Assembly: GCA_951812345.1 (NCBI GenBank)
Contig: OX638295.1
Location: 1,126,759-1,190,758 of the forward strand
Source of the DNA: Rhodothermales bacterium
Lineage (GTDB): Bacteria > Bacteroidota > Rhodothermia > Rhodothermales > VXPQ01
Direction: 5' to 3'
Length of the DNA stretch: 64,000 nt
The notes under the pieces were generated by a model that was not told where the DNA came from, did not search any database, and saw nothing but the letters and a program-made list of their open reading frames with translations. Positions 1 through 64,000 of the stretch are shown here, piece by piece. The position numbers and the translations under genes are program-made. Every line of letters begins with the position of its first letter. Within the stretch, counting starts at the first letter, position 1.

Positions 1-472
1 TGCAGGCATGCGCGACGGCCATGCCCGCTACGAGCGGGATGCCGTAGTAGAGCAGGGATTTGCCGGTTCTGCGGGCCAGATTGTAAACCAGAGGGATGAA
101 AATAATAAGCCCGACCTCGAAGAATACGGGCGTGGCGACGATAATGCCGATCAGGGCCAGCGCCCACTGCGCCTTGCGTTCCCCGAACACCCTGATGAGG
201 GTCGAGGCGATTTTACCGGCGCCGCCCGACGCCTGGATCATCTCGCCCAGCATGGTGCCCACTCCGATCACCACGGCAATATAGCCGAGGGTCTTGCCCA
301 TGCCTTCGGTGATTGCGTCGGCGACCGCCGAGGGAGGCACCCCGCCGACGATGGCTGCGACGAAGCTCACGACAAGCAGAGCGATGAACGCCTGCATACG
401 CAGCGTGATAACCAGGAGCAGGAGCACTCCGATGCTGCCGGCGGTCAGGAGAAGAAGGGCTGTTGTGGACAT
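1..472 (-). CDS. GntP-family gluconate:H+ symporter, partial (N-terminal 157 residues)
   Basis: The frame runs off the left edge, so only the N-terminus is present, starting at an ATG on the minus strand at 472. The translation is almost entirely hydrophobic: an opening helix rich in Leu, then VGGVPPSAVADAITEGMGKT, then a GVGTMLGEMIQASGGA segment and ATPVFFEVGLIIFIPLV. These are the hallmarks of the GntP/gluconate permease family, which imports sugar acids across the inner membrane with protons. Full family members are about 440 aa, so roughly two thirds lie outside the window. It is divergent from the DUF5916 gene, with 76 bp between starts. Its position next to keto-sugar genes suggests uptake of an aldonate-like product; that substrate is an inference. 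Confidence 0.85.
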   Translation of the reverse strand, partial: MSTTALLLLTAGSIGVLLLLVITLRMQAFIALLVVSFVAAIVGGVPPSAVADAITEGMGKTLGYIAVVIGVGTMLGEMIQASGGAGKIASTLIRVFGERKAQWALALIGIIVATPVFFEVGLIIFIPLVYNLARRTGKSLLYYGIPLVAGMAVAHAC

Positions 473-548
473 AGGGATAGAGATAAAGGGGCGGAAGTAG
501 TACCTTGAGGCTGAAAATACAGAACCTTTTCCATAGATAATTTCCGCC

Positions 549-2846
549 TTGCGATTATTTCCGCGCATTCTGCGCAGCGCCTTCCTTGTTTTTTCCCTGT
601 CCGTCGCGCTGTGCTGCGCTGCATTGACTGGTTTGTTGCTGCCGGGGGCGGTCTTTGCTCAGGAGCAACAGCCGCAGCAGACGACGCCGAAACAGGAACT
701 CGTGGTCATGCAGCGCATCGGCGGGCCGGTCGAACTGGACGGGCTCAGTTTCGAGCCGGCCTGGCAGTCCGTCGAACCGTACGTCCCGTCGCAGTACGAA
801 CCGAACAACGGATCGGCCCCGACCGAGCGGACCGAGATGCTCATCGCCTACGACGAGGAGCATCTTTTTCTTGCCCTGCGCGCATACGACCGGAACCCGG
901 AGGGCATTCGGGCCAACACGCTCTACCGGGACCGGCTCAGCAGCGACGATCATTTCGAGATTCTGATCGATACGTACAACGACAACGAGACCGGCATGCT
1001 GTTCAACAGCAATCCGAGGGGGCATCGCCGGGAAGCCGCCATTTCGAACGACGCCAGCGGTGGAGGCATTGCGTCGGGGGGATGGATTAATGTGGATTTC
1101 AACACGTACTGGGATGTGGAAACCGTCATTGCCGACAGCGGGTGGTTTTCGGAAATGCGCATCCCGTTTTCGAGCCTGCGTTTCCAGCCGCGCGAAGACG
1201 GCACGGTCGTCATGGGGCTGACCCTGCAACGCAAGATCGTGCGAAAGGACGAGCGGGTGGTGTTTCCCCCGGTCGAGCGCGTTTCGAGTTGGGCCTTCCT
1301 GAAACCCTCCCTCGCACAGAAATTTCTGCTGGAGGGCATCGAATCGGAGTTGCCCGTGTATGTGACCGGATACGGACTGGGCGGTGCGGGGGAAACGGCC
1401 CGGCTGAAGGAGGGCGCCTGGGAATACGAGCGCGATGTGACGCGGGAGATCGGGGCCGACCTCAAGTACCAGTTTTCGAACAACGCCACGCTCGACCTGA
1501 CGCTGAACACCGATTTTGCGCAGGTTGAAGCCGACGATCAGCAAATCAACCTGACGCGCTTCTCGCTCTTCTTTCCGGAGAAGCGCCAGTTCTTTCAGGA
1601 GCGGGCCGCCATTTTCGATTTTCGGACGGGGGGATTGAGCCGTCTTTTTCACAGCCGGCGCATCGGATTGACGGAAGACGGCGCGCCCGTGCCGATCCTG
1701 GGCGGCGCGCGCGGCGCCGGGCGCTTCGGACAGTGGGATGTCGGGGCGCTGACGATGCAGACCGCGCAATCCGGCGAACAGTCGTCGGAGAATTTCGGGG
1801 TGCTGCGCCTGCGGCGGAAGGTGTTCAATCCCTGGTCCTATACGGGCGCGATGGGAACGAGCCGCATCGGGGCGGACGGCGCGTACAATTTCGCGTACGG
1901 ACTGGACGGTGTTTTCCGGCTTTTCGGGGACGATTACCTGACGCTCCAGTGGGCGCACTCGTTCGATGATGCGCGCATCGATCGCCCGGATTACCGCCCG
2001 TTGAACGGCGGGCGCATGACCGTGCAGATGGAGCGGCGGCGCAGCAGGGAATGGGAATACCGCTCCATTCTGGCCTGGGCGGGCGCGGACTACGATCCGG
2101 GCATCGGATTCTCGCAGCGCAACGACTTCACCCTCCTGGACAACGCGCTTTCCTACACATGGCTTCCCCCGGAAGACGCCCGGCTGATTTTCCACACCTT
2201 CGAGATGGCCGGGTTGACGTATTTGCGCAACGAGGATGGTTCCATCGAATCCGCGCAGGTAGGCCCCCGGTGGAGTTACGGGGCCCGGAACGGAACGCGG
2301 GGACAGGCCGGGTTCATGGTGTTGTACGAAGACCTGTCCGCTCCCTTTTCGATCGGGGAGGTGGAGATCCCCGCCGGAAGCTACACCTTCTGGGAAGCGG
2401 AGGTATCGTATGGAGAATCCAATACGAACCGGTACCGGTTGGGGCCCACGTTGCAGGCAGGTTCTTTCTACGATGGCTGGAAGGTCACGGCCGCTGCGCG
2501 CCCCACCTGGTACGTATCTCCGCACCTTGAAATTTCAGGGCGCTACGAGTACAGCCGGATTCGTTTTCCGGACAGGGATCTCGGATTGCACGCGCATTTG
2601 CTGCGGTTCAGGATCGGCATGGCCCTGAATACGCAGGCGTCGGCCAACGTTTTCCTGCAGTACAACAGCGTAAGCGATGCGCTCTCGTCCAATATCCGCC
2701 TGCGGTACAACTTCCGGGAGGGGAACGACCTGTGGCTGGTCTACAACCACGGAATGAACACGGCGCGGAACCGGTTCGACCCCGCGCCGCCGCGTACGGA
2801 CAACCGGACGCTGCTCGTCAAATACACCTATACGTTCCAGCTATAG
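549..2846 (+). CDS. DUF5916 outer-membrane protein with N-terminal CBM9-like domain
   Basis: A 765-aa exported protein. The start is a TTG; an in-frame stop lies just upstream (534) and no ATG precedes the signal peptide, so TTG is the best choice. Residues 1-38 form a signal peptide ending AVFAQ. Residues about 50-240 match the carbohydrate-binding family 9-like (DOMON-type) domain seen ahead of DUF5916, beginning with IGGPVELDG and containing SSDDHFEILIDTYNDNETG. The rest (about 290-765) is rich in alternating aromatic/polar beta strands and ends in TYTFQL, as expected of an outer-membrane beta-barrel. The family is common in Bacteroidota and has no firmly established substrate. A role in binding or moving glycans is inferred from the CBM9-like domain and neighbours. 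Confidence 0.85.
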   Translation: MRLFPRILRSAFLVFSLSVALCCAALTGLLLPGAVFAQEQQPQQTTPKQELVVMQRIGGPVELDGLSFEPAWQSVEPYVPSQYEPNNGSAPTERTEMLIAYDEEHLFLALRAYDRNPEGIRANTLYRDRLSSDDHFEILIDTYNDNETGMLFNSNPRGHRREAAISNDASGGGIASGGWINVDFNTYWDVETVIADSGWFSEMRIPFSSLRFQPREDGTVVMGLTLQRKIVRKDERVVFPPVERVSSWAFLKPSLAQKFLLEGIESELPVYVTGYGLGGAGETARLKEGAWEYERDVTREIGADLKYQFSNNATLDLTLNTDFAQVEADDQQINLTRFSLFFPEKRQFFQERAAIFDFRTGGLSRLFHSRRIGLTEDGAPVPILGGARGAGRFGQWDVGALTMQTAQSGEQSSENFGVLRLRRKVFNPWSYTGAMGTSRIGADGAYNFAYGLDGVFRLFGDDYLTLQWAHSFDDARIDRPDYRPLNGGRMTVQMERRRSREWEYRSILAWAGADYDPGIGFSQRNDFTLLDNALSYTWLPPEDARLIFHTFEMAGLTYLRNEDGSIESAQVGPRWSYGARNGTRGQAGFMVLYEDLSAPFSIGEVEIPAGSYTFWEAEVSYGESNTNRYRLGPTLQAGSFYDGWKVTAAARPTWYVSPHLEISGRYEYSRIRFPDRDLGLHAHLLRFRIGMALNTQASANVFLQYNSVSDALSSNIRLRYNFREGNDLWLVYNHGMNTARNRFDPAPPRTDNRTLLVKYTYTFQL

Positions 2847-2874
2847 GCGCCGCTTGCCAGAGACCAAACGAAAC

Positions 2875-2920
2875 AGGCGGCTTGCAAAGCCGGCCCGGAA
2901 GCCTGTTCTGCAAACCGCCT
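2875..2920. other. Intergenic stem-loop between convergent genes
   Basis: AGGCGGCTTGCA at 2875-2886 is complementary, with one bulged base on each side, to TGCAAACCGCCT at 2909-2920. This gives an 11-bp stem with a 22-nt loop. It sits between the stop of the DUF5916 gene and the stop of the convergent DUF1080 gene, so it could block read-through from either side. No T-run follows, so it is not a standard intrinsic terminator. Confidence 0.4.
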
Positions 2921-2976
2921 GGTTCCGCTTCCGGCGAGAAGCCTGCGCTACTGCCGGAGCGAAAATCTACTCCAAT

Positions 2977-3717
2977 CTACTCCATTGGCTTGATCATGAG
3001 GTTCCGGAACCAGACCCCGGACTCCCCGTGCTTGCCCTGGATGCCGATATGGCCCTCGGTGGCCAACTCGGCCAGCGGGTTGCTCAGCCAGGGCGGAATG
3101 GAGGTGCCGTCCGGGTTGGTTTCCGCGGAGTGGTATTCGCTCATGTCGATTTCGCTCACTTCCATGCCGTTGAGCATTACCCACAGGGAGTCGCCTATTG
3201 CGGTCACGGTGTAGCGGTTCCATTCTCCGGCGGGGTTGATCCGCTGCTCTGACGGGGGCACATGCCCGTAGAAAGCGCCGGATTCCTGGTGGTGCCGGGC
3301 CGAATCCGCCATGGCGTGATCGTCGGCGATCTGCACCTCGATGGAATAGGGGATCCAGGCGCTGGTGTCCGTCTCGGTAGCATGCAGGATGATGCCGCTG
3401 TTCGCGCCCGGATCGAACATGACCTCGAGATCCAGCACGAAGTCATTGTAGATGGCCTGCGTAAACAGGCCCTGGTCCACGCCGCTTGTGAGCACGCCCT
3501 CTTCCCATGCCCAAACGCCCCCGGCGTCTATGGCGTTGGAGAGGTCTTCGTTGAAGAGCGGCGTCCATCCGGGTTCGGAGGTATCCGGATGCGGATCGGC
3601 CATTTCCGCCGTTTCGGATTCGGCCATGGCGTCGTGATCCGCGTCTCCGGCATCGGAGGCGCACCCCGCTGCGAAGAAGGCAAGGGCAGCGAGGAAGGAA
3701 AGAGTACGTGTGGGCAT
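2977..3717 (-). CDS. DUF1080 / 3-keto-disaccharide hydrolase-domain lipoprotein
   Basis: A 246-aa protein. The chosen ATG gives a lipoprotein signal (SFLAALAFFAAGC, Cys at about 19) followed by an acidic Ala/Asp/Glu linker to residue 45. The body, from WTPLFNEDLSNA to GIQGKHGESGVWFRNLMIKP, is a single DUF1080 domain with the family's ANSGIILHA and NRYTVTAIGDSLWVMLNG segments. Characterised members of this family hydrolyse 3-keto-glucosides in the periplasm. It lies directly downstream of the Tat-exported Gfo/Idh oxidoreductase (59 bp gap, same strand), consistent with an oxidise-then-cleave pair. The 3' end shows a short tandem duplication (CTACTCCAAT CTACTCCAT) that provides the stop. Confidence 0.85.
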   Translation of the reverse strand: MPTRTLSFLAALAFFAAGCASDAGDADHDAMAESETAEMADPHPDTSEPGWTPLFNEDLSNAIDAGGVWAWEEGVLTSGVDQGLFTQAIYNDFVLDLEVMFDPGANSGIILHATETDTSAWIPYSIEVQIADDHAMADSARHHQESGAFYGHVPPSEQRINPAGEWNRYTVTAIGDSLWVMLNGMEVSEIDMSEYHSAETNPDGTSIPPWLSNPLAELATEGHIGIQGKHGESGVWFRNLMIKPME

Positions 3718-3775
3718 GATAATGTGGTATCGTGTGGTGGTTAAGGATAAATACTGCGCGTCCGGTTTTCGGGAA

Positions 3776-5146
3776 TCACCCCGCGTCGACGGCGGGGAGT
3801 TCCCAGCCTTCGCGCGGCGCGCGGCGCAGATGCCGGTTGGCTTCCGGCAGGTTTGTGATGCGAAGGTTTTCCGCATCCCAGTGAATCTTTTTGTTGCCCG
3901 CAAGGAGCGAGACGACGCCGAGCAGCACCGTCTCTGTGAGCGGGGCGGCGAAGGCGAAGGGCGACGAGGCGTTCTCTTCGCCCCGGATCGCGCGTACCCA
4001 GTTGTTTTCGTGGCTTTCGTCCGCAATGCGGTCGTACAGTCGGGGCGGCTTGTTTTCCGCAAGGTCGCCGGGCATAAAGCGCACGCCGCCCATATGCAGC
4101 AGCGTACCCTTCGAGCCGACATACATCATGCCGTTCGAATGCAGCCATTCGCCGTCGGAGAGGCCTTCGGGGCGCGGAGGCTTGAGCCCGCCGTCGTACC
4201 AGGTAAGGCGCACCGGCCCGCGTTCCCCGTGCGCCGGGAATTCGAAGAAAGTGGTCGAGGCGACCGGGTAGGAATGACCGTTGAAGGCGGAGGAGCGGGT
4301 CTCTACCGTGGTGGGCGCGCCAAGGTCCAGCGCCGTAGCCACGAAGGCGAAGGAGTGTGCCGCAATGTCGCCCAGCGCTCCCGTGCCGAAGGGTACCCAC
4401 CCGCGCCAGACGAACGGATGAAAGGCCGGATCGTAGGCCATGTCCGCGGCGGGGCCGAGGTACAGATCCCAATCGATGCTGTCCGGTTTCCGCTTCAGTA
4501 CGGAGGGCAGGTCCATGCCCTGCGGCCAGATGGGGCGGTTCGTCCACACATGCACCTCGCCGACCTCCCCGATCGTGTCTCCCTTGACGTGTTCGGCGAT
4601 GTCGTAGAGTTCGTTGGAGGAGCGCCCCTGATTCCCCATCTGCGTGACGACGTCGTACCGTTTGGCGGCAAGGCCCAGTTGCCGGGCCTCCCATACCGAC
4701 CACGTAAGCGGTTTCTGGGTGTAGACATGGATGCCGCGCTCCATGGCCGTTAGGGTAATGAGGGCGTGCGTGTGGTCCGGCGTAGCGATCACGACTCCGT
4801 CGATGTCGTCGCTCATTTCGTCGAACATGCGGCGGTAATCCTGGTACCGGGCCGCTTCGGGCCAGGTCTCGAAAGCGGGCGCGGTGAAGTCCAGGTCCAC
4901 ATCGCACAGACCTGTGATGGCGACATCGTTCATGTTCGCCAGATTGACTTTGCCCATGCCTCCCACGCCGACGCAGGCCACGTTCACCGTGTCGCTGGGG
5001 GCCAGGAAAGCCGGGCCGCCAAGGACGTTTCTCGGCACGATGAGCGGGGCGGCGGCAAACGCGGCGCTTGTTTTACCGAGCGCGCCGATAAAAGCGCGGC
5101 GGGAGAGGCCGGGTTTCCGGCGGGCGGATCTCAGGGAAGCAGGCAT
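3776..5146 (-). CDS. Tat-exported Gfo/Idh/MocA-family oxidoreductase
   Basis: A 456-aa NAD(P)-dependent sugar oxidoreductase. The ATG at 5146 places a twin-arginine signal (LSRRAFIGALG, about residues 15-25) at the N-terminus; a further 14 upstream residues are possible but would bury the signal. The Rossmann fold begins at VNVACVGVGGMGKVN, and the family's EKP-like motif reads TQKPLTW. The catalytic-domain motif GALGDIAAHSFAF supplies the Asp/His pair. Export with bound cofactor is typical of Bacteroidota members in this subgroup. With the DUF1080 gene downstream it forms a probable two-gene operon that makes and cleaves a 3-keto-glycoside. The exact sugar cannot be read from sequence. Confidence 0.85.
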   Translation of the reverse strand: MPASLRSARRKPGLSRRAFIGALGKTSAAFAAAPLIVPRNVLGGPAFLAPSDTVNVACVGVGGMGKVNLANMNDVAITGLCDVDLDFTAPAFETWPEAARYQDYRRMFDEMSDDIDGVVIATPDHTHALITLTAMERGIHVYTQKPLTWSVWEARQLGLAAKRYDVVTQMGNQGRSSNELYDIAEHVKGDTIGEVGEVHVWTNRPIWPQGMDLPSVLKRKPDSIDWDLYLGPAADMAYDPAFHPFVWRGWVPFGTGALGDIAAHSFAFVATALDLGAPTTVETRSSAFNGHSYPVASTTFFEFPAHGERGPVRLTWYDGGLKPPRPEGLSDGEWLHSNGMMYVGSKGTLLHMGGVRFMPGDLAENKPPRLYDRIADESHENNWVRAIRGEENASSPFAFAAPLTETVLLGVVSLLAGNKKIHWDAENLRITNLPEANRHLRRAPREGWELPAVDAG

Positions 5147-5265
5147 GGAGCGTTTCCGGTCAATGGCGGCGCATGCGGGTTGCAACAAGCCCCATTATCG
5201 GGCATGGCGCGGGTTCGGGGCGGAGCATTCCGGCTGGCCCGGGCCGGAAAAACAAGCGCATATCC

Positions 5266-5308
5266 CTGTAATTTCGCACAATTTGACGAATTGTTCACAA
5301 AATTACAG
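5266..5308. promoter_or_regulatory. Nested palindrome upstream of the Gfo/Idh gene (candidate operator)
   Basis: CTGTAATTT (5266-5274) is mirrored by AAATTACAG (5300-5308). Inside it, ACAATT (5278-5283) is mirrored by AATTGT (5289-5294), around a TGACG centre. The AT-rich double dyad stands out from its GC-rich surroundings and lies 120 bp upstream of the minus-strand oxidoreductase start. It looks like a regulator-binding site or a small hairpin; no regulator gene is nearby. Confidence 0.45.
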
Positions 5309-5403
5309 AGGCGTTCTTCGCGTGTTCATCCATTGTTCACGGAATCTTCGGTGTGGCCCGGTACCCGTTGCGGGACACCGTATATGCAGACTGTAAAGAC
5401 TTT

Positions 5404-5626
5404 AAGGATACTCTGGCCAAAACCGCTTCGCTCAGCGCTTCACGTTCGTGTAAAAAACACTGCGAATTCGGGGCGTCGCGGATGTGACGCGCCCTTCGGG
5501 AGGCTGCGAGAAGCACGCTGGCCGTGTCATTCCTCATTATGTGGGGCCTGCCACACTGCTTCGTCATTCCTTGCCAGCGCACCCCTCTCAGTCTCTGAAT
5601 TTCGTGGATTTAATCAGAGTATCCTT
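5404..5626 (+). repeat. Dispersed intergenic repeat, near-full-length copy A
   Basis: Begins AAGGATACTCTGGCCAAAAC and ends TTAATCAGAGTATCCTT, which are inverted terminal motifs. The body carries GCGCTTCACGTTCG, GCGCCCTTCGGGAGGCTGCG, and a long core beginning GCTGGCCGTGTCATTCCTCA and ending CGTCATTCCTTGCCAGC. The same order recurs in the copies at 9015 and 36518. Together with the nested palindrome at 5266-5308 it accounts for most of the 616-bp gene-free gap; I see nothing coding in the remainder. Confidence 0.85.
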
Positions 5627-5762
5627 GACTAAAACGATTCTGCGCAGTACCCTCATAGGCGTAAACTTTTACTGCGGAAGCGGCTGCTTTTCCGAAGAGC
5701 AATTCGTTCCTCGAAGCGCTTTCGCGCATACCTGCCTCCATCCACCAAAAGGTATCGACGTC

Positions 5763-6218
5763 ATGAAACTCCCGTTTTTCATCTTTCTGTTTTTGCTCGG
5801 CGTCTTCGTCGCGGTCCATCTCGTAATGAATGCAAGGGTGGGCGAAATCATGCCTAATCCCCGTGTGGCGAACGCGGTCTTCTGGACGATAGGCGGCGTC
5901 ACGGCCATCATTGTCGGGCTGACCGGATGGGAATCGGGCGCCTTGGGAAGCTTGAAAAATGTTCACCCTCTGCTCCTGACAGCTGGTGCGCTGGGGGCTT
6001 GCCTGGTGTTCGGCATCGCATGGGCGGAGCCGCAAGTAGGCGCCAGCAACCTCTTTATCATTCTGCTATCCGGTCAGGTTGTCGGGGGGCTGCTCATGTC
6101 GCATTTCGGATTGTTGTCGGCTCATCAGCCGATTTCCCTCGTGCAACTGGGCGGCGCGGTGCTGATGCTTGCCGGCGCGGCCATCGCAACGGGCATGTTC
6201 GAACGTCTGACCGGTTAG
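5763..6218 (+). CDS. YdcZ/DUF606-family DMT transporter-like membrane protein
   Basis: A 151-aa integral membrane protein with five predicted hydrophobic segments, beginning MKLPFFIFLFLLGVFVAVH. It contains the SNLFIILLSGQVVGGLLMSHFG and QLGGAVLMLAGAAIA segments typical of the single-domain YdcZ (DUF606) branch of the drug/metabolite transporter superfamily. Family length is about 145-155 aa, so it appears complete; such half-size proteins usually dimerise. Many open codons lie upstream, but they fall in the repeat, so the ATG at 5763 is preferred. Transported substrate unknown. It stands alone between repeat copy A and the FG-GAP gene. Confidence 0.8.
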   Translation: MKLPFFIFLFLLGVFVAVHLVMNARVGEIMPNPRVANAVFWTIGGVTAIIVGLTGWESGALGSLKNVHPLLLTAGALGACLVFGIAWAEPQVGASNLFIILLSGQVVGGLLMSHFGLLSAHQPISLVQLGGAVLMLAGAAIATGMFERLTG

Positions 6219-6296
6219 CTGCGCACCCGTAAAAGATCCTTTTCGGCGCCTTTTTTATACCTTTTCTCTCCTTTTTTACACCATAGCGTACTTCCC

Positions 6297-8993
6297 ATGA
6301 CCTTCGACCTGCGAATCACGACCTTGCTGCCGCTTCTCGCGGCGGGGTGTCTCCTTATGCCCGTTGCGCTTCATGCGCAGGCGCCCGAACCCACTATTCT
6401 GTTCCAGCCCGTCAAGGTGGACGGTCCCCCGCACGATCCGGCGAACGGCTCGTACTGGTTCGGCCCGTTCTCGGAGACTGCGAGCGTCGTGGACATCGAC
6501 AACGATGGGGACCTGGACCTCGTCGCCGGTCGCAACTGGTACGAAGCGCCCCTCTGGATCAAGCACGAAAATTTCCGCAGCGGCGGGGATGTGAACGGCC
6601 CGGAAACGGAGAACAACGCCGAGTTCGCCATGGACGTGAACGGCGATGGCTGCACGGATATCGTAAGCTCGGGCTGGATGTTCATGAAAGGGGCCTACTG
6701 GTACGAGAACCCCTGCAACAAGATCGACACGTGGACCTCGCACAAGGTGCACCAGGCGTTTAATATGGAGGGCGTCGAAGGGCACCATGACATCGACGGC
6801 GACGGCGACGACGATATCCTGGTGAACCACTGGTCGCTCTACGAGGATCAGGGGATGACGTGGCTGGAGTACATCGACGAGCACCCGTATTTCGTCGAGC
6901 ATGTGGTGGGATTCGATGTGGATATGCACGGGAACGGCATGGGCGACATCGACATGGATGGCGATCCGGACATCGTGACGTCGCTGGGGTGGTACGAAAA
7001 TCCGGGGGGTGAAGCGGCAAGAGGCATGTGGACCTACCACGACGACTGGAAATTCGAGTCGCTCAAGGAGCGGATCGCCAGTGCGGCCTCCCATCCGATT
7101 CTGGTGCACGACGTGAACGAGGACGGCCTGAACGACGTCATTATCGGGTCCGCCCATGCGTACGGGCTGGCCTGGTATGCGCAGAAGATGGAGGACGGCG
7201 AACGGTCGTTCGAGGAACACTGGCTCGAATCCGAATTCAGCCAGTTTCATACGCTCGCGCTGGGCGATCTGAACGGCGACGGCAAGGACGATCTGGTGGC
7301 GGGACGCCGGCTGATGGCGCACTACGGCAGGGACATTGGCGCTTTCGAGCCGCTTTTCGGATTCTGGTATGATCTGAACGGAGGCGATCCGAAACGACAC
7401 ATTCTGTTCTACAACCACCTGCCCCGGTACGGGTACGAGGCGAGCCTGAATCCTCCGCCGAATTATGCGTTCGGCATGGGCATGAACGTGCATGTGGCGG
7501 ACATGAACGGCGACGGGCGCAACGATGTCGTGAATCCGAGCAAGGCGGGCCTGTACATCTTTTACAACGAAGGCGCTCCGCCTACGCCGGGCGATGCGTA
7601 CCGCCTGCCCACGTACGACGAGTACGACACGTGGCGTTCCTGGGGCGAGTACGGCACCTTGTTCAACGGCAGGGACTTCAGCGGCTGGGTCGTTCCGGAA
7701 GGCGACGGCGGGCACTGGAAAGTCGAGGACTTCATGATCAAGTACGACGCGCTCTCGGAAGCGGAAGAGAAGCATCTCTTCACGGAGGAGGAGTACTGCG
7801 ACTACAACCTGCATGTGGAGTGGCGCTTCCCGGAGGCTTCGGGCATATATGATATGCCGAATATCCTGCCGGACGGCACGTACGAAACGGACGCCGACGG
7901 GAACGTCGTCACGAATCCCACGCCGAACTCGGATTCGGGTATTCTCCTGCGCGGATCGTATGACCAGGCGAATATCTGGAACTGGGGCGTGGGCTCCGGC
8001 GAACTCTGGGGAGTGCGCACGAACGAGGACAACGCGCCGGAAGTGCGCGCGGCGGCGGTTCCGTCCAAACGGATGGATCATCCGGTCGGGGAATGGAACG
8101 AGTTCGATATCCGGATGATCGGCGATCGGGTTACGGTGCGCCTGAACGGGAAGGAGGTCATCCATAATGCGCTCGTTCCCGGTATTCCCGAGTGCGGTCC
8201 CATCGGACTCCAGCACCACGGGGGTATGATCGAGGAGACGGGCGAAATGGATCCGACGTCCAGCATCGTCGAGTTCCGCAACATCTGGATCGACCCGATC
8301 GACGACGAGCAGCGCGAAGACCTTGCCCGCATGGATTATCCCGAAGGCTGGGAAATCCTGTTCGACGGTCATGAGGAAGACATGGAGAACTGGGTCGCCG
8401 GCGAAGGCCATTCCTGGGTAGTCCGGGACGGCATGATCCTTCTCGACCGCGAGTTTGACAACTCCATGCCGAACGAACACTACCTCTGGGCGAAGGATAC
8501 CTATGGGGATTTCGTGCTGGAAGTCGAGTTCAAGACCGTCGAGAATTCGAACAGCGGCATTTTCATCCGTACGGAGGATATCGCCGACCCGGTATTCACG
8601 GGATTCGAGGTGCAGGTGAACAATTCCTACGGCAGGCCGACAAGTCAGGGGAGCACGACCGGTACGCTCTACGATCTGGTCAAACCGCGCAACAATCCGG
8701 TGTATCCGCCGGGCGAATGGAACTGGCTGCGCATTTTCGCCTTTGATAATCAGATTATTACCGAACTGAACGGGGTGCGCGTCGCCGAGGCGGATCTGGA
8801 CCAGTGGACCACGGCGCACATGAACCCGAACGGCGCAAGGAACAAGTTCACGCGCGCCATCCGGGACTTTGCGAAGGAAGGCCGCATCGGTTTGCAGGAT
8901 CACGGCCGCCCGGTCTGGTACCGCCATGTGCGCATCATGCGTCTCGACGATGCTTCGTCGCTCAAGCGCGCACTGAACCCGGCGTACCGGTAA
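6297..8993 (+). CDS. Secreted FG-GAP/VCBS protein with two DUF1080 domains
   Basis: An 898-aa protein with a signal peptide (cleavage after ALHAQA). Residues about 40-430 hold FG-GAP/VCBS-type repeats with calcium-binding-like loops such as DIDNDGDLDLV, DVNGDGCTDIV, DIDGDGDDDIL and DLNGDGKDDLV, likely a beta-propeller. Two DUF1080 (3-keto-disaccharide hydrolase-type) domains follow, at about 446-671 (from YGTLFNGRDFSGW) and 683-883 (from GWEILFDGHEEDMENW). Each has the SGI(L/F)(L/I)R core and a WNEFDIRMIGDRVTVRLNG-like strand. The propeller may position the enzyme on a polymeric or surface substrate; this is inference. It is flanked by repeats rather than being in an operon. Confidence 0.85.
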   Translation: MTFDLRITTLLPLLAAGCLLMPVALHAQAPEPTILFQPVKVDGPPHDPANGSYWFGPFSETASVVDIDNDGDLDLVAGRNWYEAPLWIKHENFRSGGDVNGPETENNAEFAMDVNGDGCTDIVSSGWMFMKGAYWYENPCNKIDTWTSHKVHQAFNMEGVEGHHDIDGDGDDDILVNHWSLYEDQGMTWLEYIDEHPYFVEHVVGFDVDMHGNGMGDIDMDGDPDIVTSLGWYENPGGEAARGMWTYHDDWKFESLKERIASAASHPILVHDVNEDGLNDVIIGSAHAYGLAWYAQKMEDGERSFEEHWLESEFSQFHTLALGDLNGDGKDDLVAGRRLMAHYGRDIGAFEPLFGFWYDLNGGDPKRHILFYNHLPRYGYEASLNPPPNYAFGMGMNVHVADMNGDGRNDVVNPSKAGLYIFYNEGAPPTPGDAYRLPTYDEYDTWRSWGEYGTLFNGRDFSGWVVPEGDGGHWKVEDFMIKYDALSEAEEKHLFTEEEYCDYNLHVEWRFPEASGIYDMPNILPDGTYETDADGNVVTNPTPNSDSGILLRGSYDQANIWNWGVGSGELWGVRTNEDNAPEVRAAAVPSKRMDHPVGEWNEFDIRMIGDRVTVRLNGKEVIHNALVPGIPECGPIGLQHHGGMIEETGEMDPTSSIVEFRNIWIDPIDDEQREDLARMDYPEGWEILFDGHEEDMENWVAGEGHSWVVRDGMILLDREFDNSMPNEHYLWAKDTYGDFVLEVEFKTVENSNSGIFIRTEDIADPVFTGFEVQVNNSYGRPTSQGSTTGTLYDLVKPRNNPVYPPGEWNWLRIFAFDNQIITELNGVRVAEADLDQWTTAHMNPNGARNKFTRAIRDFAKEGRIGLQDHGRPVWYRHVRIMRLDDASSLKRALNPAYR

Positions 8994-9014
8994 GTCGGCA
9001 ATTTCCAATATCTT

Positions 9015-9270
9015 AAGGATACTCTGATCAAAACCACTTCGTTCAGCGCTTCACGTTCGCAACGCCCCGAATTCGCATATTTCCCGCTGATTCCGATGAT
9101 AAAATCATGATATCCTGTACTTGCGAACGTGAAGCGCCCTTCGGGAGGCAGAGAGGGGCACGCTGGCCGTGTCATTCCTCATTATGTGGGGCCTGCCACA
9201 TTGCTTCGTCATTCCTTGCCAGCGCACCCCTCGCAAGCCTCTGAACTTCTCGAACTTAATCAGAGTATCC
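9015..9270 (+). repeat. Dispersed intergenic repeat, near-full-length copy B
   Basis: Starts AAGGATACTCTGATCAAAAC and ends TTAATCAGAGTATCC, four bases before the ThuA start. It contains the inverted arms GCGCTTCACGTTCGCA (about 9047) and TGCGAACGTGAAGCGC (about 9123), so the left third can fold into a long hairpin. The right part is the conserved core beginning with GCTGGCCGTGTCATTCC and ending with CTTGCCAGC. Confidence 0.85.
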
Positions 9271-9274
9271 CTAA

Positions 9275-10123
9275 ATGGACACTATGAAGAACGAAGAAAC
9301 AGTGCGACGAAGACATACCTCCCGCCTGTCCGCAATCTTTCTCCTCGCAGGCTTGCTTGCGGCAGGATCGGCCCTTGTTGGGCAACCGGCCGTTGCGCAG
9401 GACCGGAGCGACGCACAGGACCAGGCCGTAGCGCAGGACACGGACGATCTTTCCGTCCTTGTTTTCAGCAAAACGGCGGTATTCCGTCACCGCTCCATCG
9501 AGGATGGCGCCCAGGCGCTTCGGGAGATCGGCGAAGAGAATGGTTTCTCGGTCACGCACACGGAAGACAGTACGGCGTTTGCCTGGCCGGATCTGGCCGG
9601 CTACGGCGCGGTGGTGTTTCTGAACACGACGGGCGATGTGCTGAATGACGAGCAGCAGGCGGCTTTTGAACAGTACATTCAGGGTGGCGGCGGGTATGTC
9701 GGCATCCATGCGGCGTCGGATACCGAATACGGCTGGGCCTGGTACGGCGAGCTTGTGGGCGCCTATTTCGCCAGCCATCCGCACATTCAGGAGGCCGATA
9801 TCGAAGTAGTCGACCGGGAGTTTCCCGCCACGGCGCATCTGCCGGAGACCTGGACGCGCACGGACGAATGGTACGATTACAAGGCGAACCCGCGCGGCAA
9901 TGTCCACGTGCTGGCTGTGCTCATTGAAGAAAGTTACGAGGGAGGCAAGATGGGCGACGATCATCCGATCGCATGGGCGCACGAATACGATGGCGGGCGC
10001 GCCTTTTATACCGGCGGCGGGCATACCTCGGAAAGCTACGAGGAGCCGCTGTTCCGCGAGCACTTGCTCCAGGCCATTCTGTGGGCGGCGGGCCGCGTGG
10101 ACGGGGACGTCAGCATGGACTGA
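9275..10123 (+). CDS. ThuA-domain secreted protein (duplicate of the next gene's N-terminus)
   Basis: A 282-aa protein. A signal peptide (LSAIFLLAGLLAAGSALVG...AVAQ) is followed by an Asp/Gln linker and one ThuA (trehalose-utilisation-like, class I glutamine-amidotransferase-like) domain at about 57-275. That domain includes FLNTTGDVLND, GGGYVGIHAASDTEY and GGHTSESYEEPLFREHLLQA. ThuA in rhizobia is linked to conversion of trehalose and related disaccharides via 3-keto forms. Nucleotides 9430-10110 are highly similar to 10315-10993 and the last 90 bases are essentially identical, so the gene arose by duplication of the ThuA part of its neighbour and ends immediately after it. A second ATG lies three codons in. 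Confidence 0.85.
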   Translation: MDTMKNEETVRRRHTSRLSAIFLLAGLLAAGSALVGQPAVAQDRSDAQDQAVAQDTDDLSVLVFSKTAVFRHRSIEDGAQALREIGEENGFSVTHTEDSTAFAWPDLAGYGAVVFLNTTGDVLNDEQQAAFEQYIQGGGGYVGIHAASDTEYGWAWYGELVGAYFASHPHIQEADIEVVDREFPATAHLPETWTRTDEWYDYKANPRGNVHVLAVLIEESYEGGKMGDDHPIAWAHEYDGGRAFYTGGGHTSESYEEPLFREHLLQAILWAAGRVDGDVSMD

Positions 10124-10163
10124 ACCCGTCTACCGATCCGTCTGTATTTCCCGATCCGGTTAT

Positions 10164-10183
10164 AGACCATAATAGACCATAAT
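10164..10183. repeat. 10-bp tandem duplication just upstream of the ThuA-GSDH start
   Basis: AGACCATAAT is present twice in a row and ends directly at the ATG at 10184. It may be replication slippage in the leader; the CATAAT hexamers could act as -10-like elements. Function unknown. Confidence 0.4.
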
Positions 10184-13100
10184 ATGCCGAACGAAGAACC
10201 AATACGGTCAGGGCAGGCGCGCCGCCTGCCCATACTCTTTCTCCTTGCAGGTCTTCTTCTGACAGGGCAAGCCTTTGTCGAAAAACCGGCTGCTGCGCAG
10301 GACCGAAGCGACGCGCAGGACGATGCCGATCTGTCCGTCCTCGTTTTCAGCAAAACGGCGGGGTTCCGTCACAGTTCCATTGAAGACGGCGTGCAGGCCC
10401 TTCGGGAAATCGGCGAGGAGCATGGGTTCTCGGTCACGCACACGGAAGACAGTACGGCGTTCGTGTGGCCGGATCTGGCCACTTACGGCGCGGTGGTGTT
10501 CCTGAACACGACAGGCGATGTGCTGAACGACGAGCAGCAGGCGGCTTTCGAGCGGTACATCCGGGAAGGCGGCGGGTATGTCGGCGTGCATGCGGCGGCG
10601 GATACCGAATACGGCTGGGCCTGGTACGGCGAGCTTGTGGGGGGCTATTTCGAAAGCCACCCGCACGTTCAGGAGGCCGATATTGCCGTGCTCGACCGGG
10701 CATTTCCCGCCACGGCGCATCTGCCGGAGCGCTGGACACGCACGGACGAGTGGTACGATTACAAGGCGAACCCGCGCGGCAATGTGCACGTGCTGGCTAC
10801 TCTCGTCGAGAAAAGTTACGAGGGGGGCGCCATGGGCGACGATCATCCGATCGCATGGGCGCATGAATACGACGGCGGGCGCGCTTTGTATACGGGCGGC
10901 GGGCATACCTCGGAAAGCTACGAGGAGCCGCTGTTCCGCGAGCACTTGCTCCAGGCCATTCTGTGGGCGGCGGGCCGCGTGGACGGGGACGTCGGTCCTA
11001 CGCTGACAGGATCGTACGAGGAGGTCGTTCTAGACGACCATACGACCTATCCGATGCAACTGGAGGTGGCGCCCGACGGGCGCGTGTTCTGGATCGAACG
11101 CGACGGCACGGTCAAAATATGGGACCCGTCCACCGAATCGACGGTCATTGCGGGCTGGATTCCGACCTCCATGAAAATCGAGGACGGGCTCCTGGGGATT
11201 GCGCTTGATCCGGATTTCGAGGAAAACAACTGGGTTTACCTGTATTACATGCCCCTGAGCCAGGACCCGAACCGGTTGTCGCGATTCACCATGCGGGGGA
11301 ACGAGCTGGACATGGCGAGTGAGGTCATCGTGCTGGAAGTCTTCATGCAGCGCGAGATCTGTTGCCATAGCGCCGGCGAGCTTCATTTCGACAAGGACGG
11401 CAACCTGTGGCTGGCGACGGGGGACAACACGGGAGGGACCGCTCCGCGCACCGACGAACGTCCAGGCCGCGCGCTCTACGATGCGCAACGGACCTCGGCC
11501 AACACGAACGACCTGCGGGGGAAGATCCTGCGCATCCGCCCGCAACCGGACGGTTCGTACACGATCCCTGAGGGTAATTTCTTCGAGGACGACGATCCGC
11601 TTACCCGCCCGGAAATCTACACGATGGGGCACCGGAATCCGTGGCGCTACACGGTAGACCCGGAAACGGGTTGGCTCTACTGGGGCGATGTGGGGCCGGG
11701 GAATCAGTATGTCGAAGGCAAAATGCCGCAGGGGATGGAGGAATTCGGACAGGCGAAGACCCCCGGATTCTTTGGTTGGCCTTACTTCGTCGGGCCGAAC
11801 GGACCGTACCGCGATCTGAATTTCGAGACGGAGGAATACGGCGACTGGTTCGACCCCGACAATCCCGTCAACGATTCTCCGAACAACACGGGATTGCGCG
11901 AGCTTCCTCCTGCGCAACCGGCCTGGATATACTACAGTTACGGCCCGTCGGAGGAATTCCCCGAAATGGGCCTGGGGGGTATGTCTGCGGCCCCCGGATT
12001 TGTTTACCGTTACGATCCGGAGATCGCGGGCCCTCATGCGCTCCCCGAATACTATGACGGCAAGGTGATCCTGTTCGAATGGGCGCGCAACTGGATTCAG
12101 GAAGTGCTCAACGACGAGAATGGGGACGCCATGGAGATTACGGCGTTCACCCCCGAGATTCCGTACATCCGCCCGGTCGATATTGCGCTGGGTCCGGACC
12201 AGACGCTGTATGTGCTGGAGTGGGGTCAGGAATTCTGGGGGCAGAACCGCGACGGGCAGCTCGTGCGCATCGATTACTACGGGAACGAAAAACGTCCGCC
12301 GGAAGCGGTGGCTGGTGCGGAACCCACGTCCGGTCCGGCGCCGCTCACCGTTGCGTTCGACGGTTCGGCTTCCGCATCCCGTAACGGGGGCGATCTGCAT
12401 TTTTCCTGGGATTTCGACGGGGACGGCGTCCTGGACGCCGAAACGGCGACTGCCGAGCACACCTATACCGAGCCCGGCGCGTACACGGCCCGTCTTCTGG
12501 TGGCGGACGCCGAGGGTATGGTAGCGAAAACGGACGTAACGGTCACCGTCGGCAACACGGCGCCCGAGGTATCCATTGCATGGCCCCCGTTCGGGGGAAT
12601 TGCGCCGATGGACGAACCGGTGCCCTATGCAGTGGACGTGTTCGATGCGGAAGACGGCGTGCTGACCGCGCCGGGTTCGCGCGTTACCCTGCAACCGTTT
12701 CTTGGGCACGACACCCATGAACATCCGCTGCACATGCACCGGGGCAATACAGGCGCGTTCAACGTGGTGCCCGATCCTACCCACAGGCCGTATATCCTCG
12801 ACCGGTACGTACGCCTAATGGCGAGCTACACGGACTCGGGTACGCCCGCGCTTACATCATCGGACGAGGTGATGCTGTACCCGAACGTGGTGCAGGCGGA
12901 AAACCGTTCGGCTTCCGAGGGGGACAACCTGGTCATTACGGGCAACCGCCAGCGTCCCGGGTTCCCGGACGAAACCGAGGTGTATGTCGAACTGGGGAAT
13001 GCGGAGTATGTGTCGTTTTCCGCCGTGAATCTGCACGGCGTCGATGCGCTCACGCTGTACCTCGTGCCCGAAGCGGAGGGGGCGGTACAGGTAAGACTGG

Positions 13101-13360
13101 ACGCCGCCGACGGGCCGATTCTGGCGGAAACGGCGATTGCGCCTCCCGAAGAGTCCCCTGTAGAGGAGCGTGAGGACGGACCGCCCATTATTCACTGGGT
13201 ATCTTATTCGCTTCCCATCGAAGCCCCGGAAGGAGCGCGCGATCTGTATTTCGTGTTCGAAGGGCCAGAGCGGGGCACGATAGCCCGGTTCGACCGGATC
13301 GAGTTCGAAGGGCCGGGCGTCACTATCCCTCCGGGCGTGGAGATATCCATATTGCATTGA
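10184..13360 (+). CDS. ThuA - glucose/sorbosone dehydrogenase (PQQ-type) - PKD fusion, secreted
   Basis: A 1058-aa exported multidomain protein. Order: signal peptide; ThuA domain (about 48-265); soluble-aldose/sorbosone dehydrogenase (GSDH) six-bladed propeller (about 270-700), with CCHSAGELHF, LWLATGDN, MGHRNPWRYT and PGFFGWPYFVG motifs; PKD domain (about 709-787, HFSWDFDGDGVLD); and a carbohydrate-binding-like beta domain (about 900-1058, beginning VVQAENRSASEGDN). The GSDH family oxidises sugars with PQQ; no PQQ biosynthesis gene is visible here. ThuA-GSDH-PKD architectures recur in Bacteroidota and Planctomycetes glycan loci. It probably acts in the periplasm or at the surface as part of the keto-sugar set. 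The upstream ThuA gene is a partial duplicate. Confidence 0.85.
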   Translation: MPNEEPIRSGQARRLPILFLLAGLLLTGQAFVEKPAAAQDRSDAQDDADLSVLVFSKTAGFRHSSIEDGVQALREIGEEHGFSVTHTEDSTAFVWPDLATYGAVVFLNTTGDVLNDEQQAAFERYIREGGGYVGVHAAADTEYGWAWYGELVGGYFESHPHVQEADIAVLDRAFPATAHLPERWTRTDEWYDYKANPRGNVHVLATLVEKSYEGGAMGDDHPIAWAHEYDGGRALYTGGGHTSESYEEPLFREHLLQAILWAAGRVDGDVGPTLTGSYEEVVLDDHTTYPMQLEVAPDGRVFWIERDGTVKIWDPSTESTVIAGWIPTSMKIEDGLLGIALDPDFEENNWVYLYYMPLSQDPNRLSRFTMRGNELDMASEVIVLEVFMQREICCHSAGELHFDKDGNLWLATGDNTGGTAPRTDERPGRALYDAQRTSANTNDLRGKILRIRPQPDGSYTIPEGNFFEDDDPLTRPEIYTMGHRNPWRYTVDPETGWLYWGDVGPGNQYVEGKMPQGMEEFGQAKTPGFFGWPYFVGPNGPYRDLNFETEEYGDWFDPDNPVNDSPNNTGLRELPPAQPAWIYYSYGPSEEFPEMGLGGMSAAPGFVYRYDPEIAGPHALPEYYDGKVILFEWARNWIQEVLNDENGDAMEITAFTPEIPYIRPVDIALGPDQTLYVLEWGQEFWGQNRDGQLVRIDYYGNEKRPPEAVAGAEPTSGPAPLTVAFDGSASASRNGGDLHFSWDFDGDGVLDAETATAEHTYTEPGAYTARLLVADAEGMVAKTDVTVTVGNTAPEVSIAWPPFGGIAPMDEPVPYAVDVFDAEDGVLTAPGSRVTLQPFLGHDTHEHPLHMHRGNTGAFNVVPDPTHRPYILDRYVRLMASYTDSGTPALTSSDEVMLYPNVVQAENRSASEGDNLVITGNRQRPGFPDETEVYVELGNAEYVSFSAVNLHGVDALTLYLVPEAEGAVQVRLDAADGPILAETAIAPPEESPVEEREDGPPIIHWVSYSLPIEAPEGARDLYFVFEGPERGTIARFDRIEFEGPGVTIPPGVEISILH

Positions 13361-13471
13361 TGCGCGCGCAGGTCCCACGATACCCTGACGCCCTGCGCGT
13401 CATCCGGTTTGACACAGGTTCTTACACGACGTTCGTTCTTTTTCACAAATAGCCATCCCTGCATTATCCTC

Positions 13472-14434
13472 ATGAAAACCTGGAAACTCGGCCATAGCGA
13501 CGTGGAAGTGTCCGCATTGTCCTATGGGACGGACCTGATCGGCAGCCGCATCGACCGCGAAACATCCTTTACCTTATTCGACCTGTTCTACGACCGGGGC
13601 GGTACGTTTCTCGACACGGCCAATTTCTATTCGAGCTGGGTCGAGGGCTGCTCCGGAGGCGAGAGCGAAACGACGATCGGAGAGTGGATGAAGGAGCGCG
13701 GCGTGCGCGACAAGATTCAGATTTCCTCCAAACTGGGATTCGATTATCCCGGAAGCGACGGCGGGCTCTCCGCCGACGAGATCGAACGGGAATGCGACAA
13801 AAGCCTTGCGCGGCTCCAGACCGATTATATCGATGTCTACTATGCCCACCGGGACGATTTCGATACGCCCATGGACGAAACCATGGAGGCATTTCACCGG
13901 CTGATCCAGAAGGGCAAAGTGCGTACGATCGGCGCAAGCAACGTGTGGCTCTGGCGCATTGCCGAGGCGGGCAAGCTGGCCGAAGAACGGGGCTGGACGC
14001 CGTACCAGGCTGTCGAGCAGCGCTTTACCTACCTGCGTCCTCGCCACGGCGCCGATTTCGGTCCGCAAATCTTCGTTACCGAAGACATGAAGCGGTATTG
14101 CCGCCATCACGGGATTACCCTCATCGGGTATTCCGTGCTGTTGCAGGGGGCCTACACGCGGGACGACCGGCCTGTGCCCGCGCAGTTCGCCGGGCCGGAA
14201 TCGGACGACCGCCTTGCAGCGCTCCGGAGCGTCGCCGCGGAAGTGGACGCCACCCCGAACCAGGTGCTTATCGCCTGGATGCTCCGAAACGACATTCTTC
14301 CGCTCTTCGGCGGCAGCCGGGTCGAGCAGTTGGAGGAAAATCTGGGCGCCGTGGACGTGCAGTTGTCCGACGATCAGATGGATATGCTGAACACGGCCGG
14401 CAATCCCGATGTCAAGAAAGCCTGGTTGCGATAA
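13472..14434 (+). CDS. Aldo/keto reductase
   Basis: A 320-aa cytoplasmic NADPH-dependent oxidoreductase. The ATG at 13472 begins MKTWKLGHSDVEVSAL, the usual first strand; longer in-frame extensions lack similarity. The catalytic tetrad is visible as Asp and Tyr in DTANFY (about 46-51), Lys in SSKLGFD and His in AHRDD. GASNVW and the NADP-binding GGSRVEQLEENLGA near the C-terminus fit the family. It is first in a same-strand cluster with a Gfo/Idh oxidoreductase (19 bp later) and a sugar isomerase, so it probably reduces a keto- or aldo-sugar intermediate. Confidence 0.9.
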   Translation: MKTWKLGHSDVEVSALSYGTDLIGSRIDRETSFTLFDLFYDRGGTFLDTANFYSSWVEGCSGGESETTIGEWMKERGVRDKIQISSKLGFDYPGSDGGLSADEIERECDKSLARLQTDYIDVYYAHRDDFDTPMDETMEAFHRLIQKGKVRTIGASNVWLWRIAEAGKLAEERGWTPYQAVEQRFTYLRPRHGADFGPQIFVTEDMKRYCRHHGITLIGYSVLLQGAYTRDDRPVPAQFAGPESDDRLAALRSVAAEVDATPNQVLIAWMLRNDILPLFGGSRVEQLEENLGAVDVQLSDDQMDMLNTAGNPDVKKAWLR

Positions 14435-14436
14435 AA

Positions 14437-14453
14437 ATTAAACAGAGTATCCC
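14437..14453 (-). repeat. Degenerate solo end of the dispersed repeat
   Basis: TTAAACAGAGTATCCC differs from the repeat's right end TTAATCAGAGTATCCT at two positions. It fills the whole 19-bp gap between the aldo/keto reductase stop and the next ATG. Confidence 0.5.
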
Positions 14454-15587
14454 ATGACTGGCGTAGCTGTAGCCGGATCCGGATTCATTGGCCCCGTACA
14501 TGTCGAGGCCCTCCGGCGGCTGAAAAATATCCATGTGACGGGCATTCTCGGGAGTAGCCCGGAACGCTCCGAACAGGCCCGCCTCGCTATGGGCTTGCCC
14601 CGGGCCTATGCAAGCCTCGACGAAATGCTCGCCGATCCGGATGTGCAGGCGGTGCATCTTGCCTTGCCGAATGTGTTGCATTACGAGTATTCCATGCGCG
14701 CGCTCGAAGCCGGCAAGCACGTGATGTGCGAGAAGCCGCTTGCCATGAATTCGGAGGAATCGGCGGCGCTGGTGGAGGCCGCAAGCGCATCGGGACTGGA
14801 AGCGGGCGTATGTTACAATCAGCGGTTCTATCCCCTGAACCTGCAGGTCCGGAGCATGATCGCCGGTGGGGAACTGGGCGCAGTGCACTCGGTGGTGGGC
14901 GGCTTTGTGCAGGATTGGCTGTTGTACGATACGGACTACAACTGGCGCGTACTGTCCGACAAGGGTGGCCCGCTCCGCGCCGTATCCGACATCGGCACGC
15001 ACTGGATCGATCTCGTCACGTCCATGACGGGCCTGGAGGTCGAAGCGGTGCTGGCCGATCTGAAGATCGTGCACCCCGTACGCAAGCGACCCAAAGGCGA
15101 GGTGCAAACGTTCACCGGGGCATACGAAGGGGATACGGAAGACGTCGCAATCGACACGGAAGATTGCGGCAGCGTGCTTTTCCGTTTCAAGGGGGGCGCC
15201 CGGGGCAACATGTGGGTTTCCCAGGTTACGGCAGGATACAAGAGTTGCCTCCGGTACGAAATTTCCGGCGCGGAGCAGTCGGTTTCCTGGAACAGCCGGT
15301 ACCCCAACGAGCTTCGGGTGGGGCGCCGTAATGCCCCCAGCGAAGCCGTGGTCCGGGATCCGGTGTTGATGCACGATCTCCCCGGGCGTTTTACCAATTT
15401 TCCGGCCGGGCACAATGAAGGCTACCCCGATACGTTCAAGCAATGTTTCCACGCGTTTTACGAGGCGGTGGAAAGCGGTGGTTCGGGCGAGCGGCTGTAC
15501 CCTTCGTTCGAGGAGGGGCACAAGGAAATCGTGTTGTGCGACGCCATCCTCCAGAGTCACCGGGAGGCCCGCTGGATAACGATATGA
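14454..15587 (+). CDS. Gfo/Idh/MocA-family oxidoreductase (cytoplasmic)
   Basis: A 377-aa NAD(P)-dependent sugar dehydrogenase without a signal peptide. It opens [20 protein letters not shown] (Rossmann GxGxxG-type loop), carries the signature CEKPLAM (about 95-101), and has [10 protein letters not shown] as the catalytic Asp/His motif of the C-terminal domain. It is probably co-transcribed with the aldo/keto reductase upstream and the TIM-barrel isomerase eight bases downstream. This resembles cytoplasmic 3-keto-sugar reduction/isomerisation cassettes. Substrate not determined by sequence. Confidence 0.88.
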
Positions 15588-15594
15588 AATCCAT

Positions 15595-16530
15595 ATGAAA
15601 CTCGGGTTCGTAAGCGCTATTCTCCCGGAACTTGACCTGCAGGGCGTTGTCGAGACGGCGGCAGAGGAGAGCTACGACTGCGTGGAGCTGCTTTGTTGGC
15701 CCCGAGGCAAGGCGGACCGCCGCTACGCGGGCATTACCCACATCGATGTGACGGATTTTTCCGAATCGGACGCCCGGCAGGTGCGTGCGGTCGTCGAAGA
15801 TGCCGGAGTGGGAATCAGCGGGCTCGGGTATTATCCCAACCCGCTCGTGCCCGACCCGGACGAATCCGCTGTGTACGTCGAACACATCCGGAATGTCGTG
15901 CGCGCCGCCGCGCTGCTCGGCGTGGACCTCGTGAATACCTTTGTGGGAAGCGACCCGGTCCGGTCTGTCGAGGAGCAGTGGCCACGGTTTCTGGCCGTGT
16001 GGAGGCCCCTTGTGGCGTTTGCGGAGGAGCACGGCGTACGCATTGCCATCGAGAACTGCCCCATGCTTTTTACGCAGGACGAATGGCCGGGAGGCAAGAA
16101 TCTTGCGTACAGTCCGGCCATCTGGCGCCACATGTTCGAGGACATTCCCAGCGACCGTTTCGGGTTGAATTTCGATCCGTCTCATATGGTCTGGCAGCAG
16201 ATGGACTATCTGCGCCCTTTGCGCGCGTTCGCCGACCGTCTTTTTCATGTGCATGCCAAGGATGTGCGTCTTGACCGGGATCGCCTGGACGAGGTGGGCA
16301 TTCTCGCCACGCCGCTGGAATACCACACGCCGAAACTGCCCGGACTCGGCGATGTGGACTGGGGGCGTTTTTTCTCTGTGTTGACCGATGTCGGGTACGA
16401 CGGTCCGGTTTGCGTGGAGGTGGAGGATCGCGCATACGAACATTCGTTGGAGGCGAGAAAATTAGCTCTGCGTCAGAGTGCGGCGTACTTGCGGACATTC
16501 GTGCCGCGTGAAAACCGGGGTTCCTGCTGA
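15595..16530 (+). CDS. Sugar phosphate isomerase/epimerase (xylose isomerase-like TIM barrel)
   Basis: A 311-aa AP-endonuclease-2-fold TIM barrel. Putative metal ligands are Glu in AIENCPM, Asp/His in NFDPSHM, His in FHVHAKD and Glu in VCVEVED, in the usual order for divalent-metal sugar isomerases. It follows the Gfo/Idh gene by 7 bp and is likely cotranscribed. Members of this fold isomerise or epimerise keto-sugars, and in keto-glycoside pathways some act on the keto-glycoside itself. The TGA stop lies within a truncated copy of the dispersed repeat. Confidence 0.85.
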
Positions 16531-16560
16531 TCGAAGCAGTATTTGATCAGAGTATCCTTA
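16525..16560 (-). repeat. Truncated end of the dispersed repeat
   Basis: TGCTGATCGAAGCAG and TTTGATCAGAGTATCCTTA match the reversed left end of the repeat (compare 62763-62831). The element supplies the stop codon of the preceding isomerase gene. Confidence 0.65.
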
Positions 16561-16626
16561 TGTTGTTTCGTTCATTCTGACCTGGCGCCGTACTTGCCGT
16601 ACATACTCTTTCCGGAGGTTACGACC

Positions 16627-17484
16627 ATGTTCCGTTTCGCTTTTGCTCCCATCCTCGCCCTTGTAGTTCTCCTGCCGTTTTTCGCCTCGCATGCGCAGGG
16701 CCAGACGCTGGTGGATCCCCCGCCGCTCTATATGCCGTATCTTGCGGATGCTCCCGCGATCGACGGGAACCTCGACGAATGGAAGCGGGCGGCCCATCAT
16801 GACGGCGTGTGGGATATTTACCGCCTGCGTCATGCGTCCTGGTACGACGGCGGCGCCCGCAACCGCCTGACGGATCAGGCGCTCGACGAACCTGCCCCGG
16901 AGGACGATCTGCGCGCCCGGTACTACATGGCGTGGGACGAGGCGTACCTGTATTTCGGCGCCGAGGTGCATGATAATGTGAACGATGTGGACGATCCGGA
17001 CCCGGCGCCCCGCCGCTGGATGTTCAAGGATTCTATCTGCTGGTTCATGGAGGCGCCCCGGGACGATGCGCCGGAACGGTTCGGGCGCGGCGACAATGCG
17101 TTTTGCTTCGTAGCGGATGCGTCCATGCCGGATTACGGGGCCTGGTGGCGCTACGGAACGCCGGAGGACACCTATCAGGAGTCGCAGATGCCGGACGATA
17201 TGGTGGATTATGCGTTGCAGTTCGATCCTTGGGGAACCGGCGCCGGGGATTTCAAACTCGAAGCCCGCGTGCGCATGGATGCGTTCTTTCCGGTCAGCGA
17301 CCCGCGCTGGATGTCGCCGCCCGCCACCGGGGACGAGTACAGCCTTATGATCGTGCATTGCGATCCCGACGGCGGGGCGTACGGCGGGCATTTCATGGTG
17401 TACGGCGACGGGGATGACGATTCCACCTGGAGCCGCGTCATTTTGACCGGTCCGCAGGGGCCGATCGAACGTCTGGAGGAGTAG
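16627..17484 (+). CDS. Secreted CBM9-like (sugar-binding) protein
   Basis: A 285-aa protein. The ATG at 16627 follows a GGAGG ribosome-binding site and begins a signal peptide (LALVVLLPFFASHAQG). The body starts with the CBM9-like AIDGNLDEWKRAA and contains RYYMAWDEAYLYFGAEVHDN and DSICWFMEAPRD, with many aromatic and acidic residues as in family-9 carbohydrate-binding domains. No catalytic domain is present, so it is probably a periplasmic or surface sugar-binding protein tied to the preceding sugar genes. The gene's 3' end contains GGAGGAG, which serves the next gene three bases later. Confidence 0.8.
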   Translation: MFRFAFAPILALVVLLPFFASHAQGQTLVDPPPLYMPYLADAPAIDGNLDEWKRAAHHDGVWDIYRLRHASWYDGGARNRLTDQALDEPAPEDDLRARYYMAWDEAYLYFGAEVHDNVNDVDDPDPAPRRWMFKDSICWFMEAPRDDAPERFGRGDNAFCFVADASMPDYGAWWRYGTPEDTYQESQMPDDMVDYALQFDPWGTGAGDFKLEARVRMDAFFPVSDPRWMSPPATGDEYSLMIVHCDPDGGAYGGHFMVYGDGDDDSTWSRVILTGPQGPIERLEE

Positions 17485-17487
17485 GGC

Positions 17488-17985
17488 ATGGAATCTACCT
17501 CCTACCGCGAATTTTCCGCCTGGCCAGGATGGGTTGAACTGGTCGTATGGGGGAGCCTCGGCGCCACCAGCCTTCCTTTCGTTTTCGGATGGGGCACGGA
17601 CTCCGGAATGGTGGGTAGGGTCGTCTCCATTGCGGCTATTCTGGGCATCGGCGTCGCTATCCGGTATATCTTCGGCGGGCTTACGGCCCTGGTGCAGGAA
17701 ACGCGCCTGTTCATATACATGGGCTCGATTCCGCTGGTGAAGAAATCGGTTCCGTTCGCCGACATCGTTTCGATGGAAAGCGTGCGATACCGCCCTATTG
17801 CCGAATTCGGGGGGTGGGGTATTCGCGGAATGGGCAAAAAGAAAGCCTGGACGGCCCGCGGCAACCAGGCCGTGGTTTTGACCCTCCCCAACGATCGCTT
17901 GCTGTATGTGGGCAGCGACAGTCCGGGGCAGTTGGAGGAGCATATTCGTCGTGCGATGACGGCGGCTTCCCTGCTTGGCGAATAA
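17488..17985 (+). CDS. Small membrane protein with PH-like C-terminal domain
   Basis: A 165-aa protein. Two hydrophobic segments (about 17-38 and 43-66) precede a soluble domain with alternating strands (LFIYMGSIPLVKKSVPFADI, QAVVLTLPNDRLLYVGSDSP) and a helix (LEEHIRRAMTAA). That layout resembles bacterial PH-like membrane proteins. The RBS lies within the end of the preceding gene, so the two are translationally linked. I do not recognise a named family; function unknown. Confidence 0.7.
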   Translation: MESTSYREFSAWPGWVELVVWGSLGATSLPFVFGWGTDSGMVGRVVSIAAILGIGVAIRYIFGGLTALVQETRLFIYMGSIPLVKKSVPFADIVSMESVRYRPIAEFGGWGIRGMGKKKAWTARGNQAVVLTLPNDRLLYVGSDSPGQLEEHIRRAMTAASLLGE

Positions 17986-18119
17986 AAAAATTTCTCCGGT
18001 AGCCTCCCTGTAACTATTGCCGGAGCCTTCCGTAGACGAGACTGTTCCAGCGCTCGAACGGAGCGTGCTCATCCCGGGCAGGAACCGTTTTTCTCACCCC
18101 TTTACCCTGAGGGATTGCC

Positions 18120-18584
18120 ATGAACACACGTTTCATAGCTGTAAATTTGAAAGCGCTTTTTCTTCTTGTTCCCATGCTGGCGGTAGGCTTCACTCCGATT
18201 GCGCCTGCGTGGTCCCAGAACGACCTTGTTCCTACGGACCCTAATGTTCTCAATCAGTTGGTTTCCAGGCAGATCATTGCGTCCCTTCAGTCGCCCCATG
18301 CGCAGGTGCGCAGCCAGACGCTGAAGAACGTGATCGTGTATGCGACGCTCGATTTCGACCAGGTTGATCTGGGCGGGATCACGGCGGTGCTTGCCGAGGT
18401 GGCTGAAGAGGACGCATCGAGGTCGAACCGGCGTCTGGCCGTAGCGGCGCTGCGTTCCATCGATACCTGGCGGGCCAAACGGCATCTGTCGCATCTGGAC
18501 GGCATGGGCGATACGGAGTACCGGTCGCTGGTTGCCAGCGTGCTCTCGGAGTATCACACGATGCAGACGAACGGTTCGTTGTAA
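18120..18584 (+). CDS. Exported HEAT-repeat-like protein of unknown function
   Basis: A 154-aa protein. It has an N-terminal signal-type segment (ALFLLVPMLAVGFTPIAPAWSQ), then about 115 residues of amphipathic helices: QIIASLQSPHAQVRSQTLKN, GITAVLAEVAEEDASRSNRR and LAVAALRSIDTWRAKRHL. The helices resemble degenerate HEAT/armadillo repeats. It is monocistronic, followed by a strong intrinsic terminator at 18642. Function not recognised; a periplasmic binding or scaffolding role is a guess. Confidence 0.7.
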   Translation: MNTRFIAVNLKALFLLVPMLAVGFTPIAPAWSQNDLVPTDPNVLNQLVSRQIIASLQSPHAQVRSQTLKNVIVYATLDFDQVDLGGITAVLAEVAEEDASRSNRRLAVAALRSIDTWRAKRHLSHLDGMGDTEYRSLVASVLSEYHTMQTNGSL

Positions 18585-18641
18585 GGGACCGTCTCCTAAA
18601 CCACGACTTGCCGCAAAGGCGATGTGGCGCCGAGCGCTTCG

Positions 18642-18675
18642 AAGGGGCGGGCCGGATTCCGGTCTGCCCCTTTTT
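18642..18675 (+). terminator. Intrinsic terminator after the HEAT-like gene
   Basis: AAGGGGCGGGCCGGA pairs with TCCGGTCTGCCCCTT (two G-U pairs) and is followed by a T-run (CCCCTTTTTG). The stem is strong and lies 58 bp after the stop at 18584. Confidence 0.8.
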
Positions 18676-18799
18676 GTATGGGTGGCTGGACAGGATCGGC
18701 CCGCAGGTACCTCGATATGGAACGTAGCGGTATATTCCAGGGGCATACGCTGCGTATGCGAGCCGTTTCTACAAGTCGCCCACAAGATGGAAGCCCCCT

Positions 18800-19483
18800 A
18801 TGCCTACCCGTGAATCCATCGCCATGTGCTTCAGCGGGGGCAAGGACAGCGCGATTGCGTTGCATGAGATCCGTTGCGCCGGAACGTATGTTGTCAAGGA
18901 GTTGCTGACGACGGTAACCATTCCCTATGACCGGGTAACCATGCACGGCGTTCGCCGCGCGCTCGTGCGGCAGCAGGCCGATGCCATAGGCATTCCCATT
19001 ACGGAGGTTACCGTGCCGCCCAGTTCCTCCAACGCGGTCTACGAACGCGAAATGGGGCATGCGTTCGTCCGATTGCAGGCCGAGGGCATACGGCGCGTGG
19101 CGTTCGGAGACATTTTTCTTGAAGATCTTCGGGTTTATCGCGAAGAGCAACTGGCAGCCTGCAACCTTGAGTGCTTTTTCCCGATCTGGAAGCGCGACAC
19201 GACAGAACTTGCGCAACGGTTCGTCGAGGACGGATTCAAGGCCGTTGTGGCCTGCGTAAACCCGGCGGTGCTCGATGCGTCTTTCGCCGGGCGCCCATTC
19301 GACGAGGCTTTTCTGGCGGATCTTCCCCCTGAGGTGGACCCATGCGGGGAGAACGGCGAGTTTCACACGTTCGTGTTCGATGGGCCTATTCTTCAATGGC
19401 CGGTACGTATATCTCTCGGGCAGGTCGTCGAACGCGATGGCTTCGTATTCTGCGATCTCGTGCCGGATGGCGGTGCTTTGTGA
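18800..19483 (+). CDS. Dph6-related PP-loop ATP pyrophosphatase (adenine nucleotide alpha hydrolase)
   Basis: A 227-aa cytoplasmic protein with the PP-loop MCFSGGKDSAIAL (about 9-21). The C-terminal signature GENGEFHTFVFDGP is characteristic of the diphthamide synthetase-like/MJ0570 family, and GDIFLEDLRVYREEQLA lies between them. Archaeal and eukaryotic Dph6 amidates diphthine on EF-2; bacterial homologues act on unknown substrates because bacteria lack diphthamide. Length is normal for the family. The gene is followed 112 bp later by an ABC ATPase. Confidence 0.85.
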   Translation: MPTRESIAMCFSGGKDSAIALHEIRCAGTYVVKELLTTVTIPYDRVTMHGVRRALVRQQADAIGIPITEVTVPPSSSNAVYEREMGHAFVRLQAEGIRRVAFGDIFLEDLRVYREEQLAACNLECFFPIWKRDTTELAQRFVEDGFKAVVACVNPAVLDASFAGRPFDEAFLADLPPEVDPCGENGEFHTFVFDGPILQWPVRISLGQVVERDGFVFCDLVPDGGAL

Positions 19484-19595
19484 GTGCATGGCTGGCGAAC
19501 CGGCTCCCTTCCATGACGTAGATTGCATGGTGCTGCGCAGTGTACGCCACCCTGCACAAGGCGCACGCAATCCCTGCAACAATTATCCAAGGAAC

Positions 19596-20243
19596 ATGAC
19601 GCGGTCCCCGGATGCCTTGCCGGTTCTGGACGTACGCGGCGTCGCCCGCCGGTTCGGCAGGCGACTCCTTTTCCGGGACCTTTCATTTTCCTTGTCCGGT
19701 GGGGAGTGTCTTGCCGTGACTGGCGTCAACGGGTCCGGTAAGTCCACGTTGCTTCGCATTCTGGCCGGGGTCATGTCGCCGAGCGAAGGAACCGTTTCGC
19801 TCCGTGTGAACGGGACCGACCTGACGCAGGAAGCGCATCCGTTGCATGCCGGCCTCGTAGCGCCGTACGTGAATGTATACGCAGGGTTTTCTCCCCGGGA
19901 GAATTTGCGGTTCATCGCGCGGGCGCGTCGCCTTGCAAACGAGGAGCAGCGGATCGAGGAGACGCTTGCATCCGTCGGGCTGGCCCGCCGCATGCACGAC
20001 CGGGTCTCCACGTTCTCATCCGGCATGGTGCAGCGCGTCAAACTGGCGGCGGCGCTGCTTTCCGATCCGCCGCTTCTGCTTTTGGACGAGCCGAACGAGC
20101 ATCTCGACGAAGAAGGCCGCCGTATGATATCCGCTGTCATCGAGGCCAGACTGCAAGCTGGCGCGATCATGGTCGTGGCCACCAACGACGAACGGGAAGC
20201 GAAGCGGTACGCCCGCACGCTATGTGTCGAGGAATATCGATAG
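19596..20243 (+). CDS. ABC transporter ATP-binding protein (CcmA-like)
   Basis: A 215-aa ATPase subunit. Walker A is GVNGSGKST (about 43-51), the ABC signature is FSSGMVQRVKLA, Walker B is LLLLDEP, and the switch region is VVATNDE (Asn in place of the usual His). The ATG at 19596 has an AAGGA ribosome-binding site; a longer frame upstream overlaps poor-quality sequence. The short length and composition resemble haem-exporter CcmA, but no ccmB or other permease gene is adjacent, so the partner and substrate are unknown. Confidence 0.85.
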   Translation: MTRSPDALPVLDVRGVARRFGRRLLFRDLSFSLSGGECLAVTGVNGSGKSTLLRILAGVMSPSEGTVSLRVNGTDLTQEAHPLHAGLVAPYVNVYAGFSPRENLRFIARARRLANEEQRIEETLASVGLARRMHDRVSTFSSGMVQRVKLAAALLSDPPLLLLDEPNEHLDEEGRRMISAVIEARLQAGAIMVVATNDEREAKRYARTLCVEEYR

Positions 20244-20269
20244 GATACGCTGGTCTTCAGGGAGGCAAC

Positions 20270-20292
20270 GCCCGAACCTGCGGGGCTTTTTT
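20270..20292 (+). terminator. Probable intrinsic terminator after the ABC ATPase
   Basis: GCCCG and CGGGGC flank a short loop and are followed by six T residues, 27 bp after the ATPase stop. The stem is short (4-5 bp), so strength is uncertain. Confidence 0.5.
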
Positions 20293-20310
20293 CGCTGCGC
20301 ACAGGTGTTT

Positions 20311-20649
20311 CTATCCAGCGAGGAAGGCGGCAAGCAAAACGAGGGTAAGACCTGCATGCGCCCCGACAATCCACTTGATGGCGGCGAACTGGGCGTTCAT
20401 ACTCTCTTTCAGCGCGTCGATGTCCTGCTTCATCGCGCCGATGTCCTGCTTCGACGCGGTCTTGATGGCGGCGAACTGGGCGTTCATACTTTCTTTCAGC
20501 GCGTCGATGTCTTGCTTCAGCGCGCCGATGTCCTGTTTTGACGCGGTTTCGCTATGTCGCTCCCCGATCGCCTGCGCGATGGCTTTCGCCTGTTTCTGTT
20601 CGACGCCTGCGGCGGTAAGGTTTTCGGCCATGGAAAGGGTGTCGATCAT
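20311..20649 (-). CDS. Small coiled-coil membrane protein (DUF1640-like) with an internal duplication
   Basis: A 112-aa protein. An Ala/Gln-rich N-terminal helix (residues 10-35) is followed by two near-identical 29-residue units (TASKQDIGALKQDIDALKES and MNAQFAAIK), then a C-terminal transmembrane helix (GLTLVLLAAFLAG). The heptad-like pattern predicts a coiled coil anchored at the C-terminus. The arrangement resembles small DUF1640/CCDC90-type proteins. The duplication is exactly 87 bp in the DNA (20374-20460 and 20461-20547). Function unknown. Confidence 0.75.
   Translation of the reverse strand: MIDTLSMAENLTAAGVEQKQAKAIAQAIGERHSETASKQDIGALKQDIDALKESMNAQFAAIKTASKQDIGAMKQDIDALKESMNAQFAAIKWIVGAHAGLTLVLLAAFLAG
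20374..20547. repeat. 87-bp tandem duplication inside the coiled-coil gene
   Basis: Two in-frame 87-bp units, each beginning CTTGATGGCGGCGAACTGGG on the plus strand, differ at only a few positions. Each encodes one 29-residue coiled-coil unit. Confidence 0.85.
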
Positions 20650-20679
20650 GGCTTGTGCGAATGATTTATAAAGAATAAT

Positions 20680-20695
20680 ATACCGTTTGCGGTAT
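20680..20695. promoter_or_regulatory. Perfect short palindrome upstream of the coiled-coil gene
   Basis: ATACCG TTTG CGGTAT lies 31 bp upstream of the minus-strand start at 20649, next to an AT-rich stretch (TATATTATTC on the coding strand) that could be a promoter. Candidate operator; no regulator assigned. Confidence 0.35.
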
Positions 20696-20729
20696 TCTGT
20701 TTCATGCTTGTCCGTAAGCCCGGGGTCCT

Positions 20730-21467
20730 TTACATCCGCGTGACGCCCAGCGTGGCGATATCCACGGCGTCTGCGCCTGCCTTAAGAAGCGCGCTTGCGG
20801 CCATGCCCAGTGTGGCTCCTGTGGTAAGGATATCGTCCACGAGCAGGATACGTAGTCCGGCAACCCGTTCCGGAATCGGCACGGTAAAAGCGCCGTCGAG
20901 ATTGTCCAGCCGTTCTTTCCGGGAAAGCGCCGTTTGCGAGCGGGTGCTTTTGCTCCGGACGATGACACCCTGTGCGACAGGTTTTCCGAGGGCGGGAGCA
21001 ATGCCCCGGACGAGAAACTCGCTTTGATTGTACCCCCGTTCGCACAATCGCATACGGTGCAGGGGAATGGGCACAAGCAGATCCGGCGCGGGCCGGTACA
21101 CGAGACTTTGAACAAAAGCATGTCCAAGGATACGTCCCAGCCATATGCCGTAGTGCGGCCGATTTCCGTATTTCAGCGCCTGGTGGATGTGTTGCAGGAA
21201 TCCTCCCTTGTCGAACATCCACAAGGCGAATGCGCCGTCGATGGCGGTACGCATGTCGGGCAGACGGTCGATGCGCTCCCGGACATCGTCTGCATCGGCG
21301 CGGTCGGCATTGCGCAGGCAACAGAAGCAAAGAAGCATGGAGGCGCCCGGGACGGCTCCGCCGCAGTGCAGGCACGCCGGCGGAAAAGCCATATCCATCA
21401 GACCCTGTCCCAGGGCCCGTGCAGCTTTTACCGGCGTTTTCCACAGGTTCCGTACGGGCATAGGCAT
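20730..21467 (-). CDS. ComF-family phosphoribosyltransferase
   Basis: About 245 aa. N-terminal zinc-binding cysteines (CLHCGG ... CFCC) are followed by a phosphoribosyltransferase domain with the PRPP motif ILLVDDILTTGATL and the family's CERGYNQSEFLVRGIAPAL segment. ComF proteins are associated with DNA uptake in naturally competent bacteria, although many homologues are of uncertain role. Start choice is uncertain: ATGs at 21467 and 21485 and a further in-frame one at about 21510 are possible, none with a clear ribosome-binding site. I chose 21467 because similarity begins just after it. It is divergent from the 91-aa gene at 21604. Confidence 0.88.
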   Translation of the reverse strand: MPMPVRNLWKTPVKAARALGQGLMDMAFPPACLHCGGAVPGASMLLCFCCLRNADRADADDVRERIDRLPDMRTAIDGAFALWMFDKGGFLQHIHQALKYGNRPHYGIWLGRILGHAFVQSLVYRPAPDLLVPIPLHRMRLCERGYNQSEFLVRGIAPALGKPVAQGVIVRSKSTRSQTALSRKERLDNLDGAFTVPIPERVAGLRILLVDDILTTGATLGMAASALLKAGADAVDIATLGVTRM

Positions 21468-21603
21468 GTTGCGGACTCGAAACATCGTTTTTGCGGCGGT
21501 GCAAAACATGCAGCGATTTTCATATATTAGACACCCAAGATCGATTTGCATAACCCCCAGCGGCGCCCCCGGCGCGCGGTTTTTTCGACCGAAGCCGAGG
21601 ACC

Positions 21604-21879
21604 ATGCCGCAAGCAATACAGAATCCGATGGCGGTTCCCATGCGGCGCGGAATGATTATCAAGAACGCCAACACTCGTCCCGTCGAGATAGACATGGCTT
21701 CTCGCCGAATCACTGTGCCTCCCGGCGAAGCAAGGATGATTACTGCGGAAGAAGTGCGCGATCCCGCCCTCCGACAGAACTTGCAGGTGCGCGCCATCTC
21801 GATCGTGCGTCCGGTTACGACGGAGGAAGAGGAAGCTTTTCGGAAGGAGCTTGAAGAAACCGGGAGCGGTCAGGAATGA
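21604..21879 (+). CDS. Conserved-looking 91-aa protein of unknown function
   Basis: A small soluble protein beginning MPQAIQNPMAVPMRRGMIIK. It has alternating strand-like segments (MIIKNANTRPVEIDMASRRI, VPPGEARMITAEEV) and a charged C-terminal helix (TEEEEAFRKELEE). Its TGA overlaps the ATG of the mannosyltransferase gene by four bases (ATGA), so the pair is translationally coupled. No family recognised. The coupling suggests a partner or accessory to the glycosyltransferase. Confidence 0.65.
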   Translation: MPQAIQNPMAVPMRRGMIIKNANTRPVEIDMASRRITVPPGEARMITAEEVRDPALRQNLQVRAISIVRPVTTEEEEAFRKELEETGSGQE

Positions 21880-23033
21880 AGGTTCTTGCGCTGGAGCCAT
21901 GGTACGGAGGCTCCCACCGGAATTTCTTCGACGGGCTGGTGAAGCATAGCCGCCACGAGTTCCGCACGGTCACGCTGACGGCCCGTTTCTGGAAGTGGCG
22001 CATGCACGGCGGCGCCGTCACACTGGCGCGCAAGGCGCTCAAGGCATTCAAAGACGGTTTCGAGCCGGATGTGGTGTTCGCCACCGGCATGGTCAATATC
22101 CCCGCCTTTCTGGCGCTTGTCCGACCGCATCTCGGGGACGTGCCGGTGGTGCTGTATTTCCATGAAAACCAGTTGACCTATCCGTTGCCGCCGGATGTCG
22201 AGCGCGATCATACCTACGGGTATATCAACTACCTGTCCTCGCTTGCCGCCGACCGGATCGTGTTCAACTCCCAATTCCATTTCGATGAGTTCATGGATGC
22301 GCTGCCAACCCTGTTGCGCGCTTTTCCGGATTATACCCACCTGAACACGGTGAATATGCTTCGAAAGAAGTCCACCGTATTGCATGTAGGCATGGATCTG
22401 GAAGCGCACGACCGGTACCGTGCAGACTATCCGCCTCCCGATTGGGGCCCTTCGATGCGGTCCCCCATTGTGCTATGGAACCAGCGCTGGGAATACGACA
22501 AGAACCCGGAAGCCTTTTTCCGGGTCATGAACCGGCTCGACGATCGCGGCTACCGCTTCCGTCTTATCCTTGCCGGGGAGCATTTCGAGGAGCAGCCGTA
22601 CGAATTCGAAAAGGCGTTCGAGCGGTATGCGGACCGCATCCTGCACTACGGTTATGCGGAGGATTTCAAGGAATACAGCCGCTTGCTGCACCGGGCCCAC
22701 CTTGTGGTCTCCACATCGATCCACGAATTTTTCGGGATAGCCGTTATGGAGGCCATTTACTGCGGATGTCATCCGCTGTTGCCGAATCGCCTCAGCTATC
22801 CCGAACTGATTCCCGATGCGCTCCATCGTCCGCTGCTGCACGCCCCTGTGCTGTACGAAGACGAGCAAGGCCTTTTCGAAGCCATGTCCCGGATCATGGA
22901 GGGGGAGGACCGGCCGTTGCCGGTGTCCACGCTTCAGGCGGTTCCGCAGGCGCTCGACTGGCGGAAGCATGTTGCGCAGTACGATGCGCTGCTGGAAGAA
23001 GTCGCTTCGTCGCCGCGGGAAGTGCGTTTGTAG
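21876..23033 (+). CDS. tRNA-queuosine alpha-mannosyltransferase homologue (DUF3524/GTDC1 family)
   Basis: A 385-aa GT4-like glycosyltransferase. The N-terminal half matches the DUF3524/QTMAN domain: LALEPWYGGSHRNFFDGL (about 4-21), HSRHEFRTVTLTARFWKWRM, ATGMVNIPAFLAL and FHENQLTYPLPP. The C-terminal half has WNQRWEYDKNPEAFF and the donor-site STSIHEFFGIAVMEAI. The eukaryotic homologue (GTDC1/QTMAN) mannosylates queuosine in tRNA-Asp; bacterial members are inferred to act similarly. No queuosine biosynthesis gene is in the window. Confidence 0.85.
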   Translation: MKVLALEPWYGGSHRNFFDGLVKHSRHEFRTVTLTARFWKWRMHGGAVTLARKALKAFKDGFEPDVVFATGMVNIPAFLALVRPHLGDVPVVLYFHENQLTYPLPPDVERDHTYGYINYLSSLAADRIVFNSQFHFDEFMDALPTLLRAFPDYTHLNTVNMLRKKSTVLHVGMDLEAHDRYRADYPPPDWGPSMRSPIVLWNQRWEYDKNPEAFFRVMNRLDDRGYRFRLILAGEHFEEQPYEFEKAFERYADRILHYGYAEDFKEYSRLLHRAHLVVSTSIHEFFGIAVMEAIYCGCHPLLPNRLSYPELIPDALHRPLLHAPVLYEDEQGLFEAMSRIMEGEDRPLPVSTLQAVPQALDWRKHVAQYDALLEEVASSPREVRL

Positions 23034-23080
23034 ATTCGCCTGCGGCGCCTATCGGGATCGGCCGCCCCTGCGCCCCGCCG

Positions 23081-24325
23081 TCACGCCATGTTTTCGACCA
23101 TGGCGGCGCCGAATTCGCTGGTTTTGAGCAGCGTGGCTCCGTCCATCTGGCGCTCGAAGTCGTAGGTGACCCGTTTCTGCGCGATCGTTTTTTCCAGCGA
23201 AGACACGATCAGGTCCGCCGCCTCGTCCCATCCCATGTACCGGAACATCATTTCCCCGGACAGAATAACCGAGCCGGGGTTCACCTTGTCCTGTCCCGCG
23301 TATTTGGGCGCGGTGCCGTGGGTGGCTTCGAAGACGGCATGGCCGGTATCGTAATTGATGTTGGCGCCGGGTGCGATGCCGATGCCTCCGACCTCGGCGG
23401 CAAGCGCGTCGGAGATATAATCGCCGTTCAGGTTCATGGTCGCGATGACCCCGTATTCGTCCGGGCGCGTCAGAATCTGCTGCAGAAAGGCGTCGGCGAT
23501 GACATCCTTGACGAGCGTGCCGTCGGGAAGTTTGGACCAGGGACCTCCCCCGAATTCCTCGGCGCCGAATTCCTGCCGGGCAAGGTCGTATCCCCAGTCC
23601 CGGAATCCGCCCTCGGTGAACTTCATGATGTTTCCCTTGTGGACGAGCGTGACGCTTTTGTAGCCGCGCTTCCGGGCGTAGCCGATGGCCGCGCGCACAA
23701 GCCGTTCCGTGCCTTCTTTGGAAACGGGTTTGATCCCGATGCCGCTCGTTTCCGGGAAACGGATGCTTTCGACACCCATTTCGTCTCGCAGAAATCCAAT
23801 AAGTTTTTCCGCTTCCGGCGTCCCCATTTCGTATTCGATGCCCGCGTAGATGTCCTCCGAATTTTCCCGGAAAATCACCATGTTCACCTTTTCCGGGTGC
23901 TTTACCGGGGAAGGAACGCCTGCAAAATGGCGAACGGGGCGTACGCAGGCGTACAGGTCCAGAATCTGCCGTAGCGCGACGTTGAGCGAGCGAATGCCTC
24001 CGCCGACGGGCGTGGTCAGGGGCCCCTTGATGGCGACGAGGTACTGGCGAATGGCTTCAAGAGTATCTTCCGGGAGCCACTCGTCGAATCTGTTCTTTGC
24101 CTTTTCCCCTGCGAACACCTCGAACCACACGATTTTTCGCGTATCCCCGTAGGCATGCCGGACGGCATGATCGAAGACATGCTGCGCGGCGGCCCATATA
24201 TCCGGTCCTATCCCGTCGCCTTCGATGAATGGAATGACGGGTCGGGCCGGCACGTTCAGGCGGCCTTGTTCCATCGTAATCGACTCGCCTTCGGCAGGCG
24301 GGGTCAGGTTTTTGTATGCGGGCAT
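23081..24325 (-). CDS. icd: NADP-dependent isocitrate dehydrogenase
   Basis: A 414-aa TCA-cycle enzyme converting isocitrate to 2-oxoglutarate. It has the bacterial IDH features [36 protein letters not shown] (substrate-binding Ser), [13 protein letters not shown] and [30 protein letters not shown] and the cofactor region [19 protein letters not shown] also match. Length and order match the E. coli-type NADP enzyme. It is transcribed convergently with the mannosyltransferase gene, 47 bp apart. Confidence 0.95.
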
Positions 24326-24426
24326 GTTGTCTGTGCGTTGAAAGGCGCGTAGTAGGATTCGCTGCGCTTGTTAACGCGCAACGGGCAAGGAGGGATGCGC
24401 GCTTTACATGGAGAGCGTGTAAAATT

Positions 24427-24476
24427 GTATCCTTTAAAAAAACGCTGATCGAAGTGGACTTAATCGGAATATGCCT
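24427..24476. repeat. Degenerate short copy of the dispersed repeat
   Basis: GTATCCTTTAAA, ACGCTGATCGAAGTGGAC and TTAATCGGAATATGCC resemble both ends of the repeat with mismatches, joined without the body. It lies between the isocitrate dehydrogenase start and the glycosyltransferase stop. Confidence 0.5.
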
Positions 24477-24478
24477 TG

Positions 24479-25237
24479 TTACAAGCGCCCGAACAGTTGC
24501 CGCAGGCGGAGTTCCCAGACCTTGAAGGCCGCTTCGCGTACGATCGCCCGGTTCATCTTGGATTGCCCTTCGGTGCGTTCGGTGAAGATGATCGGGATTT
24601 CGAGCAGGATGAATCCCTGGCGCCAGGCGCGGTATTTCATTTCCAGCAGGAAGGAGTAGCCGTTGGAAGTGACCCGGTCGAAGTCGATGGCTTCGAGCAC
24701 GCGGCGATGATAGCACATGAACCCGGCCGTTACGTCCCGGATCGGTATGCGGGTCACGCAACGGGTATAGATTCCGGCGGAATAGGAGAGAATGAGACGG
24801 GTAAGCGGCCAGTTCACGACGCGAACCCCCTCTGCGTAGCGCGACCCGATCGCCAGATCGGCCTTGCCTTCGAGCACGGGGGCGATTAGCCGGGACAGGT
24901 CGGCAGGGTTATGCGACAGGTCTGCGTCCATGCTGCAGATGAACGTATAGTTCCGGTCGAGCGCCCAGTCGAAGCCGCGCAGGTAGGCGGTGCCGAGTCC
25001 CATTTTCCCTTCCCGTTCGATCAGCGATATGCGCCCCGGGTGCTGTTCCATGCGCGTCCGTACGCAGTCCGCCGTACCGTCGGGGGAGCCATCGTCGACC
25101 ACGAGCACATGCACTTGCTCGGGCAACGTCATGATTTCGTCGAGGACGACGGGGACGTTTTCCGCTTCGTTGTAGGTGGGAATGATAACTATGGAGCGGT
25201 TCGGTCCCGAAGCATTCTGTTTGGGAAGAGGTTCCAC
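24479..25237 (-). CDS. Polyprenol-phosphate mannose synthase-like GT2 glycosyltransferase
   Basis: A 252-aa family-2 glycosyltransferase. VIIPTYNEAENVP, VVDDGSPDGTAD, GLGTAYLRGFDWAL and MDADLSHNPADL (DXD) match the DPM1/polyprenol monophosphomannose synthase group. YHRRVLEAIDFDRV and a basic C-terminus (REAAFKVWELRLRQ) also match. No long C-terminal membrane region is present, as in the soluble DPM1 type. It likely transfers mannose or another hexose from a nucleotide sugar to a lipid carrier for envelope glycans or protein glycosylation. Confidence 0.88.
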   Translation of the reverse strand: MEPLPKQNASGPNRSIVIIPTYNEAENVPVVLDEIMTLPEQVHVLVVDDGSPDGTADCVRTRMEQHPGRISLIEREGKMGLGTAYLRGFDWALDRNYTFICSMDADLSHNPADLSRLIAPVLEGKADLAIGSRYAEGVRVVNWPLTRLILSYSAGIYTRCVTRIPIRDVTAGFMCYHRRVLEAIDFDRVTSNGYSFLLEMKYRAWRQGFILLEIPIIFTERTEGQSKMNRAIVREAAFKVWELRLRQLFGRL

Positions 25238-25473
25238 GGGGAGCGAAAATCGGAGGAACAGCGTGTCGAATATTTCGATTTTTATTATCTTGGCAAGCTG
25301 CGCATGCTCAAGTCAGGCATCTGACACAAGAGCGGGGCGGCGGTTCCGTGCCGGGGTTGGCGCCGACTTGCAGAATCCGCTCCCGGGATGGTAACGGACA
25401 GTTAATTTTACGGAAAGATGAAACCCGCCGGATTCCATTCCGATACAAATGGGTTGAAGGCCCCGTGCGTTGT

Positions 25474-25504
25474 TTGTTGTAAATAACCCATGCTATGATA
25501 AGCC
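25474..25504 (+). promoter_or_regulatory. Possible sigma-70-like, leaderless promoter of the PDH genes
   Basis: TATGAT at 25494-25499 stands 5 nt before the ATG at 25505 and lies 18 nt downstream of TTGTTT. The spacing would start the transcript at or next to the ATG, giving a leaderless mRNA. There is no ribosome-binding site for this gene. Pattern-based and weak. Confidence 0.3.
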
Positions 25505-26680
25505 ATGGCCGGTGAGACCCGGAAAAAAGCGAGGAAACCTGCGAAACCCGCCACAGACGGCGAGGCGGAAGGAAATGGGGTTTCGGCTGCCAGCCGGAAC
25601 GGCCATTCCGGAGCGGCCGCAGAAGACGGGGCCGCCTCCGGCGCCGACGAGTCCTTCATTTATTATGCGCCCGGCGCATATACCCACGAGGAACTCGGGT
25701 TTTCCGGCGATCAGGTGCGCGCCATGTACCGCAACATGCTGTTGCAGCGCCGGTTCGAGGAGCGCGCCGCACAGATGTACGGAAAACAAAAGATCGGCGG
25801 ATTTCTGCATCTCTATATCGGGCAGGAAGCCGTATCTACCGGGTCGGCATACGCCATGGAGATCGGCAAGGACTCGGTAATCACCGCCTATCGCGATCAC
25901 GGACTCGGCCTGGCGCTCGGCATGACGCCGAACGAATGCATGGCGGAGCTTTTCGGTAAGGTCGGCGGCTCTTCAAGAGGCAAGGGCGGGTCGATGCATT
26001 ACTTCAAGAAGGAACTCAACTTCTATGGAGGACACGGCATTGTTGGAGGCCACATCGCTGTCGGAGCGGGCATTGCCTTTGCGCATAAGTACAAGGGGGA
26101 CGGCGGGGTGTGCCTGACCTACTTCGGCGACGGGGCCGTGGGGCAGGGGTCCTTTCATGAGACCATGAATCTGGCCGCCCTGTACGAAACACCCTGCGTT
26201 TTTGTGATCGAGAATAACGAATACGCTATGGGCACGGCTACCGACCGGGCTTTCGCGCAGACGGATTTTTACCGGTATGCGCATAGTTACGGCATGGCCT
26301 CCTCGCTGGCCAGCGGCATGGATATTTTCAGTGTCTACAAGGCCATGTCGGATCATATCGCCCTGGCCCGGAACAACCGTCCGTCGATTCTGGAAGTGCG
26401 TACCTATCGGTATCGCGGTCATTCCATGAGCGATCCGGCGAATTACCGGACCAAAGAGGAACTGGACGCGATGAAAGAAGAAGACCCGATCATCCGCCTC
26501 AAGGGCTATATGCTGGAGCGCGAACTGGCCTCGAACGAGGAACTGGACGCCGTGGACGACGAAGTCAAGCAGGAAGTGATGGACTCAGTTACCTTCAGCG
26601 AAGAGAGCGATGCGCCTCCCATCCGGGAGATCTACGAACATGTGTATTCGCAGACCGACTATCCGTTTTTAACCGATTGA
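25505..26680 (+). CDS. pdhA: Pyruvate dehydrogenase E1 component, alpha subunit
   Basis: A 391-aa thiamine-diphosphate enzyme subunit. Residues 1-50 are a Lys/Ala/Gly-rich low-complexity extension. The catalytic body begins at MYRNMLLQRRFEERAAQMYG and contains the TPP/Mg motif GDGAVGQGSFHETMNLAALY and a phosphorylation-loop-like RYRGHSMSDPANYR. With E1 beta it decarboxylates pyruvate and reductively acetylates the lipoyl group of E2. The E1 beta gene follows by 9 bp and E2 lies 138 bp further on, so this is a PDH operon lacking an adjacent E3 gene. Confidence 0.95.
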   Translation: MAGETRKKARKPAKPATDGEAEGNGVSAASRNGHSGAAAEDGAASGADESFIYYAPGAYTHEELGFSGDQVRAMYRNMLLQRRFEERAAQMYGKQKIGGFLHLYIGQEAVSTGSAYAMEIGKDSVITAYRDHGLGLALGMTPNECMAELFGKVGGSSRGKGGSMHYFKKELNFYGGHGIVGGHIAVGAGIAFAHKYKGDGGVCLTYFGDGAVGQGSFHETMNLAALYETPCVFVIENNEYAMGTATDRAFAQTDFYRYAHSYGMASSLASGMDIFSVYKAMSDHIALARNNRPSILEVRTYRYRGHSMSDPANYRTKEELDAMKEEDPIIRLKGYMLERELASNEELDAVDDEVKQEVMDSVTFSEESDAPPIREIYEHVYSQTDYPFLTD

Positions 26681-26689
26681 TTCTCAGAT

Positions 26690-27673
26690 ATGGCTGCATT
26701 GCAACTTCGCGAAGCGATTCGCGCCGCCATGGTGGAAGAGATGGAGCGCGACGCGGGCGTTTTTCTGATTGGGGAAGAAGTCGCCGAATACAATGGGGCG
26801 TACAAGGTCAGCGAAGGGATGCTCGACCGTTTCGGCGCAGACCGGGTGCTCGACACGCCGATCAGCGAAAGCGGGTTCGCCGGCCTCGGCGTGGGCGCTG
26901 CAATGGCCGGATTGCGCCCTATCGTCGAGTTCATGACCTTCAATTTCTCGTTCGTAGCTTTTGATCAGTTGATCAACAACGCAGCGAAGATCCGGTACAT
27001 GTCGGGAGGGCAGTTCTCGATGCCGATCGTTTTTCGGGGGCCGAACGGCGCCGCGGGCCAGCTTGCCGCTACGCACAACACGGCCGTAGAATCCCTTTAT
27101 TCGTATTTCCCCGGTCTCAAGGTCGTTGCGCCGTCCAATCCGGACGATGCGAAGGGGCTTCTGAAGTCGGCTATCCGCGACGACGACCCGGTGATTTTTC
27201 TCGAAAGCGAATCGATGTATGGCCTGAAGGGGGACGTTTCGGATGCGGAAGATTACCTGATTCCGTTGGGCAAGGCCCGCATTGCGCGGGAAGGCGCCGA
27301 TGTCACCATCGTGGCCCATCAGAAGAGTTACTGGCGCGCCATGGAAGCCGCCGACGGATTGGCCGAAGCCGGGTACGACGCCGAAGTCATCGACCCGCGC
27401 ACCATCCGCCCGCTGGATATCGAAACGATTGCGGCCTCCGTCAAAAAGACGAACCGGCTCGTCGTCGTGGACGAAAGCAATCCGTTCGCCAGTTTTTCGT
27501 CGGAGGTTGCCTGTCAGATACAGGAGCGCGTGTTCGACTGGCTGGATGCCCCGGTCATGCGGGTCACCGCCAAAGATGTCCCGGCTCCGTACGCAAAAAA
27601 TCTGATCGAGTATTACATGCCCCGGACCGAGGAAATCGTAGCGGCCGCCAAAAAAGTATTGTACGCAAACTGA
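26690..27673 (+). CDS. pdhB: Pyruvate dehydrogenase E1 component, beta subunit
   Basis: A 327-aa transketolase-like subunit. LREAIRAAMVEEMERDAGVF and GEEVAEYNGAYKVSEGM are followed by DTPISESGFAGLGVGAAMAG, RGPNGAAGQLAATHN, and the C-terminal PAPYAKNLIEYYMPRTEEIV typical of E1 beta. It pairs with the alpha subunit immediately upstream. Length is normal (about 325 aa). Confidence 0.95.
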   Translation: MAALQLREAIRAAMVEEMERDAGVFLIGEEVAEYNGAYKVSEGMLDRFGADRVLDTPISESGFAGLGVGAAMAGLRPIVEFMTFNFSFVAFDQLINNAAKIRYMSGGQFSMPIVFRGPNGAAGQLAATHNTAVESLYSYFPGLKVVAPSNPDDAKGLLKSAIRDDDPVIFLESESMYGLKGDVSDAEDYLIPLGKARIAREGADVTIVAHQKSYWRAMEAADGLAEAGYDAEVIDPRTIRPLDIETIAASVKKTNRLVVVDESNPFASFSSEVACQIQERVFDWLDAPVMRVTAKDVPAPYAKNLIEYYMPRTEEIVAAAKKVLYAN

Positions 27674-27810
27674 AGGCGCAGTCTGTCTTTTTTCGATACG
27701 CCTGCTCCACGCGAAAACCATCCCCGCCTCTCGATCCTGCCGGACCAGGCCCTTACGGAAGCCCGCGAAAAGCGCATTGCTACACAAGGATATAATCTGA
27801 ATGCCGCACC

Positions 27811-29118
27811 ATGCCCATCCCTGTTGAAATGCCCAAAATGAGCGATACCATGGAGGAGGGCGTCCTCGTGGCATGGCTTGCAGAGGAAGGGGACGCTGTG
27901 TCGTCCGGGGATATTATTGCGCAGGTCGAGACGGACAAGGCCACGATGGACCTTGAGGTGTACGATGACGGGGTATTGCTGAAAAAGGTTATTCCTGAGG
28001 GCGCCGCCGTACCCATCGGTGGCCTGATTGCCGTGCTTGGCAAGGCCGGCGAAGACATTTCCGGATTGCTTGCCGGGTACGACGGGGCTGCGGGAGTGCC
28101 TGCGGAAGCGCCTGCCGCCGAGACGGTTGCCCCCGATACGCCCGCTCCTTCGACAGGCGATGGGGCCGTGCAGCCCACTGCGCCGGAAGTTGTATCGGGT
28201 ACGGCCTCTGCCGGAAACGACGGACGCATCAAGAGTTCGCCGCTTGCGCGCAGTCTGGCCAAAGAACACGGTATTGCATTGCATCAGATCGCAGGCAGCG
28301 GCCCGGAAGGACGCATCGTGAAGCGGGATATAGAGGCGGCTATCCGGAAGCATGCGCCTGCCCCGGGCGTCGCGCCCGGATACCCCGTGCCGGGGACCAT
28401 GATCGAAATGCCTGCCGAGGATGTATCCGAAACCGTGCGCATTTCGCAGATGCGCAAGACCATTGCGCGCCGCCTTTCGGAGAGCAAGTTCACCTCGCCC
28501 CATTTTTATCTGACCGTGGATGTGGATGTGGAGCAGGCCGTGGCGGCCCGCGCGCGCATCAACAAGCAGGCGGAGGCCGCTGGAGGAGTAAAGATTTCGT
28601 TCAATGACCTTGTTACGAAGGCCTGTGCGCTGGCCCTGCGGGCGCATCCCGCTGTCAATGCCTCCTGGATTGAGCAGGAGGGTGTGATTCGCCAGCATGG
28701 GCATGCCCATGTTGCTGTCGCCGTAGCCATAGACGATGGACTGGTTACCCCGGTTATCCGGCACGCGGATCGGAAGGGACTTACGCAGATCGCCACAGAA
28801 ACCCGGGAGTTGGCGCAGCGGGCCCGCGATCGCACGCTGCAGCCGGAAGACTGGGAAGGCTCCACCTTTACGACAAGCAACCTCGGCATGTACGGCGTCG
28901 AGGAGTTTACGGCCATCATCAATCCCCCGAATGCGTGTATTCTCGCCATCGGGGCGATTCGCGACGAGGCGGTGGTGAAGGAAGGGGCGGTCGTTCCCGG
29001 CAAGCGTATGAAGCTGACGCTTTCGTCCGATCACCGCGTAGTGGACGGCGCCGTGGCCGCCGCCTTTATCGGGACGGTGCGGAGCTATCTTGAAGAGCCG
29101 CTTTCCATGTTGCTATAG
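27811..29118 (+). CDS. pdhC: Pyruvate dehydrogenase E2 (dihydrolipoyllysine acetyltransferase)
   Basis: A 435-aa E2. One lipoyl domain (1-78) carries the modified Lys in VETDKATMDLEV. An Ala/Pro/Thr linker (about 90-130) leads to the E3/E1-binding domain (about 135-175, SSPLARSLAKEHGIALHQIA and GSGPEGRIVKRDIE). The acyltransferase domain follows, with VRISQMRKTIARRL and the catalytic SSDHRVVDGAV near the C-terminus. It forms the complex core. Its TAG overlaps the GTG start of the metallophosphoesterase by one base. Confidence 0.95.
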   Translation: MPIPVEMPKMSDTMEEGVLVAWLAEEGDAVSSGDIIAQVETDKATMDLEVYDDGVLLKKVIPEGAAVPIGGLIAVLGKAGEDISGLLAGYDGAAGVPAEAPAAETVAPDTPAPSTGDGAVQPTAPEVVSGTASAGNDGRIKSSPLARSLAKEHGIALHQIAGSGPEGRIVKRDIEAAIRKHAPAPGVAPGYPVPGTMIEMPAEDVSETVRISQMRKTIARRLSESKFTSPHFYLTVDVDVEQAVAARARINKQAEAAGGVKISFNDLVTKACALALRAHPAVNASWIEQEGVIRQHGHAHVAVAVAIDDGLVTPVIRHADRKGLTQIATETRELAQRARDRTLQPEDWEGSTFTTSNLGMYGVEEFTAIINPPNACILAIGAIRDEAVVKEGAVVPGKRMKLTLSSDHRVVDGAVAAAFIGTVRSYLEEPLSMLL

Positions 29119-29927
29119 TGAGCGGATTCAGGATCGCACATGTATCGGATTTGCATTTCGGCAAGATTTCGCATCGCGGGGTCGTTGGAGCGCTTATCGA
29201 TGAAATCAACGACTCGGATGTCGATCTCGTCGCCGTAAGCGGGGATCTGACGCAGCGGGCCCGTATTGTCGAATTTGCAGAGGCCGCCGCCATGCTTGCG
29301 GCCCTGGACCCACCGGTCGTCGTCGTGCCCGGAAACCATGATGTATCTCCCTGGTGGCAGCCGTTCCAGCGGATTTTCACGCCGTTCGAGCGGTATCGCC
29401 GATTCATCGGGCCCGAAGTGGCTCCGTTCTTCCGGATGGACGGCGTGGCCGTGCTTGGCCTGAATTCGGCTCGCCGGTGTACGATAAAGGGGGGACGCAT
29501 CGACGAACGCACCTGCGAGGATATCTCCCATCGTTTGTCGCCTGTCCCGTCCTCCGTGTTCAAGGTGCTTGTGGTGCACCACCAGTTGTCGCGTATGCAG
29601 TCGTTATGGTCGCATGACGTGGCCCGATATGCCCCCCGTGCGCTGGATCGGGCCGGGGAGGCCGGCGTATCTCTCATCCTTTGCGGGCATCTCCATGTTT
29701 CCCATGTCGAACCCCTTGAGATTACGCTGGAAACGAATCCCATGCACCGGATTGTGGTAGCCGTTGCAGGGACTGCAACCAGTACGCGCGGCAGGCGTAC
29801 GTATCGTTCCCGGAATCACTACAATGTGATCGACATTGAAGCAGATTCGTTCTCGATAGAGGGCAGGCAATATCTGACTGAAGAGAGCCGGTTCGAGTCG
29901 GAGGGCGTGACCCGGTTCAAGCGGTGA
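29118..29927 (+). CDS. Calcineurin-like metallophosphoesterase
   Basis: A 269-aa predicted di-metal phosphoesterase. Metal-ligand motifs run in order: RIAHVSDLHFG (DxH), VAVSGDLTQRA (GD), VVVPGNHD (GNHD), VVHHQL and CGHLHVSH (GHxH). The order fits the CpdA/Icc-like cyclic-nucleotide or general phosphodiesterase group. The GTG start overlaps the E2 stop codon, implying translational coupling to the PDH operon. A metabolic link is inference only. Confidence 0.85.
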   Translation: MSGFRIAHVSDLHFGKISHRGVVGALIDEINDSDVDLVAVSGDLTQRARIVEFAEAAAMLAALDPPVVVVPGNHDVSPWWQPFQRIFTPFERYRRFIGPEVAPFFRMDGVAVLGLNSARRCTIKGGRIDERTCEDISHRLSPVPSSVFKVLVVHHQLSRMQSLWSHDVARYAPRALDRAGEAGVSLILCGHLHVSHVEPLEITLETNPMHRIVVAVAGTATSTRGRRTYRSRNHYNVIDIEADSFSIEGRQYLTEESRFESEGVTRFKR

Positions 29928-30015
29928 GGGAGGCCCGGGACGGTTTTGCACGGGTTCGTTTTCTTTTCCCGTTCTCCGGGTCTATTTTCCGGTCTCTTCG
30001 ACAAGGAGGCATCGC

Positions 30016-31461
30016 ATGATCGGTTTCTCAAAGGTAATTTTTTCCACCGGAACGGGCATAGCGTTGCTTGCTTCGTTCGGTTTCCTGGCCGATAGCGCTC
30101 GCGCGCAACATGCGCCGGTGAGGGTGGATGTCGATTATGCAGCCTTCGCGTACGACGAAGCGACGTCGCTCATAGAGGTGTATATCGGCGTCGAGGCGCC
30201 ATTCCTGGATTTTGAGGCTGCCGAAACCGATGGCTTCGTAGCGCTTATGCCCCTGCGTCTTGAACTTGCGCACGGTGCGGCGGCGGATGTCGGCGAATCC
30301 GATACAGTGCCTGTGTGGGCCGATTCCACGGTGCTTCGCTTTGCGCTTCCCGATACCGCCGGGATGCATTCCGGACATTATTTTACGCATCAGACGCGCT
30401 CTGCGGTACCGCCCGGCGACTATGTGCTGGACCTGACTGTTCCGGACAGGTCTGCCAGACCCGGTCTGCGGATACGGCAAGCATTTCCGGTGGACCGCTT
30501 CGAACCGGACGGCGCCCCGGCGCTTTCGGACATTACGCTGGCTACCGGTATTGCGCCGGACAATCGCCGGGAAAATCCCTTCTTCAAGAATGGCCTTCTT
30601 ATCCACCCCAGCCCCAACCGCCTGTTCGGTGAGGGCTTGTACCACATGTATTACTATGCGGAAGCGTACGGCGTAGAGGAAATAAACCCCGGGAACGCCA
30701 CATACATCGTATACACGTATGTGGCGGAGGCCGATCATCCGCGTCCGATTACCGACCTGGAAATTCGTACCCAGCGCGCGGTCAGATCCCCTGATGTGCT
30801 TGTCGGGAGTTTCGATACCAGCGGACTGCCCACGGGATCGTATGCGCTCCACATCGTGCTGCTCAACGATCAGAACGAAGGGGTCGTCGAACGGTCGCTG
30901 AAATTTTTCGTGTACAATCCGGGGGTATCCCGCGAGGATCCGGCTGTTCTCGAACTCGACTTCGAAACGAGTTCCTATGCGGAAATGTCGGAAGACGAGG
31001 TCGAACAGGGTATGGCGTATGCCCGCCTCATTGCGAACGATATGGAGGGACGTCGGATGCGGAGGTTATCCGAACTGGACGATCGGCGGCGTTTTCTGAT
31101 GGATTTCTGGCAAAAGCGCGACGACCAGCCCATGACGCCGTCCAATGAATTCAAAGACGCATTTTACCGCCGCATACAATATGCCAACGACCGGTACACA
31201 TCGAACATTGAGGATGGCTGGGAAAGCGATCGGGGGCGGGTCGTCGTAACATACGGGTTGCCTAACGACATCGAACCGCATTTATACGATCAGGCAACGG
31301 TTCCCTACGAAATCTGGCAGTACAACAACATCCCGGGGCACGGCCAGTCTATTTTCGTGTTTGCGGACGTTAACGGGTTCGGACGTTTCGAATTGCTGCA
31401 TTCCAGTGTTCCGGGCGAGCGGTCGCTTCCCAACTGGCGATCGGCGTTGTATCGTCGTTAA
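30016..31461 (+). CDS. GWxTD-domain secreted protein
   Basis: A 481-aa exported protein with an AAGGAGG ribosome-binding site 7-13 bases before the ATG. After the signal peptide (GIALLASFGFLADSARAQ) comes a long beta-rich region. The C-terminal GWxTD domain (about 365-475) has FWQKRD, FYRRIQYANDRY, GWESDRGRVVVTYG (Ser where the name-giving Thr would be), PYEIWQYNNI and FVFADVNGFGRFELLHS. These proteins are characteristic of Bacteroidota, Rhodothermota and Acidobacteriota; their function is not established. The TAA stop is provided by an end of the dispersed repeat. Confidence 0.88.
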   Translation: MIGFSKVIFSTGTGIALLASFGFLADSARAQHAPVRVDVDYAAFAYDEATSLIEVYIGVEAPFLDFEAAETDGFVALMPLRLELAHGAAADVGESDTVPVWADSTVLRFALPDTAGMHSGHYFTHQTRSAVPPGDYVLDLTVPDRSARPGLRIRQAFPVDRFEPDGAPALSDITLATGIAPDNRRENPFFKNGLLIHPSPNRLFGEGLYHMYYYAEAYGVEEINPGNATYIVYTYVAEADHPRPITDLEIRTQRAVRSPDVLVGSFDTSGLPTGSYALHIVLLNDQNEGVVERSLKFFVYNPGVSREDPAVLELDFETSSYAEMSEDEVEQGMAYARLIANDMEGRRMRRLSELDDRRRFLMDFWQKRDDQPMTPSNEFKDAFYRRIQYANDRYTSNIEDGWESDRGRVVVTYGLPNDIEPHLYDQATVPYEIWQYNNIPGHGQSIFVFADVNGFGRFELLHSSVPGERSLPNWRSALYRR

Positions 31462-31480
31462 GGATACTCTGATCAAAACC
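31459..31480 (+). repeat. Solo left end of the dispersed repeat
   Basis: TAAGGATACTCTGATCAAAACC is an exact copy of the left terminal motif with no body. Its first three bases are the stop codon of the GWxTD gene, and it lies 10 bp before the AsnRS start. Confidence 0.8.
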
Positions 31481-31489
31481 TTTTCGCTG

Positions 31490-33010
31490 ATGACCCACGC
31501 CGCCGCCGGGTTCCGGCATGTATCCGTTCAGGAGCTGACTGCGTACGAGGGGCAGGAGGTTACGCTCAAGGGCTGGCTGTACAACAAGCGCGGCTCGAAG
31601 CACTTGCAGTTTCTCATGGTGCGGGACGGTACGGGGCTGGTTCAGTGTGTCGTAGCCGCGGACAGTGTGGATGTCGATGCATGGCGGATTGCGGAGGAAG
31701 CCACCCAGGAAAGCGCCCTGATTGTGACCGGCAAGATCGTTGCCGACGAGCGGCAGGCAGGCGGCGTCGAGCTGGTTGTTTCCACGTTGAAACTCGTGGG
31801 CGAATCCGTGGAGTATCCCATTACGCCCAAGGAGCACGGCATCGACTTTTTGATGTCGCATCGCCACTTATGGTTGCGCAGCCGGCTTCCCTGGGCCATT
31901 TTGCGGATCCGCAATCGGTTGATCGTGGCCATCCACACGTTTTTCCAGGACCGTGGATTCCTGCAGATGGATGCGCCGATCCTGACGGGAAACGCCGTGG
32001 AAGGTACGTCGAGCCTGTTCGAACTGGATTATTTCGACGAGAAGGCGTACCTGACGCAGAGCGGCCAACTCTATGGAGAGGCGATGGCTATGGCTTTCGG
32101 GCGTATCTACACGTTCGGCCCGACATTTCGCGCCGAGAAGTCAAAGACGCGTCGTCACCTTACGGAGTTCTGGATGATCGAGCCCGAGATGGCGTTCTTC
32201 GATCTGGATATGACGCTGGATCTGGCCGAGGATTTGCTGGTGTATATGATCGGGGACGTGTTGGCGCATTGCAAGGAGGAACTGGCGATGCTCGAACGCG
32301 ATCTGGCGCCGCTTGAGCGCGTTCGTAAACCCTTTCCCCGCATTTCGTACACGGAGGCCGTTGAATTGCTTTGCAGCAACGAAACAGTCGACATGTTGAG
32401 CGTTAGGATTCAGGCACTGGAGGAAGAAAATGCGGCGCTTGCCGAAGAACTCGCTGCAAACCGGAAGCGATACGGGCAGGCGAAGAAGTCCGAACGGCGG
32501 CGCCTGGATGCCCGCGAGATTGTCATTCACCGGCGCACCGGGGAGATCGCCGAGGCTCTGCAAAACCTGCCGGCATGGAAAGCATCCGCGCGCTCCTTCA
32601 AGTGGGGGTCCGACTTTGGGGGCAGTGACGAGACCGTATTGACCTGGCATTTCGATCGCCCCATCATGGTGCACAGGTATCCTGCCGCCGTGAAGGCATT
32701 CTACATGAAACGGGACCCCGACGATGTACGACTTGCTATGGCGCTGGATGTGCTGGCCCCGGAGGGGTACGGGGAGATTATAGGGGGCGGCGAACGAGCG
32801 ACGGACCTTGTTTTTCTCGAAGAGCAGATCGCTGCGCACCAGCTGCCGAAAGAAGCGTTCGAATGGTATCTGGACCTGCGCCGGTTCGGTTCCGTGCCGC
32901 ACGCCGGATTCGGTTTGGGGCTCGAACGTATGCTTACCTGGATCGCAGGGATCGATCACGTACGGGAGACGATCCCGTTTCCGCGGCTCATGGGGCGCAT
33001 TGCGCCGTGA
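31490..33010 (+). CDS. asnS: Asparaginyl-tRNA synthetase with an inserted coiled-coil segment
   Basis: A 506-aa class IIb synthetase charging tRNA-Asn. The N-terminal OB fold (VTLKGWLYNKRGSKHLQFLM) is followed by motif 1 region APILTGNAVEGTSSLF, motif 2 FRAEKSKTRRHLTEFWMIEP and motif 3 GFGLGLERMLTWIAG. Between motifs 2 and 3 (about residues 298-376) there is a charged helical insertion (QALEEENAALAEELAANRKR) where E. coli AsnRS has a short connector. The ATG at 31490 is preferred; upstream in-frame codons run through the repeat end and the preceding gene. No clear Shine-Dalgarno is present. Confidence 0.93.
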   Translation: MTHAAAGFRHVSVQELTAYEGQEVTLKGWLYNKRGSKHLQFLMVRDGTGLVQCVVAADSVDVDAWRIAEEATQESALIVTGKIVADERQAGGVELVVSTLKLVGESVEYPITPKEHGIDFLMSHRHLWLRSRLPWAILRIRNRLIVAIHTFFQDRGFLQMDAPILTGNAVEGTSSLFELDYFDEKAYLTQSGQLYGEAMAMAFGRIYTFGPTFRAEKSKTRRHLTEFWMIEPEMAFFDLDMTLDLAEDLLVYMIGDVLAHCKEELAMLERDLAPLERVRKPFPRISYTEAVELLCSNETVDMLSVRIQALEEENAALAEELAANRKRYGQAKKSERRRLDAREIVIHRRTGEIAEALQNLPAWKASARSFKWGSDFGGSDETVLTWHFDRPIMVHRYPAAVKAFYMKRDPDDVRLAMALDVLAPEGYGEIIGGGERATDLVFLEEQIAAHQLPKEAFEWYLDLRRFGSVPHAGFGLGLERMLTWIAGIDHVRETIPFPRLMGRIAP

Positions 33011-33137
33011 AGCATGGATTGGCAGCGATGATTGCTGGGGAGCGCGTACTGGAACAAACCGGTAGGGCACGGTATAGAAACAGGTCTTTGTTTCCCGTCT
33101 TGCTCCCGAATGTCCACAATCTATCCATAAACTTGCT

Positions 33138-35009
33138 ATGCAAGGAAACGGGTTCAAAATCGCCCTGCTCGCATTTTTCTTTGCTCTGTCGGCCTGGTAT
33201 CTCTATCCGTCTGCCCGGAATTATTTCATTCAGCAGCGGATAAATGGGCTGGAAGAACAGGAACGCGTGGAGTATGAACGGGAAAATCTTCAGAAAATCA
33301 GAAACGTCAAGGAGGATGCGCTGAAGCTCGGCCTCGACCTGCAGGGGGGCATGCATGTCACCATGGAGGTCCGGACCGATGCGCTGATCCGGGAGTTGGC
33401 CACGGATGTGGATCAGACGTTCGAGGAAGTGCTGACTGCTGCCCGTGTGTTGTCGGACGAAACCGGCAATTCCATTATCGACGCGTTCGTAATGGAGTTC
33501 GAGCGGCGCGACCCCGATGCGCGTCTGTCCCGCTATTTCCGGGATTCCGACGCCGGTATTACGCGCCGGTCGACCAACGCCGAAGTATCGCAATATCTTC
33601 TTGATCAGGCCGACAACGCGATCAATCGGGCTATTTCCATTATCAGGGACCGGGTGGATCGCTATGGGGTGACCGAGCCGTCCATCCAGAAACAGGGCAC
33701 GCGACGCGTTGTGGTCGAATTACCCGGCATCGACGATCCCGAGCGCGTACGTAATCTGCTGAAGGGCACGGCCCGTCTCGAGTTTCATCTCATGGCCGAA
33801 CCCGATGAATTGCTACGTTCTCTGGAGCGGGTGATCGATCATTACAATGTGGTTGTGGAGATGACCATGGTGGAGGACGAGGAGGAAGATGATGCGGAAG
33901 CCGATTCGGCGTTAGCCACCGAGGATCTGTTCGCTGAGCCGGAAGAAGATGAGCCGACCAATCCGTTGCTGGAAGTGATGCAGCCTCTCGGGCAGGGGGT
34001 TGTCTTTGGGCTGGTTTCCGAGCAGGACACGGCGCGCGTCCGCGAGTTGCTCTCGGTTCCCGCCGTTCGGGAGGCGCTTCCGATCGGCGTGGACCTGCTT
34101 TACGAAGCAAATCCCGTCGGGCTGACAGAGGATGGCCTGGAAATGTATTACCTGCTTGGAGTTCGGGATCAGATTGAATTATCGGGCGAGGTGATTACAT
34201 CGGCCCGCGTCGATTTCGACGAATTGAATCTTCCGGAAGTCACGATGGTGATGAACTCGGAAGGATCGCGCACCTGGGCCCGGCTGACCGGGGCGAATGT
34301 CGACAAAAACATTGCTATCGTACTGGACGGAGTGGTTTATTCGTACCCGACTGTGATCAATCGCATCGTTGGCGGACGTTCCTCCATCACCGGGCTGGAC
34401 AGCCGCGAGGAGGCTCAGGACGTAGTGACGGTGCTCATGTCCGGTGCGCTGCCCGCGCCAGTCGATATTGTCGAGGAACGTACGGTTGGGCCGAGCCTTG
34501 GGAAGGCTTCCATCCGGGCCGGTTTCATTTCGATCATGGTGGGACTTGGCCTGGTGGCCATCTTCATGATTTTCTATTACCGTACGGCCGGGCTGGTCGC
34601 AGATCTGGCCCTGTTGTTCAATATCATCTTCATCTTCGGCATACTGGCCGCCTTCAAGGCTACGCTTACGTTGCCCGGCATTGCCGGTATCGTGTTGACG
34701 ATCGGTATGGCGGTAGACGCCAACGTACTGATCTTCGAGCGAATACGTGAGGAACGCGCTACCGGCAAGACGCTGAAAGCGGCGATCGACGCCGGGTATT
34801 CGAAGGCGTTCAGCGCCATTTTCGATGCGAATGTGACTACGTTCTTCGTCGGCGCCATCCTGTATTCATTCGGCGTCGGCCCCATTCAGGGGTTTGCGGT
34901 AACCCTGATGGCCGGTATTCTTTCGTCGCTGTTTACAGCCATTATCGTTTCGCGGATCGTATTCGACTATATGGTGGTCAAGCGGCGGATGAGCGTCAGT
35001 TACGGATGA
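33138..35009 (+). CDS. secD: Protein translocase subunit SecD
   Basis: A 623-aa membrane protein that uses the proton-motive force to aid Sec export. TM1 (about 7-27) is followed by the SecD signature GLDLQGGMHVTMEV (about 60-73), a periplasmic P1 domain, and the C-terminal five-helix bundle with VLTIGMAVDANVLIFERIRE. An acidic low-complexity insert (about 246-275, VEDEEEDDAEADSA) interrupts the periplasmic region. SecF follows 55 bp downstream. Confidence 0.95.
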   Translation: MQGNGFKIALLAFFFALSAWYLYPSARNYFIQQRINGLEEQERVEYERENLQKIRNVKEDALKLGLDLQGGMHVTMEVRTDALIRELATDVDQTFEEVLTAARVLSDETGNSIIDAFVMEFERRDPDARLSRYFRDSDAGITRRSTNAEVSQYLLDQADNAINRAISIIRDRVDRYGVTEPSIQKQGTRRVVVELPGIDDPERVRNLLKGTARLEFHLMAEPDELLRSLERVIDHYNVVVEMTMVEDEEEDDAEADSALATEDLFAEPEEDEPTNPLLEVMQPLGQGVVFGLVSEQDTARVRELLSVPAVREALPIGVDLLYEANPVGLTEDGLEMYYLLGVRDQIELSGEVITSARVDFDELNLPEVTMVMNSEGSRTWARLTGANVDKNIAIVLDGVVYSYPTVINRIVGGRSSITGLDSREEAQDVVTVLMSGALPAPVDIVEERTVGPSLGKASIRAGFISIMVGLGLVAIFMIFYYRTAGLVADLALLFNIIFIFGILAAFKATLTLPGIAGIVLTIGMAVDANVLIFERIREERATGKTLKAAIDAGYSKAFSAIFDANVTTFFVGAILYSFGVGPIQGFAVTLMAGILSSLFTAIIVSRIVFDYMVVKRRMSVSYG

Positions 35010-35064
35010 CGGGAGTTTCGAATCACCCTTCATCCACAGGCGCACTTTCGATAGAGACAGCACG

Positions 35065-35976
35065 ATGAGAATTTTTGAAAACACCAAATTCAATTTCATA
35101 GGCAACCGGAGGAAGGCGTACGTTGTCTCCGGAATCCTGCTTTTGCTGAGTATCGGGTCGCTGATCGCGCGCGGCCTTGAATTGGGCATCGACTTTCAGG
35201 GGGGCATGGAGTTTGTTGTCGAAAGCCCGGTAGAACTGGAGCCGGTAGCGGTGCGTGGTCAGTTGGCCACGGTGCTGGGGTCCGAGCCGGAGGTGAAAAC
35301 GTTCGGGGTAGGGCAGGTGCTTATTCGCACACCCGCGGAAGGAGACATTTCAGATATTCAGAACCGGATCGTGGAAGGCATTGCCGAAGGATTTGCCGGT
35401 TCCAATCCGCAGGTCATCAAAACAGACGTGGTAGGGCCGCGTTTCGCGGAGGATTTGAAGCAAGGGGCTATCTGGGCTGTTCTCGGTGGGCTCCTTGTGG
35501 TTTTTGTCTATATTCTACTGCGATTCGAGTGGCGGTTTGGCGTCGGTGCGGTGACAGCCTTGTTCCATGATGTCACGATCACGCTGGGTATCTTTTCCGC
35601 GGCGTCCGGTGTACTACCTTTTTCGCTTCAGATCGACCAGGCCATTATCGCCGCTTTCCTGACGATTGTGGGTTATTCACTCAACGACACCGTGGTCGTT
35701 TTCGACCGGATCCGGGAATACTCGAATCTTTTCAAGACGGAGGCGTATGACAAGTTGGTGAATCGTTCCATCAACAATACGCTCAGTCGGACGATTGTCA
35801 CCTCCGGCACGACCTTGCTCGTAGTGGTTGTCCTCTTTATTTTTGGTGGAGAAGTGCTGCGCGGTTTTGCTTTCGGTCTTATTCTGGGCGTGACGATCGG
35901 TACGTATTCCTCCGTTTTCGTAGCTTCGCCGGTCGTCGTGGAACTCAGGGCGCGCGCGAAAGCCGCCCGCAGGTAA
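35065..35976 (+). CDS. secF: Protein translocase subunit SecF
   Basis: A 303-aa partner of SecD. It has GIDFQGGMEFVVE (about 42-54), GPRFAEDLKQGAIWAVLGGL, and the SecF core IVGYSLNDTVVVFDRIREYS (about 206-225), ending in a basic tail. The usual six transmembrane segments are visible. Cotranscription with SecD is likely. Confidence 0.95.
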   Translation: MRIFENTKFNFIGNRRKAYVVSGILLLLSIGSLIARGLELGIDFQGGMEFVVESPVELEPVAVRGQLATVLGSEPEVKTFGVGQVLIRTPAEGDISDIQNRIVEGIAEGFAGSNPQVIKTDVVGPRFAEDLKQGAIWAVLGGLLVVFVYILLRFEWRFGVGAVTALFHDVTITLGIFSAASGVLPFSLQIDQAIIAAFLTIVGYSLNDTVVVFDRIREYSNLFKTEAYDKLVNRSINNTLSRTIVTSGTTLLVVVVLFIFGGEVLRGFAFGLILGVTIGTYSSVFVASPVVVELRARAKAARR

Positions 35977-36031
35977 AAGCCTGTCGCGTAATTGGGCAAG
36001 GGGCGCCACCGCTGAATCCCGAGAGGTTTTC

Positions 36032-36391
36032 ATGAAATACGATGTGCAAGAACAGGGTCGCGTAGCGGTTCTCGTGCTGGAGGGAAACATCCTGGGGGGA
36101 CCTGACGGCACAAAATTGCATGATCGACTGCATGAATTGAAAGACGCAGGCAAGCGTCATGTCGTGGTCGATCTGTCCAGGGTCCGGTTCATGAATTCGA
36201 GCGGGCTCGGCATGCTGATCAGCGCCATGACGACGATGCGCAACGCCGGGGGGGATTTTCGCCTGGCGGGTATGGGTGACGGTGTTCGATCGCTGCTCGT
36301 GATTACCCGGCTCGATACGGTATTCAAGCATTACGAATCCGTTGACGAAGCCGTACGCAGCTACGAAGAGGATCCGCCGGCGCCCGCATAG
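36032..36391 (+). CDS. STAS-domain anti-sigma factor antagonist
   Basis: A 119-aa single STAS domain of the SpoIIAA/RsbV type. The conserved phosphoacceptor region reads VDLSRVRFMNSSGLGMLISA, with Ser in the NSSG turn. Such proteins relieve anti-sigma kinases or act in partner-switching circuits; no anti-sigma factor kinase or sigma factor gene is adjacent. A GAGAGG-type ribosome-binding site precedes the ATG. It may also take part in lipid or envelope transport as stand-alone STAS proteins do. Confidence 0.85.
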   Translation: MKYDVQEQGRVAVLVLEGNILGGPDGTKLHDRLHELKDAGKRHVVVDLSRVRFMNSSGLGMLISAMTTMRNAGGDFRLAGMGDGVRSLLVITRLDTVFKHYESVDEAVRSYEEDPPAPA

Positions 36392-36517
36392 CCGGGGCAT
36401 TCCATTTCGGTCATCGGCGGCTGTATCTTTTAAGTTGTATCTGGTAAAATGTGCGATGCAAACCGTTTGTGTTGTCTGTGAAATCCGAAAAGTTGCTAAA
36501 AAGTTCGCAGAGTACTA

Positions 36518-36776
36518 AAGGATACTCTGATCAAAACCACTTTGCTCAGCACTTCACTTTCGCACGTAAGGGACGCCATGATTCCATCGTTGAAATCAGC
36601 AGAAAACACTGCGGGTTCCGGGCACTGCGGGCGTGAAGCGCCCTTCGGGAGACTGCGAGAAGCACGCTGGCCGTGTCATTCCTCATTATGTGGGGCCTGC
36701 CACATTGCTTCGTCATTCCTTGCCAGCCCGCTTCTCGCAAGCCTCTGAGCTTTGCGGACTTAATCAGAGTATCCTA
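36518..36776 (+). repeat. Dispersed intergenic repeat, near-full-length copy C
   Basis: AAGGATACTCTGATCAAAAC at the left and TTAATCAGAGTATCCTA at the right bound a 259-bp element with the same internal blocks as copies A and B. It fills most of the 417-bp gap between the STAS gene and purA, ending 32 bp before the purA ATG. Nothing else is evident in the gap. Confidence 0.88.
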
Positions 36777-36808
36777 AAGGATAGATATAAGATCAAGGCT
36801 TGACAATA

Positions 36809-38131
36809 ATGAGTGTTACAGTCGTCATAGGAACGCAATGGGGAGACGAGGGCAAGGGCAAAATCGTTGATCTCCTCAGCCCGAATGTGGACATCGTGGC
36901 GCGTTACCAGGGAGGGGCGAATGCAGGCCACACGATCTGCTGGGGGGACGAAACCTTTGTGCTCCATCTCGTTCCGAGCGGCATTTTCCACGAGCATGTG
37001 ACCTGTTTGATCGGGAACGGCGTCGTACTGGACCCCGTGGCGATCATGGAAGAAATCCGCATGATCCGCGATCTTGGATACGATGTGGACGGGCGGCTCC
37101 TTATTTCCCACGATGCGCATCTGATCATGCCGTATCACAAGCGTATCGAGGAAGCGCGCGAACGGATGCGTGACGCGGGCGCCATTGGCACCACGGGCCG
37201 CGGTATCGGGCCGGCCTATGTCGACAAGTTTGCCCGAACAGGTATCCGCGTGGTCGATTTGCTGGATCGGGATACGCTGCGCCGCAAACTCAAACGCGCG
37301 ATCGAGGAAAAGAACGCGGTGCTTCGCGGCGTGTACGATGCCGATGGCCTCGACGTGGAGCAGATCATCGAAGAATATGTGGAATTCGACAGCCTGATCG
37401 ATCCGTTCGTTACGGATACGTCGCAATACCTGGGGCAAGCCTTGCGGGCAGGCAAACGCGTTCTCGCCGAGGGCGCACAGGGTTCTTTGCTGGATGTGGA
37501 TTTCGGGACCTATCCGTTTGTGACCTCAAGTCATCCTACCGTTGGAGGATGTTGCACAGGACTGGGTGTGCCCCCCACGGCCGTGGATACGGTGATTGGT
37601 ATCGTGAAGGCGTACAGCACGCGCGTGGGCAACGGTCCGTTTCCCACGGAGTTGGACGATGCCGCCGGTGAGCGTTTGCGCGAGGTGGGAGACGAGTTCG
37701 GCGCAACGACCGGCAGGCCCCGGCGGTGCGGATGGCTGGACCTGGTGGCCCTGCAGTACACGTCCATGATCAACGGGCTGACGGAACTGGCTATTACCAA
37801 GCTTGATGTGTTGACGGGACTGGACACGATCAAGGTGTGTACGGCCTATCGGTACGACGGCAAGGAAACGACGCGTTTTCCGAGCGAAGTGCAGACACTC
37901 GAAAAGGTCGAACCCGTCTATGTCTCGTTCGAAGGCTGGTCGGAAGATATTACCGGCGCGAGGCGCATGGACGATTTGCCGGCGGCCGCCCGGCGCTATT
38001 TGCGCTTCTTGAGCGATTCGCTCGGCGTTCGCATTTCCATGATCTCGACAGGCCCCAAACGGGATCAGATCGTTTCGGAGTCCGTCGTTTTGGACACAGC
38101 AGATATCCGTCCTGTCGGGACAGGAGGATAA
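36809..38131 (+). CDS. purA: Adenylosuccinate synthetase
   Basis: A 440-aa GTP-dependent enzyme of AMP synthesis joining IMP and aspartate. The ATG at 36809 begins MSVTVVIGTQWGDEGKGKIVDLL, with the catalytic P-loop. QGGANAGHT (IMP/Mg site), TTGRGIGPAYVDK, AEGAQGSLLDVDFGTYPFVT and SSHPTVGG are all present, and the C-terminal STGPKRDQIV is the GTP-site motif. Complete length. A TTG three codons upstream is also in frame, but the ATG fits the family start. Confidence 0.95.
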   Translation: MSVTVVIGTQWGDEGKGKIVDLLSPNVDIVARYQGGANAGHTICWGDETFVLHLVPSGIFHEHVTCLIGNGVVLDPVAIMEEIRMIRDLGYDVDGRLLISHDAHLIMPYHKRIEEARERMRDAGAIGTTGRGIGPAYVDKFARTGIRVVDLLDRDTLRRKLKRAIEEKNAVLRGVYDADGLDVEQIIEEYVEFDSLIDPFVTDTSQYLGQALRAGKRVLAEGAQGSLLDVDFGTYPFVTSSHPTVGGCCTGLGVPPTAVDTVIGIVKAYSTRVGNGPFPTELDDAAGERLREVGDEFGATTGRPRRCGWLDLVALQYTSMINGLTELAITKLDVLTGLDTIKVCTAYRYDGKETTRFPSEVQTLEKVEPVYVSFEGWSEDITGARRMDDLPAAARRYLRFLSDSLGVRISMISTGPKRDQIVSESVVLDTADIRPVGTGG

Positions 38132-38173
38132 TCTTCCCCATACGGGGTAATCGACAGCGCAGGAGGCCTGACC

Positions 38174-39532
38174 ATGAAGGCGTATCGCCATTCCGTACGA
38201 CTCAAGCTCGGCCTGGTTGTACTGGCCGTGCTGATTTCCGTGGCTTCGCTTGCGTACACCAGCCGGACCGTAGACCGGCTGCGCGAGCGCGAGCAGTTTG
38301 TCATCCACCTATGGGCCGAAGCGCAGGAACGGCTTTCTACTACTCGGGAAAATCCGTATTTGCCGGTATTTGCCGAGATAGAGCATCGACTGGTCGATGC
38401 GGCTGCACCGGACGGTCCTGTTTCCCCTGAGGCGCTCGCAAGGTACCGCAGTGCGCTCGCATGGTCCCGGAGTATGCCTCCCGCGGAGGATGTAACGCTT
38501 GCCAGCGAGATCATATTGCAGGGGGGATTCGGCATCCCGGCGATCGTTATAGATTCGACGCAATCAAGACCTGTGATCTGGCAGCATGTGCCTGTTCCGG
38601 ATTCGCTCCAGGGGTTGTCGCCGGACAAGTTGTCTGCCGAGGTCCTGCAGAGCCTGAACGAACGCGCTCGCGCCATGGCGCAGGATTACGAACCGATCGC
38701 CATCGAATTCGGGGAGCCCCCGGAGTCGGTCAGACAATACCTCTTCTACGACGATTCGAGGCTGATTCGCGAACTCACGATCTTTCCGTTTCTGCAACTG
38801 TTGTTTGTGGGATTTTTCATCCTGATCGGGTATCTCGGGTTCTCGTATGTGCGCCGCAGCGAGCAAAGCAGCCTGTGGGTTGGCATGGCGAGAGAAGCCG
38901 CGCACCAGTTGGGGACGCCGATTTCCAGTTTAATGGGGTGGGCGGAGCTGCTCAGGGGGAACGATCTGTCCAGCGAGCAGAAGCATGGCGCGTTGCAGGA
39001 AATGGATCGCGATGTGGCGCGGCTCGAGCGGGTGACCGCTCGTTTTTCGGACATAGGTTCGATGCCCAGACTCGAGGTGGATGCGGTGGCGCCCGTTATC
39101 GAGGCCGCGGCGGATTATGTGCGCAAACGTATCCCCCAGGGGGACGGGTCTGTCGAGTTGAACGTGGAAATCTCCGGGGCACTGTATGCGCCGCTGAATG
39201 CCGAGTTGTTCGAATGGGTAATAGAAAATCTTCTCAAGAATGCGCTTGACGCCATGGAAATGACGGGCGGCGTCATCAATGTGCAGGCCTCCCGGCTGGA
39301 AGAAAGCATCCGGATAGATATACGCGATACCGGAAAGGGAATTGACCGGAAGAATCGGAAAAATATATTCCGCCCGGGCTATAGCACCAAGAAACGGGGC
39401 TGGGGGCTGGGGTTGAATCTGGCCAAACGCATTGTGGAGGAACACCATGGCGGGAGCCTTGCGCTCCTGCAGTCGCGGCCGGATCACGGAAGCACCTTTC
39501 GGATTACTGTGCCGGCTGCGAAAAAGCCCTGA
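38174..39532 (+). CDS. Orphan sensor histidine kinase
   Basis: A 452-aa membrane kinase with a strong AGGAGG ribosome-binding site. TM1 (about 11-30) and TM2 (about 203-225) flank a periplasmic sensor of about 170 residues. The dimerisation/phosphoacceptor H-box is REAAHQLGTPISSLMGWAELL, less one residue at either end, and the ATPase has an N-box ENLLKNALDAM, G1 DTGKGID and G2 GWGLGLNLAKRIV. No response regulator gene is adjacent, so its partner is elsewhere. The last 29 bases overlap the end of the convergent gene. Confidence 0.9.
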   Translation: MKAYRHSVRLKLGLVVLAVLISVASLAYTSRTVDRLREREQFVIHLWAEAQERLSTTRENPYLPVFAEIEHRLVDAAAPDGPVSPEALARYRSALAWSRSMPPAEDVTLASEIILQGGFGIPAIVIDSTQSRPVIWQHVPVPDSLQGLSPDKLSAEVLQSLNERARAMAQDYEPIAIEFGEPPESVRQYLFYDDSRLIRELTIFPFLQLLFVGFFILIGYLGFSYVRRSEQSSLWVGMAREAAHQLGTPISSLMGWAELLRGNDLSSEQKHGALQEMDRDVARLERVTARFSDIGSMPRLEVDAVAPVIEAAADYVRKRIPQGDGSVELNVEISGALYAPLNAELFEWVIENLLKNALDAMEMTGGVINVQASRLEESIRIDIRDTGKGIDRKNRKNIFRPGYSTKKRGWGLGLNLAKRIVEEHHGGSLALLQSRPDHGSTFRITVPAAKKP

Positions 39533-40100
39533 TGCGGTCTTCCAGTGCTTCAATGTCGCTCTCCGTGACGGCCATGAAGATGTCGTCGCGTTGCCGCCAG
39601 ATCAGGACATTCGCTTCGCCGGAATCGCGCAGGTCGAAGATATCTTCCGTTTCGATGCGTTCGAGTACATCGCTGGCCAGCCGGAATCGGTGTCCGTGGG
39701 TGTCAAGGAAGGCATACGAATAGGCGTAGAGCACAATATTGCCGGATTCGCTCAGGTTGCGATACAGCAAGACGGGAATCTGTGCCCCGTCGCCTGCATC
39801 GTGGATGGACACGCCCGTAAGTTCGGCGTCTTCTATAGTGGGTACGCCGATCCGCCGGTCCAATAATTCACGCACATAGCGTTCCGCCTCATCGGCGTTA
39901 GTAGTCTCGAACCTGACCTTGATGTGTTCGGCCTGCCTGGCCGATAAGGAGACCAGATTCGTTTCCTGAGGGCGTTTCGCCAGGTTCGATAGACCGTATC
40001 CGACCAAGCCGGACGCCAGGACGATCAATAGCGCGGGAACGGCTACGCGAAGCGCCTTTGACGTCTTGCCTGCAGGGTGGTTTTCAGTAGGAACAGACAT
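39504..40100 (-). CDS. Membrane-anchored protein of unknown function (198 aa)
   Basis: A short cytoplasmic N-terminus and one transmembrane helix (about 19-40, VAVPALLIVLASGLVGYGL) lead to a periplasmic domain that resembles the membrane-distal part of anti-sigma-like proteins. That domain includes KVRFETTNADEAERYVREL and DIFDLRDSGEANVLIWRQRD. No cytoplasmic zinc-binding anti-sigma domain is present, so that similarity is loose. The 3' end overlaps the histidine kinase gene by 29 bp on the opposite strand. It may be cotranscribed with the SAM hydrolase gene, whose stop lies 31 bp upstream of its start. Confidence 0.65.
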   Translation of the reverse strand: MSVPTENHPAGKTSKALRVAVPALLIVLASGLVGYGLSNLAKRPQETNLVSLSARQAEHIKVRFETTNADEAERYVRELLDRRIGVPTIEDAELTGVSIHDAGDGAQIPVLLYRNLSESGNIVLYAYSYAFLDTHGHRFRLASDVLERIETEDIFDLRDSGEANVLIWRQRDDIFMAVTESDIEALEDRIRAFSQPAQ

Positions 40101-40131
40101 GCCTGACTGTTTGCAAGGCGGCTGCCGAGGT

Positions 40132-40923
40132 TTATGAAAAAAGGATGTTTACCGGATTGCCCTTGCGGATACCAAGAAGTTCTGCGGCGTTTCCCGAATT
40201 GACCGCTACTTCGAGCAAATTGCTGCTGTTATACTGCAAAAGGGGTTCCCCGGTCTCCACGGAGGCGTACGTGTGCCGGATGCCTTCAAGAATGGTGTTT
40301 CCTGCAAAGCATTTGATGGGTCTGCCCGCTTGCCGCTCCTCGACCATCTCGCGGGAAATATTGGTGATGCAGTTGCCGAAGCGATCGATGTGCACCACCC
40401 ACCCCTGTACGCCCTGATCGTCCATAATCGGGAGGGCCCATTTCATGGGCGTGAGTTCCTCTATGGCGCTGCCGAGGCGCTCTATGGGTACACCGTTCGC
40501 AAGATGAGCCGCCACCGCTGCAAAGATATCGCGCCCGTGAAAGGTCCTGGAGGGGGTGGCGCTGCGCCAGAACTCGGGCCGGTCGAGGCACACACAAACA
40601 TCGGGCGCCGTCCCGTCGAGGATCAGCGGGAAAATGCCGTTGTCCGGTCCTGTGAAGAAGTGTTCGCCGCACCGAAGCGCTACGGGGCGCCGGTCTGTTC
40701 CGACGCCCGGATCCACCACGGCCAGATGTATGGCCCCGGCGGGAAAATACCATGCCGCATCGCGTAACACGAAAGAGCATTCCATGATGTCCTGCGGTGC
40801 GATCGCATGCGAGACGTCCACGATACGCGCATCGGGGCACAGGCTGAGGATGACGCCCTTCATAGCCCCGACATACGCATCCTGCGTTCCGAAATCTGTC
40901 GTAAGTGTTATAATTGCGGACAT
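40132..40923 (-). CDS. SAM hydroxide adenosyltransferase (DUF62 family)
   Basis: A 263-aa protein of the fluorinase/SAM hydrolase superfamily, which splits S-adenosylmethionine to adenosine and methionine using hydroxide. The ATG at 40923 begins MSAIITLTTDFGTQDAYVGA. VVDPGVGTDRRPVAL, GPDNGIF and FHGRDIFAAVAAHLA are family signatures, and the C-terminal domain has IDRFGNCITNIS. No transport or halogenation genes are nearby, so a housekeeping SAM-turnover role is assumed. Confidence 0.9.
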   Translation of the reverse strand: MSAIITLTTDFGTQDAYVGAMKGVILSLCPDARIVDVSHAIAPQDIMECSFVLRDAAWYFPAGAIHLAVVDPGVGTDRRPVALRCGEHFFTGPDNGIFPLILDGTAPDVCVCLDRPEFWRSATPSRTFHGRDIFAAVAAHLANGVPIERLGSAIEELTPMKWALPIMDDQGVQGWVVHIDRFGNCITNISREMVEERQAGRPIKCFAGNTILEGIRHTYASVETGEPLLQYNSSNLLEVAVNSGNAAELLGIRKGNPVNILFS

Positions 40924-40968
40924 GGCGACGACCTGTACAATGGTATGATGCAAAGTACGAAGAAACGA

Positions 40969-41009
40969 GGGATACTCTGAACTTCGCGGACTTAATCAGA
41001 GTATTCCAA
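40969..41009. repeat. Minimal copy of the dispersed repeat (both ends, body lost)
   Basis: GGGATACTCTGA is joined directly to ACTTCGCGGACTTAATCAGA and GTATTCC. The left end is therefore fused to the last 30 bp of the right end, and the roughly 200-bp body is missing. Confidence 0.75.
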
Positions 41010-41104
41010 GGTCCTCGCCACGCCGTGCTGGCCCATGGATGTCGATCCGGTGCGGAACGAGCGGCGTGAAGGGCGGTACGCCTTTTTTACGGATTGGAGG
41101 AGCT

Positions 41105-41506
41105 ATGTCAGGACGAGGAAAAGATGTAGGAAACAGAGGAGAGGATATTGCCGCGGCGTATCTGGAATCCATCGGATACCGGATTCTCCATCGCAATTAC
41201 CGGTTCGGGCGTCTGGAGATCGATCTGGTATGCTGTGAACCACCCGGCGATCGCCTCGACGCTTTTTCCGGGCAAGGCGAGATCGTGTTCGCCGAAGTGA
41301 AAACCCGTTCCGGTCTCGGGTTCGGACGTCCTGAGGAAGCCATATCGGAGACGAAGCAACGTCGTATTGCGCAGGCGGCGCAGGCCTGGCTCCGGGAGCG
41401 CAGCATGGAGCAGGCGTCTTGCCGATTCGATGTAATTGCGATCGTGCTGCAGAAAAACGCCGATCCGATCGTTACGCATTTCAAGCAGGCATTCTGGACT
41501 TCATAA
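41105..41506 (+). CDS. YraN/UPF0102-family endonuclease-like protein
   Basis: A 133-aa protein. The ATG at 41105 has a GGAGG ribosome-binding site at 41096-41100. The family motifs are GNRGEDIAAAYLESIGYRIL, NYRFGRLEIDLV and IVFAEVKTRSGLGFG, giving a restriction-endonuclease-like core (E-x-D...ExK). Its role is not settled; the genomic habit next to rnhB or recombination genes is not seen here. Length is typical. Confidence 0.88.
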   Translation: MSGRGKDVGNRGEDIAAAYLESIGYRILHRNYRFGRLEIDLVCCEPPGDRLDAFSGQGEIVFAEVKTRSGLGFGRPEEAISETKQRRIAQAAQAWLRERSMEQASCRFDVIAIVLQKNADPIVTHFKQAFWTS

Positions 41507-41650
41507 AGAAATGCGGTCTTCGGGGATGGTTTGTTTCCACGGGGCCTGCCGCCGCATACTCTTTAGTCCACAAGTTTTCTTTTTTCGGTATTTTCACGAG
41601 CGGTCTCCGCGTACAGGCGCGCCTTCTTCACCAACCCGGTTTTACGATCC

Positions 41651-42052
41651 ATGGCCAGAAAAATCAGCAAATCAGAAGCGGAGTGGAAAGCCGGTCTTTC
41701 CCCCGAACAGTACAAAATACTTCGCAAAAAGGGCACCGAACCGGCGTTCTCCGGCGCTTATTGCGATCATAAGGACCCGGGATCGTATGTCTGTGCGGCC
41801 TGCGGTCAGCCGCTTTTCGACGCCGACGCCAAGTACGACTCCGGCAGCGGATGGCCCAGTTTTTACAAGCCGGCGGACGAAGACGCCGTCGAAACGGAAG
41901 AAGACCGCAGTCTGGGCCGGGTGCGCACGGAGGTGTTGTGTTCCCGGTGCGATTCCCATCTCGGACATGTGTTCGAAGATGGCCCGAATCCGACCGGGTT
42001 ACGGTATTGCATCAATTCCGCGGCGCTCGATTTTGAAGAGGGTGCAGAGTGA
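41651..42052 (+). CDS. msrB: Peptide methionine-R-sulfoxide reductase
   Basis: A 133-aa enzyme that repairs methionine-R-sulfoxide in proteins. Zinc ligands are in CAACG and [12 protein letters not shown], and the SGWPSFYKP motif binds substrate. The catalytic Cys is in [12 protein letters not shown]. No signal peptide, so it is cytoplasmic. The stop overlaps the next gene's GTG start by three bases. Confidence 0.95.
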
Positions 42053-43050
42053 GCAGCATGTCGAGAGTGCTTTTGCTGGATCGCCGGGATGGCGACGTTA
42101 AGGCATCGGTCTGCGAGGTGGACGAATCCCGTTTGCCGGAAGGAGACGTACTTTTGGACGTGTGGTATTCGGGGCTCAACTACAAGGATGCCCTGGCGAT
42201 TACCGGACAGGGCAAAATTATTCGCGGCGCCTGGCCGTTTGTGCCGGGGATCGATCTTGCCGGAAAAGTGCGCGCTTCCGATTCGGAGGCGTACAAGCCG
42301 GGAGATATGGTGATCGGTACCGGGTGGGGGCTGGGAGAGTCCCATTGGGGCGGGTATGCCGAGGTACAGCGTGTGGATGCGGCCAAACTACTCCCCCTCC
42401 CGGAGGGAATGTCCCTTGAAAAAGCCATGCTGGCCGGGACGGCGGGTCTTACGGCCATGCTTGCCGTGATGGAACTGGAAGCGCATGGCGTCGAAGCGGG
42501 GAAGGGCGAAGTGCTTGTGACCGGCGCATCGGGCGGGGTGGGGAGTTTTGCCACAGGGTTGTTGCATGAAGCGGGATACCGCGTGGCGGCATCGACAGGG
42601 AGTCTGGATGCGCAGGATTGGTTGGGTCGTCTCGGCGCAGACCGGATCGTCGAACGCGAAGCGCTTGCCGCAGGCGCCGTGCGCCCGCTGGATTCGGGGG
42701 AATGGGCCGGCGCCGTGGATGTGGTGGGCGGAAAAACGCTGGAAGCGGTCCTGTCCCGCCTGAAGCGTCACGGAACCGCGGTGGCGTGCGGACTGGCCGG
42801 GGGGCATGCCCTGCATACCACGGTGTTTCCGTTCATCCTGCGAGGCGCGCGTCTGATCGGGGTGGATACGAACACATGCCCTGTTCCCGCGCGGCGGGAA
42901 GCCTGGGCGCGGCTTGCCCGGTGGATGACCGACGATCTGGCGGAGCATCTCCTTGCGGATACGATCGGGTTGGACAATCTTCCATGGTATAGCGAACGGC
43001 TCTTGTCCGGCGCGATCCGCGGCAGGCTGCTGGTGGATGTAAGGAAGTAG
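42049..43050 (+). CDS. YhdH-type quinone/acrylyl-CoA oxidoreductase (MDR family)
   Basis: A 333-aa zinc-free medium-chain dehydrogenase/reductase. The GTG start overlaps the msrB stop, and an ATG three codons later is an alternative. [29 protein letters not shown] and [15 protein letters not shown] are present. The NADPH motif [20 protein letters not shown] and the terminal [12 protein letters not shown] match the YhdH/acrylyl-CoA reductase branch. Coupling with msrB suggests expression under oxidative or electrophile stress; that is inference. Confidence 0.9.
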
Positions 43051-43095
43051 TCCGGTTTTTCCCGCTTTTCGTAACCCTTTACGTATCGTCGCATC

Positions 43096-43287
43096 ATGTC
43101 TGTGCGGGTGCTGCTCCTGGTATTGATTGTTCTTCTTGCCGCCAATCTCGGCATGGAGGTATGGTATCGTATGGACCCGCCGCAGGCCTCTCAATCGGAG
43201 GATACACTTGTCCCGGCTCCGTTCCTGTACGACCCGCAGTATTATGACGACAATGCCGGCTTCCTGCCCCCATTAAGGATACTCTGA
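43096..43287 (+). CDS. Small membrane-anchored protein, 63 aa
   Basis: Starts MSVRVLLLVLIVLLAANLGM, a clear N-terminal hydrophobic helix or signal anchor, followed by a Pro/Tyr/Asp-rich tail (APFLYDPQYYDDNAGF). The last four residues and the TGA stop come from an end of the dispersed repeat at 43275, so the native C-terminus may have been altered by insertion. It is 45 bp downstream of the reductase gene. No family recognised. Confidence 0.5.
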   Translation: MSVRVLLLVLIVLLAANLGMEVWYRMDPPQASQSEDTLVPAPFLYDPQYYDDNAGFLPPLRIL

Positions 43288-43362
43288 TTACGTCCGCAAA
43301 GATCAGAGGTTGAGCGGGGTGCGCCGGCAAGGAATGACGAAGCAATGCGGCAGGTCCCACAC
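43275..43362 (-). repeat. Truncated reverse-oriented copy of the dispersed repeat
   Basis: On the plus strand it begins AAGGATACTCTGATTACGTC and continues with the complement of the repeat's right third (GCCGGCAAGGAATGACGAAG), stopping within the conserved core at CAGGTCCCACA. The left part is absent. Confidence 0.8.
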
Positions 43363-43448
43363 CTGATATTAAAGGAGCGCTTCAAGCTCCTTGTATCATT
43401 ATCGGATTCGAATTCGATCCCGGAGAAAGCGAGCGAAATCTCCGGTTC

Positions 43449-46289
43449 CTACCCCGTACTCTGCATTGCCGCCGCAATGCCGTTGATGCTCAGGAACAGC
43501 GCCTGCCGCAGCGCATCCTGCGTTTCCTCCTGCTCGGCGGCCCGGTACCGCTTGATGAGTTCGATCTGCAGCAGGTTGAGCACATCCGTATAGGGATTGC
43601 GCAGGAAAATGGATTTCTGAATGACCGGATTGCTGTCGAGCAGTTCGTTTTGCCCGGTGATCCGGAGAATCATGTCGTGCGCCCTGTGGAAATCTTCGGC
43701 GATCCGTTCGTGGATATGGGCGCCTTTCGAGGAATTTGCCAGTTCCCTGTAATGCTGTGAGATATCGAACCGCGCCCGCGCCATTTCCCGTTGCGCACTG
43801 TTCACGACGGCCCGGAAGAAGGTCCATTCCCGGAAGAGGGTCCGGAGCCGGGATACCATTTCCGGGTCTTCTTCCGCAAGCGAGGCGAGTGCGTGCCCCG
43901 TTCCGAACCAGCCCGGCAGGGTATACCGCGTCTGGGTCCATGCGAAAACCCACGGAATGGCCCGCAACGATTCGAAGTGTACCTCATGAGCAGAACCGCG
44001 CGAAACGGGGCGCGAAGCGATGGGCAACCGGCTTATCTGTTCGATCGGGGTGACTTGCGTATACCACGGCCAGAGGGCGCTGTCTTCGATGAGCCCCCGG
44101 TAGGCTTTCATGGAACTGCCGGCGATGCGATCCAGCAACTCGACATTTCCGGGCGCCGTTCCATAGTCGTTTTTTCCGTTCAGCCGGGATCCCGAGGCCG
44201 TGCTGACGATCATCGCACTGACAATCTGCTCCAGGTGCCGCCGGGCAATGTCCGGCAATGCATACCGGAACGAGATAACCTCTCCCTGCTCGGTAAACCG
44301 GATTTGTCCATTATGCACGACGGGCGGCATGGCGAGAATAGCCTGATTGGCCCGGCCGCCACCGCGCCCGACCGTGCCGCCCCGGCCGTGGAAAAGTCGC
44401 AACGTGACCCGGTGCTCTCTGCAGACGACGCCCAGGTCTTTTTGCGCCTTGTGCAGGGCCCAGTTGGCCATCCAGTATCCGCCGTCCTTGTTCGAATCCG
44501 AGTAGCCGAGCATGATTTCCTGGAAACGCCCGCGGGATTCCAGGTGCTTGTCGTACACGGGGTTGGAGAAAAGCGCGCTCATGAGGGCGTCTGCCTCCGC
44601 CAGGTCTTCAATCGTCTCGAAGAGGGGTACGATATCGAGCGGACAGTACAATTCCCCGTTCTGTATACGCCAGAGCCCAACCACCTTTGCCAGCAACATG
44701 GTCTCCAGTACGTCGCTCACGGTATGCGTCATGCTGATGACGTAACTGCCTATGGCGGACGGCTCTCGGTCAAGAATTTCCCGGACGGCCTCGAAGCTTT
44801 CCACGACTTGCTGCGCCATGTCGGGCAATTCGGCGTTGCGCGGCGCCAGAGCGCGCGGGTTTTCCAGTTCGCCGGCGAGCAGATCTATTTTTTCGGATTC
44901 GTCGAGGCTGGCGTAATCGTCGTGTACGTTTGCGGAGCGCAGGATAGCCGTTACGGCCTGCTCGTGTATGCGGCTGTGCTGTCGTACGTCCAGCGCCGCC
45001 ATGTGAAACCCGAACGTGCGCGCCCGGACGAGAATGCGCTGCAAGTGACCGGCTTCGGCATACGTTTCGTAGCCCGTTCCGACGAGACATTCCCGGAGCG
45101 TATCCAGGTCCCGGACAAAAGCCTCGCTGCTGTAGCTGCATGTAGTGTCCGTTTCCTGACGGCCCCGGCGCGGCGCATCCCGGTCCAGCTCGGCCTGCGC
45201 CTGCTGTGCGAGCCGGAGCAGGCGCTCCATCATATAACTTATCTTGAGCCGGTAAGGCTCGTGGCGGTATATTCGTTGGGCCTTTGCGTCGAGATCGATA
45301 TCTTTTGCATCAGCAGCGATCGCATCGTACAGTGCTTGGGGGACGGATACCTGCCGGCTCGAAACACTGAGTTCCCGGCGCAGCTCCACCAATTCTTCGT
45401 AAAAGATGTTGATGGCGGTGAGGCGCTGCCTGGCGAAGGTCCGCCGCGTTACGTCTGCCGTGACATTCGGATTGCCGTCCCGATCGCTTCCGATCCAGGA
45501 CCGATATTTCAGAAATACGGGGATGTCCCCCGATTTCCCGTAATAGGCATGCAGTCCCCGCCGTACGTCGTCATAGATGTCCGGTATGGTTTCCCGGATC
45601 GCATTACGCAGGAAATAAAGCCCCTGATCCACCTCGTCGTCCACGCTGGGCCTATCCGCGCGAATCTCGTCGGTGGACAGGAGCAGGGCGATCTGGTTTC
45701 GGACCTCCGAGAGGGCCCGTTCTTTTTCTCTCGGCGTCAGGCACTCCCGGTTGAGCCGCGACAGGATCCGGGAGATATGCTGCTGCTTGTACAGGATGCT
45801 GAGCCGCCGAGCCTCGGTAGGATGCGCTGTCAGTGTCGGCTGAATATCCAGTTGGCGGAAGAGCGCAAGCACCTCCTCGTAGGAGTATCCCTGTTCCTTG
45901 AGATAGTGGATCGCCTCGAGGATGGATTCCGCCCGGGGTTGTTCCGGCGATCCGGCACGGGCCCGATCCCGGTTGATGCGGATGATTTCTTCCTGCTCCG
46001 CCTGATTCACCAGGTGGAAGAATGCGGTGTAGGCGCGAAGCAGCCAGAGAATCTCCTCGTCGCCAAGCTGCGCAATGCGGTCTTTCGCCTTTATGCGGGG
46101 CGCCGGGGCATTCTCCGCCACGGATTGCTTGCAGAGCATCCGCAACTCTTCCACCAGGTCGAGGATATCCTGCCCCGCCTGCTGGCGTATAGCCTGCCCC
46201 AGAAGCATGCCAAGGAGATTGACCTGCCGGCTCAACGGGCGCGATATGCCCGTGCCCTCTGCCTCGACGTCAAGCCCCGAAAGCTGCAT
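43449..46289 (-). CDS. ppc: Phosphoenolpyruvate carboxylase
   Basis: A 946-aa enzyme fixing bicarbonate to PEP to give oxaloacetate. Catalytic and structural motifs are present in order: LTAHPTEARR (about residues 155-164), the PEP-binding GSDRDGNP, GYSDSNKDGGYWMANW, and the mobile loop FHGRGGTVGRGGG. The C-terminus reads MQSTG where nearly all PEPCs end QNTG, and that tail contributes to the active site. Length is typical. It replenishes the TCA cycle alongside the PDH and IDH genes in this window. Confidence 0.95.
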   Translation of the reverse strand: MQLSGLDVEAEGTGISRPLSRQVNLLGMLLGQAIRQQAGQDILDLVEELRMLCKQSVAENAPAPRIKAKDRIAQLGDEEILWLLRAYTAFFHLVNQAEQEEIIRINRDRARAGSPEQPRAESILEAIHYLKEQGYSYEEVLALFRQLDIQPTLTAHPTEARRLSILYKQQHISRILSRLNRECLTPREKERALSEVRNQIALLLSTDEIRADRPSVDDEVDQGLYFLRNAIRETIPDIYDDVRRGLHAYYGKSGDIPVFLKYRSWIGSDRDGNPNVTADVTRRTFARQRLTAINIFYEELVELRRELSVSSRQVSVPQALYDAIAADAKDIDLDAKAQRIYRHEPYRLKISYMMERLLRLAQQAQAELDRDAPRRGRQETDTTCSYSSEAFVRDLDTLRECLVGTGYETYAEAGHLQRILVRARTFGFHMAALDVRQHSRIHEQAVTAILRSANVHDDYASLDESEKIDLLAGELENPRALAPRNAELPDMAQQVVESFEAVREILDREPSAIGSYVISMTHTVSDVLETMLLAKVVGLWRIQNGELYCPLDIVPLFETIEDLAEADALMSALFSNPVYDKHLESRGRFQEIMLGYSDSNKDGGYWMANWALHKAQKDLGVVCREHRVTLRLFHGRGGTVGRGGGRANQAILAMPPVVHNGQIRFTEQGEVISFRYALPDIARRHLEQIVSAMIVSTASGSRLNGKNDYGTAPGNVELLDRIAGSSMKAYRGLIEDSALWPWYTQVTPIEQISRLPIASRPVSRGSAHEVHFESLRAIPWVFAWTQTRYTLPGWFGTGHALASLAEEDPEMVSRLRTLFREWTFFRAVVNSAQREMARARFDISQHYRELANSSKGAHIHERIAEDFHRAHDMILRITGQNELLDSNPVIQKSIFLRNPYTDVLNLLQIELIKRYRAAEQEETQDALRQALFLSINGIAAAMQSTG

Positions 46290-46361
46290 GGCGTGTCCGC
46301 ATCATGATTTCGACGAGGCGACCTTGCGAGGCGTCGTCTTTCCGGGATAATAGCCGGCGAA

Positions 46362-46931
46362 TTATTCCACCGGCGTTACGGAAATGGCCACGCTCGTCTG
46401 ATCCCACATCATGGAAAGCATGCCGGCAGAGCCTTCCTCGTTCGCTTCGAGGGTGATCGTGAACGCCTCGTAGATATCGTCGGTCATGCTTACCGGGGTT
46501 TCCAGGCGCAGCACATCGTGCTCCTCCGAGTAGGAAAAGGCGCCCCACATGCCCAGGCCTGCATTCACGACCAGGGTCCATGTTTCCTCGTTCGGGATGG
46601 CGAGGAGGGCATAGGTGCCTGCGGCCAGGTCCATATCTCCGAGCTGGATGTCTTGCGTCACGGTCAATTCCGTGGCTTCGTTGGCGCCCAGACGCCAAAC
46701 CTGATCGAACGGCACCAGTCCGCCGAAAATTTCCCGGTCGCGCTTGCGGGGCGATCCGTAGTGTATGCTGGCGTAGGTCCCATCGCTGAACGAGGTCTGG
46801 GTAACGGCCCGCGGGCTCGCCGGATTGGGCGGCTCAATGACGTCCTGTGCGGCGACGGAATGAGCGCCGAAAACGAGAAGACCTGCTGCGACGAGCAGGG
46901 GGAGTAAGGTGCGGTGCATGGTTGCAGTCAT
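46362..46931 (-). CDS. DUF2911-domain secreted protein
   Basis: A 189-aa exported protein with a signal peptide ending GAHSVAAQ. The rest is one DUF2911 domain: SPRAVTQTSFSDGTYASIHY, FGGLVPFDQVWRLGANEATE, GTYALLAIPNEETW and a C-terminal strand region with MLSMMWDQTSVAISV. The family is frequent in Bacteroidota and structurally beta-rich, with no defined function. Two ATGs four codons apart are possible starts. Confidence 0.85.
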   Translation of the reverse strand: MTATMHRTLLPLLVAAGLLVFGAHSVAAQDVIEPPNPASPRAVTQTSFSDGTYASIHYGSPRKRDREIFGGLVPFDQVWRLGANEATELTVTQDIQLGDMDLAAGTYALLAIPNEETWTLVVNAGLGMWGAFSYSEEHDVLRLETPVSMTDDIYEAFTITLEANEEGSAGMLSMMWDQTSVAISVTPVE

Positions 46932-46984
46932 GGTGTGATTGTTTTTGTATGGATAGCGGATGGAATATACGACCGGGATCGCAT

Positions 46985-47776
46985 CTATTCGCGGATTTCC
47001 TCTACGACGATGCCGGTCGTTTCGATGACGGACACCGTATCCAGTTCCTGGATGTGCAGCAGGCTGTCCATTTGTTCGATAGGGTCCCCCGGCGCCGAGA
47101 TAACCGGCGAGGTGAAATTCAGATAGTCCTGGAAGTGAACGCCGCCCACGGTGCGCGCATTGTACGCCTCCCGGAAGCGTGTCCCTGCATCGTCCGTTTC
47201 GAAATCGTAGGCGAAATAGTCCATGGTGTGCCGATCGCGGTGGATCCAATACACGAACCGGTCCTGGTAGTCGAGGCCTCCTCCTTCCTGCCGGAAGGTC
47301 ACTTCGATCTCGTGGTACGGCTCGCCCTTGACGGTTTCCTCGGCAAGATACCGGGCTTGCACCGCGTCGTCGGTCAACTTGAAGGGCAGCAGCATGAAGT
47401 AGGAGACGGCGTTGAGGGAGAAGGCGTAGCTGGCGGCCGTCTCCTCCGGCAGGTCCACGCGCGCCCCGTCTATTTCCCGGTAGAATCCGTCGTTATTCAA
47501 TACGTCCCGGATATACCCGGCCGAATCCGGTCGCTCGCGCTCGTACTGGAACATCCCTCCGTCGAGTATCATGGTGTAGCGGTATTCCCGGAAATCGTAA
47601 CTGATTTTCACCCGGTCCGCGTGTTCGCCGCCGTGCGCAAGCACAGCCTGCTGTACGATATCCGCCGCTTTGTTTTGGGCGGGAGCCTGTTCGGATTCCC
47701 CGCCGCCGCATGCCGCAAGGGCAAGAAGCACAGCGCAAGTCAGGGTTGTGATCGTACGGGTCGATAAACGAAGCAT
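46985..47776 (-). CDS. DUF6503-like outer-membrane lipoprotein
   Basis: A 263-aa protein with a lipobox (CAVLLALAAC, Cys at about 23) followed by a Gly/Glu/Ala linker. The C-terminal body (about 40-255) contains KISYDFREYRYTMILDGGMF, YEREIDGARVDL-type strands and DRFVYWIHRDRHTMDYFAYD. It resembles the DUF6503 / LolA-like lipoprotein-binding folds of Bacteroidota. It lies 53 bp upstream of the DUF2911 gene on the same strand, so the two may be cotranscribed. Function unknown. Confidence 0.75.
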   Translation of the reverse strand: MLRLSTRTITTLTCAVLLALAACGGGESEQAPAQNKAADIVQQAVLAHGGEHADRVKISYDFREYRYTMILDGGMFQYERERPDSAGYIRDVLNNDGFYREIDGARVDLPEETAASYAFSLNAVSYFMLLPFKLTDDAVQARYLAEETVKGEPYHEIEVTFRQEGGGLDYQDRFVYWIHRDRHTMDYFAYDFETDDAGTRFREAYNARTVGGVHFQDYLNFTSPVISAPGDPIEQMDSLLHIQELDTVSVIETTGIVVEEIRE

Positions 47777-47809
47777 TTCTTCGGTAGAATTTACAAGGTT
47801 GAGGGGACG

Positions 47810-50800
47810 TCAATCCCAGGGAAGACGGTCCAGCTGCACGCCAAGCAGCCAGCGGAAGGCGAAGGGCGCGTCGCTGTCCGCGTATTCGTAATCGTTCGCC
47901 CACAGGGGAAAGCGCGCCACGAGCACGAGATCCGACAGGAAGTCGGATTGTCGGACCCACCGGTCGAATCCCCGCAGGCGATTCAGATCGTACCGCACGC
48001 CGATTCCGGCGTCCATCAGGGTCTTTTTCCGGCGCTCGTCATGCTCTTCCTCGTTCAGGTCTCCCACTTGTCCGGCGCCCATAAACAGTTCCAGCCGGAG
48101 GGGGCGCAGGAACCTCGGCCCATGCAACCGGGGCGAGAGCAGCCTTGCGCTGAAGGCGACCATTTCCGTTGCGCTGAAAGGGATATCTTCCTCGTCCGGC
48201 TGAATGTCCGAATCGCCGTTCCGGTGCGCGTGCGCGTCGGTATCCTGGTATGGGTGCGTACCCAGGGCATACGGCTCCGTCTGGCGCATGTAAGCGACCG
48301 GGCCCGGCGCGCCAAAGGCCACCCAGGGCGCATCGCGGAACGGTTCTTCGAAGAGCCCTTCCACCGTCCGGTACGCCGTGTCGTTCCACTGTTCTTCAAG
48401 AGATACGCCCCCGAAACGGAATCGCTTGTCCGGAGAGAGGACATCCGGTTCTCCGCCCCCGAAGAAGAGGCGCGCGGATCCCATGAACGGCCCGATCGGC
48501 ATGCTGACAGCCAAATCCATCGACATCCGGTTGGCCGTGTATGGTCCATCGCCGTCTGCGCCTCCTTCCACGAAAAGGGCGTACCGGTACCAGTCGCTCG
48601 CTCCTTCCAGATGCCCGTAGGCGGAAAACATGTCCTGCAGGTGGAGGCTGGACGTATACCGGGTTCTGGCGCGGTCGCTTGTCAGCCAACGGCTCTTTGC
48701 GCCGAGCGTAAAGCGGCGGTTCCTGGGTCTAAGCAAATCGTCCGGATCCGAAAAGGACACCCGCATGTCGCCTTGGTAAACCCCCAGTTGTTTCTGTGTC
48801 CGGGACGACCAGTTTATCAGGTAGCCCCTCAGATACTCTTCCGAGTTGGAGAGGTCGTAGTTGAGGCCGTCGAGCGCCGAAAAATACGGCGACTCGTCAT
48901 CCGCCAGAAAGTAGTTAACGTCCGGTTTGTCGCCTTCGCTGAAGAGCACCAGCGGCCAGAGCTTCACCATACCCTTTCTTTCTTTTCCGGCGAGGGGATA
49001 CGCCCCGCGGTATTGTACGCCTGCGCCGAGACCCCAGAATTGGTTGACCTGTGCGAGAGGGCGCCATCCGTAGGCGTACCGGCGCATGTTGGGGGAAGGA
49101 GGTTTCAGGAAAGAAATCTCGATGGGTCGCGCGGTGGTGTTGTTGAGCCGGTCCGATTCCGGGGTCCGTACGTACGGGTCGATTTCGGCGCTGCGCGGCC
49201 TCGTCGGCAGCATGACTTCCAGCGCGTATTCCGGCGAGGTCCAGGCCCAGGGCGCCGCCACGATCCAGTCTTCCGGAACGGGTTTGTGCCCCTGCATGAC
49301 GCCCAGCGGGATATGCACCCACTGAACCGACCCGTCTTCAAGCGTGATTTGCAGGTCGATGGGCATGACGGCCCGTCCCAGTCTTTTCAGCGTCATGGTC
49401 GCGCGCCATGCGGCGCCGTCCAGAGTTCGCCTGAATCTCCGCACCTCGTAATCCAGTTCCCAGTCCACGTCCCCGAATTGCTGGAAATACCAGTCGAGGC
49501 GGATGCCCGATACCTGCTCGGCGATACGCTCGACATCGTGCGGACCGGCGTGCCGGAACGCCAATTGCCGGTGGTATTCGAGCAGAAACCGGTCGCGCAG
49601 CGAATCGGAGATGACGTAGCCCAGCATATCGAGTATCATTTCGCCGCCCGAATAAGAGGACACGCCATAGGCGACGTTCGTATCGAACCAGTCGCTGGGG
49701 GTGTTCAACGGCTCGAAGAGGCCAAGGCGCTTCATATTCAGGATACCGGACAGGGCGCTGGCGTGCGAAGGCCGCGGTTGCTCGCGGATGTGCGCCAGCG
49801 CTTCGCGCGTTGCGTAATTCGCGAAACCTTCATCCAGCCACGCATGATCGGCTTCGTTCGACCCGATCATCCCGTAGAACCACATATGCGCCACTTCGTG
49901 GGCCGTTACGCCGAGAAGAGAGGGTGGGGGGCGCTTGCCTGTTACGAGGGTAATCATCGGGTATTCCATTCCGCCGTCCCCACCCTGCGCAATGGTCATC
50001 TGCGGATAGAGATAGCGGCCGTAGCGTTCCTCGAAGAACGCCATGATCTTCGGGGCGGCTTCGTGGAGCGTTTGCCATACCTCGGCTATATCCGGCTGGT
50101 AGAGCAGGTGAATGGCGTAGCCTGCTTCCGTTTCGAGCACATCGTGAATGTAGTCCGGGTCGGCCGACCAGGCGAAGTCATGGACATTTTCTGCGTAAAA
50201 ATGCCAGGTCAGCGAATCGGTTTGTGCTGCAGGGGTATCCGTATTGAGCGAATCGCTTGCGTAGCCGTGGCCGACCTCGTTCGGGTTCCGCAGGGTTCCC
50301 GTGGCTGCGACGATATATTCGGAGGGCAGGGTGATGCGTACGTCGAAGGTTCCGAACGGGGCGTAAAACTCCCGGCCGACATAGGGGTCCGCATGCCATC
50401 CGCGCGCATCGTACTGCGCGAGTTTCGGATACCATTGCGTCATGGAATAATCGATTCCTTCACGACTGTCCCGCCCGCTGCGGCGGGTCTGGAGGGGGAT
50501 TTGCGAAACGAACGTCATGTCGAAAACGGTCTGACCGCCCGGTGGGAGGGGGCGGGCCAACGCCACCTCCATGACGGTGTCGAATATCCGATGCGAAACG
50601 GGCTCGCCGTCCTGCGCAAGCGATTCGATGCGGTGATAGCCGATCTCGTCCGGGCCAAGGTCAAAGATGCGGGGCGCTGTGCGCGGGTCGGGATCCGGCA
50701 ATTGCCGGTTCCGTTCGGCCATCATGGAATGGGGCTGGAAGGCGTTGAAGTAGAGATGATAGAATACGCGGGAGAGCGTGTCCGGGGAGGTGTTGGTATA

Positions 50801-51034
50801 CGTGAGGCGTTGCCGTCCTTCCATGGCGTGCCGGTCCGGATGGACGGTGATGTCCATCTCGTAACGGACGGTTGGATTCGGATTTTGCTCCTTCGAGGCA
50901 GCGTGCGATGGCGGGAAAATTGGGTCCGACGGTTGGCGGGCCTGCCCGCTCGATGCCGAAAGCAGACCCGTGAGGAGTAGCAGAACGGCGTGTCGAATAC
51001 GGATCATCGGGTAGGTCGATAGGCGGTACGTCAT
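47810..51034 (-). CDS. M1-family metallopeptidase with C-terminal outer-membrane beta-barrel-like domain
   Basis: About 1074 aa. A signal peptide (HAVLLLLTGLLSASSGQA) is followed by an aminopeptidase-N-type N-terminal domain. The gluzincin domain has GGMEYPM (about 353, exopeptidase motif) and HEVAHMWFYGMIGSNEADHA (about 378). Glu in LDEGFANYATRE (about 401) is the third zinc ligand. Residues about 700-1074 are beta-rich with glycine and aromatic alternation (RFTLGAKSRWL, GVRYDLNRLRGF, LVLVARFPLW), like an Omp85/surface-antigen barrel. ATGs at 51034 and 51007 are both plausible. It probably acts at the outer membrane on peptides. Confidence 0.85.
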   Translation of the reverse strand: MTYRLSTYPMIRIRHAVLLLLTGLLSASSGQARQPSDPIFPPSHAASKEQNPNPTVRYEMDITVHPDRHAMEGRQRLTYTNTSPDTLSRVFYHLYFNAFQPHSMMAERNRQLPDPDPRTAPRIFDLGPDEIGYHRIESLAQDGEPVSHRIFDTVMEVALARPLPPGGQTVFDMTFVSQIPLQTRRSGRDSREGIDYSMTQWYPKLAQYDARGWHADPYVGREFYAPFGTFDVRITLPSEYIVAATGTLRNPNEVGHGYASDSLNTDTPAAQTDSLTWHFYAENVHDFAWSADPDYIHDVLETEAGYAIHLLYQPDIAEVWQTLHEAAPKIMAFFEERYGRYLYPQMTIAQGGDGGMEYPMITLVTGKRPPPSLLGVTAHEVAHMWFYGMIGSNEADHAWLDEGFANYATREALAHIREQPRPSHASALSGILNMKRLGLFEPLNTPSDWFDTNVAYGVSSYSGGEMILDMLGYVISDSLRDRFLLEYHRQLAFRHAGPHDVERIAEQVSGIRLDWYFQQFGDVDWELDYEVRRFRRTLDGAAWRATMTLKRLGRAVMPIDLQITLEDGSVQWVHIPLGVMQGHKPVPEDWIVAAPWAWTSPEYALEVMLPTRPRSAEIDPYVRTPESDRLNNTTARPIEISFLKPPSPNMRRYAYGWRPLAQVNQFWGLGAGVQYRGAYPLAGKERKGMVKLWPLVLFSEGDKPDVNYFLADDESPYFSALDGLNYDLSNSEEYLRGYLINWSSRTQKQLGVYQGDMRVSFSDPDDLLRPRNRRFTLGAKSRWLTSDRARTRYTSSLHLQDMFSAYGHLEGASDWYRYALFVEGGADGDGPYTANRMSMDLAVSMPIGPFMGSARLFFGGGEPDVLSPDKRFRFGGVSLEEQWNDTAYRTVEGLFEEPFRDAPWVAFGAPGPVAYMRQTEPYALGTHPYQDTDAHAHRNGDSDIQPDEEDIPFSATEMVAFSARLLSPRLHGPRFLRPLRLELFMGAGQVGDLNEEEHDERRKKTLMDAGIGVRYDLNRLRGFDRWVRQSDFLSDLVLVARFPLWANDYEYADSDAPFAFRWLLGVQLDRLPWD

Positions 51035-51177
51035 GTGAAATGTGTGGCGGCGGTGCGTGCAGCACGCAGAAACACCACGAAGGGCGTATGCCTCCCCAGG
51101 ATGCTTGTTCCTGAACCGGGCGGGCGTTGCGCTGCGAACTACCGGAAACGACGTGTCCGGCGCGGCGTTAAGGACAT

Positions 51178-51297
51178 GTGGATACACTGATCAAGGCCAC
51201 TTCGATCAGCGCTTCACGTTCGCGAGTAAAGAACGTCATGATTTGATCGTTGAAATCATCGGGTAAATACTAAAGGATACTCTGATCAAGGCATGCT
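51178..51297 (+). repeat. Left-half copy of the dispersed repeat, with a second left end
   Basis: GTGGATACACTGATCAAGGC begins a copy of the repeat's left half (GCGCTTCACGTTCGCGAGTA, then CGTTGAAATCATC as in copy C). A second direct left end, AAAGGATACTCTGATCAAGG, follows at about 51272. This suggests a deletion or nested insertion. Confidence 0.75.
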
Positions 51298-51299
51298 GA

Positions 51300-51646
51300 A
51301 ATGGCCGGGGCCTTGCCGCCATGCGAGGCGATAGCATGCTGGCCGAACCCGCCGAGCGTTTGGAGGTGCATCCGGTATCCAATCCTGGAATAAGCAGGCC
51401 GCCGAGAAGGCGTTCACTCCGTCATTCACCGTCAGCGTGAACTCCAACACCGACGATTTCGTCAGAAACTGCGTCGGCGCCGTGAACGTCGGCGACTGCT
51501 CCATCGAACTCGACAGCGTGATCCCCGCCGGAGCGCCCCAGGCGTAGGTCAGCGAGGCGCCCTCCGCGTCCGTACCCGAACCGGAGAGCATCACCGTATC
51601 CCCCTCGTTCACCGTCCGGTCGGCGCCTGCGTTGGCCATCGGCGCA
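51300..51646 (-). pseudogene. Frameshifted PKD-like remnant of the large LRR protein
   Basis: On the minus strand, 51646 down to about 51400 encodes PMANAGADRTVNEGDTVMLS and TFTAPTQFLTKSSVLEFTLT, clearly homologous to the PKD-like domain at about 56430-56690. It is one frame off from the large LRR gene, whose TGA at 51647 falls right at the junction. The similarity fades at NAFSA and the frame then ends at 51286. It is a severed C-terminal part, not an independent gene; no start or signal peptide is present. Confidence 0.75.
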
Positions 51647-54600
51647 TCAGTTGCAGATGTTGTCGCTGTCGCCCTGGAATTCCTCGATATCGCCAAGCCA
51701 TTGCTGGAATGCGGTATCTCCCGGTACGCACAACTCGTCGTCGACAGAAAAGTCCGATAGATTGCTCAAGTTGATAAACGCCGCAGGGATCGAGCCCGTC
51801 AGCGAGTTGTTGTGGAGCCACAGTATTTCAAGGTTAGTCAAGTCGCCCAACGCCGTCGGGATCGAGCCCGTAAGGGAGTTGTCGTGGAGCCACAGTTCTT
51901 CGAGGTTGGTCAAGTCGCCCAACGCCGCCGGGATCGATCCAGAAAGGGAGTTGCCCCAGAGACCCAGTACCTCGAGGCTGGTCAAGTCGCCCAGCGCCGC
52001 AGGGATCGAGCCCGTCAGCGAGTTGTTGCGGAGATTCAGTATTTCGAGGTTGGTCAAGTCGCCCAACTCCGTCGGGATCGATCCAGAAAGAGAGTTGTCG
52101 TAGAGATACAGTCCATCGAGGTTGGTCAAGTCGCCCAGCTCCGCCGGGATCGAACCCGAAAGGTCGTTTCCGAAGAGATACAGTGTCACGAGGTTGGTCA
52201 AGTCGCCCAACTCCGCAGGGATCGATCCAGAAAGGGAGTTGTCTTGGAGATAGAGTATCTCGAGGTTGGTCAAGTCGCCCAACTCCGCCGGGATCGATCC
52301 CGAAAGGGAGTTGCTGTAGAGACGCAGTGTCACGAGGTTGGTCAAGTCGCCCAACTCCGCAGGAATCGAGCCCGAAAGGGAGTTCCATTCGAGGCGCAGG
52401 GTCTCGAGGTTAGTCAAGTCGCCCAGCTCCGCAGGGATCGAGCCCGTCAAGTAGTCGTTGCCCCAGAGAAGCAGTTCTTTAAGGTTGGTCAAGTCGCCTA
52501 ACGCCGCCGGAATCGAACCCGAAAGGTCGTTGCCGTAGAGATCCAGTTTCACGAGGTTGGTCAAGTCGCCCAACGCCGCCGGGATCGAACCCGAAAGGGA
52601 GTTGACACCGAGATTCAGGCTCGTAAGGTTGGTCAAGTCGCCCAACGCTGCCGGGATCGATCCCGAAAGGGAGTTGCGGTCGAGATTCAGAGAAACCACC
52701 CGTCCGGCGTCATCGGTCGCGACGCCGTACCACGTACCGATGGCGGCGCTACTTTTCCAGTTGGTATTGTCGTCCCAATTGGCCCCGCCGGTCGAGTCGT
52801 AGAGCGCGACCAGCGCCGCTCTGTCGTTATGATTAACCGTCACGTCGAAGGACACCGTGTCGCTCGCCTCGTGCGGATCCGTCGCGGTCACCTCGACGGT
52901 CGTTGTACCGGCCGCCACAGGCGTGATCGTTAGCGTGCTACCCGAGATGCTTACGCTCGCCTTATCGCTGGCCGACGATGTCGCCGTGTAGGCCAGATCC
53001 TCGTCCTCCGGATCGCTGCAGGAGCTCGACAGATCGATCTCGACGCCCGAACCGCTCTCGTCCAGCGTCCGATCCGAAATCATATCGCATGCAGGAGGCT
53101 GATTGCAGATGTTGTCGCTGTCGCCCTGGAATTCCTCGATATCGCCAAGCCATTGCTGGAATGCGGTATCTCCCGGTACGCACAACTCGTCGTCGACAGA
53201 AAAGTCCGATAGATTGCTCAAGTTGATAAACGCCGCAGGGATCGAGCCCGTCAGCGAGTTGTTGTGGAGCCACAGTATTTCAAGGTTAGTCAAGTCGCCC
53301 AACGCCGTCGGGATCGAGCCCGTAAGGGAGTTGTCGTGGAGCCACAGTTCTTCGAGGTTGGTCAAGTCGCCCAACGCCGCAGGGATCGATCCAGAAAGGG
53401 AGTTGCCCCAGAGACCCAGTACCTCGAGGCTGGTCAAGTCGCCCAGCGCCGCAGGGATCGAGCCCGTCAGCGAGTTGTTGCGGAGATTCAGTATTTCGAG
53501 GTTGGTCAAGTCGCCCAACTCCGTCGGGATCGATCCAGAAAGAGAGTTGTCGTAGAGATAGAGTCCCTCGAGGCTGGTCAAGTCGCCCAACTCCGCAGGG
53601 ATCGAACCCGAAAGGTCGTTTCCGAAGAGATACAGTGTCTCGAGGTTGGTCAAGTCGCCCAACTCCGCAGGGATCGAGCCCGAAAGGGAGTTGTCTTGGA
53701 GATAGAGTATCTCGAGGTTGGTCAAGTCGCCCAACTCCGCCGGGATCGATCCCGAAAGGGAGTTGCTGTAGAGACGCAGTGTCACGAGGTTGGTCAAGTC
53801 GCCCAACTCCGCAGGAATCGAGCCCGAAAGGGAGTTCCATTCGAGGCGCAGGGTCTCGAGGTTAGTCAAGTCGCCCAACTCCGCAGGGATCGAGCCCGTC
53901 AAGTAGTCGTTGCCCCAGAGAAGCAGTTCTTTAAGGTTGGTCAAGTCGCCTAACGCCGCCGGAATCGAACCCGAAAGGTCGTTGCCGTAGAGATCCAGTT
54001 TCACGAGGTTGGTCAAGTCGCCCAACGCCGCCGGGATCGAACCCGAAAGGGAGTTGCGGTCGAGATTCAGAGAAACCACCCGTCCGGCGTCATCGGTCGC
54101 GACGCCGTACCACGTACCGATGGCGGCGCTACTGTTCCAGTTGGTATTGGTTTTCCAATTGGCCCCGCCGGTCGAGTCGTAGAGCGCGACCAGCGCCGCT
54201 CTGTCGTTATGATTAACCGTCACCAGGACCGTGTCCGTGACGGCGCCACACGGACTTGTCGCCGTGATCGTGTAGGTTGTCGTGCTCGCAGGAGAAACCT
54301 CTTCCGATCCCCACGTCGCAACCGTACCGATGCCCTGATCGATCGATACGCTCGTAGCATGCTCCGACGACCAGCTGAGCGTCGAACTATCCCCGACGTT
54401 AATCGTGTCCGCAGACGCAAACAAATTCACCGAAGGAAGTTGATCGACCGTCACGGTCGCCTCGTCCGTATCCGTTCCGCCGGCGCCCGTGGCCACGATC
54501 ATGTAGGTCGTCGTGCTATCCGGAGAAACCGATCGCTCTCCCGACGCCCCAACCGTACCGATGCCCTGATCGATCGATACGCTCGTAGCGTGCTCCGACG

Positions 54601-57600
54601 ACCAGCTGAGCGTTGACGATACCCCTTTGCAAATCGTGCCCGGCGAGGCCGAAAACGTGACCGAAGCAGGCCGATTAACCGTTACGGTTGCTTCTGCCCG
54701 CTCCGTAGACGTTCCGTCGGCGCCCGTAGCCGTAATCGTGTACGTCGTCGTGCTATCCGGAGAAACCGATCGCTCTCCCGACGCCCCAACCGAACCGATA
54801 TCCGGACCGATCGATACGAGCGTAGCGTGCTCGGACGACCAGACAAGCGTCGAACTGCTGCCGAGGCTAATCGTATCCGGAGACGCGGAGAAACTCACCG
54901 AAGGAGGCACATGAACCTTCACGGTTGCACGGTCCGATTTGCTTCCTCCCGGACCTGTCGCCATGATCGTGTACGTCGTCGAACTCGTCGGAGAAACCGA
55001 TCGCTTACCCGATGTCGCAACCGTACCGATATCCGGGCCGATATCCGGACTTATCGATACGCTCGTAGCGTTCGACGACGACCACTCGAGCGTCGAACTA
55101 CCCCCGAGGTCGATCTTGCCCGGAGACGCCGACAAATTCACCACGGGAGGAGGCGCTTTGACCGTCACGCTCGCCTGGTCCGTATCCGTTCCGCCGGCGC
55201 CCGTGGCCACGATCGTGTACGTCGTCGTGCTATCGGGAGAAACCGATTGCGACCCCGATAGCGCAACCGAACCGATGCCCTGATCGATCCATACGCTATC
55301 GGCGTTCGCAGACTTCCAGCCAAGCGTCGAACTACCCCCGAGAGCGATCTTGTCCGGAGACGCCGACAAACTCACCTCAGGAGGCGCATTAACCGTCACA
55401 TCGAAGGACACCGTGTCGCTCGCCTCGTGCGGATCCGTCGCCGTCACCTCGACGGTCGTCTCACCGGCCGCCACAGGCGTGATCGTTAGCGTGCTACCCG
55501 AGATGCTTACGCTCGCCTTATCGCTGGCCGACGATATCGCCGTGTAGGCCAGATCCTCGCCCTCCGGATCGCTGCAGGAGCTCGACAGATCGATCTCGAG
55601 GCCCGAACCGCCCTCGTTCAGCGTCCGATCCGAAATCGTATCGCATGCAGGCGGCTGATTGCAGATGTTGTCGCTGTCGCCCTCGAATTCCTCGAGATCG
55701 CCAAGCCATTGCTGGAATGCGGTATCTCCCGGCACGCACAGCTCGTTGTCGACTTGCAAGAGAATGAGATTGTCCAGGTTGACAAACGCCGCAGGGATCG
55801 AACCCGAAAGGTCGTTCTCACCGATCCACAGCCTCCTGAGGTTGGCGAGGTCGCCCAACGCCGCAGGGATCGAGCCCGAAAGGGAGTTGCCACTGAGATT
55901 CAGGTTCGTGAGGTTGGCGAGGTCGCCCAACGCCGCAGGGATCGAGCCCGAAAGGGAGTTGCTAGCGAGATTCAGCCAGTCGAGGTTGGCGAGGTCGCCC
56001 AACGCCGCAGGGATCGATCCCGAAAAGGAGTTCTCACCGATCGACAGGCTCGTGAGGTTGGCGAGGTCGCCCAACTCCGCAGGGATCGAACCCGAAAGGG
56101 AGTTGCGGAAGAGATTCAGGTTCGTGAGGCTGGTCAAGTCGCCCAACGCCGCCGGGATCGAGCCTGAAAGGGAGTTGTTGGAGAGAGCCAGGTATTCGAG
56201 GTTGGCCAGGTCGCCCAACGCCGCAGGGATCGAGCCCGAAAGGTCGTTGCGGAAGAGATCCAGAGAAACCACCCGTCCGGCGTCGTCGGTCCTGACGCCG
56301 AACCACGTATCGATGGCGGCGCTACTGTTCCAGTTGGTATTGGTTTGCCAATTGGCCCCGTCGGTCGCGTTGTAGAGCGCGACCAGCGCCGCTCTGTCGC
56401 TCTGAGCGTCCGCCGTCACCGTCACCGTCACCGTGTCCGCCTCGGAGTCTTGCGCCCCGTCGTTCACCGTCAGCGTGAATGTCAGCACCGAGTCCGACAC
56501 AAGCTGCGTCGGCGCCGTGAAGGTTGGCGTCTGCGCCGTCGTACTGGACAGCACGGTCCCTGCCGGAGCCGTCCAGGCGTAGGTCAGCGTCGCGCCCTCC
56601 GGGTCCGTACTACCCGAACCGGATAGCGTCACCGTATCCCCCTCGTCCACCGTCTGGTCAGCGCCTGCGTTGGCCGTCGGCGGCCGATTAACCGTTACGG
56701 TTGCTTCTGCCCGCTGCGTAGACGTTCCGTCGGCGCCCGTGGCCACGATCGTGTACGTCGTCGTGCTATCCGGAGAAACCGATCGCTCTCCCGACGCTCC
56801 AACCAAACCGATATCCGGACCGATCGATACGAGCGTAGCGTTCGACGACGACCAGCCAAGCGTCGAACTGCCGCCGAGGTTAATCGCGCCCGGAGACGCG
56901 GACAAACTCACCGAAGGAGGCATATGAACCTTCACGGTTGCCCGGTCCGATTTGCTTCCTCCCGGACCTGTCGCCACGATCGTGTACGTCGTCGAAGTCG
57001 TCGGGGAAACCGATCGCTGCCCCGACGTTGCAACCGTACCGATATCCGGGCCGACATCCGGACTTATCGATACGCTCGTAGCGTTCGACGACGACCAGGT
57101 AAGCGTCGAACTATTTCCGAGGTCGATCTTGCCCGGAGAAGCCGACAAATTCACCGAAGGAGGCGCATGGCCCGCCGGTTTTGAACGGTTCAATCGGTTG
57201 CCGCTGGCGCTCGCGGTCGTACTCGCCGTCGAACTCTTCGCAGATACCGATTCCGATACAGAAACCGATTCCGATTCCGATACCGATTCGGATTTAGATT
57301 TAGAAACCAATACCGATTCCGATTCGGATATCGACTCCGAAACGATCGGACGCCAATCGATCATCTGGTACGCATCGTCGTCCGCGAATCCCAGCAATTG
57401 CACATCGAAAGCATCCGAGGACGTTCCGCAGCCCGAAACGTCTTTCGGTATCTCCCCTTCCGCTTCGCCGGATATGGCGCCATAAAAACGACGGTGCAAC
57501 ACGGTAGACACATCCAGGCTATCCCCCTCGAAAACGATTCGTCCGAACCGACCGCCCGCGCAAACGGCTTTTCTCCACCCAATATCGTTATAGATCGATA

Positions 57601-58168
57601 TATCCTCAAGGATATGCGTCCTGGCCCCGATGGCCTGGGACGTAATAGCGATATCGCCGTTATCCCATGTGAAATACGTATCGACATCGACAGCGGAGGG
57701 CAAAAGGACCAGCAACGCATCGCCTCTCGCAGGACTATCGAAAGAGAGGGCGTACAAAGCATCCCGTCCAAGCGCGGGAACGCCTCCCTCTCCATGGATA
57801 TCTACCCCCTCCGAATGCGCGGCCCCCCAGTGGTATATCGTACCCTTCGCAGGTATACCGAGCGTAGCGTAACCGGTCTCGTTATAATCCGTATGCCAGG
57901 ATTTGACATGTACGCGCACGCTATCCGGATTGCCGTCGGCGCTCAAGATCCGACCCAAAAGCGCATACCGATCCAGGGAAGACGCGCCCTCTCCTGGAAC
58001 GCCGCCTGCACGGGCCGTACTGTCCCCGACGGCGACACGCGCATTAGCCGCCGCAGACGGATCGACATCGTCCAGGCCCGTCAGCGCCCCGTCGTCGCAC
58101 GCGCTCAGCGTCAAGAGCGAGACCGTTATAGCCGCCATGCCCGCGACGATCCAGGATATAGTTCTCAT
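51647..58168 (-). CDS. Giant lipoprotein with Ig-like/PKD modules and three plant-type leucine-rich-repeat blocks
   Basis: A 2173-aa cell-surface protein with a GGAG ribosome-binding site before ATG 58168. The lipoprotein signal (VSLLTLSAC) is followed by a unique N-terminal domain (about 40-270), a Ser/Glu-rich linker (SESVSESESVSVSESVSA), two Ig-like repeats, a PKD-like domain (about 495-585) and LRR block 1 (7 units). A cadherin-like module, five Ig-like repeats, LRR block 2 (12 units), another cadherin-like module and LRR block 3 (13 units) then follow. The LRR consensus NL..L.L..NSLSGSIPA.L is the plant-specific type. Each block starts NDRAALVALYDSTGGANW and closes in a Cys-containing cap (ELCVPGDTAFQQWLGD). 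It is likely an adhesin or binding protein. Confidence 0.9.
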   Translation of the reverse strand: MRTISWIVAGMAAITVSLLTLSACDDGALTGLDDVDPSAAANARVAVGDSTARAGGVPGEGASSLDRYALLGRILSADGNPDSVRVHVKSWHTDYNETGYATLGIPAKGTIYHWGAAHSEGVDIHGEGGVPALGRDALYALSFDSPARGDALLVLLPSAVDVDTYFTWDNGDIAITSQAIGARTHILEDISIYNDIGWRKAVCAGGRFGRIVFEGDSLDVSTVLHRRFYGAISGEAEGEIPKDVSGCGTSSDAFDVQLLGFADDDAYQMIDWRPIVSESISESESVLVSKSKSESVSESESVSVSESVSAKSSTASTTASASGNRLNRSKPAGHAPPSVNLSASPGKIDLGNSSTLTWSSSNATSVSISPDVGPDIGTVATSGQRSVSPTTSTTYTIVATGPGGSKSDRATVKVHMPPSVSLSASPGAINLGGSSTLGWSSSNATLVSIGPDIGLVGASGERSVSPDSTTTYTIVATGADGTSTQRAEATVTVNRPPTANAGADQTVDEGDTVTLSGSGSTDPEGATLTYAWTAPAGTVLSSTTAQTPTFTAPTQLVSDSVLTFTLTVNDGAQDSEADTVTVTVTADAQSDRAALVALYNATDGANWQTNTNWNSSAAIDTWFGVRTDDAGRVVSLDLFRNDLSGSIPAALGDLANLEYLALSNNSLSGSIPAALGDLTSLTNLNLFRNSLSGSIPAELGDLANLTSLSIGENSFSGSIPAALGDLANLDWLNLASNSLSGSIPAALGDLANLTNLNLSGNSLSGSIPAALGDLANLRRLWIGENDLSGSIPAAFVNLDNLILLQVDNELCVPGDTAFQQWLGDLEEFEGDSDNICNQPPACDTISDRTLNEGGSGLEIDLSSSCSDPEGEDLAYTAISSASDKASVSISGSTLTITPVAAGETTVEVTATDPHEASDTVSFDVTVNAPPEVSLSASPDKIALGGSSTLGWKSANADSVWIDQGIGSVALSGSQSVSPDSTTTYTIVATGAGGTDTDQASVTVKAPPPVVNLSASPGKIDLGGSSTLEWSSSNATSVSISPDIGPDIGTVATSGKRSVSPTSSTTYTIMATGPGGSKSDRATVKVHVPPSVSFSASPDTISLGSSSTLVWSSEHATLVSIGPDIGSVGASGERSVSPDSTTTYTITATGADGTSTERAEATVTVNRPASVTFSASPGTICKGVSSTLSWSSEHATSVSIDQGIGTVGASGERSVSPDSTTTYMIVATGAGGTDTDEATVTVDQLPSVNLFASADTINVGDSSTLSWSSEHATSVSIDQGIGTVATWGSEEVSPASTTTYTITATSPCGAVTDTVLVTVNHNDRAALVALYDSTGGANWKTNTNWNSSAAIGTWYGVATDDAGRVVSLNLDRNSLSGSIPAALGDLTNLVKLDLYGNDLSGSIPAALGDLTNLKELLLWGNDYLTGSIPAELGDLTNLETLRLEWNSLSGSIPAELGDLTNLVTLRLYSNSLSGSIPAELGDLTNLEILYLQDNSLSGSIPAELGDLTNLETLYLFGNDLSGSIPAELGDLTSLEGLYLYDNSLSGSIPTELGDLTNLEILNLRNNSLTGSIPAALGDLTSLEVLGLWGNSLSGSIPAALGDLTNLEELWLHDNSLTGSIPTALGDLTNLEILWLHNNSLTGSIPAAFINLSNLSDFSVDDELCVPGDTAFQQWLGDIEEFQGDSDNICNQPPACDMISDRTLDESGSGVEIDLSSSCSDPEDEDLAYTATSSASDKASVSISGSTLTITPVAAGTTTVEVTATDPHEASDTVSFDVTVNHNDRAALVALYDSTGGANWDDNTNWKSSAAIGTWYGVATDDAGRVVSLNLDRNSLSGSIPAALGDLTNLTSLNLGVNSLSGSIPAALGDLTNLVKLDLYGNDLSGSIPAALGDLTNLKELLLWGNDYLTGSIPAELGDLTNLETLRLEWNSLSGSIPAELGDLTNLVTLRLYSNSLSGSIPAELGDLTNLEILYLQDNSLSGSIPAELGDLTNLVTLYLFGNDLSGSIPAELGDLTNLDGLYLYDNSLSGSIPTELGDLTNLEILNLRNNSLTGSIPAALGDLTSLEVLGLWGNSLSGSIPAALGDLTNLEELWLHDNSLTGSIPTALGDLTNLEILWLHNNSLTGSIPAAFINLSNLSDFSVDDELCVPGDTAFQQWLGDIEEFQGDSDNICN
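51651..52844. repeat. LRR block 3, part of a near-identical tandem duplication
   Basis: This segment matches 53103-54224 almost base for base: offset 1452 bp for most of its length and 1380 bp at its far end. The difference is one extra 72-bp (24-residue) LRR unit. Scattered one-base changes (for example glycine-codon swaps CCG/CAG) are the only other differences. Confidence 0.9.
53103..54224. repeat. LRR block 2, partner of the tandem duplication
   Basis: Encodes 12 plant-type LRR units in the same order as block 3 (51651-52844), lacking the unit found at 52590-52661. The adjoining cadherin-like module at 52845-53102 also has a close copy at 55396-55655. Confidence 0.9.
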
Positions 58169-58353
58169 TTACTTCTCCAGGAGGTATGTATCCTATAGGT
58201 TGTTTTTTTATGCCCTTGCGGCACAGGAGCGGAAATCCTAATCTAAGAAACCGGTGGAACACAAGGACAAAAACGTTCTTCACTTATTATTCACAGGCAT
58301 AAAACCTGCTCAAAAGGCCCCGGAACCCGCCTTACGCGTCCACTCTGCGCACA

Positions 58354-58394
58354 GAAATGGTCCGAAAAATAGGACAGTTTTTTCGGACCATTTC
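58354..58394. other. Perfect 16-bp hairpin at the 5' end of the IS5 relic
   Basis: GAAATGGTCCGAAAAA (58354-58369) is exactly complementary to TTTTTCGGACCATTTC (58379-58394), with a 9-nt loop. It includes the likely original ATG of the transposase. It could be a terminal or regulatory structure of the element, or an intrinsic terminator-like hairpin. The surrounding 58169-58353 shows nothing else. Confidence 0.6.
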
Positions 58395-58979
58395 TCAGTT
58401 TTCATTCGAGGACGTAACCTACTAAAGCCGGACGAAAAAGACGCGTAACCAGCGATTTCTCGAACAGATGGACACGGTGCTACCATGGAAGGCTTTTTTT
58501 CGGAGTTGGAGCCTTTTTATCCGCAGGGGGGCCGTCCTCCGGTCGGTCTTGAGACGATGCTTCGGGTCTACTTCATGCAGCAATGGTTCGGGCATTCGGA
58601 TCCGGGCATGGAAGACGCTATGCACGACGTGACGAGGATGGAGCAGTGTCTTCACGGCGAGGAGAAGGAGATTTACGGCGACAAGGGCTACGCGTGCCGA
58701 AAGCGCAAGGAGCAGGCCGAGTCGCAAGGCGTCGCCTGGCGGGTGCTGCGCAAGGCGGCCAGAGGCAGGAAACTGATATGCGCGGACGCTTCGTTCAATC
58801 GCAAGAGCAACCGCACTCGTGCTCGCGTAGAACATCCCTTCGGCGTGGTCAAGCATCTTTGGGGTTACCGCAAGACGCGCTACCGGGGTTTGCGCAAGAA
58901 CGCGGCGCAGGTCTATACGCTGTTTGCGCTGGCGAATTTCTACATGGCGCGCAAGAAATTGATAGCTGTCGCGGGATAG
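58357..58979 (+). pseudogene. IS5-family transposase relic (premature stop, frameshift, internal deletion)
   Basis: The N-terminal part reads from ATG 58357 through FSFEDVTY, then hits a stop. After it the same gene continues as SRTKKTRNQRFLEQMDTVLP, then shifts frame at a run of seven T (58494-58500) into FFSELEPFYPQGGRPPVGLE. After the conserved FMQQWFGHSDPGMEDAMHDV it jumps (about 58645) to LHGEEKEIYGDKGYACRKRK. Roughly 130 residues, including two of the three DDE catalytic positions, are therefore missing. The C-terminal REHPFGVVKHLWGYRKTRYR-like segment (NRTRARVEHPFGVVKHLWGY) is intact. It is non-functional; about 164 residues are still open from 58485. Confidence 0.85.
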
Positions 58980-59130
58980 GTATGCCCGGGCGCCCCGTTT
59001 CGAGGCGTTCGGGACGCTAAAATGCAACAATATGGCAGATTCGGCCTTGAATCCGGCCCCTGACAGCCCTTTTCTAACCTCAAATCGCCCTTACCGGACC
59101 TCGAATCTTCAATTCGACTCCCAATGCCGG

Positions 59131-59326
59131 ATTGATCAGAGTATCCTAAACTTGTACATACTGCGGATTCGGCGCGTCGCGGGCGTGAAGCGCCCTTCGG
59201 GTAGGCTGCGAGGGGCACGCTGGCCGCGTCATTCCTCATTATGTGGTGCCTGCCACGCTGCTTCGTCATTCCTTGCCGGCGCACCCCCCGCAGCCTCTGA
59301 ACTTCTCGGACTTCATCAGAGTATCC
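59131..59326 (+). repeat. Dispersed intergenic repeat, copy E (left end missing)
   Basis: A solo inverted end (GATCAGAGTATCCTA, 59134-59148) precedes the right two thirds of the repeat (GCGTGAAGCGCCCTTCGGGT, then the GCTGGCCGCGTCATTCC core), which ends CATCAGAGTATCC 48 bp before the HU start. It accounts for half of the 394-bp gap after the IS5 relic; the other half shows nothing recognisable. Confidence 0.8.
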
Positions 59327-59373
59327 ATGGGCATACACGTATCGCACTCTTTCTGAAACAACCTTCCACGACG

Positions 59374-59694
59374 GTGACGAAATCTGATATCATCGAACGC
59401 ATTGCCACGGGTACCGGAATGACCAGAATTGAAACGGAAGCGGTCATCAACGGCTTTATTTCCTGTGTTTCGGAGGCCCTGGAATCGGGGGAAGGCGTTG
59501 AACTTCGAGGATTCGGGACTTTTCATGTGAAATACCGGCGGTCTCGCAAGGCGCGCAATCCTCGTACGAACGAGGAGGTCCCGGTCGCGGCGCGGTACAT
59601 GCCGATGTTTCGCCCCTCCAGAAGTCTGCGCAGCAGAGTGGATTCGGCGGTACGGCTCAGCGAGGGAAGGGAGATGGGCCAATCCGATGGGTAA
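59374..59694 (+). CDS. HU/IHF-family nucleoid DNA-binding protein
   Basis: A 106-aa protein starting at GTG 59374 (VTKSDIIERIATGTGMTRIE). The HU fold's helical dimerisation part is followed by the beta-arm signature GEGVELRGFGTFHVKYRRSR and KARNPRTNEEV. It ends in a basic and acidic tail. The length (about 90 residues of core plus tail) is slightly longer than classic HU. It bends or wraps DNA. No ATG lies in frame before the conserved start, so GTG is chosen. It overlaps the next gene by eight bases. Confidence 0.85.
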   Translation: MTKSDIIERIATGTGMTRIETEAVINGFISCVSEALESGEGVELRGFGTFHVKYRRSRKARNPRTNEEVPVAARYMPMFRPSRSLRSRVDSAVRLSEGREMGQSDG

Positions 59695-60589
59695 CCTCGT
59701 TTGTATGGATTGCGGCGCCCGGATGGCCGAGGACGCCGACCGGTGCGCATTGTGCGGATCGTTGCGTTCCGACGCTGTCGCCGTTCCGCAATCCGGAACG
59801 TCCGATGCTTCCGGGGCTTCCGAAGAAACCGGTACCAGTTCGCTCGGGGTGCGGGTGGCCATGCTGGTGGGCATTCCCGTGCTGATCGTGATTGCTCTTT
59901 TCATGATCACCGAGATGTCCAGGCAGCGGGTCCAGCCTGAAGTTGCTACCACGGCCGCCATGCCTGCCGAAATGCGGAGCGCTGCCGTAATCGATGAGTT
60001 CGAAGCTATACCTGTCGCCAGTCAGTATGCCCCTGTTGTGGATTCACTGCAAGCGTTGATACGCTCCGGGGATGAAACGATAGCCCTTGAGGCACACCGG
60101 GAGTTGGTCCGCTTCATGGGCGAAATCGGGCGCATCGACCGGGCTGCTATCGAGCAGCAGCGTCTGGCCCGCCGTACCGGAGGCACGGCCGACTGGCGGT
60201 ATGCGGGCACGCTTCTGTATGCATGGATGGAAGCGGTCTACAATGAGCGCAAGACCGACGTGGCGCTGCTTGCCATCGAGGCGTTTGGCAAGGTGCTCGA
60301 GCAGGACCCGGACGATGTGGATATACGGGCCGATCTGGGCTGGGCCTATCAGTACGACCCGCAAAATCCCATGGAAGCGATCCGGCAAACGAATCTGGCT
60401 CTCGAACAAGACCCGGATCATCTTGCCGCCAATTACAACCGGGCCGTTTTTCTGCTGCGCATCAATCGGATCAACGAAGCCCTGGAGCAGTTCGGCCGTG
60501 TTGTGGCGCTGGCTGAAGACGGTTCTGTGTATGAGCGGCAAGCCGAAGCCTGGATACGCACTATTCGCGAGAATGCGGAAGCGTCCTGA
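59687..60589 (+). CDS. Zinc-ribbon, single-TM, TPR-containing protein
   Basis: A 300-aa protein. An N-terminal zinc ribbon (CMDCG ... CALCG, residues about 6-23) is followed by a Ser/Ala linker, one transmembrane helix (about 57-78, AMLVGIPVLIVIALFMI) and an extracytoplasmic or periplasmic region with TPR-like helices (about 190-290). DVDIRADLGWAYQYDPQNPM and HLAANYNRAVFLLRINRINE are typical of those helices. It overlaps the HU gene by 8 bp and the ModA gene by 17 bp, so all three may be cotranscribed. Function unknown; a protein-assembly role is suggested by the TPRs. Confidence 0.75.
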   Translation: MGNLVCMDCGARMAEDADRCALCGSLRSDAVAVPQSGTSDASGASEETGTSSLGVRVAMLVGIPVLIVIALFMITEMSRQRVQPEVATTAAMPAEMRSAAVIDEFEAIPVASQYAPVVDSLQALIRSGDETIALEAHRELVRFMGEIGRIDRAAIEQQRLARRTGGTADWRYAGTLLYAWMEAVYNERKTDVALLAIEAFGKVLEQDPDDVDIRADLGWAYQYDPQNPMEAIRQTNLALEQDPDHLAANYNRAVFLLRINRINEALEQFGRVVALAEDGSVYERQAEAWIRTIRENAEAS

Positions 60590-61466
60590 CAGCCGGTTTT
60601 CGGAGGATTCGGCGCCTCGTCGGGGGGTTTCCGGGCTTGTTATGCTGTTGTGCGCCGGCGTTCTCCTGACGGGATGCCGCCGTCCGCCGCAAGACCGCAC
60701 CCTCGATGTGTATGCTGCGGCTTCGCTGACGGATGTCATGGAAGCATTCGCCGATACGTTTCAAGTCATGCCGGGGGGCGTTCGGGTTACGGTGAATGTG
60801 GCCGGCAGTTCGCTGCTTGCCCGTCAGATCGAGCGCGGGGCCGCCGCCGACCTGTTCGTATCCGCACATCCCGACTGGACGGAATACCTGTACACAGAGC
60901 ATCGAATTTTCCCGCCCATTGAACTGCCCGTCGCCAATCGGCTTGTGCAGGTCCGGCGTCAGGATGGACAACGCTCCGAAAACGAACGGATTGCGCTGGC
61001 CGATCCGGAACATGTGCCTGCAGGGATGTATGCGCGGGAGGCGTTGCTGTGCGAAGGCCGGTGGGCCCTGCTCGCGCCTCGTCTCGTGCCGACGCTTGAC
61101 GTTCGCGCGGCGGTTGCCGCCGTAGAGGTCGGGGCGGCAGGGACAGCTATCGTGTATGGTTCCGACGCCGTCATGGCTCCGGAGCTACAGGTGGAAGATG
61201 TGGTTTCGGAGCGGTGCCGTCCGCAGATACGGTACACGGCGGCGGTCGTGCAGGGTAGTGCGCTTCAAGAAGACGCCCTGCGCTTTCTGGCGCTGATGCA
61301 GGACCCGGCGGCGGCAGGGCTCTGGCAGCGCTTTGGGTTTGGTTACGACTCCACGCGCAGCGCATCGGACAATTCATTGGAATCATCGTCGCGCCGCTCG
61401 ACGCCGCTGCCTTCGAGCAGGGTCCCACACATGCCAATGGCGTCTATCAGGCCATCCGCAAAATGA
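60573..61466 (+). CDS. modA: Molybdate ABC transporter substrate-binding lipoprotein (ModA-like)
   Basis: A 297-aa periplasmic binding protein. The ATG at 60573 gives a lipobox (LLCAGVLLTGC). The ModA core follows: LDVYAAASLTDVMEAFADTF, NVAGSSLLARQIERGAAADL and FVSAHPDWTEYL. The later EVGAAGTAIVYGSDAV and ALRFLALMQDPAAAGLWQRF match the second lobe. The last 45 or so residues (after FGFGYD) are low-complexity Ser/Arg-rich and lie over the 3' end of the convergent TPM gene, so the C-terminus may be extended by read-through. Gene order modA (plus) and modB (minus) is split. Confidence 0.85.
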   Translation: MRKRPDSRFSEDSAPRRGVSGLVMLLCAGVLLTGCRRPPQDRTLDVYAAASLTDVMEAFADTFQVMPGGVRVTVNVAGSSLLARQIERGAAADLFVSAHPDWTEYLYTEHRIFPPIELPVANRLVQVRRQDGQRSENERIALADPEHVPAGMYAREALLCEGRWALLAPRLVPTLDVRAAVAAVEVGAAGTAIVYGSDAVMAPELQVEDVVSERCRPQIRYTAAVVQGSALQEDALRFLALMQDPAAAGLWQRFGFGYDSTRSASDNSLESSSRRSTPLPSSRVPHMPMASIRPSAK

Positions 61467-61999
61467 CCGCTTCGTACGCCATCCCGGATGCGCGCCACCA
61501 TATCTGTCCAGTCATCTGCGGACACCCTCGCATTGATGCCTGTATCGCCAAGCACTTCGATGCGATGTTCCCAGAGAGATACGAAGATCAGGACGCCGGT
61601 GCGTTCCCGGGTAGCGAATACCTCTTCCTCCACGAATGCCTTCATGGCCCGGCGGTGCACCGTCCGGGTCATGCATTCCCGACCTGCAAGTATCCGCCCA
61701 AGTGGTGATACAAAAGCGCTTAACACGCCTCCTGCCATGCCGGCGGCAAGCGCCAGGGTGGCGGTGCCCCATCCTGTGTGGAGCCATGCCAGCCCCCAGC
61801 CCTCGTAGAATTGAAACACGACGGCCGTAAAGGCCAGCGCCAGCGCAGCCGCTATTCCTGCGCCTTTCCATGCAATCCCGTCATACGTATCGCTGCGCGG
61901 TACGACATACGGGACGATTTCGCCTGAAGTAAGGCGCTCCGCCTCGGCTACCGCCTGCCGGATGCGTTCAAGGTCTTCGCTGGATAGCCATTCTTTCAT
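61343..61999 (-). CDS. TPM-domain membrane protein (TLP18.3/Psb32-like)
   Basis: A 218-aa protein. The N-terminal part of the TPM-type domain (EWLSSEDLERIRQAVAEAER and TSGEIVPYVV) is followed by two transmembrane helices (about 47-65 and 78-98). The remainder is a soluble C-terminal part with AFVEEEVFATRERTGVLIFV and GDTGINARVSADDWTDMVAR. Such proteins are widespread membrane-associated phosphatase-like or quality-control factors of unclear role. Its last 124 bp overlap the end of modA on the other strand, and modB starts upstream on the same strand. Confidence 0.82.
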   Translation of the reverse strand: MKEWLSSEDLERIRQAVAEAERLTSGEIVPYVVPRSDTYDGIAWKGAGIAAALALAFTAVVFQFYEGWGLAWLHTGWGTATLALAAGMAGGVLSAFVSPLGRILAGRECMTRTVHRRAMKAFVEEEVFATRERTGVLIFVSLWEHRIEVLGDTGINARVSADDWTDMVARIRDGVRSGHFADGLIDAIGMCGTLLEGSGVERRDDDSNELSDALRVES

Positions 62000-62023
62000 G
62001 ACAGCCTGCCCGCCTGTGCGGGG

Positions 62024-62041
62024 TGTTCAGAGTATCCTTAA
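62024..62041 (-). repeat. Solo end of the dispersed repeat
   Basis: TTCAGAGTATCCTTAAG fills the gap between the start of the TPM gene and the stop of modB. Only the terminal motif is present. Confidence 0.6.
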
Positions 62042-62733
62042 GTGCCCGGACGATCGGTCCGGCTCGGCAAACGACGACGCAGCAAGGCATGCACCGTGAG
62101 GCTGGCGGCGGACAACAGGATTGCCACCAGGACCAGACGCAGTACCGCAAGCTCGCCGCCCATACGATGTATTTCGGTAAAGATAGCCAATGGAAGCGTA
62201 CGCGTTTCGGAGGGAATGTTGCCTGCCAGTACAATGGTGGCGCCGAATTCACCCAGTGCGCGGGCAAAAGCGAGCACGATGCCCGCAGCAATAGCCCTGC
62301 CTGCAAGAGGAGCCGTTACATAACGAAAGACCGCCGCGCGCGTGCCGCCGTATACGTACCCGGCTTCTTCCCAGGAAGGATCTACCTGCTCGAAGCCGAC
62401 GCGCATGGTCTGCACCATCAGGGGAAAGGCGACAATGCCTGCCGCCACCGCGGCGCCGAACCATCCGAAGGCGATGCGAAGGCCAAAAGTTGCTTCCAGC
62501 CAGCCTCCAAACACCGATTCCGGACTCAGCAGAATAAGCAGCACCCATCCCGTGACTACCGGCGGAAGCACAAGCGGTAACTGGACGAGATTCTCCACCA
62601 CAAACGATAGAGGTAACCGATTCCGCGCAAGCAGATACGCCAGCGCCACTCCGACCGGCGCCGTAATCAGGACGGCCACTGCAGCAACGCGTAACGAGAG
62701 TCCGACCGCTTCCCATTCGGCCAGCGTGAGCAT
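62038..62733 (-). CDS. modB: Molybdate ABC transporter permease
   Basis: A 231-aa inner-membrane permease of the molybdate ABC transporter. The start ATG at 62733 gives MLTLAEWEAVGLSLRVAAVA, matching the usual ModB N-terminus; an in-frame GTG at 62760 would add nine residues. Five or six hydrophobic segments follow, and the ABC-ATPase contact loop reads ARALGEFGATIVLAGNIP. No ModC ATPase gene is visible, so it must lie elsewhere or be supplied by another ATPase. ModA is encoded 570 bp away on the other strand. Confidence 0.88.
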   Translation of the reverse strand: MLTLAEWEAVGLSLRVAAVAVLITAPVGVALAYLLARNRLPLSFVVENLVQLPLVLPPVVTGWVLLILLSPESVFGGWLEATFGLRIAFGWFGAAVAAGIVAFPLMVQTMRVGFEQVDPSWEEAGYVYGGTRAAVFRYVTAPLAGRAIAAGIVLAFARALGEFGATIVLAGNIPSETRTLPLAIFTEIHRMGGELAVLRLVLVAILLSAASLTVHALLRRRLPSRTDRPGT

Positions 62734-62762
62734 GGCGCCTGTCAAAAGATGCGGGGTCACTT

Positions 62763-62831
62763 TAGGATATCCTTAAAATACGCACGAACGCGAAGCGCTG
62801 ATCGAAGCGGTTTTGATCAGAGTATCCTTTA
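62763..62831 (-). repeat. Reverse-oriented left-third copy of the dispersed repeat
   Basis: AGGATATCCTTAAAATACGC at the left and GATCGAAGCGGTTTTGATCA plus GAGTATCCTTT at the right are the complement of the repeat's first third (compare GATCAAAACCGCTTCG). It sits between modB and sufT. Confidence 0.75.
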
Positions 62832-63158
62832 TTACATGAACCCCAATTCGAGCCGCGCCTCCTCGGACATCATGTCCGGGGTGAAAGGCGGATCGAAGGT
62901 CAAAAACACCGTCGATTCGTCCACTTCCGGGAGCATGCCGATGGCAGCCTCGACCTGTTGCGGGAGAATGTCGGCGACCGGGCAATTCGGCGCCGTCAGA
63001 GTCATCCTGACGAACACGGACCGTTCCTTCGCCCGGATTTCGTAGATGAGACCGAGATCGTAAATGTTCACCGGAATCTCCGGGTCGTAGATGCTCTTGA
63101 GCACCTCGATGACCTTCGCTTCAAGGTCTTCCTGCGTGGTGGATGGGGTTTCTTCCAT
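62832..63158 (-). CDS. sufT: MIP18/DUF59-family iron-sulfur assembly protein (SufT-like)
   Basis: A 108-aa protein with the DUF59 motifs VLKSIYDPEIPVNIYDLGLI, VRMTLTAPNCPVADILPQQV and STVFLTFDPPFTPDMMSEEA. The Cys in APNCP is the conserved one. SufT helps mature Fe-S proteins. It is downstream of sufE and sufS on the same strand, so this is a Suf cluster; the SufBCD part would lie to the right of the window or elsewhere. Confidence 0.88.
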   Translation of the reverse strand: MEETPSTTQEDLEAKVIEVLKSIYDPEIPVNIYDLGLIYEIRAKERSVFVRMTLTAPNCPVADILPQQVEAAIGMLPEVDESTVFLTFDPPFTPDMMSEEARLELGFM

Positions 63159-63227
63159 GGGTAATTGCTGTTGTCTGCCGGTCTGGCGTTCGTGTTTTTA
63201 CCCGGTAGCATTGCGCCCGGTTGCGTT

Positions 63228-63659
63228 TTATGCGCTTCCCGTGTGCGCAAGCGCAAAGAGTTTGAGTTGCTTGACCATGGAGGCGAGGCCGTTTCTGCGC
63301 GTGGACGAAAGATGATCCTTCATCCCGATTTCGTCGAGAAACTCCAGGTCGGCCTGCACGATCTCCGCCGGGGGTTGGCCCGACAGTACGCGGATCAATA
63401 ACGCCACGAGGCCCTTCGTAATGAGCGCATCGCTGTCGCCTTCGTAAAAGATCAGGCCGTTTTTCATCTCCGGATGGACCCATACCTGGGCCTGACAGCC
63501 GTGAATCCGGTTGGCCTCTATCTTGTGCCGGTTATCGAGGGGCGCCAGCGCCTGTCCGATCTCGATGAGATATTCGTACTTCCCCATCCAGTCGTCGAAC
63601 AGCCCGAACTCTTCCACGATGTCGTGGGCGCGTTCCCGAATCGTTCCGTTTGCCACCAT
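63228..63659 (-). CDS. sufE: SufE-family cysteine desulfuration protein
   Basis: A 143-aa sulfur acceptor that stimulates SufS. The catalytic Cys lies in NRIHGCQAQVWV (about 54). EEFGLFDDWMGKYEYLIEIG and ALITKGLVALLIRVLSGQPP are typical family segments. The ATG at 63659 is chosen because the frame above it overlaps the sufS coding end. Stop and start of sufS and sufE are 23 bp apart, consistent with a sufS-sufE-sufT operon. Confidence 0.9.
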   Translation of the reverse strand: MVANGTIRERAHDIVEEFGLFDDWMGKYEYLIEIGQALAPLDNRHKIEANRIHGCQAQVWVHPEMKNGLIFYEGDSDALITKGLVALLIRVLSGQPPAEIVQADLEFLDEIGMKDHLSSTRRNGLASMVKQLKLFALAHTGSA

Positions 63660-63682
63660 GTTCGTCAGCCATGTTCCGGCGT

Positions 63683-64000
63683 TCAGCCGAGCATCTCCTT
63701 GATGCGCCGTACGCCGGCGACCAGCGCGTCCACTTCGTCGAACGTGTTGTACAGCGCAAAGGAAGCCCGCACGGTACCCGGTATGTCGAACCGCCTCATC
63801 AGCGGTTGCGTGCAATGATGCCCTGTGCGCACGGCGATGCCCAACCTGTCCAGAATGGTTCCTGCATCGTAGGGGTGTATGTCGCCGATCACGAAAGAAA
63901 GCACACTCGCCTTGTCCGTTGCGGTTCCGATCAGGCGGACGCCCTCGATCTCCGACAGCCGTTCGGTCGCGTACGCGAGCAGGTCCTGTTCGTATGCCGC
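63683..64000 (-). CDS. sufS: Cysteine desulfurase SufS, C-terminal part
   Basis: The frame continues past the right edge, so only the last 105 residues are seen. The catalytic-loop Cys is in RTGHHCTQPLM, and VRASFALYNTFDEVDALVAG is the class-II desulfurase C-terminus. It removes sulfur from cysteine and passes it to SufE. It is the first gene of the visible suf operon on the minus strand. Confidence 0.92.
   Translation of the reverse strand, partial: AAYEQDLLAYATERLSEIEGVRLIGTATDKASVLSFVIGDIHPYDAGTILDRLGIAVRTGHHCTQPLMRRFDIPGTVRASFALYNTFDEVDALVAGVRRIKEMLG

Follow-up and report, generated by a model that had tools for sequence, protein, structure and literature searches.

The repeat at positions 9017-9270 of the window, that is, of the whole 64,000-nucleotide stretch of DNA analysed here, is a mobile MITE. 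The explanation that best accounts for its features, and in which moderate confidence can be placed, is that the element would be moved in trans by an IS5-family transposase, and that its inner hairpin hp2 would be selected as a folded single strand, likeliest as minus-strand RNA. A first-pass annotation of this DNA had set a decaying MITE against a functional RNA as alternatives; the folded body, the conserved core and covariation have all been found, and the alternative itself falls, the element being a mobile MITE.

The element and its predicted fold

The genome containing the window (G000) consists of one contig of 2,817,622 bases, and five sister genomes (G001-G005) have been compared with it, G003 being complete and the other four being drafts. 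Read directly from the sequence, window positions 9017-9270 constitute a 254-bp element with the ends GGATACTCTGATCA and TAATCAGAGTATCC; position 9015, annotated at first as its start, falls within the target duplication. In the predicted fold, both ends pair in a terminal stem closing a three-way junction, inside which lie the hairpins hp1 (9046-9137) and hp2 (about 9145-9240). The parts of this copy, called the query copy below, are:

9013-9016, no strand: left copy of the target duplication, TTAA, identical to the right copy at three of four bases (sequence, empty sites in G003, G004 and G005, and target-duplication statistics)
9017-9030, plus strand: left terminal inverted repeat GGATACTCTGATCA, a 14-mer that also ends IS5-family remnants
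9046-9061, plus strand: hp1 5' arm GCGCTTCACGTTCGCA (sequence, folds)
9062-9121, no strand: hp1 loop, which differs among subfamilies and is inverted in that of the query (minus-strand matches, alignment, 5.5 terminal changes per column)
9122-9137, plus strand: hp1 3' arm TGCGAACGTGAAGCGC (sequence, folds)
9145-9167, minus strand: hp2 stem arm ending in GCTGGC, the 3' arm of the minus-strand structure (covarying helix)
9171-9183, minus strand: internal loop B, AATGAGGAATGAC (0.62 terminal changes per column; G.A pairs)
9184-9201, minus strand: apical helix ATGTGG/CCACAT with a 6-nt loop (covaries as TGTG/CACA, CGTG/CACG and CATG/CATG)
9204-9217, minus strand: internal loop A, AAGGAATGACGAAG (0.57 terminal changes per column; G.A pairing with loop B possible)
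9218-9240, minus strand: hp2 stem arm beginning with GCCAGC, the 5' arm of the minus-strand structure (covarying helix)
9257-9270, minus strand: right terminal inverted repeat GGATACTCTGATTA (end-pattern search)
9271-9274, no strand: right copy of the target duplication, CTAA (sequence, empty sites, target-duplication statistics)

The strong self-complementarity attributed to the repeat body at first reading is borne out on both strands, folding having given z -6.4 on the plus strand and z -8.2 on the minus strand, with none of 200 shuffles as low on either. The hp1 arms pair as had been proposed, across 60 nt (9046-9061 with 9122-9137) instead of about 80 nt; likewise, GCTGGC (9162-9167) and GCCAGC (9218-9223) form the bracket described, which encloses 50 nt and not about 55 nt. 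The hp1 block is inverted in the subfamily of the query, as evidenced by minus-strand matches of query positions 35-126 and by the alignment, and perfect hp1 arms are absent in most of 48 aligned copies. Between the arms of hp2, the direct repeats GTCATTCC occupy 9171-9178 and 9208-9215.

No Rfam family matched the window at the gathering score, and when matches up to E 10 were admitted at the query copy, only STnc630 appeared, with 12.6 bits (cut-off 55) and E 8.1. A string at the right end that resembled a hammerhead by eye was dropped as a candidate, there being no Rfam ribozyme match at gathering or permissive thresholds. Nor did the query copy yield any site resembling a promoter or a terminator.

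Copies, mobility and turnover

Two sets of copies have been used. The main set comprises 140 copies gathered by their place in BLAST searches and not by their core (48 from G000, 39 from G003, 20 from G002, 19 from G001, 8 from G005 and 6 from G004), which gave 135 unique aligned copies and 119 non-redundant ones in the tree. In an earlier set of 123 copies, 97 of them in the tree, the sister copies had been fetched with the core pattern, so core conservation is partly built into it; this is referred to as the core-selected set.

The element is short and non-coding, with terminal inverted repeats GGATACTCTGATCA; it has a target duplication and empty orthologous sites, and its ends are in common with those of an autonomous element, this parent being visible as remnants only. 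The query site is empty in G002, G003, G004 and G005, and in G001 the same gap contains its own insertion at a different base. For two more G000 copies, the gap at the sister site is exactly -4, and one G003 copy behaves likewise relative to the window. Over the main set, an exact match of the two 4-bp flanks is seen at 47 of 140 copies, where re-paired flanks give 14.2 on average (maximum 24 in 500), and the target site consensus is T-W-W-A.

G000 retains the IS5-family transposase only in pieces, which lie at four places (1585043, 1211538, 801684 and window position 58485). Ends like those of the element lie downstream of three of these pieces, where they are exact, and upstream of two, with one or two differences. 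The three pieces tested have transpos_IS5_4 (NCBIfam) as best match, each over part of the model only. Two features of the window belong to such a remnant:

58485-58979, plus strand: IS5-family transposase remnant, whose best stretch corresponds to profile positions 178-284 of 285
59133-59146, minus strand: IS-type end GGATACTCTGATCA(ATCCGG), lying downstream of that remnant (pattern search)

At window positions 58485-59146, this broken transposase with its own end GGATACTCTGATCAATCC is followed directly by half an element. The searches made in G000 gave no intact IS5-family transposase, and an N-terminal transposase query gave no match in the five sisters. PF01609 matches in G001, G002 and G003 have no element-type end within the 1.8-3.4 kb of flanking DNA examined. 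The identity of the repeat as a REP/BIME mobilised by a RAYT (Y1) transposase was considered and rejected, PF01797 giving no match in G000, where control profiles matched in 5 of 14 cases.

The 14-bp end, searched with at most one mismatch, gave 362 matches in G000 and none for the reversed-pattern control, and the window contains 18 TIR-like sites against 0.28 expected. With a covariance model of hp2, whose counts are lower bounds since 150 candidates were scored per genome, at least 88 copies were obtained in G000, at least 136 in G003, at least 79 in G002, at least 68 in G001, at least 42 in G005 and at least 27 in G004. Across the order, the same model, run under the stricter filter settings of Infernal with 36 candidates per genome scored, matched 6 of 114 genomes, these being all six of the genus and none of the 108 others; a BLAST search, in which 6 of 60 genomes matched, agrees with this restriction to the genus. 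The length of the element is nearly constant, 124 of 140 copies measuring 253-257 nt. In addition to the query copy, the window contains:

5406-5624, plus strand: copy with a shortened hp1, absent at the same site in G004 and G005
36520-36774, plus strand: second full copy, whose site is empty in G003
40970-41006, plus strand: 37-nt end hairpin, apparently arising by internal deletion; the G003 copy at this place is full
59179-59327, plus strand: hp2 half and right end, adjoining the IS5-family remnant

Lone 37-nt end hairpins also occur at G000 positions 565951, 741546 and 833578; they correspond to either end of the element and are apparently deletion products. At G000 1856267-1856741 (L006/L057), two elements lie head to tail with one end in common. 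Several draft contigs of G001, G002 and G005 start within the element, and the repeat probably breaks assemblies in the genus. Outside the genus, pattern matches (L093, L111, L129 and L154) turned out to be GTCATTCGTCATT-type spacer repeats, none of which, once folded and inspected by eye, has the hp2 stem; these intergenic repeats of unrelated MAGs resemble the core sequence without its stem.

The turnover of copies has been followed over about 75 kb of gene order shared by the G000 window and G003, a stretch picked without regard to shared copies. Where G003 has full copies, the window retains a truncated end (31462), the 37-nt end hairpin (40970) and a 63-nt remnant (62762). Private insertions are those at 9017 and 36520 in G000, together with three in G003, and the copy at 5406 has a G003 counterpart in the same gap, with many differences and an unlike right flank, so that both may be separate insertions. 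Examined by eye, the 37-nt form is the one expected for a deletion running from the CTCTGA of the left end to the CTCTGA before the right end. Taking into account that the inside was lost at three G000 sites of this stretch where G003 keeps a full copy, single copies are dispensable, and in-place selection on whole copies has not been adopted as an explanation.

At seven sites common to G000 and G003 (L014/L058, L047/L150, L018/L197, L008/L084, L035/L187, L040/L126 and L005/L185), 0-3 of the roughly 254 bases of the element differ, against 5.7-10.3% in the 300-bp flanks, flank divergence being 6-9% up to the very ends of the element. In-place selection, conversion, or the sampling of unmutated copies are possible reasons for this low divergence. 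The flanks at L020/L115, L032/L115 and L034/L153 are 98.7-99.7% identical between the two genomes, syntenic blocks near the window being mostly 86-92% identical, which suggests that the G000 and G003 lineages may have undergone recent exchange around these three common sites.

Conservation, covariation and strand of hp2

The conservation of each part of the element was measured as terminal-branch substitutions per column over the 119 non-redundant copies of the main set. The internal loops of hp2 gave 0.57 and 0.62, the CCGAAGG linker 2.0, the terminal repeats 2.86, the hp2 stem 3.36, the apical part 4.61, the hp1 base 5.35 and the hp1 loop 5.5. Changes in the internal loops are therefore about five times fewer than in the terminal repeats and about 9-fold fewer than in the hp1 loop, among copies that were found by overall similarity and in which badly damaged ones are under-represented. 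The claim that the core is better conserved than the ends thus stands in a set not selected on the core. What had been taken for one conserved core resolves into the two internal loops, and the apical helix ATGTGG/CCACAT between them varies, mostly by compensated pairs.

For the analysis of covariation, the minus-strand structure of hp2 was taken from the fold of the consensus and completed by hand, and pairing was counted in 130 of the 135 unique aligned copies, 108 of them distinct. Cells with both sides changed number 110 against 35.5 expected from shuffles, 0 of 500 reaching the observed value, and 3-16 in slid registers; 16 of the 34 hp2 pairs have changes on both sides, and for all five pairing measures the observed value was reached by 0 of 500 shuffles. 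With a tree-based null applied to the 92 structural pairs only, two are significant, 70-85 in hp2 and 137-221 in hp1 (E 0.003 and 0.005), and five structural pairs have p < 0.01 against 0-2 in slid registers. The same two pairs are the top scorers over all column pairs, with all-pairs E of 1.0 and 1.9, values obtained with a tree that presumes no conversion between copies and on rows many of which are related. The core-selected set gave one significant pair in the tree-based all-pairs test. Thus, the covariation analysis suggested at the outset gives a clear signal against shuffled and slid controls and a marginal one in the tree-based all-pairs test.

Several measurements distinguish the two strands. 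RNAalifold gave -55.7 for the minus strand and -39.3 for the plus strand, and standard pairs in hp2 make up 94.9% of 3671 cells on the minus strand and 88.5% on the plus strand, with 309 G.U against 74 A.C cells. When changes from Watson-Crick pairs to wobbles are counted as events, hp2 shows 58 G.U to 31 A.C (p 0.0055) against 95 to 106 in hp1 (Fisher p 0.005 for hp2 versus hp1); the hp2 events divide into 49 to 23 in the stem and 9 to 8 in the apical helix, and those of the terminal stem lean alike (45 to 21). The corresponding hp2 ratio was 84 to 32 in the core-selected set. The main set consequently shows a modest asymmetry between strands in hp2, and none in the apical helix. C>T changes exceed G>A changes 1.8-fold in unpaired minus-strand columns and 1.1-fold over hp1 (core-selected set), and the G.U excess may come partly from strand-biased mutation. 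Moreover, the arms of a palindrome can be equalised by DNA template switching, with no need for RNA.

In the minus-strand stem of hp2, the consensus tandem U.G/G.U is found in 110 and 120 of 135 copies. On this strand both conserved loops read GGAAUGAC, in direct orientation, and when set antiparallel to each other they give the series G-C, G.A/A.G, A-U, U-A, G.A/A.G, C-G, G.A/A.G and A-U. Of 130 copies, 117 keep the three tandem G.A modules whole (six G.A pairs), and 125 keep all five Watson-Crick pairs. This combination was not reached in 200,000 letter shuffles of both loops, a procedure that handles the loops as independent although an 8-nt direct repeat is common to both. Runs of this kind are in general known to form sheared tandem G.A helices. 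The plus-strand equivalents of the G.A pairs would be U.C/C.U mismatches. Together, these observations fit a structure that belongs to the minus strand.

Competing explanations and related repeats

In the favoured explanation, a MITE moved in trans by an IS5-family transposase and selected for a folded, single-stranded hp2, both GGAAUGAC loops of the minus strand would pair with each other through stacked tandem G.A pairs into a rigid purine helix, to which a protein would bind. The conservation of the loops would probably reflect selection on spreading lineages rather than on each host gene, because single copies often lose their inside, and because the core-selected set has about ten private changes per copy (960 over 97 copies) against 12 differing positions in total over ten same-site pairs, which are possibly a favourable sample. 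If the minus-strand fold is active, copies in mRNAs are expected to avoid the minus orientation. It is also proposed, tentatively and with less confidence, that the element may carry its own structured RNA domain, namely a minus-strand hairpin with identical GGAAUGAC loops zipped by three tandem G.A modules beside U.G/G.U, conserved above the ends because this RNA, or its protein partner, would control the spread of the element; this would be a new RNA class confined to the mobile repeat of one genus. The explanations weighed below overlap with these and with one another, they are not mutually exclusive, and the confidences given to them need not add up to certainty.

The context of the copies was studied with a simple codon-usage gene caller, 130 of the 140 copies having two neighbours, 7 lacking one and 3 having short flanks. 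Relative to both neighbouring genes, 67 copies are co-directional in plus sense and 22 in minus sense, 29 lie in divergent gaps and 12 in convergent ones. The plus sense in 67 of 89 tandem contexts has p 1.9e-6, over rows that are not fully independent, some sites being common to several genomes; by genome, plus to minus counts are 21 to 9 in G000, 18 to 5 in G003, 8 to 3 in G001 and 12 to 4 in G002, the last two not being significant alone. It follows that most tandem copies would be read through as plus strand. The query copy lies between genes for a 3-keto-disaccharide hydrolase-domain protein and a ThuA-domain protein, and the copy at 36520 between those for a STAS-domain protein and adenylosuccinate synthetase.

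Two observations concern other genes of the window. Positions 9413-9712 and 10295-10594 encode neighbouring ThuA domains whose DNA is 85% identical, and they look like a tandem duplication. The 2173-aa reading frame at 51647-58168 looks like that of a repetitive surface protein, with long duplications inside it and leucine-rich-type repeats of 72 bp, and related repeats occur elsewhere in G000 and in G003.

The orientation bias bears on the proposal that the element acts in plus orientation as an intercistronic RNA, like ERIC or NEMIS, operon read-through altering the stability or coupling of the neighbouring messages. This proposal, which appears rather doubtful, also agrees with the position of the copies, since 25 of the 67 plus-sense copies have their left end -1 to 5 nt from the stop predicted for the upstream gene, the mirror arrangement being seen in 2 of 22 minus-sense copies, and one copy (L014) sits between the two glutamate synthase genes, for the large and the small subunit, and directly abuts the ATG of the downstream one. 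For ERIC, effects that depend on orientation are on record (PMC2229807). However, the plus strand folds more poorly and its internal loops would be U.C/C.U mismatches, and the neighbours of 12 copies, compared by eye, have no common theme; the idea of a regulon was abandoned for that reason, three of these 12 sites having been checked in family libraries.

It is unlikely that the core is a double-stranded DNA site, in which the GTCATTCC direct repeats would bind a host factor or the transposase, the hairpin being a palindromic leftover kept by template switching. The conserved letters do include a direct repeat, and internal protein sites are known in MITEs, such as the IHF site in Correia/NEMIS (PMC2229807, in the sections consulted). 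Nevertheless, a site of this kind predicts neither one-strand U.G/G.U wobbles, nor an excess of G.U over A.C in hp2 and not in hp1, nor covarying stems round the loops, nor two repeats that fit each other through three tandem G.A modules.

That the recognised form is folded single-stranded DNA, from the lagging strand or a cruciform, as in folded-site recombination systems, is improbable. Tandem G.A pairs form in DNA too, and in 54 of 85 copies the plus strand runs with the leading strand, as judged by GC skew (hand-tallied, p 0.017). Nevertheless, IS5-family DDE transposases are not known to require folded strands, and since gene direction (67/89) is a better predictor of the orientation of the copies than replication direction (54/85), we consider RNA the likelier form. 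Least probable of all is an ordinary MITE with a chance-conserved core whose structural signal reflects subfamily history only, a view with which the many related rows and the marginal tree-based all-pairs test agree, and against which stand the roughly 9-fold deficit of changes in the internal loops relative to the hp1 loop, in copies not selected on them, and the failure of the slid controls.

The comparison with known systems, as the cited papers describe them in the sections consulted, places the element among repeats of a known kind. The remnants found here share their 14-bp ends with the element, and its 4-bp AT-rich target duplication is that of IS5-family insertion sequences and their MITEs; unlike those insertion sequences, the element has no transposase, and the searches made turned up neither an intact one in G000 nor, among the five sisters, one that carries these ends. 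ERIC/IRU elements of enterobacteria are intergenic, are co-transcribed with their neighbours, fold by pairing of their ends and have effects that depend on orientation (PMC2229807), co-transcription being predicted here, but the present element is set apart from them by description, being longer (254 bp), with a 4-bp target duplication, two inner hairpins and a loop core conserved above the ends. Correia/NEMIS elements of Neisseria are MITEs with TIRs, a stable RNA fold (predicted in our case) and an internal motif, which there is an IHF site and here a purine-rich pair of hairpin loops (PMC2229807). QMITE1 and QMITE2 of Coxiella, with about 50 copies per family, have strongly folded transcripts, some of which yield sRNAs by means of flanking or internal promoter elements (PMC5896051); here the fold is predicted, and such elements were not found at the query copy. 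CIR elements of Caulobacter have two long hairpins, a linker and a conserved motif at the loop, but are listed in that section without TIRs (PMC2229807), which in the present element close the three-way junction.

Folded MITE transcripts, their cleavage by RNases, orientation effects and MITE-derived sRNAs were thus already known (PMC2229807, PMC10969869 and PMC5896051, as far as the parts consulted extend), and searches of the open literature brought up, among the entries listed, no description of this fold or of any MITE from Rhodothermales. The kind is therefore known, and the variant consists in a conserved and apparently strand-specific inner hairpin.

The folds of MITEs are usually regarded as a by-product of their inverted ends. 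Here, the inner fold is conserved above the ends and bears signs of one-strand action, in about a hundred copies per genome and in six species. The many copies, together with comparable empty sites in the sister genomes, would make an effect on operons testable. Should a protein bind the fold, this would be evidence that mobile repeats without coding capacity can be kept for a function of their RNA or folded strand that goes beyond their terminal inverted repeats.
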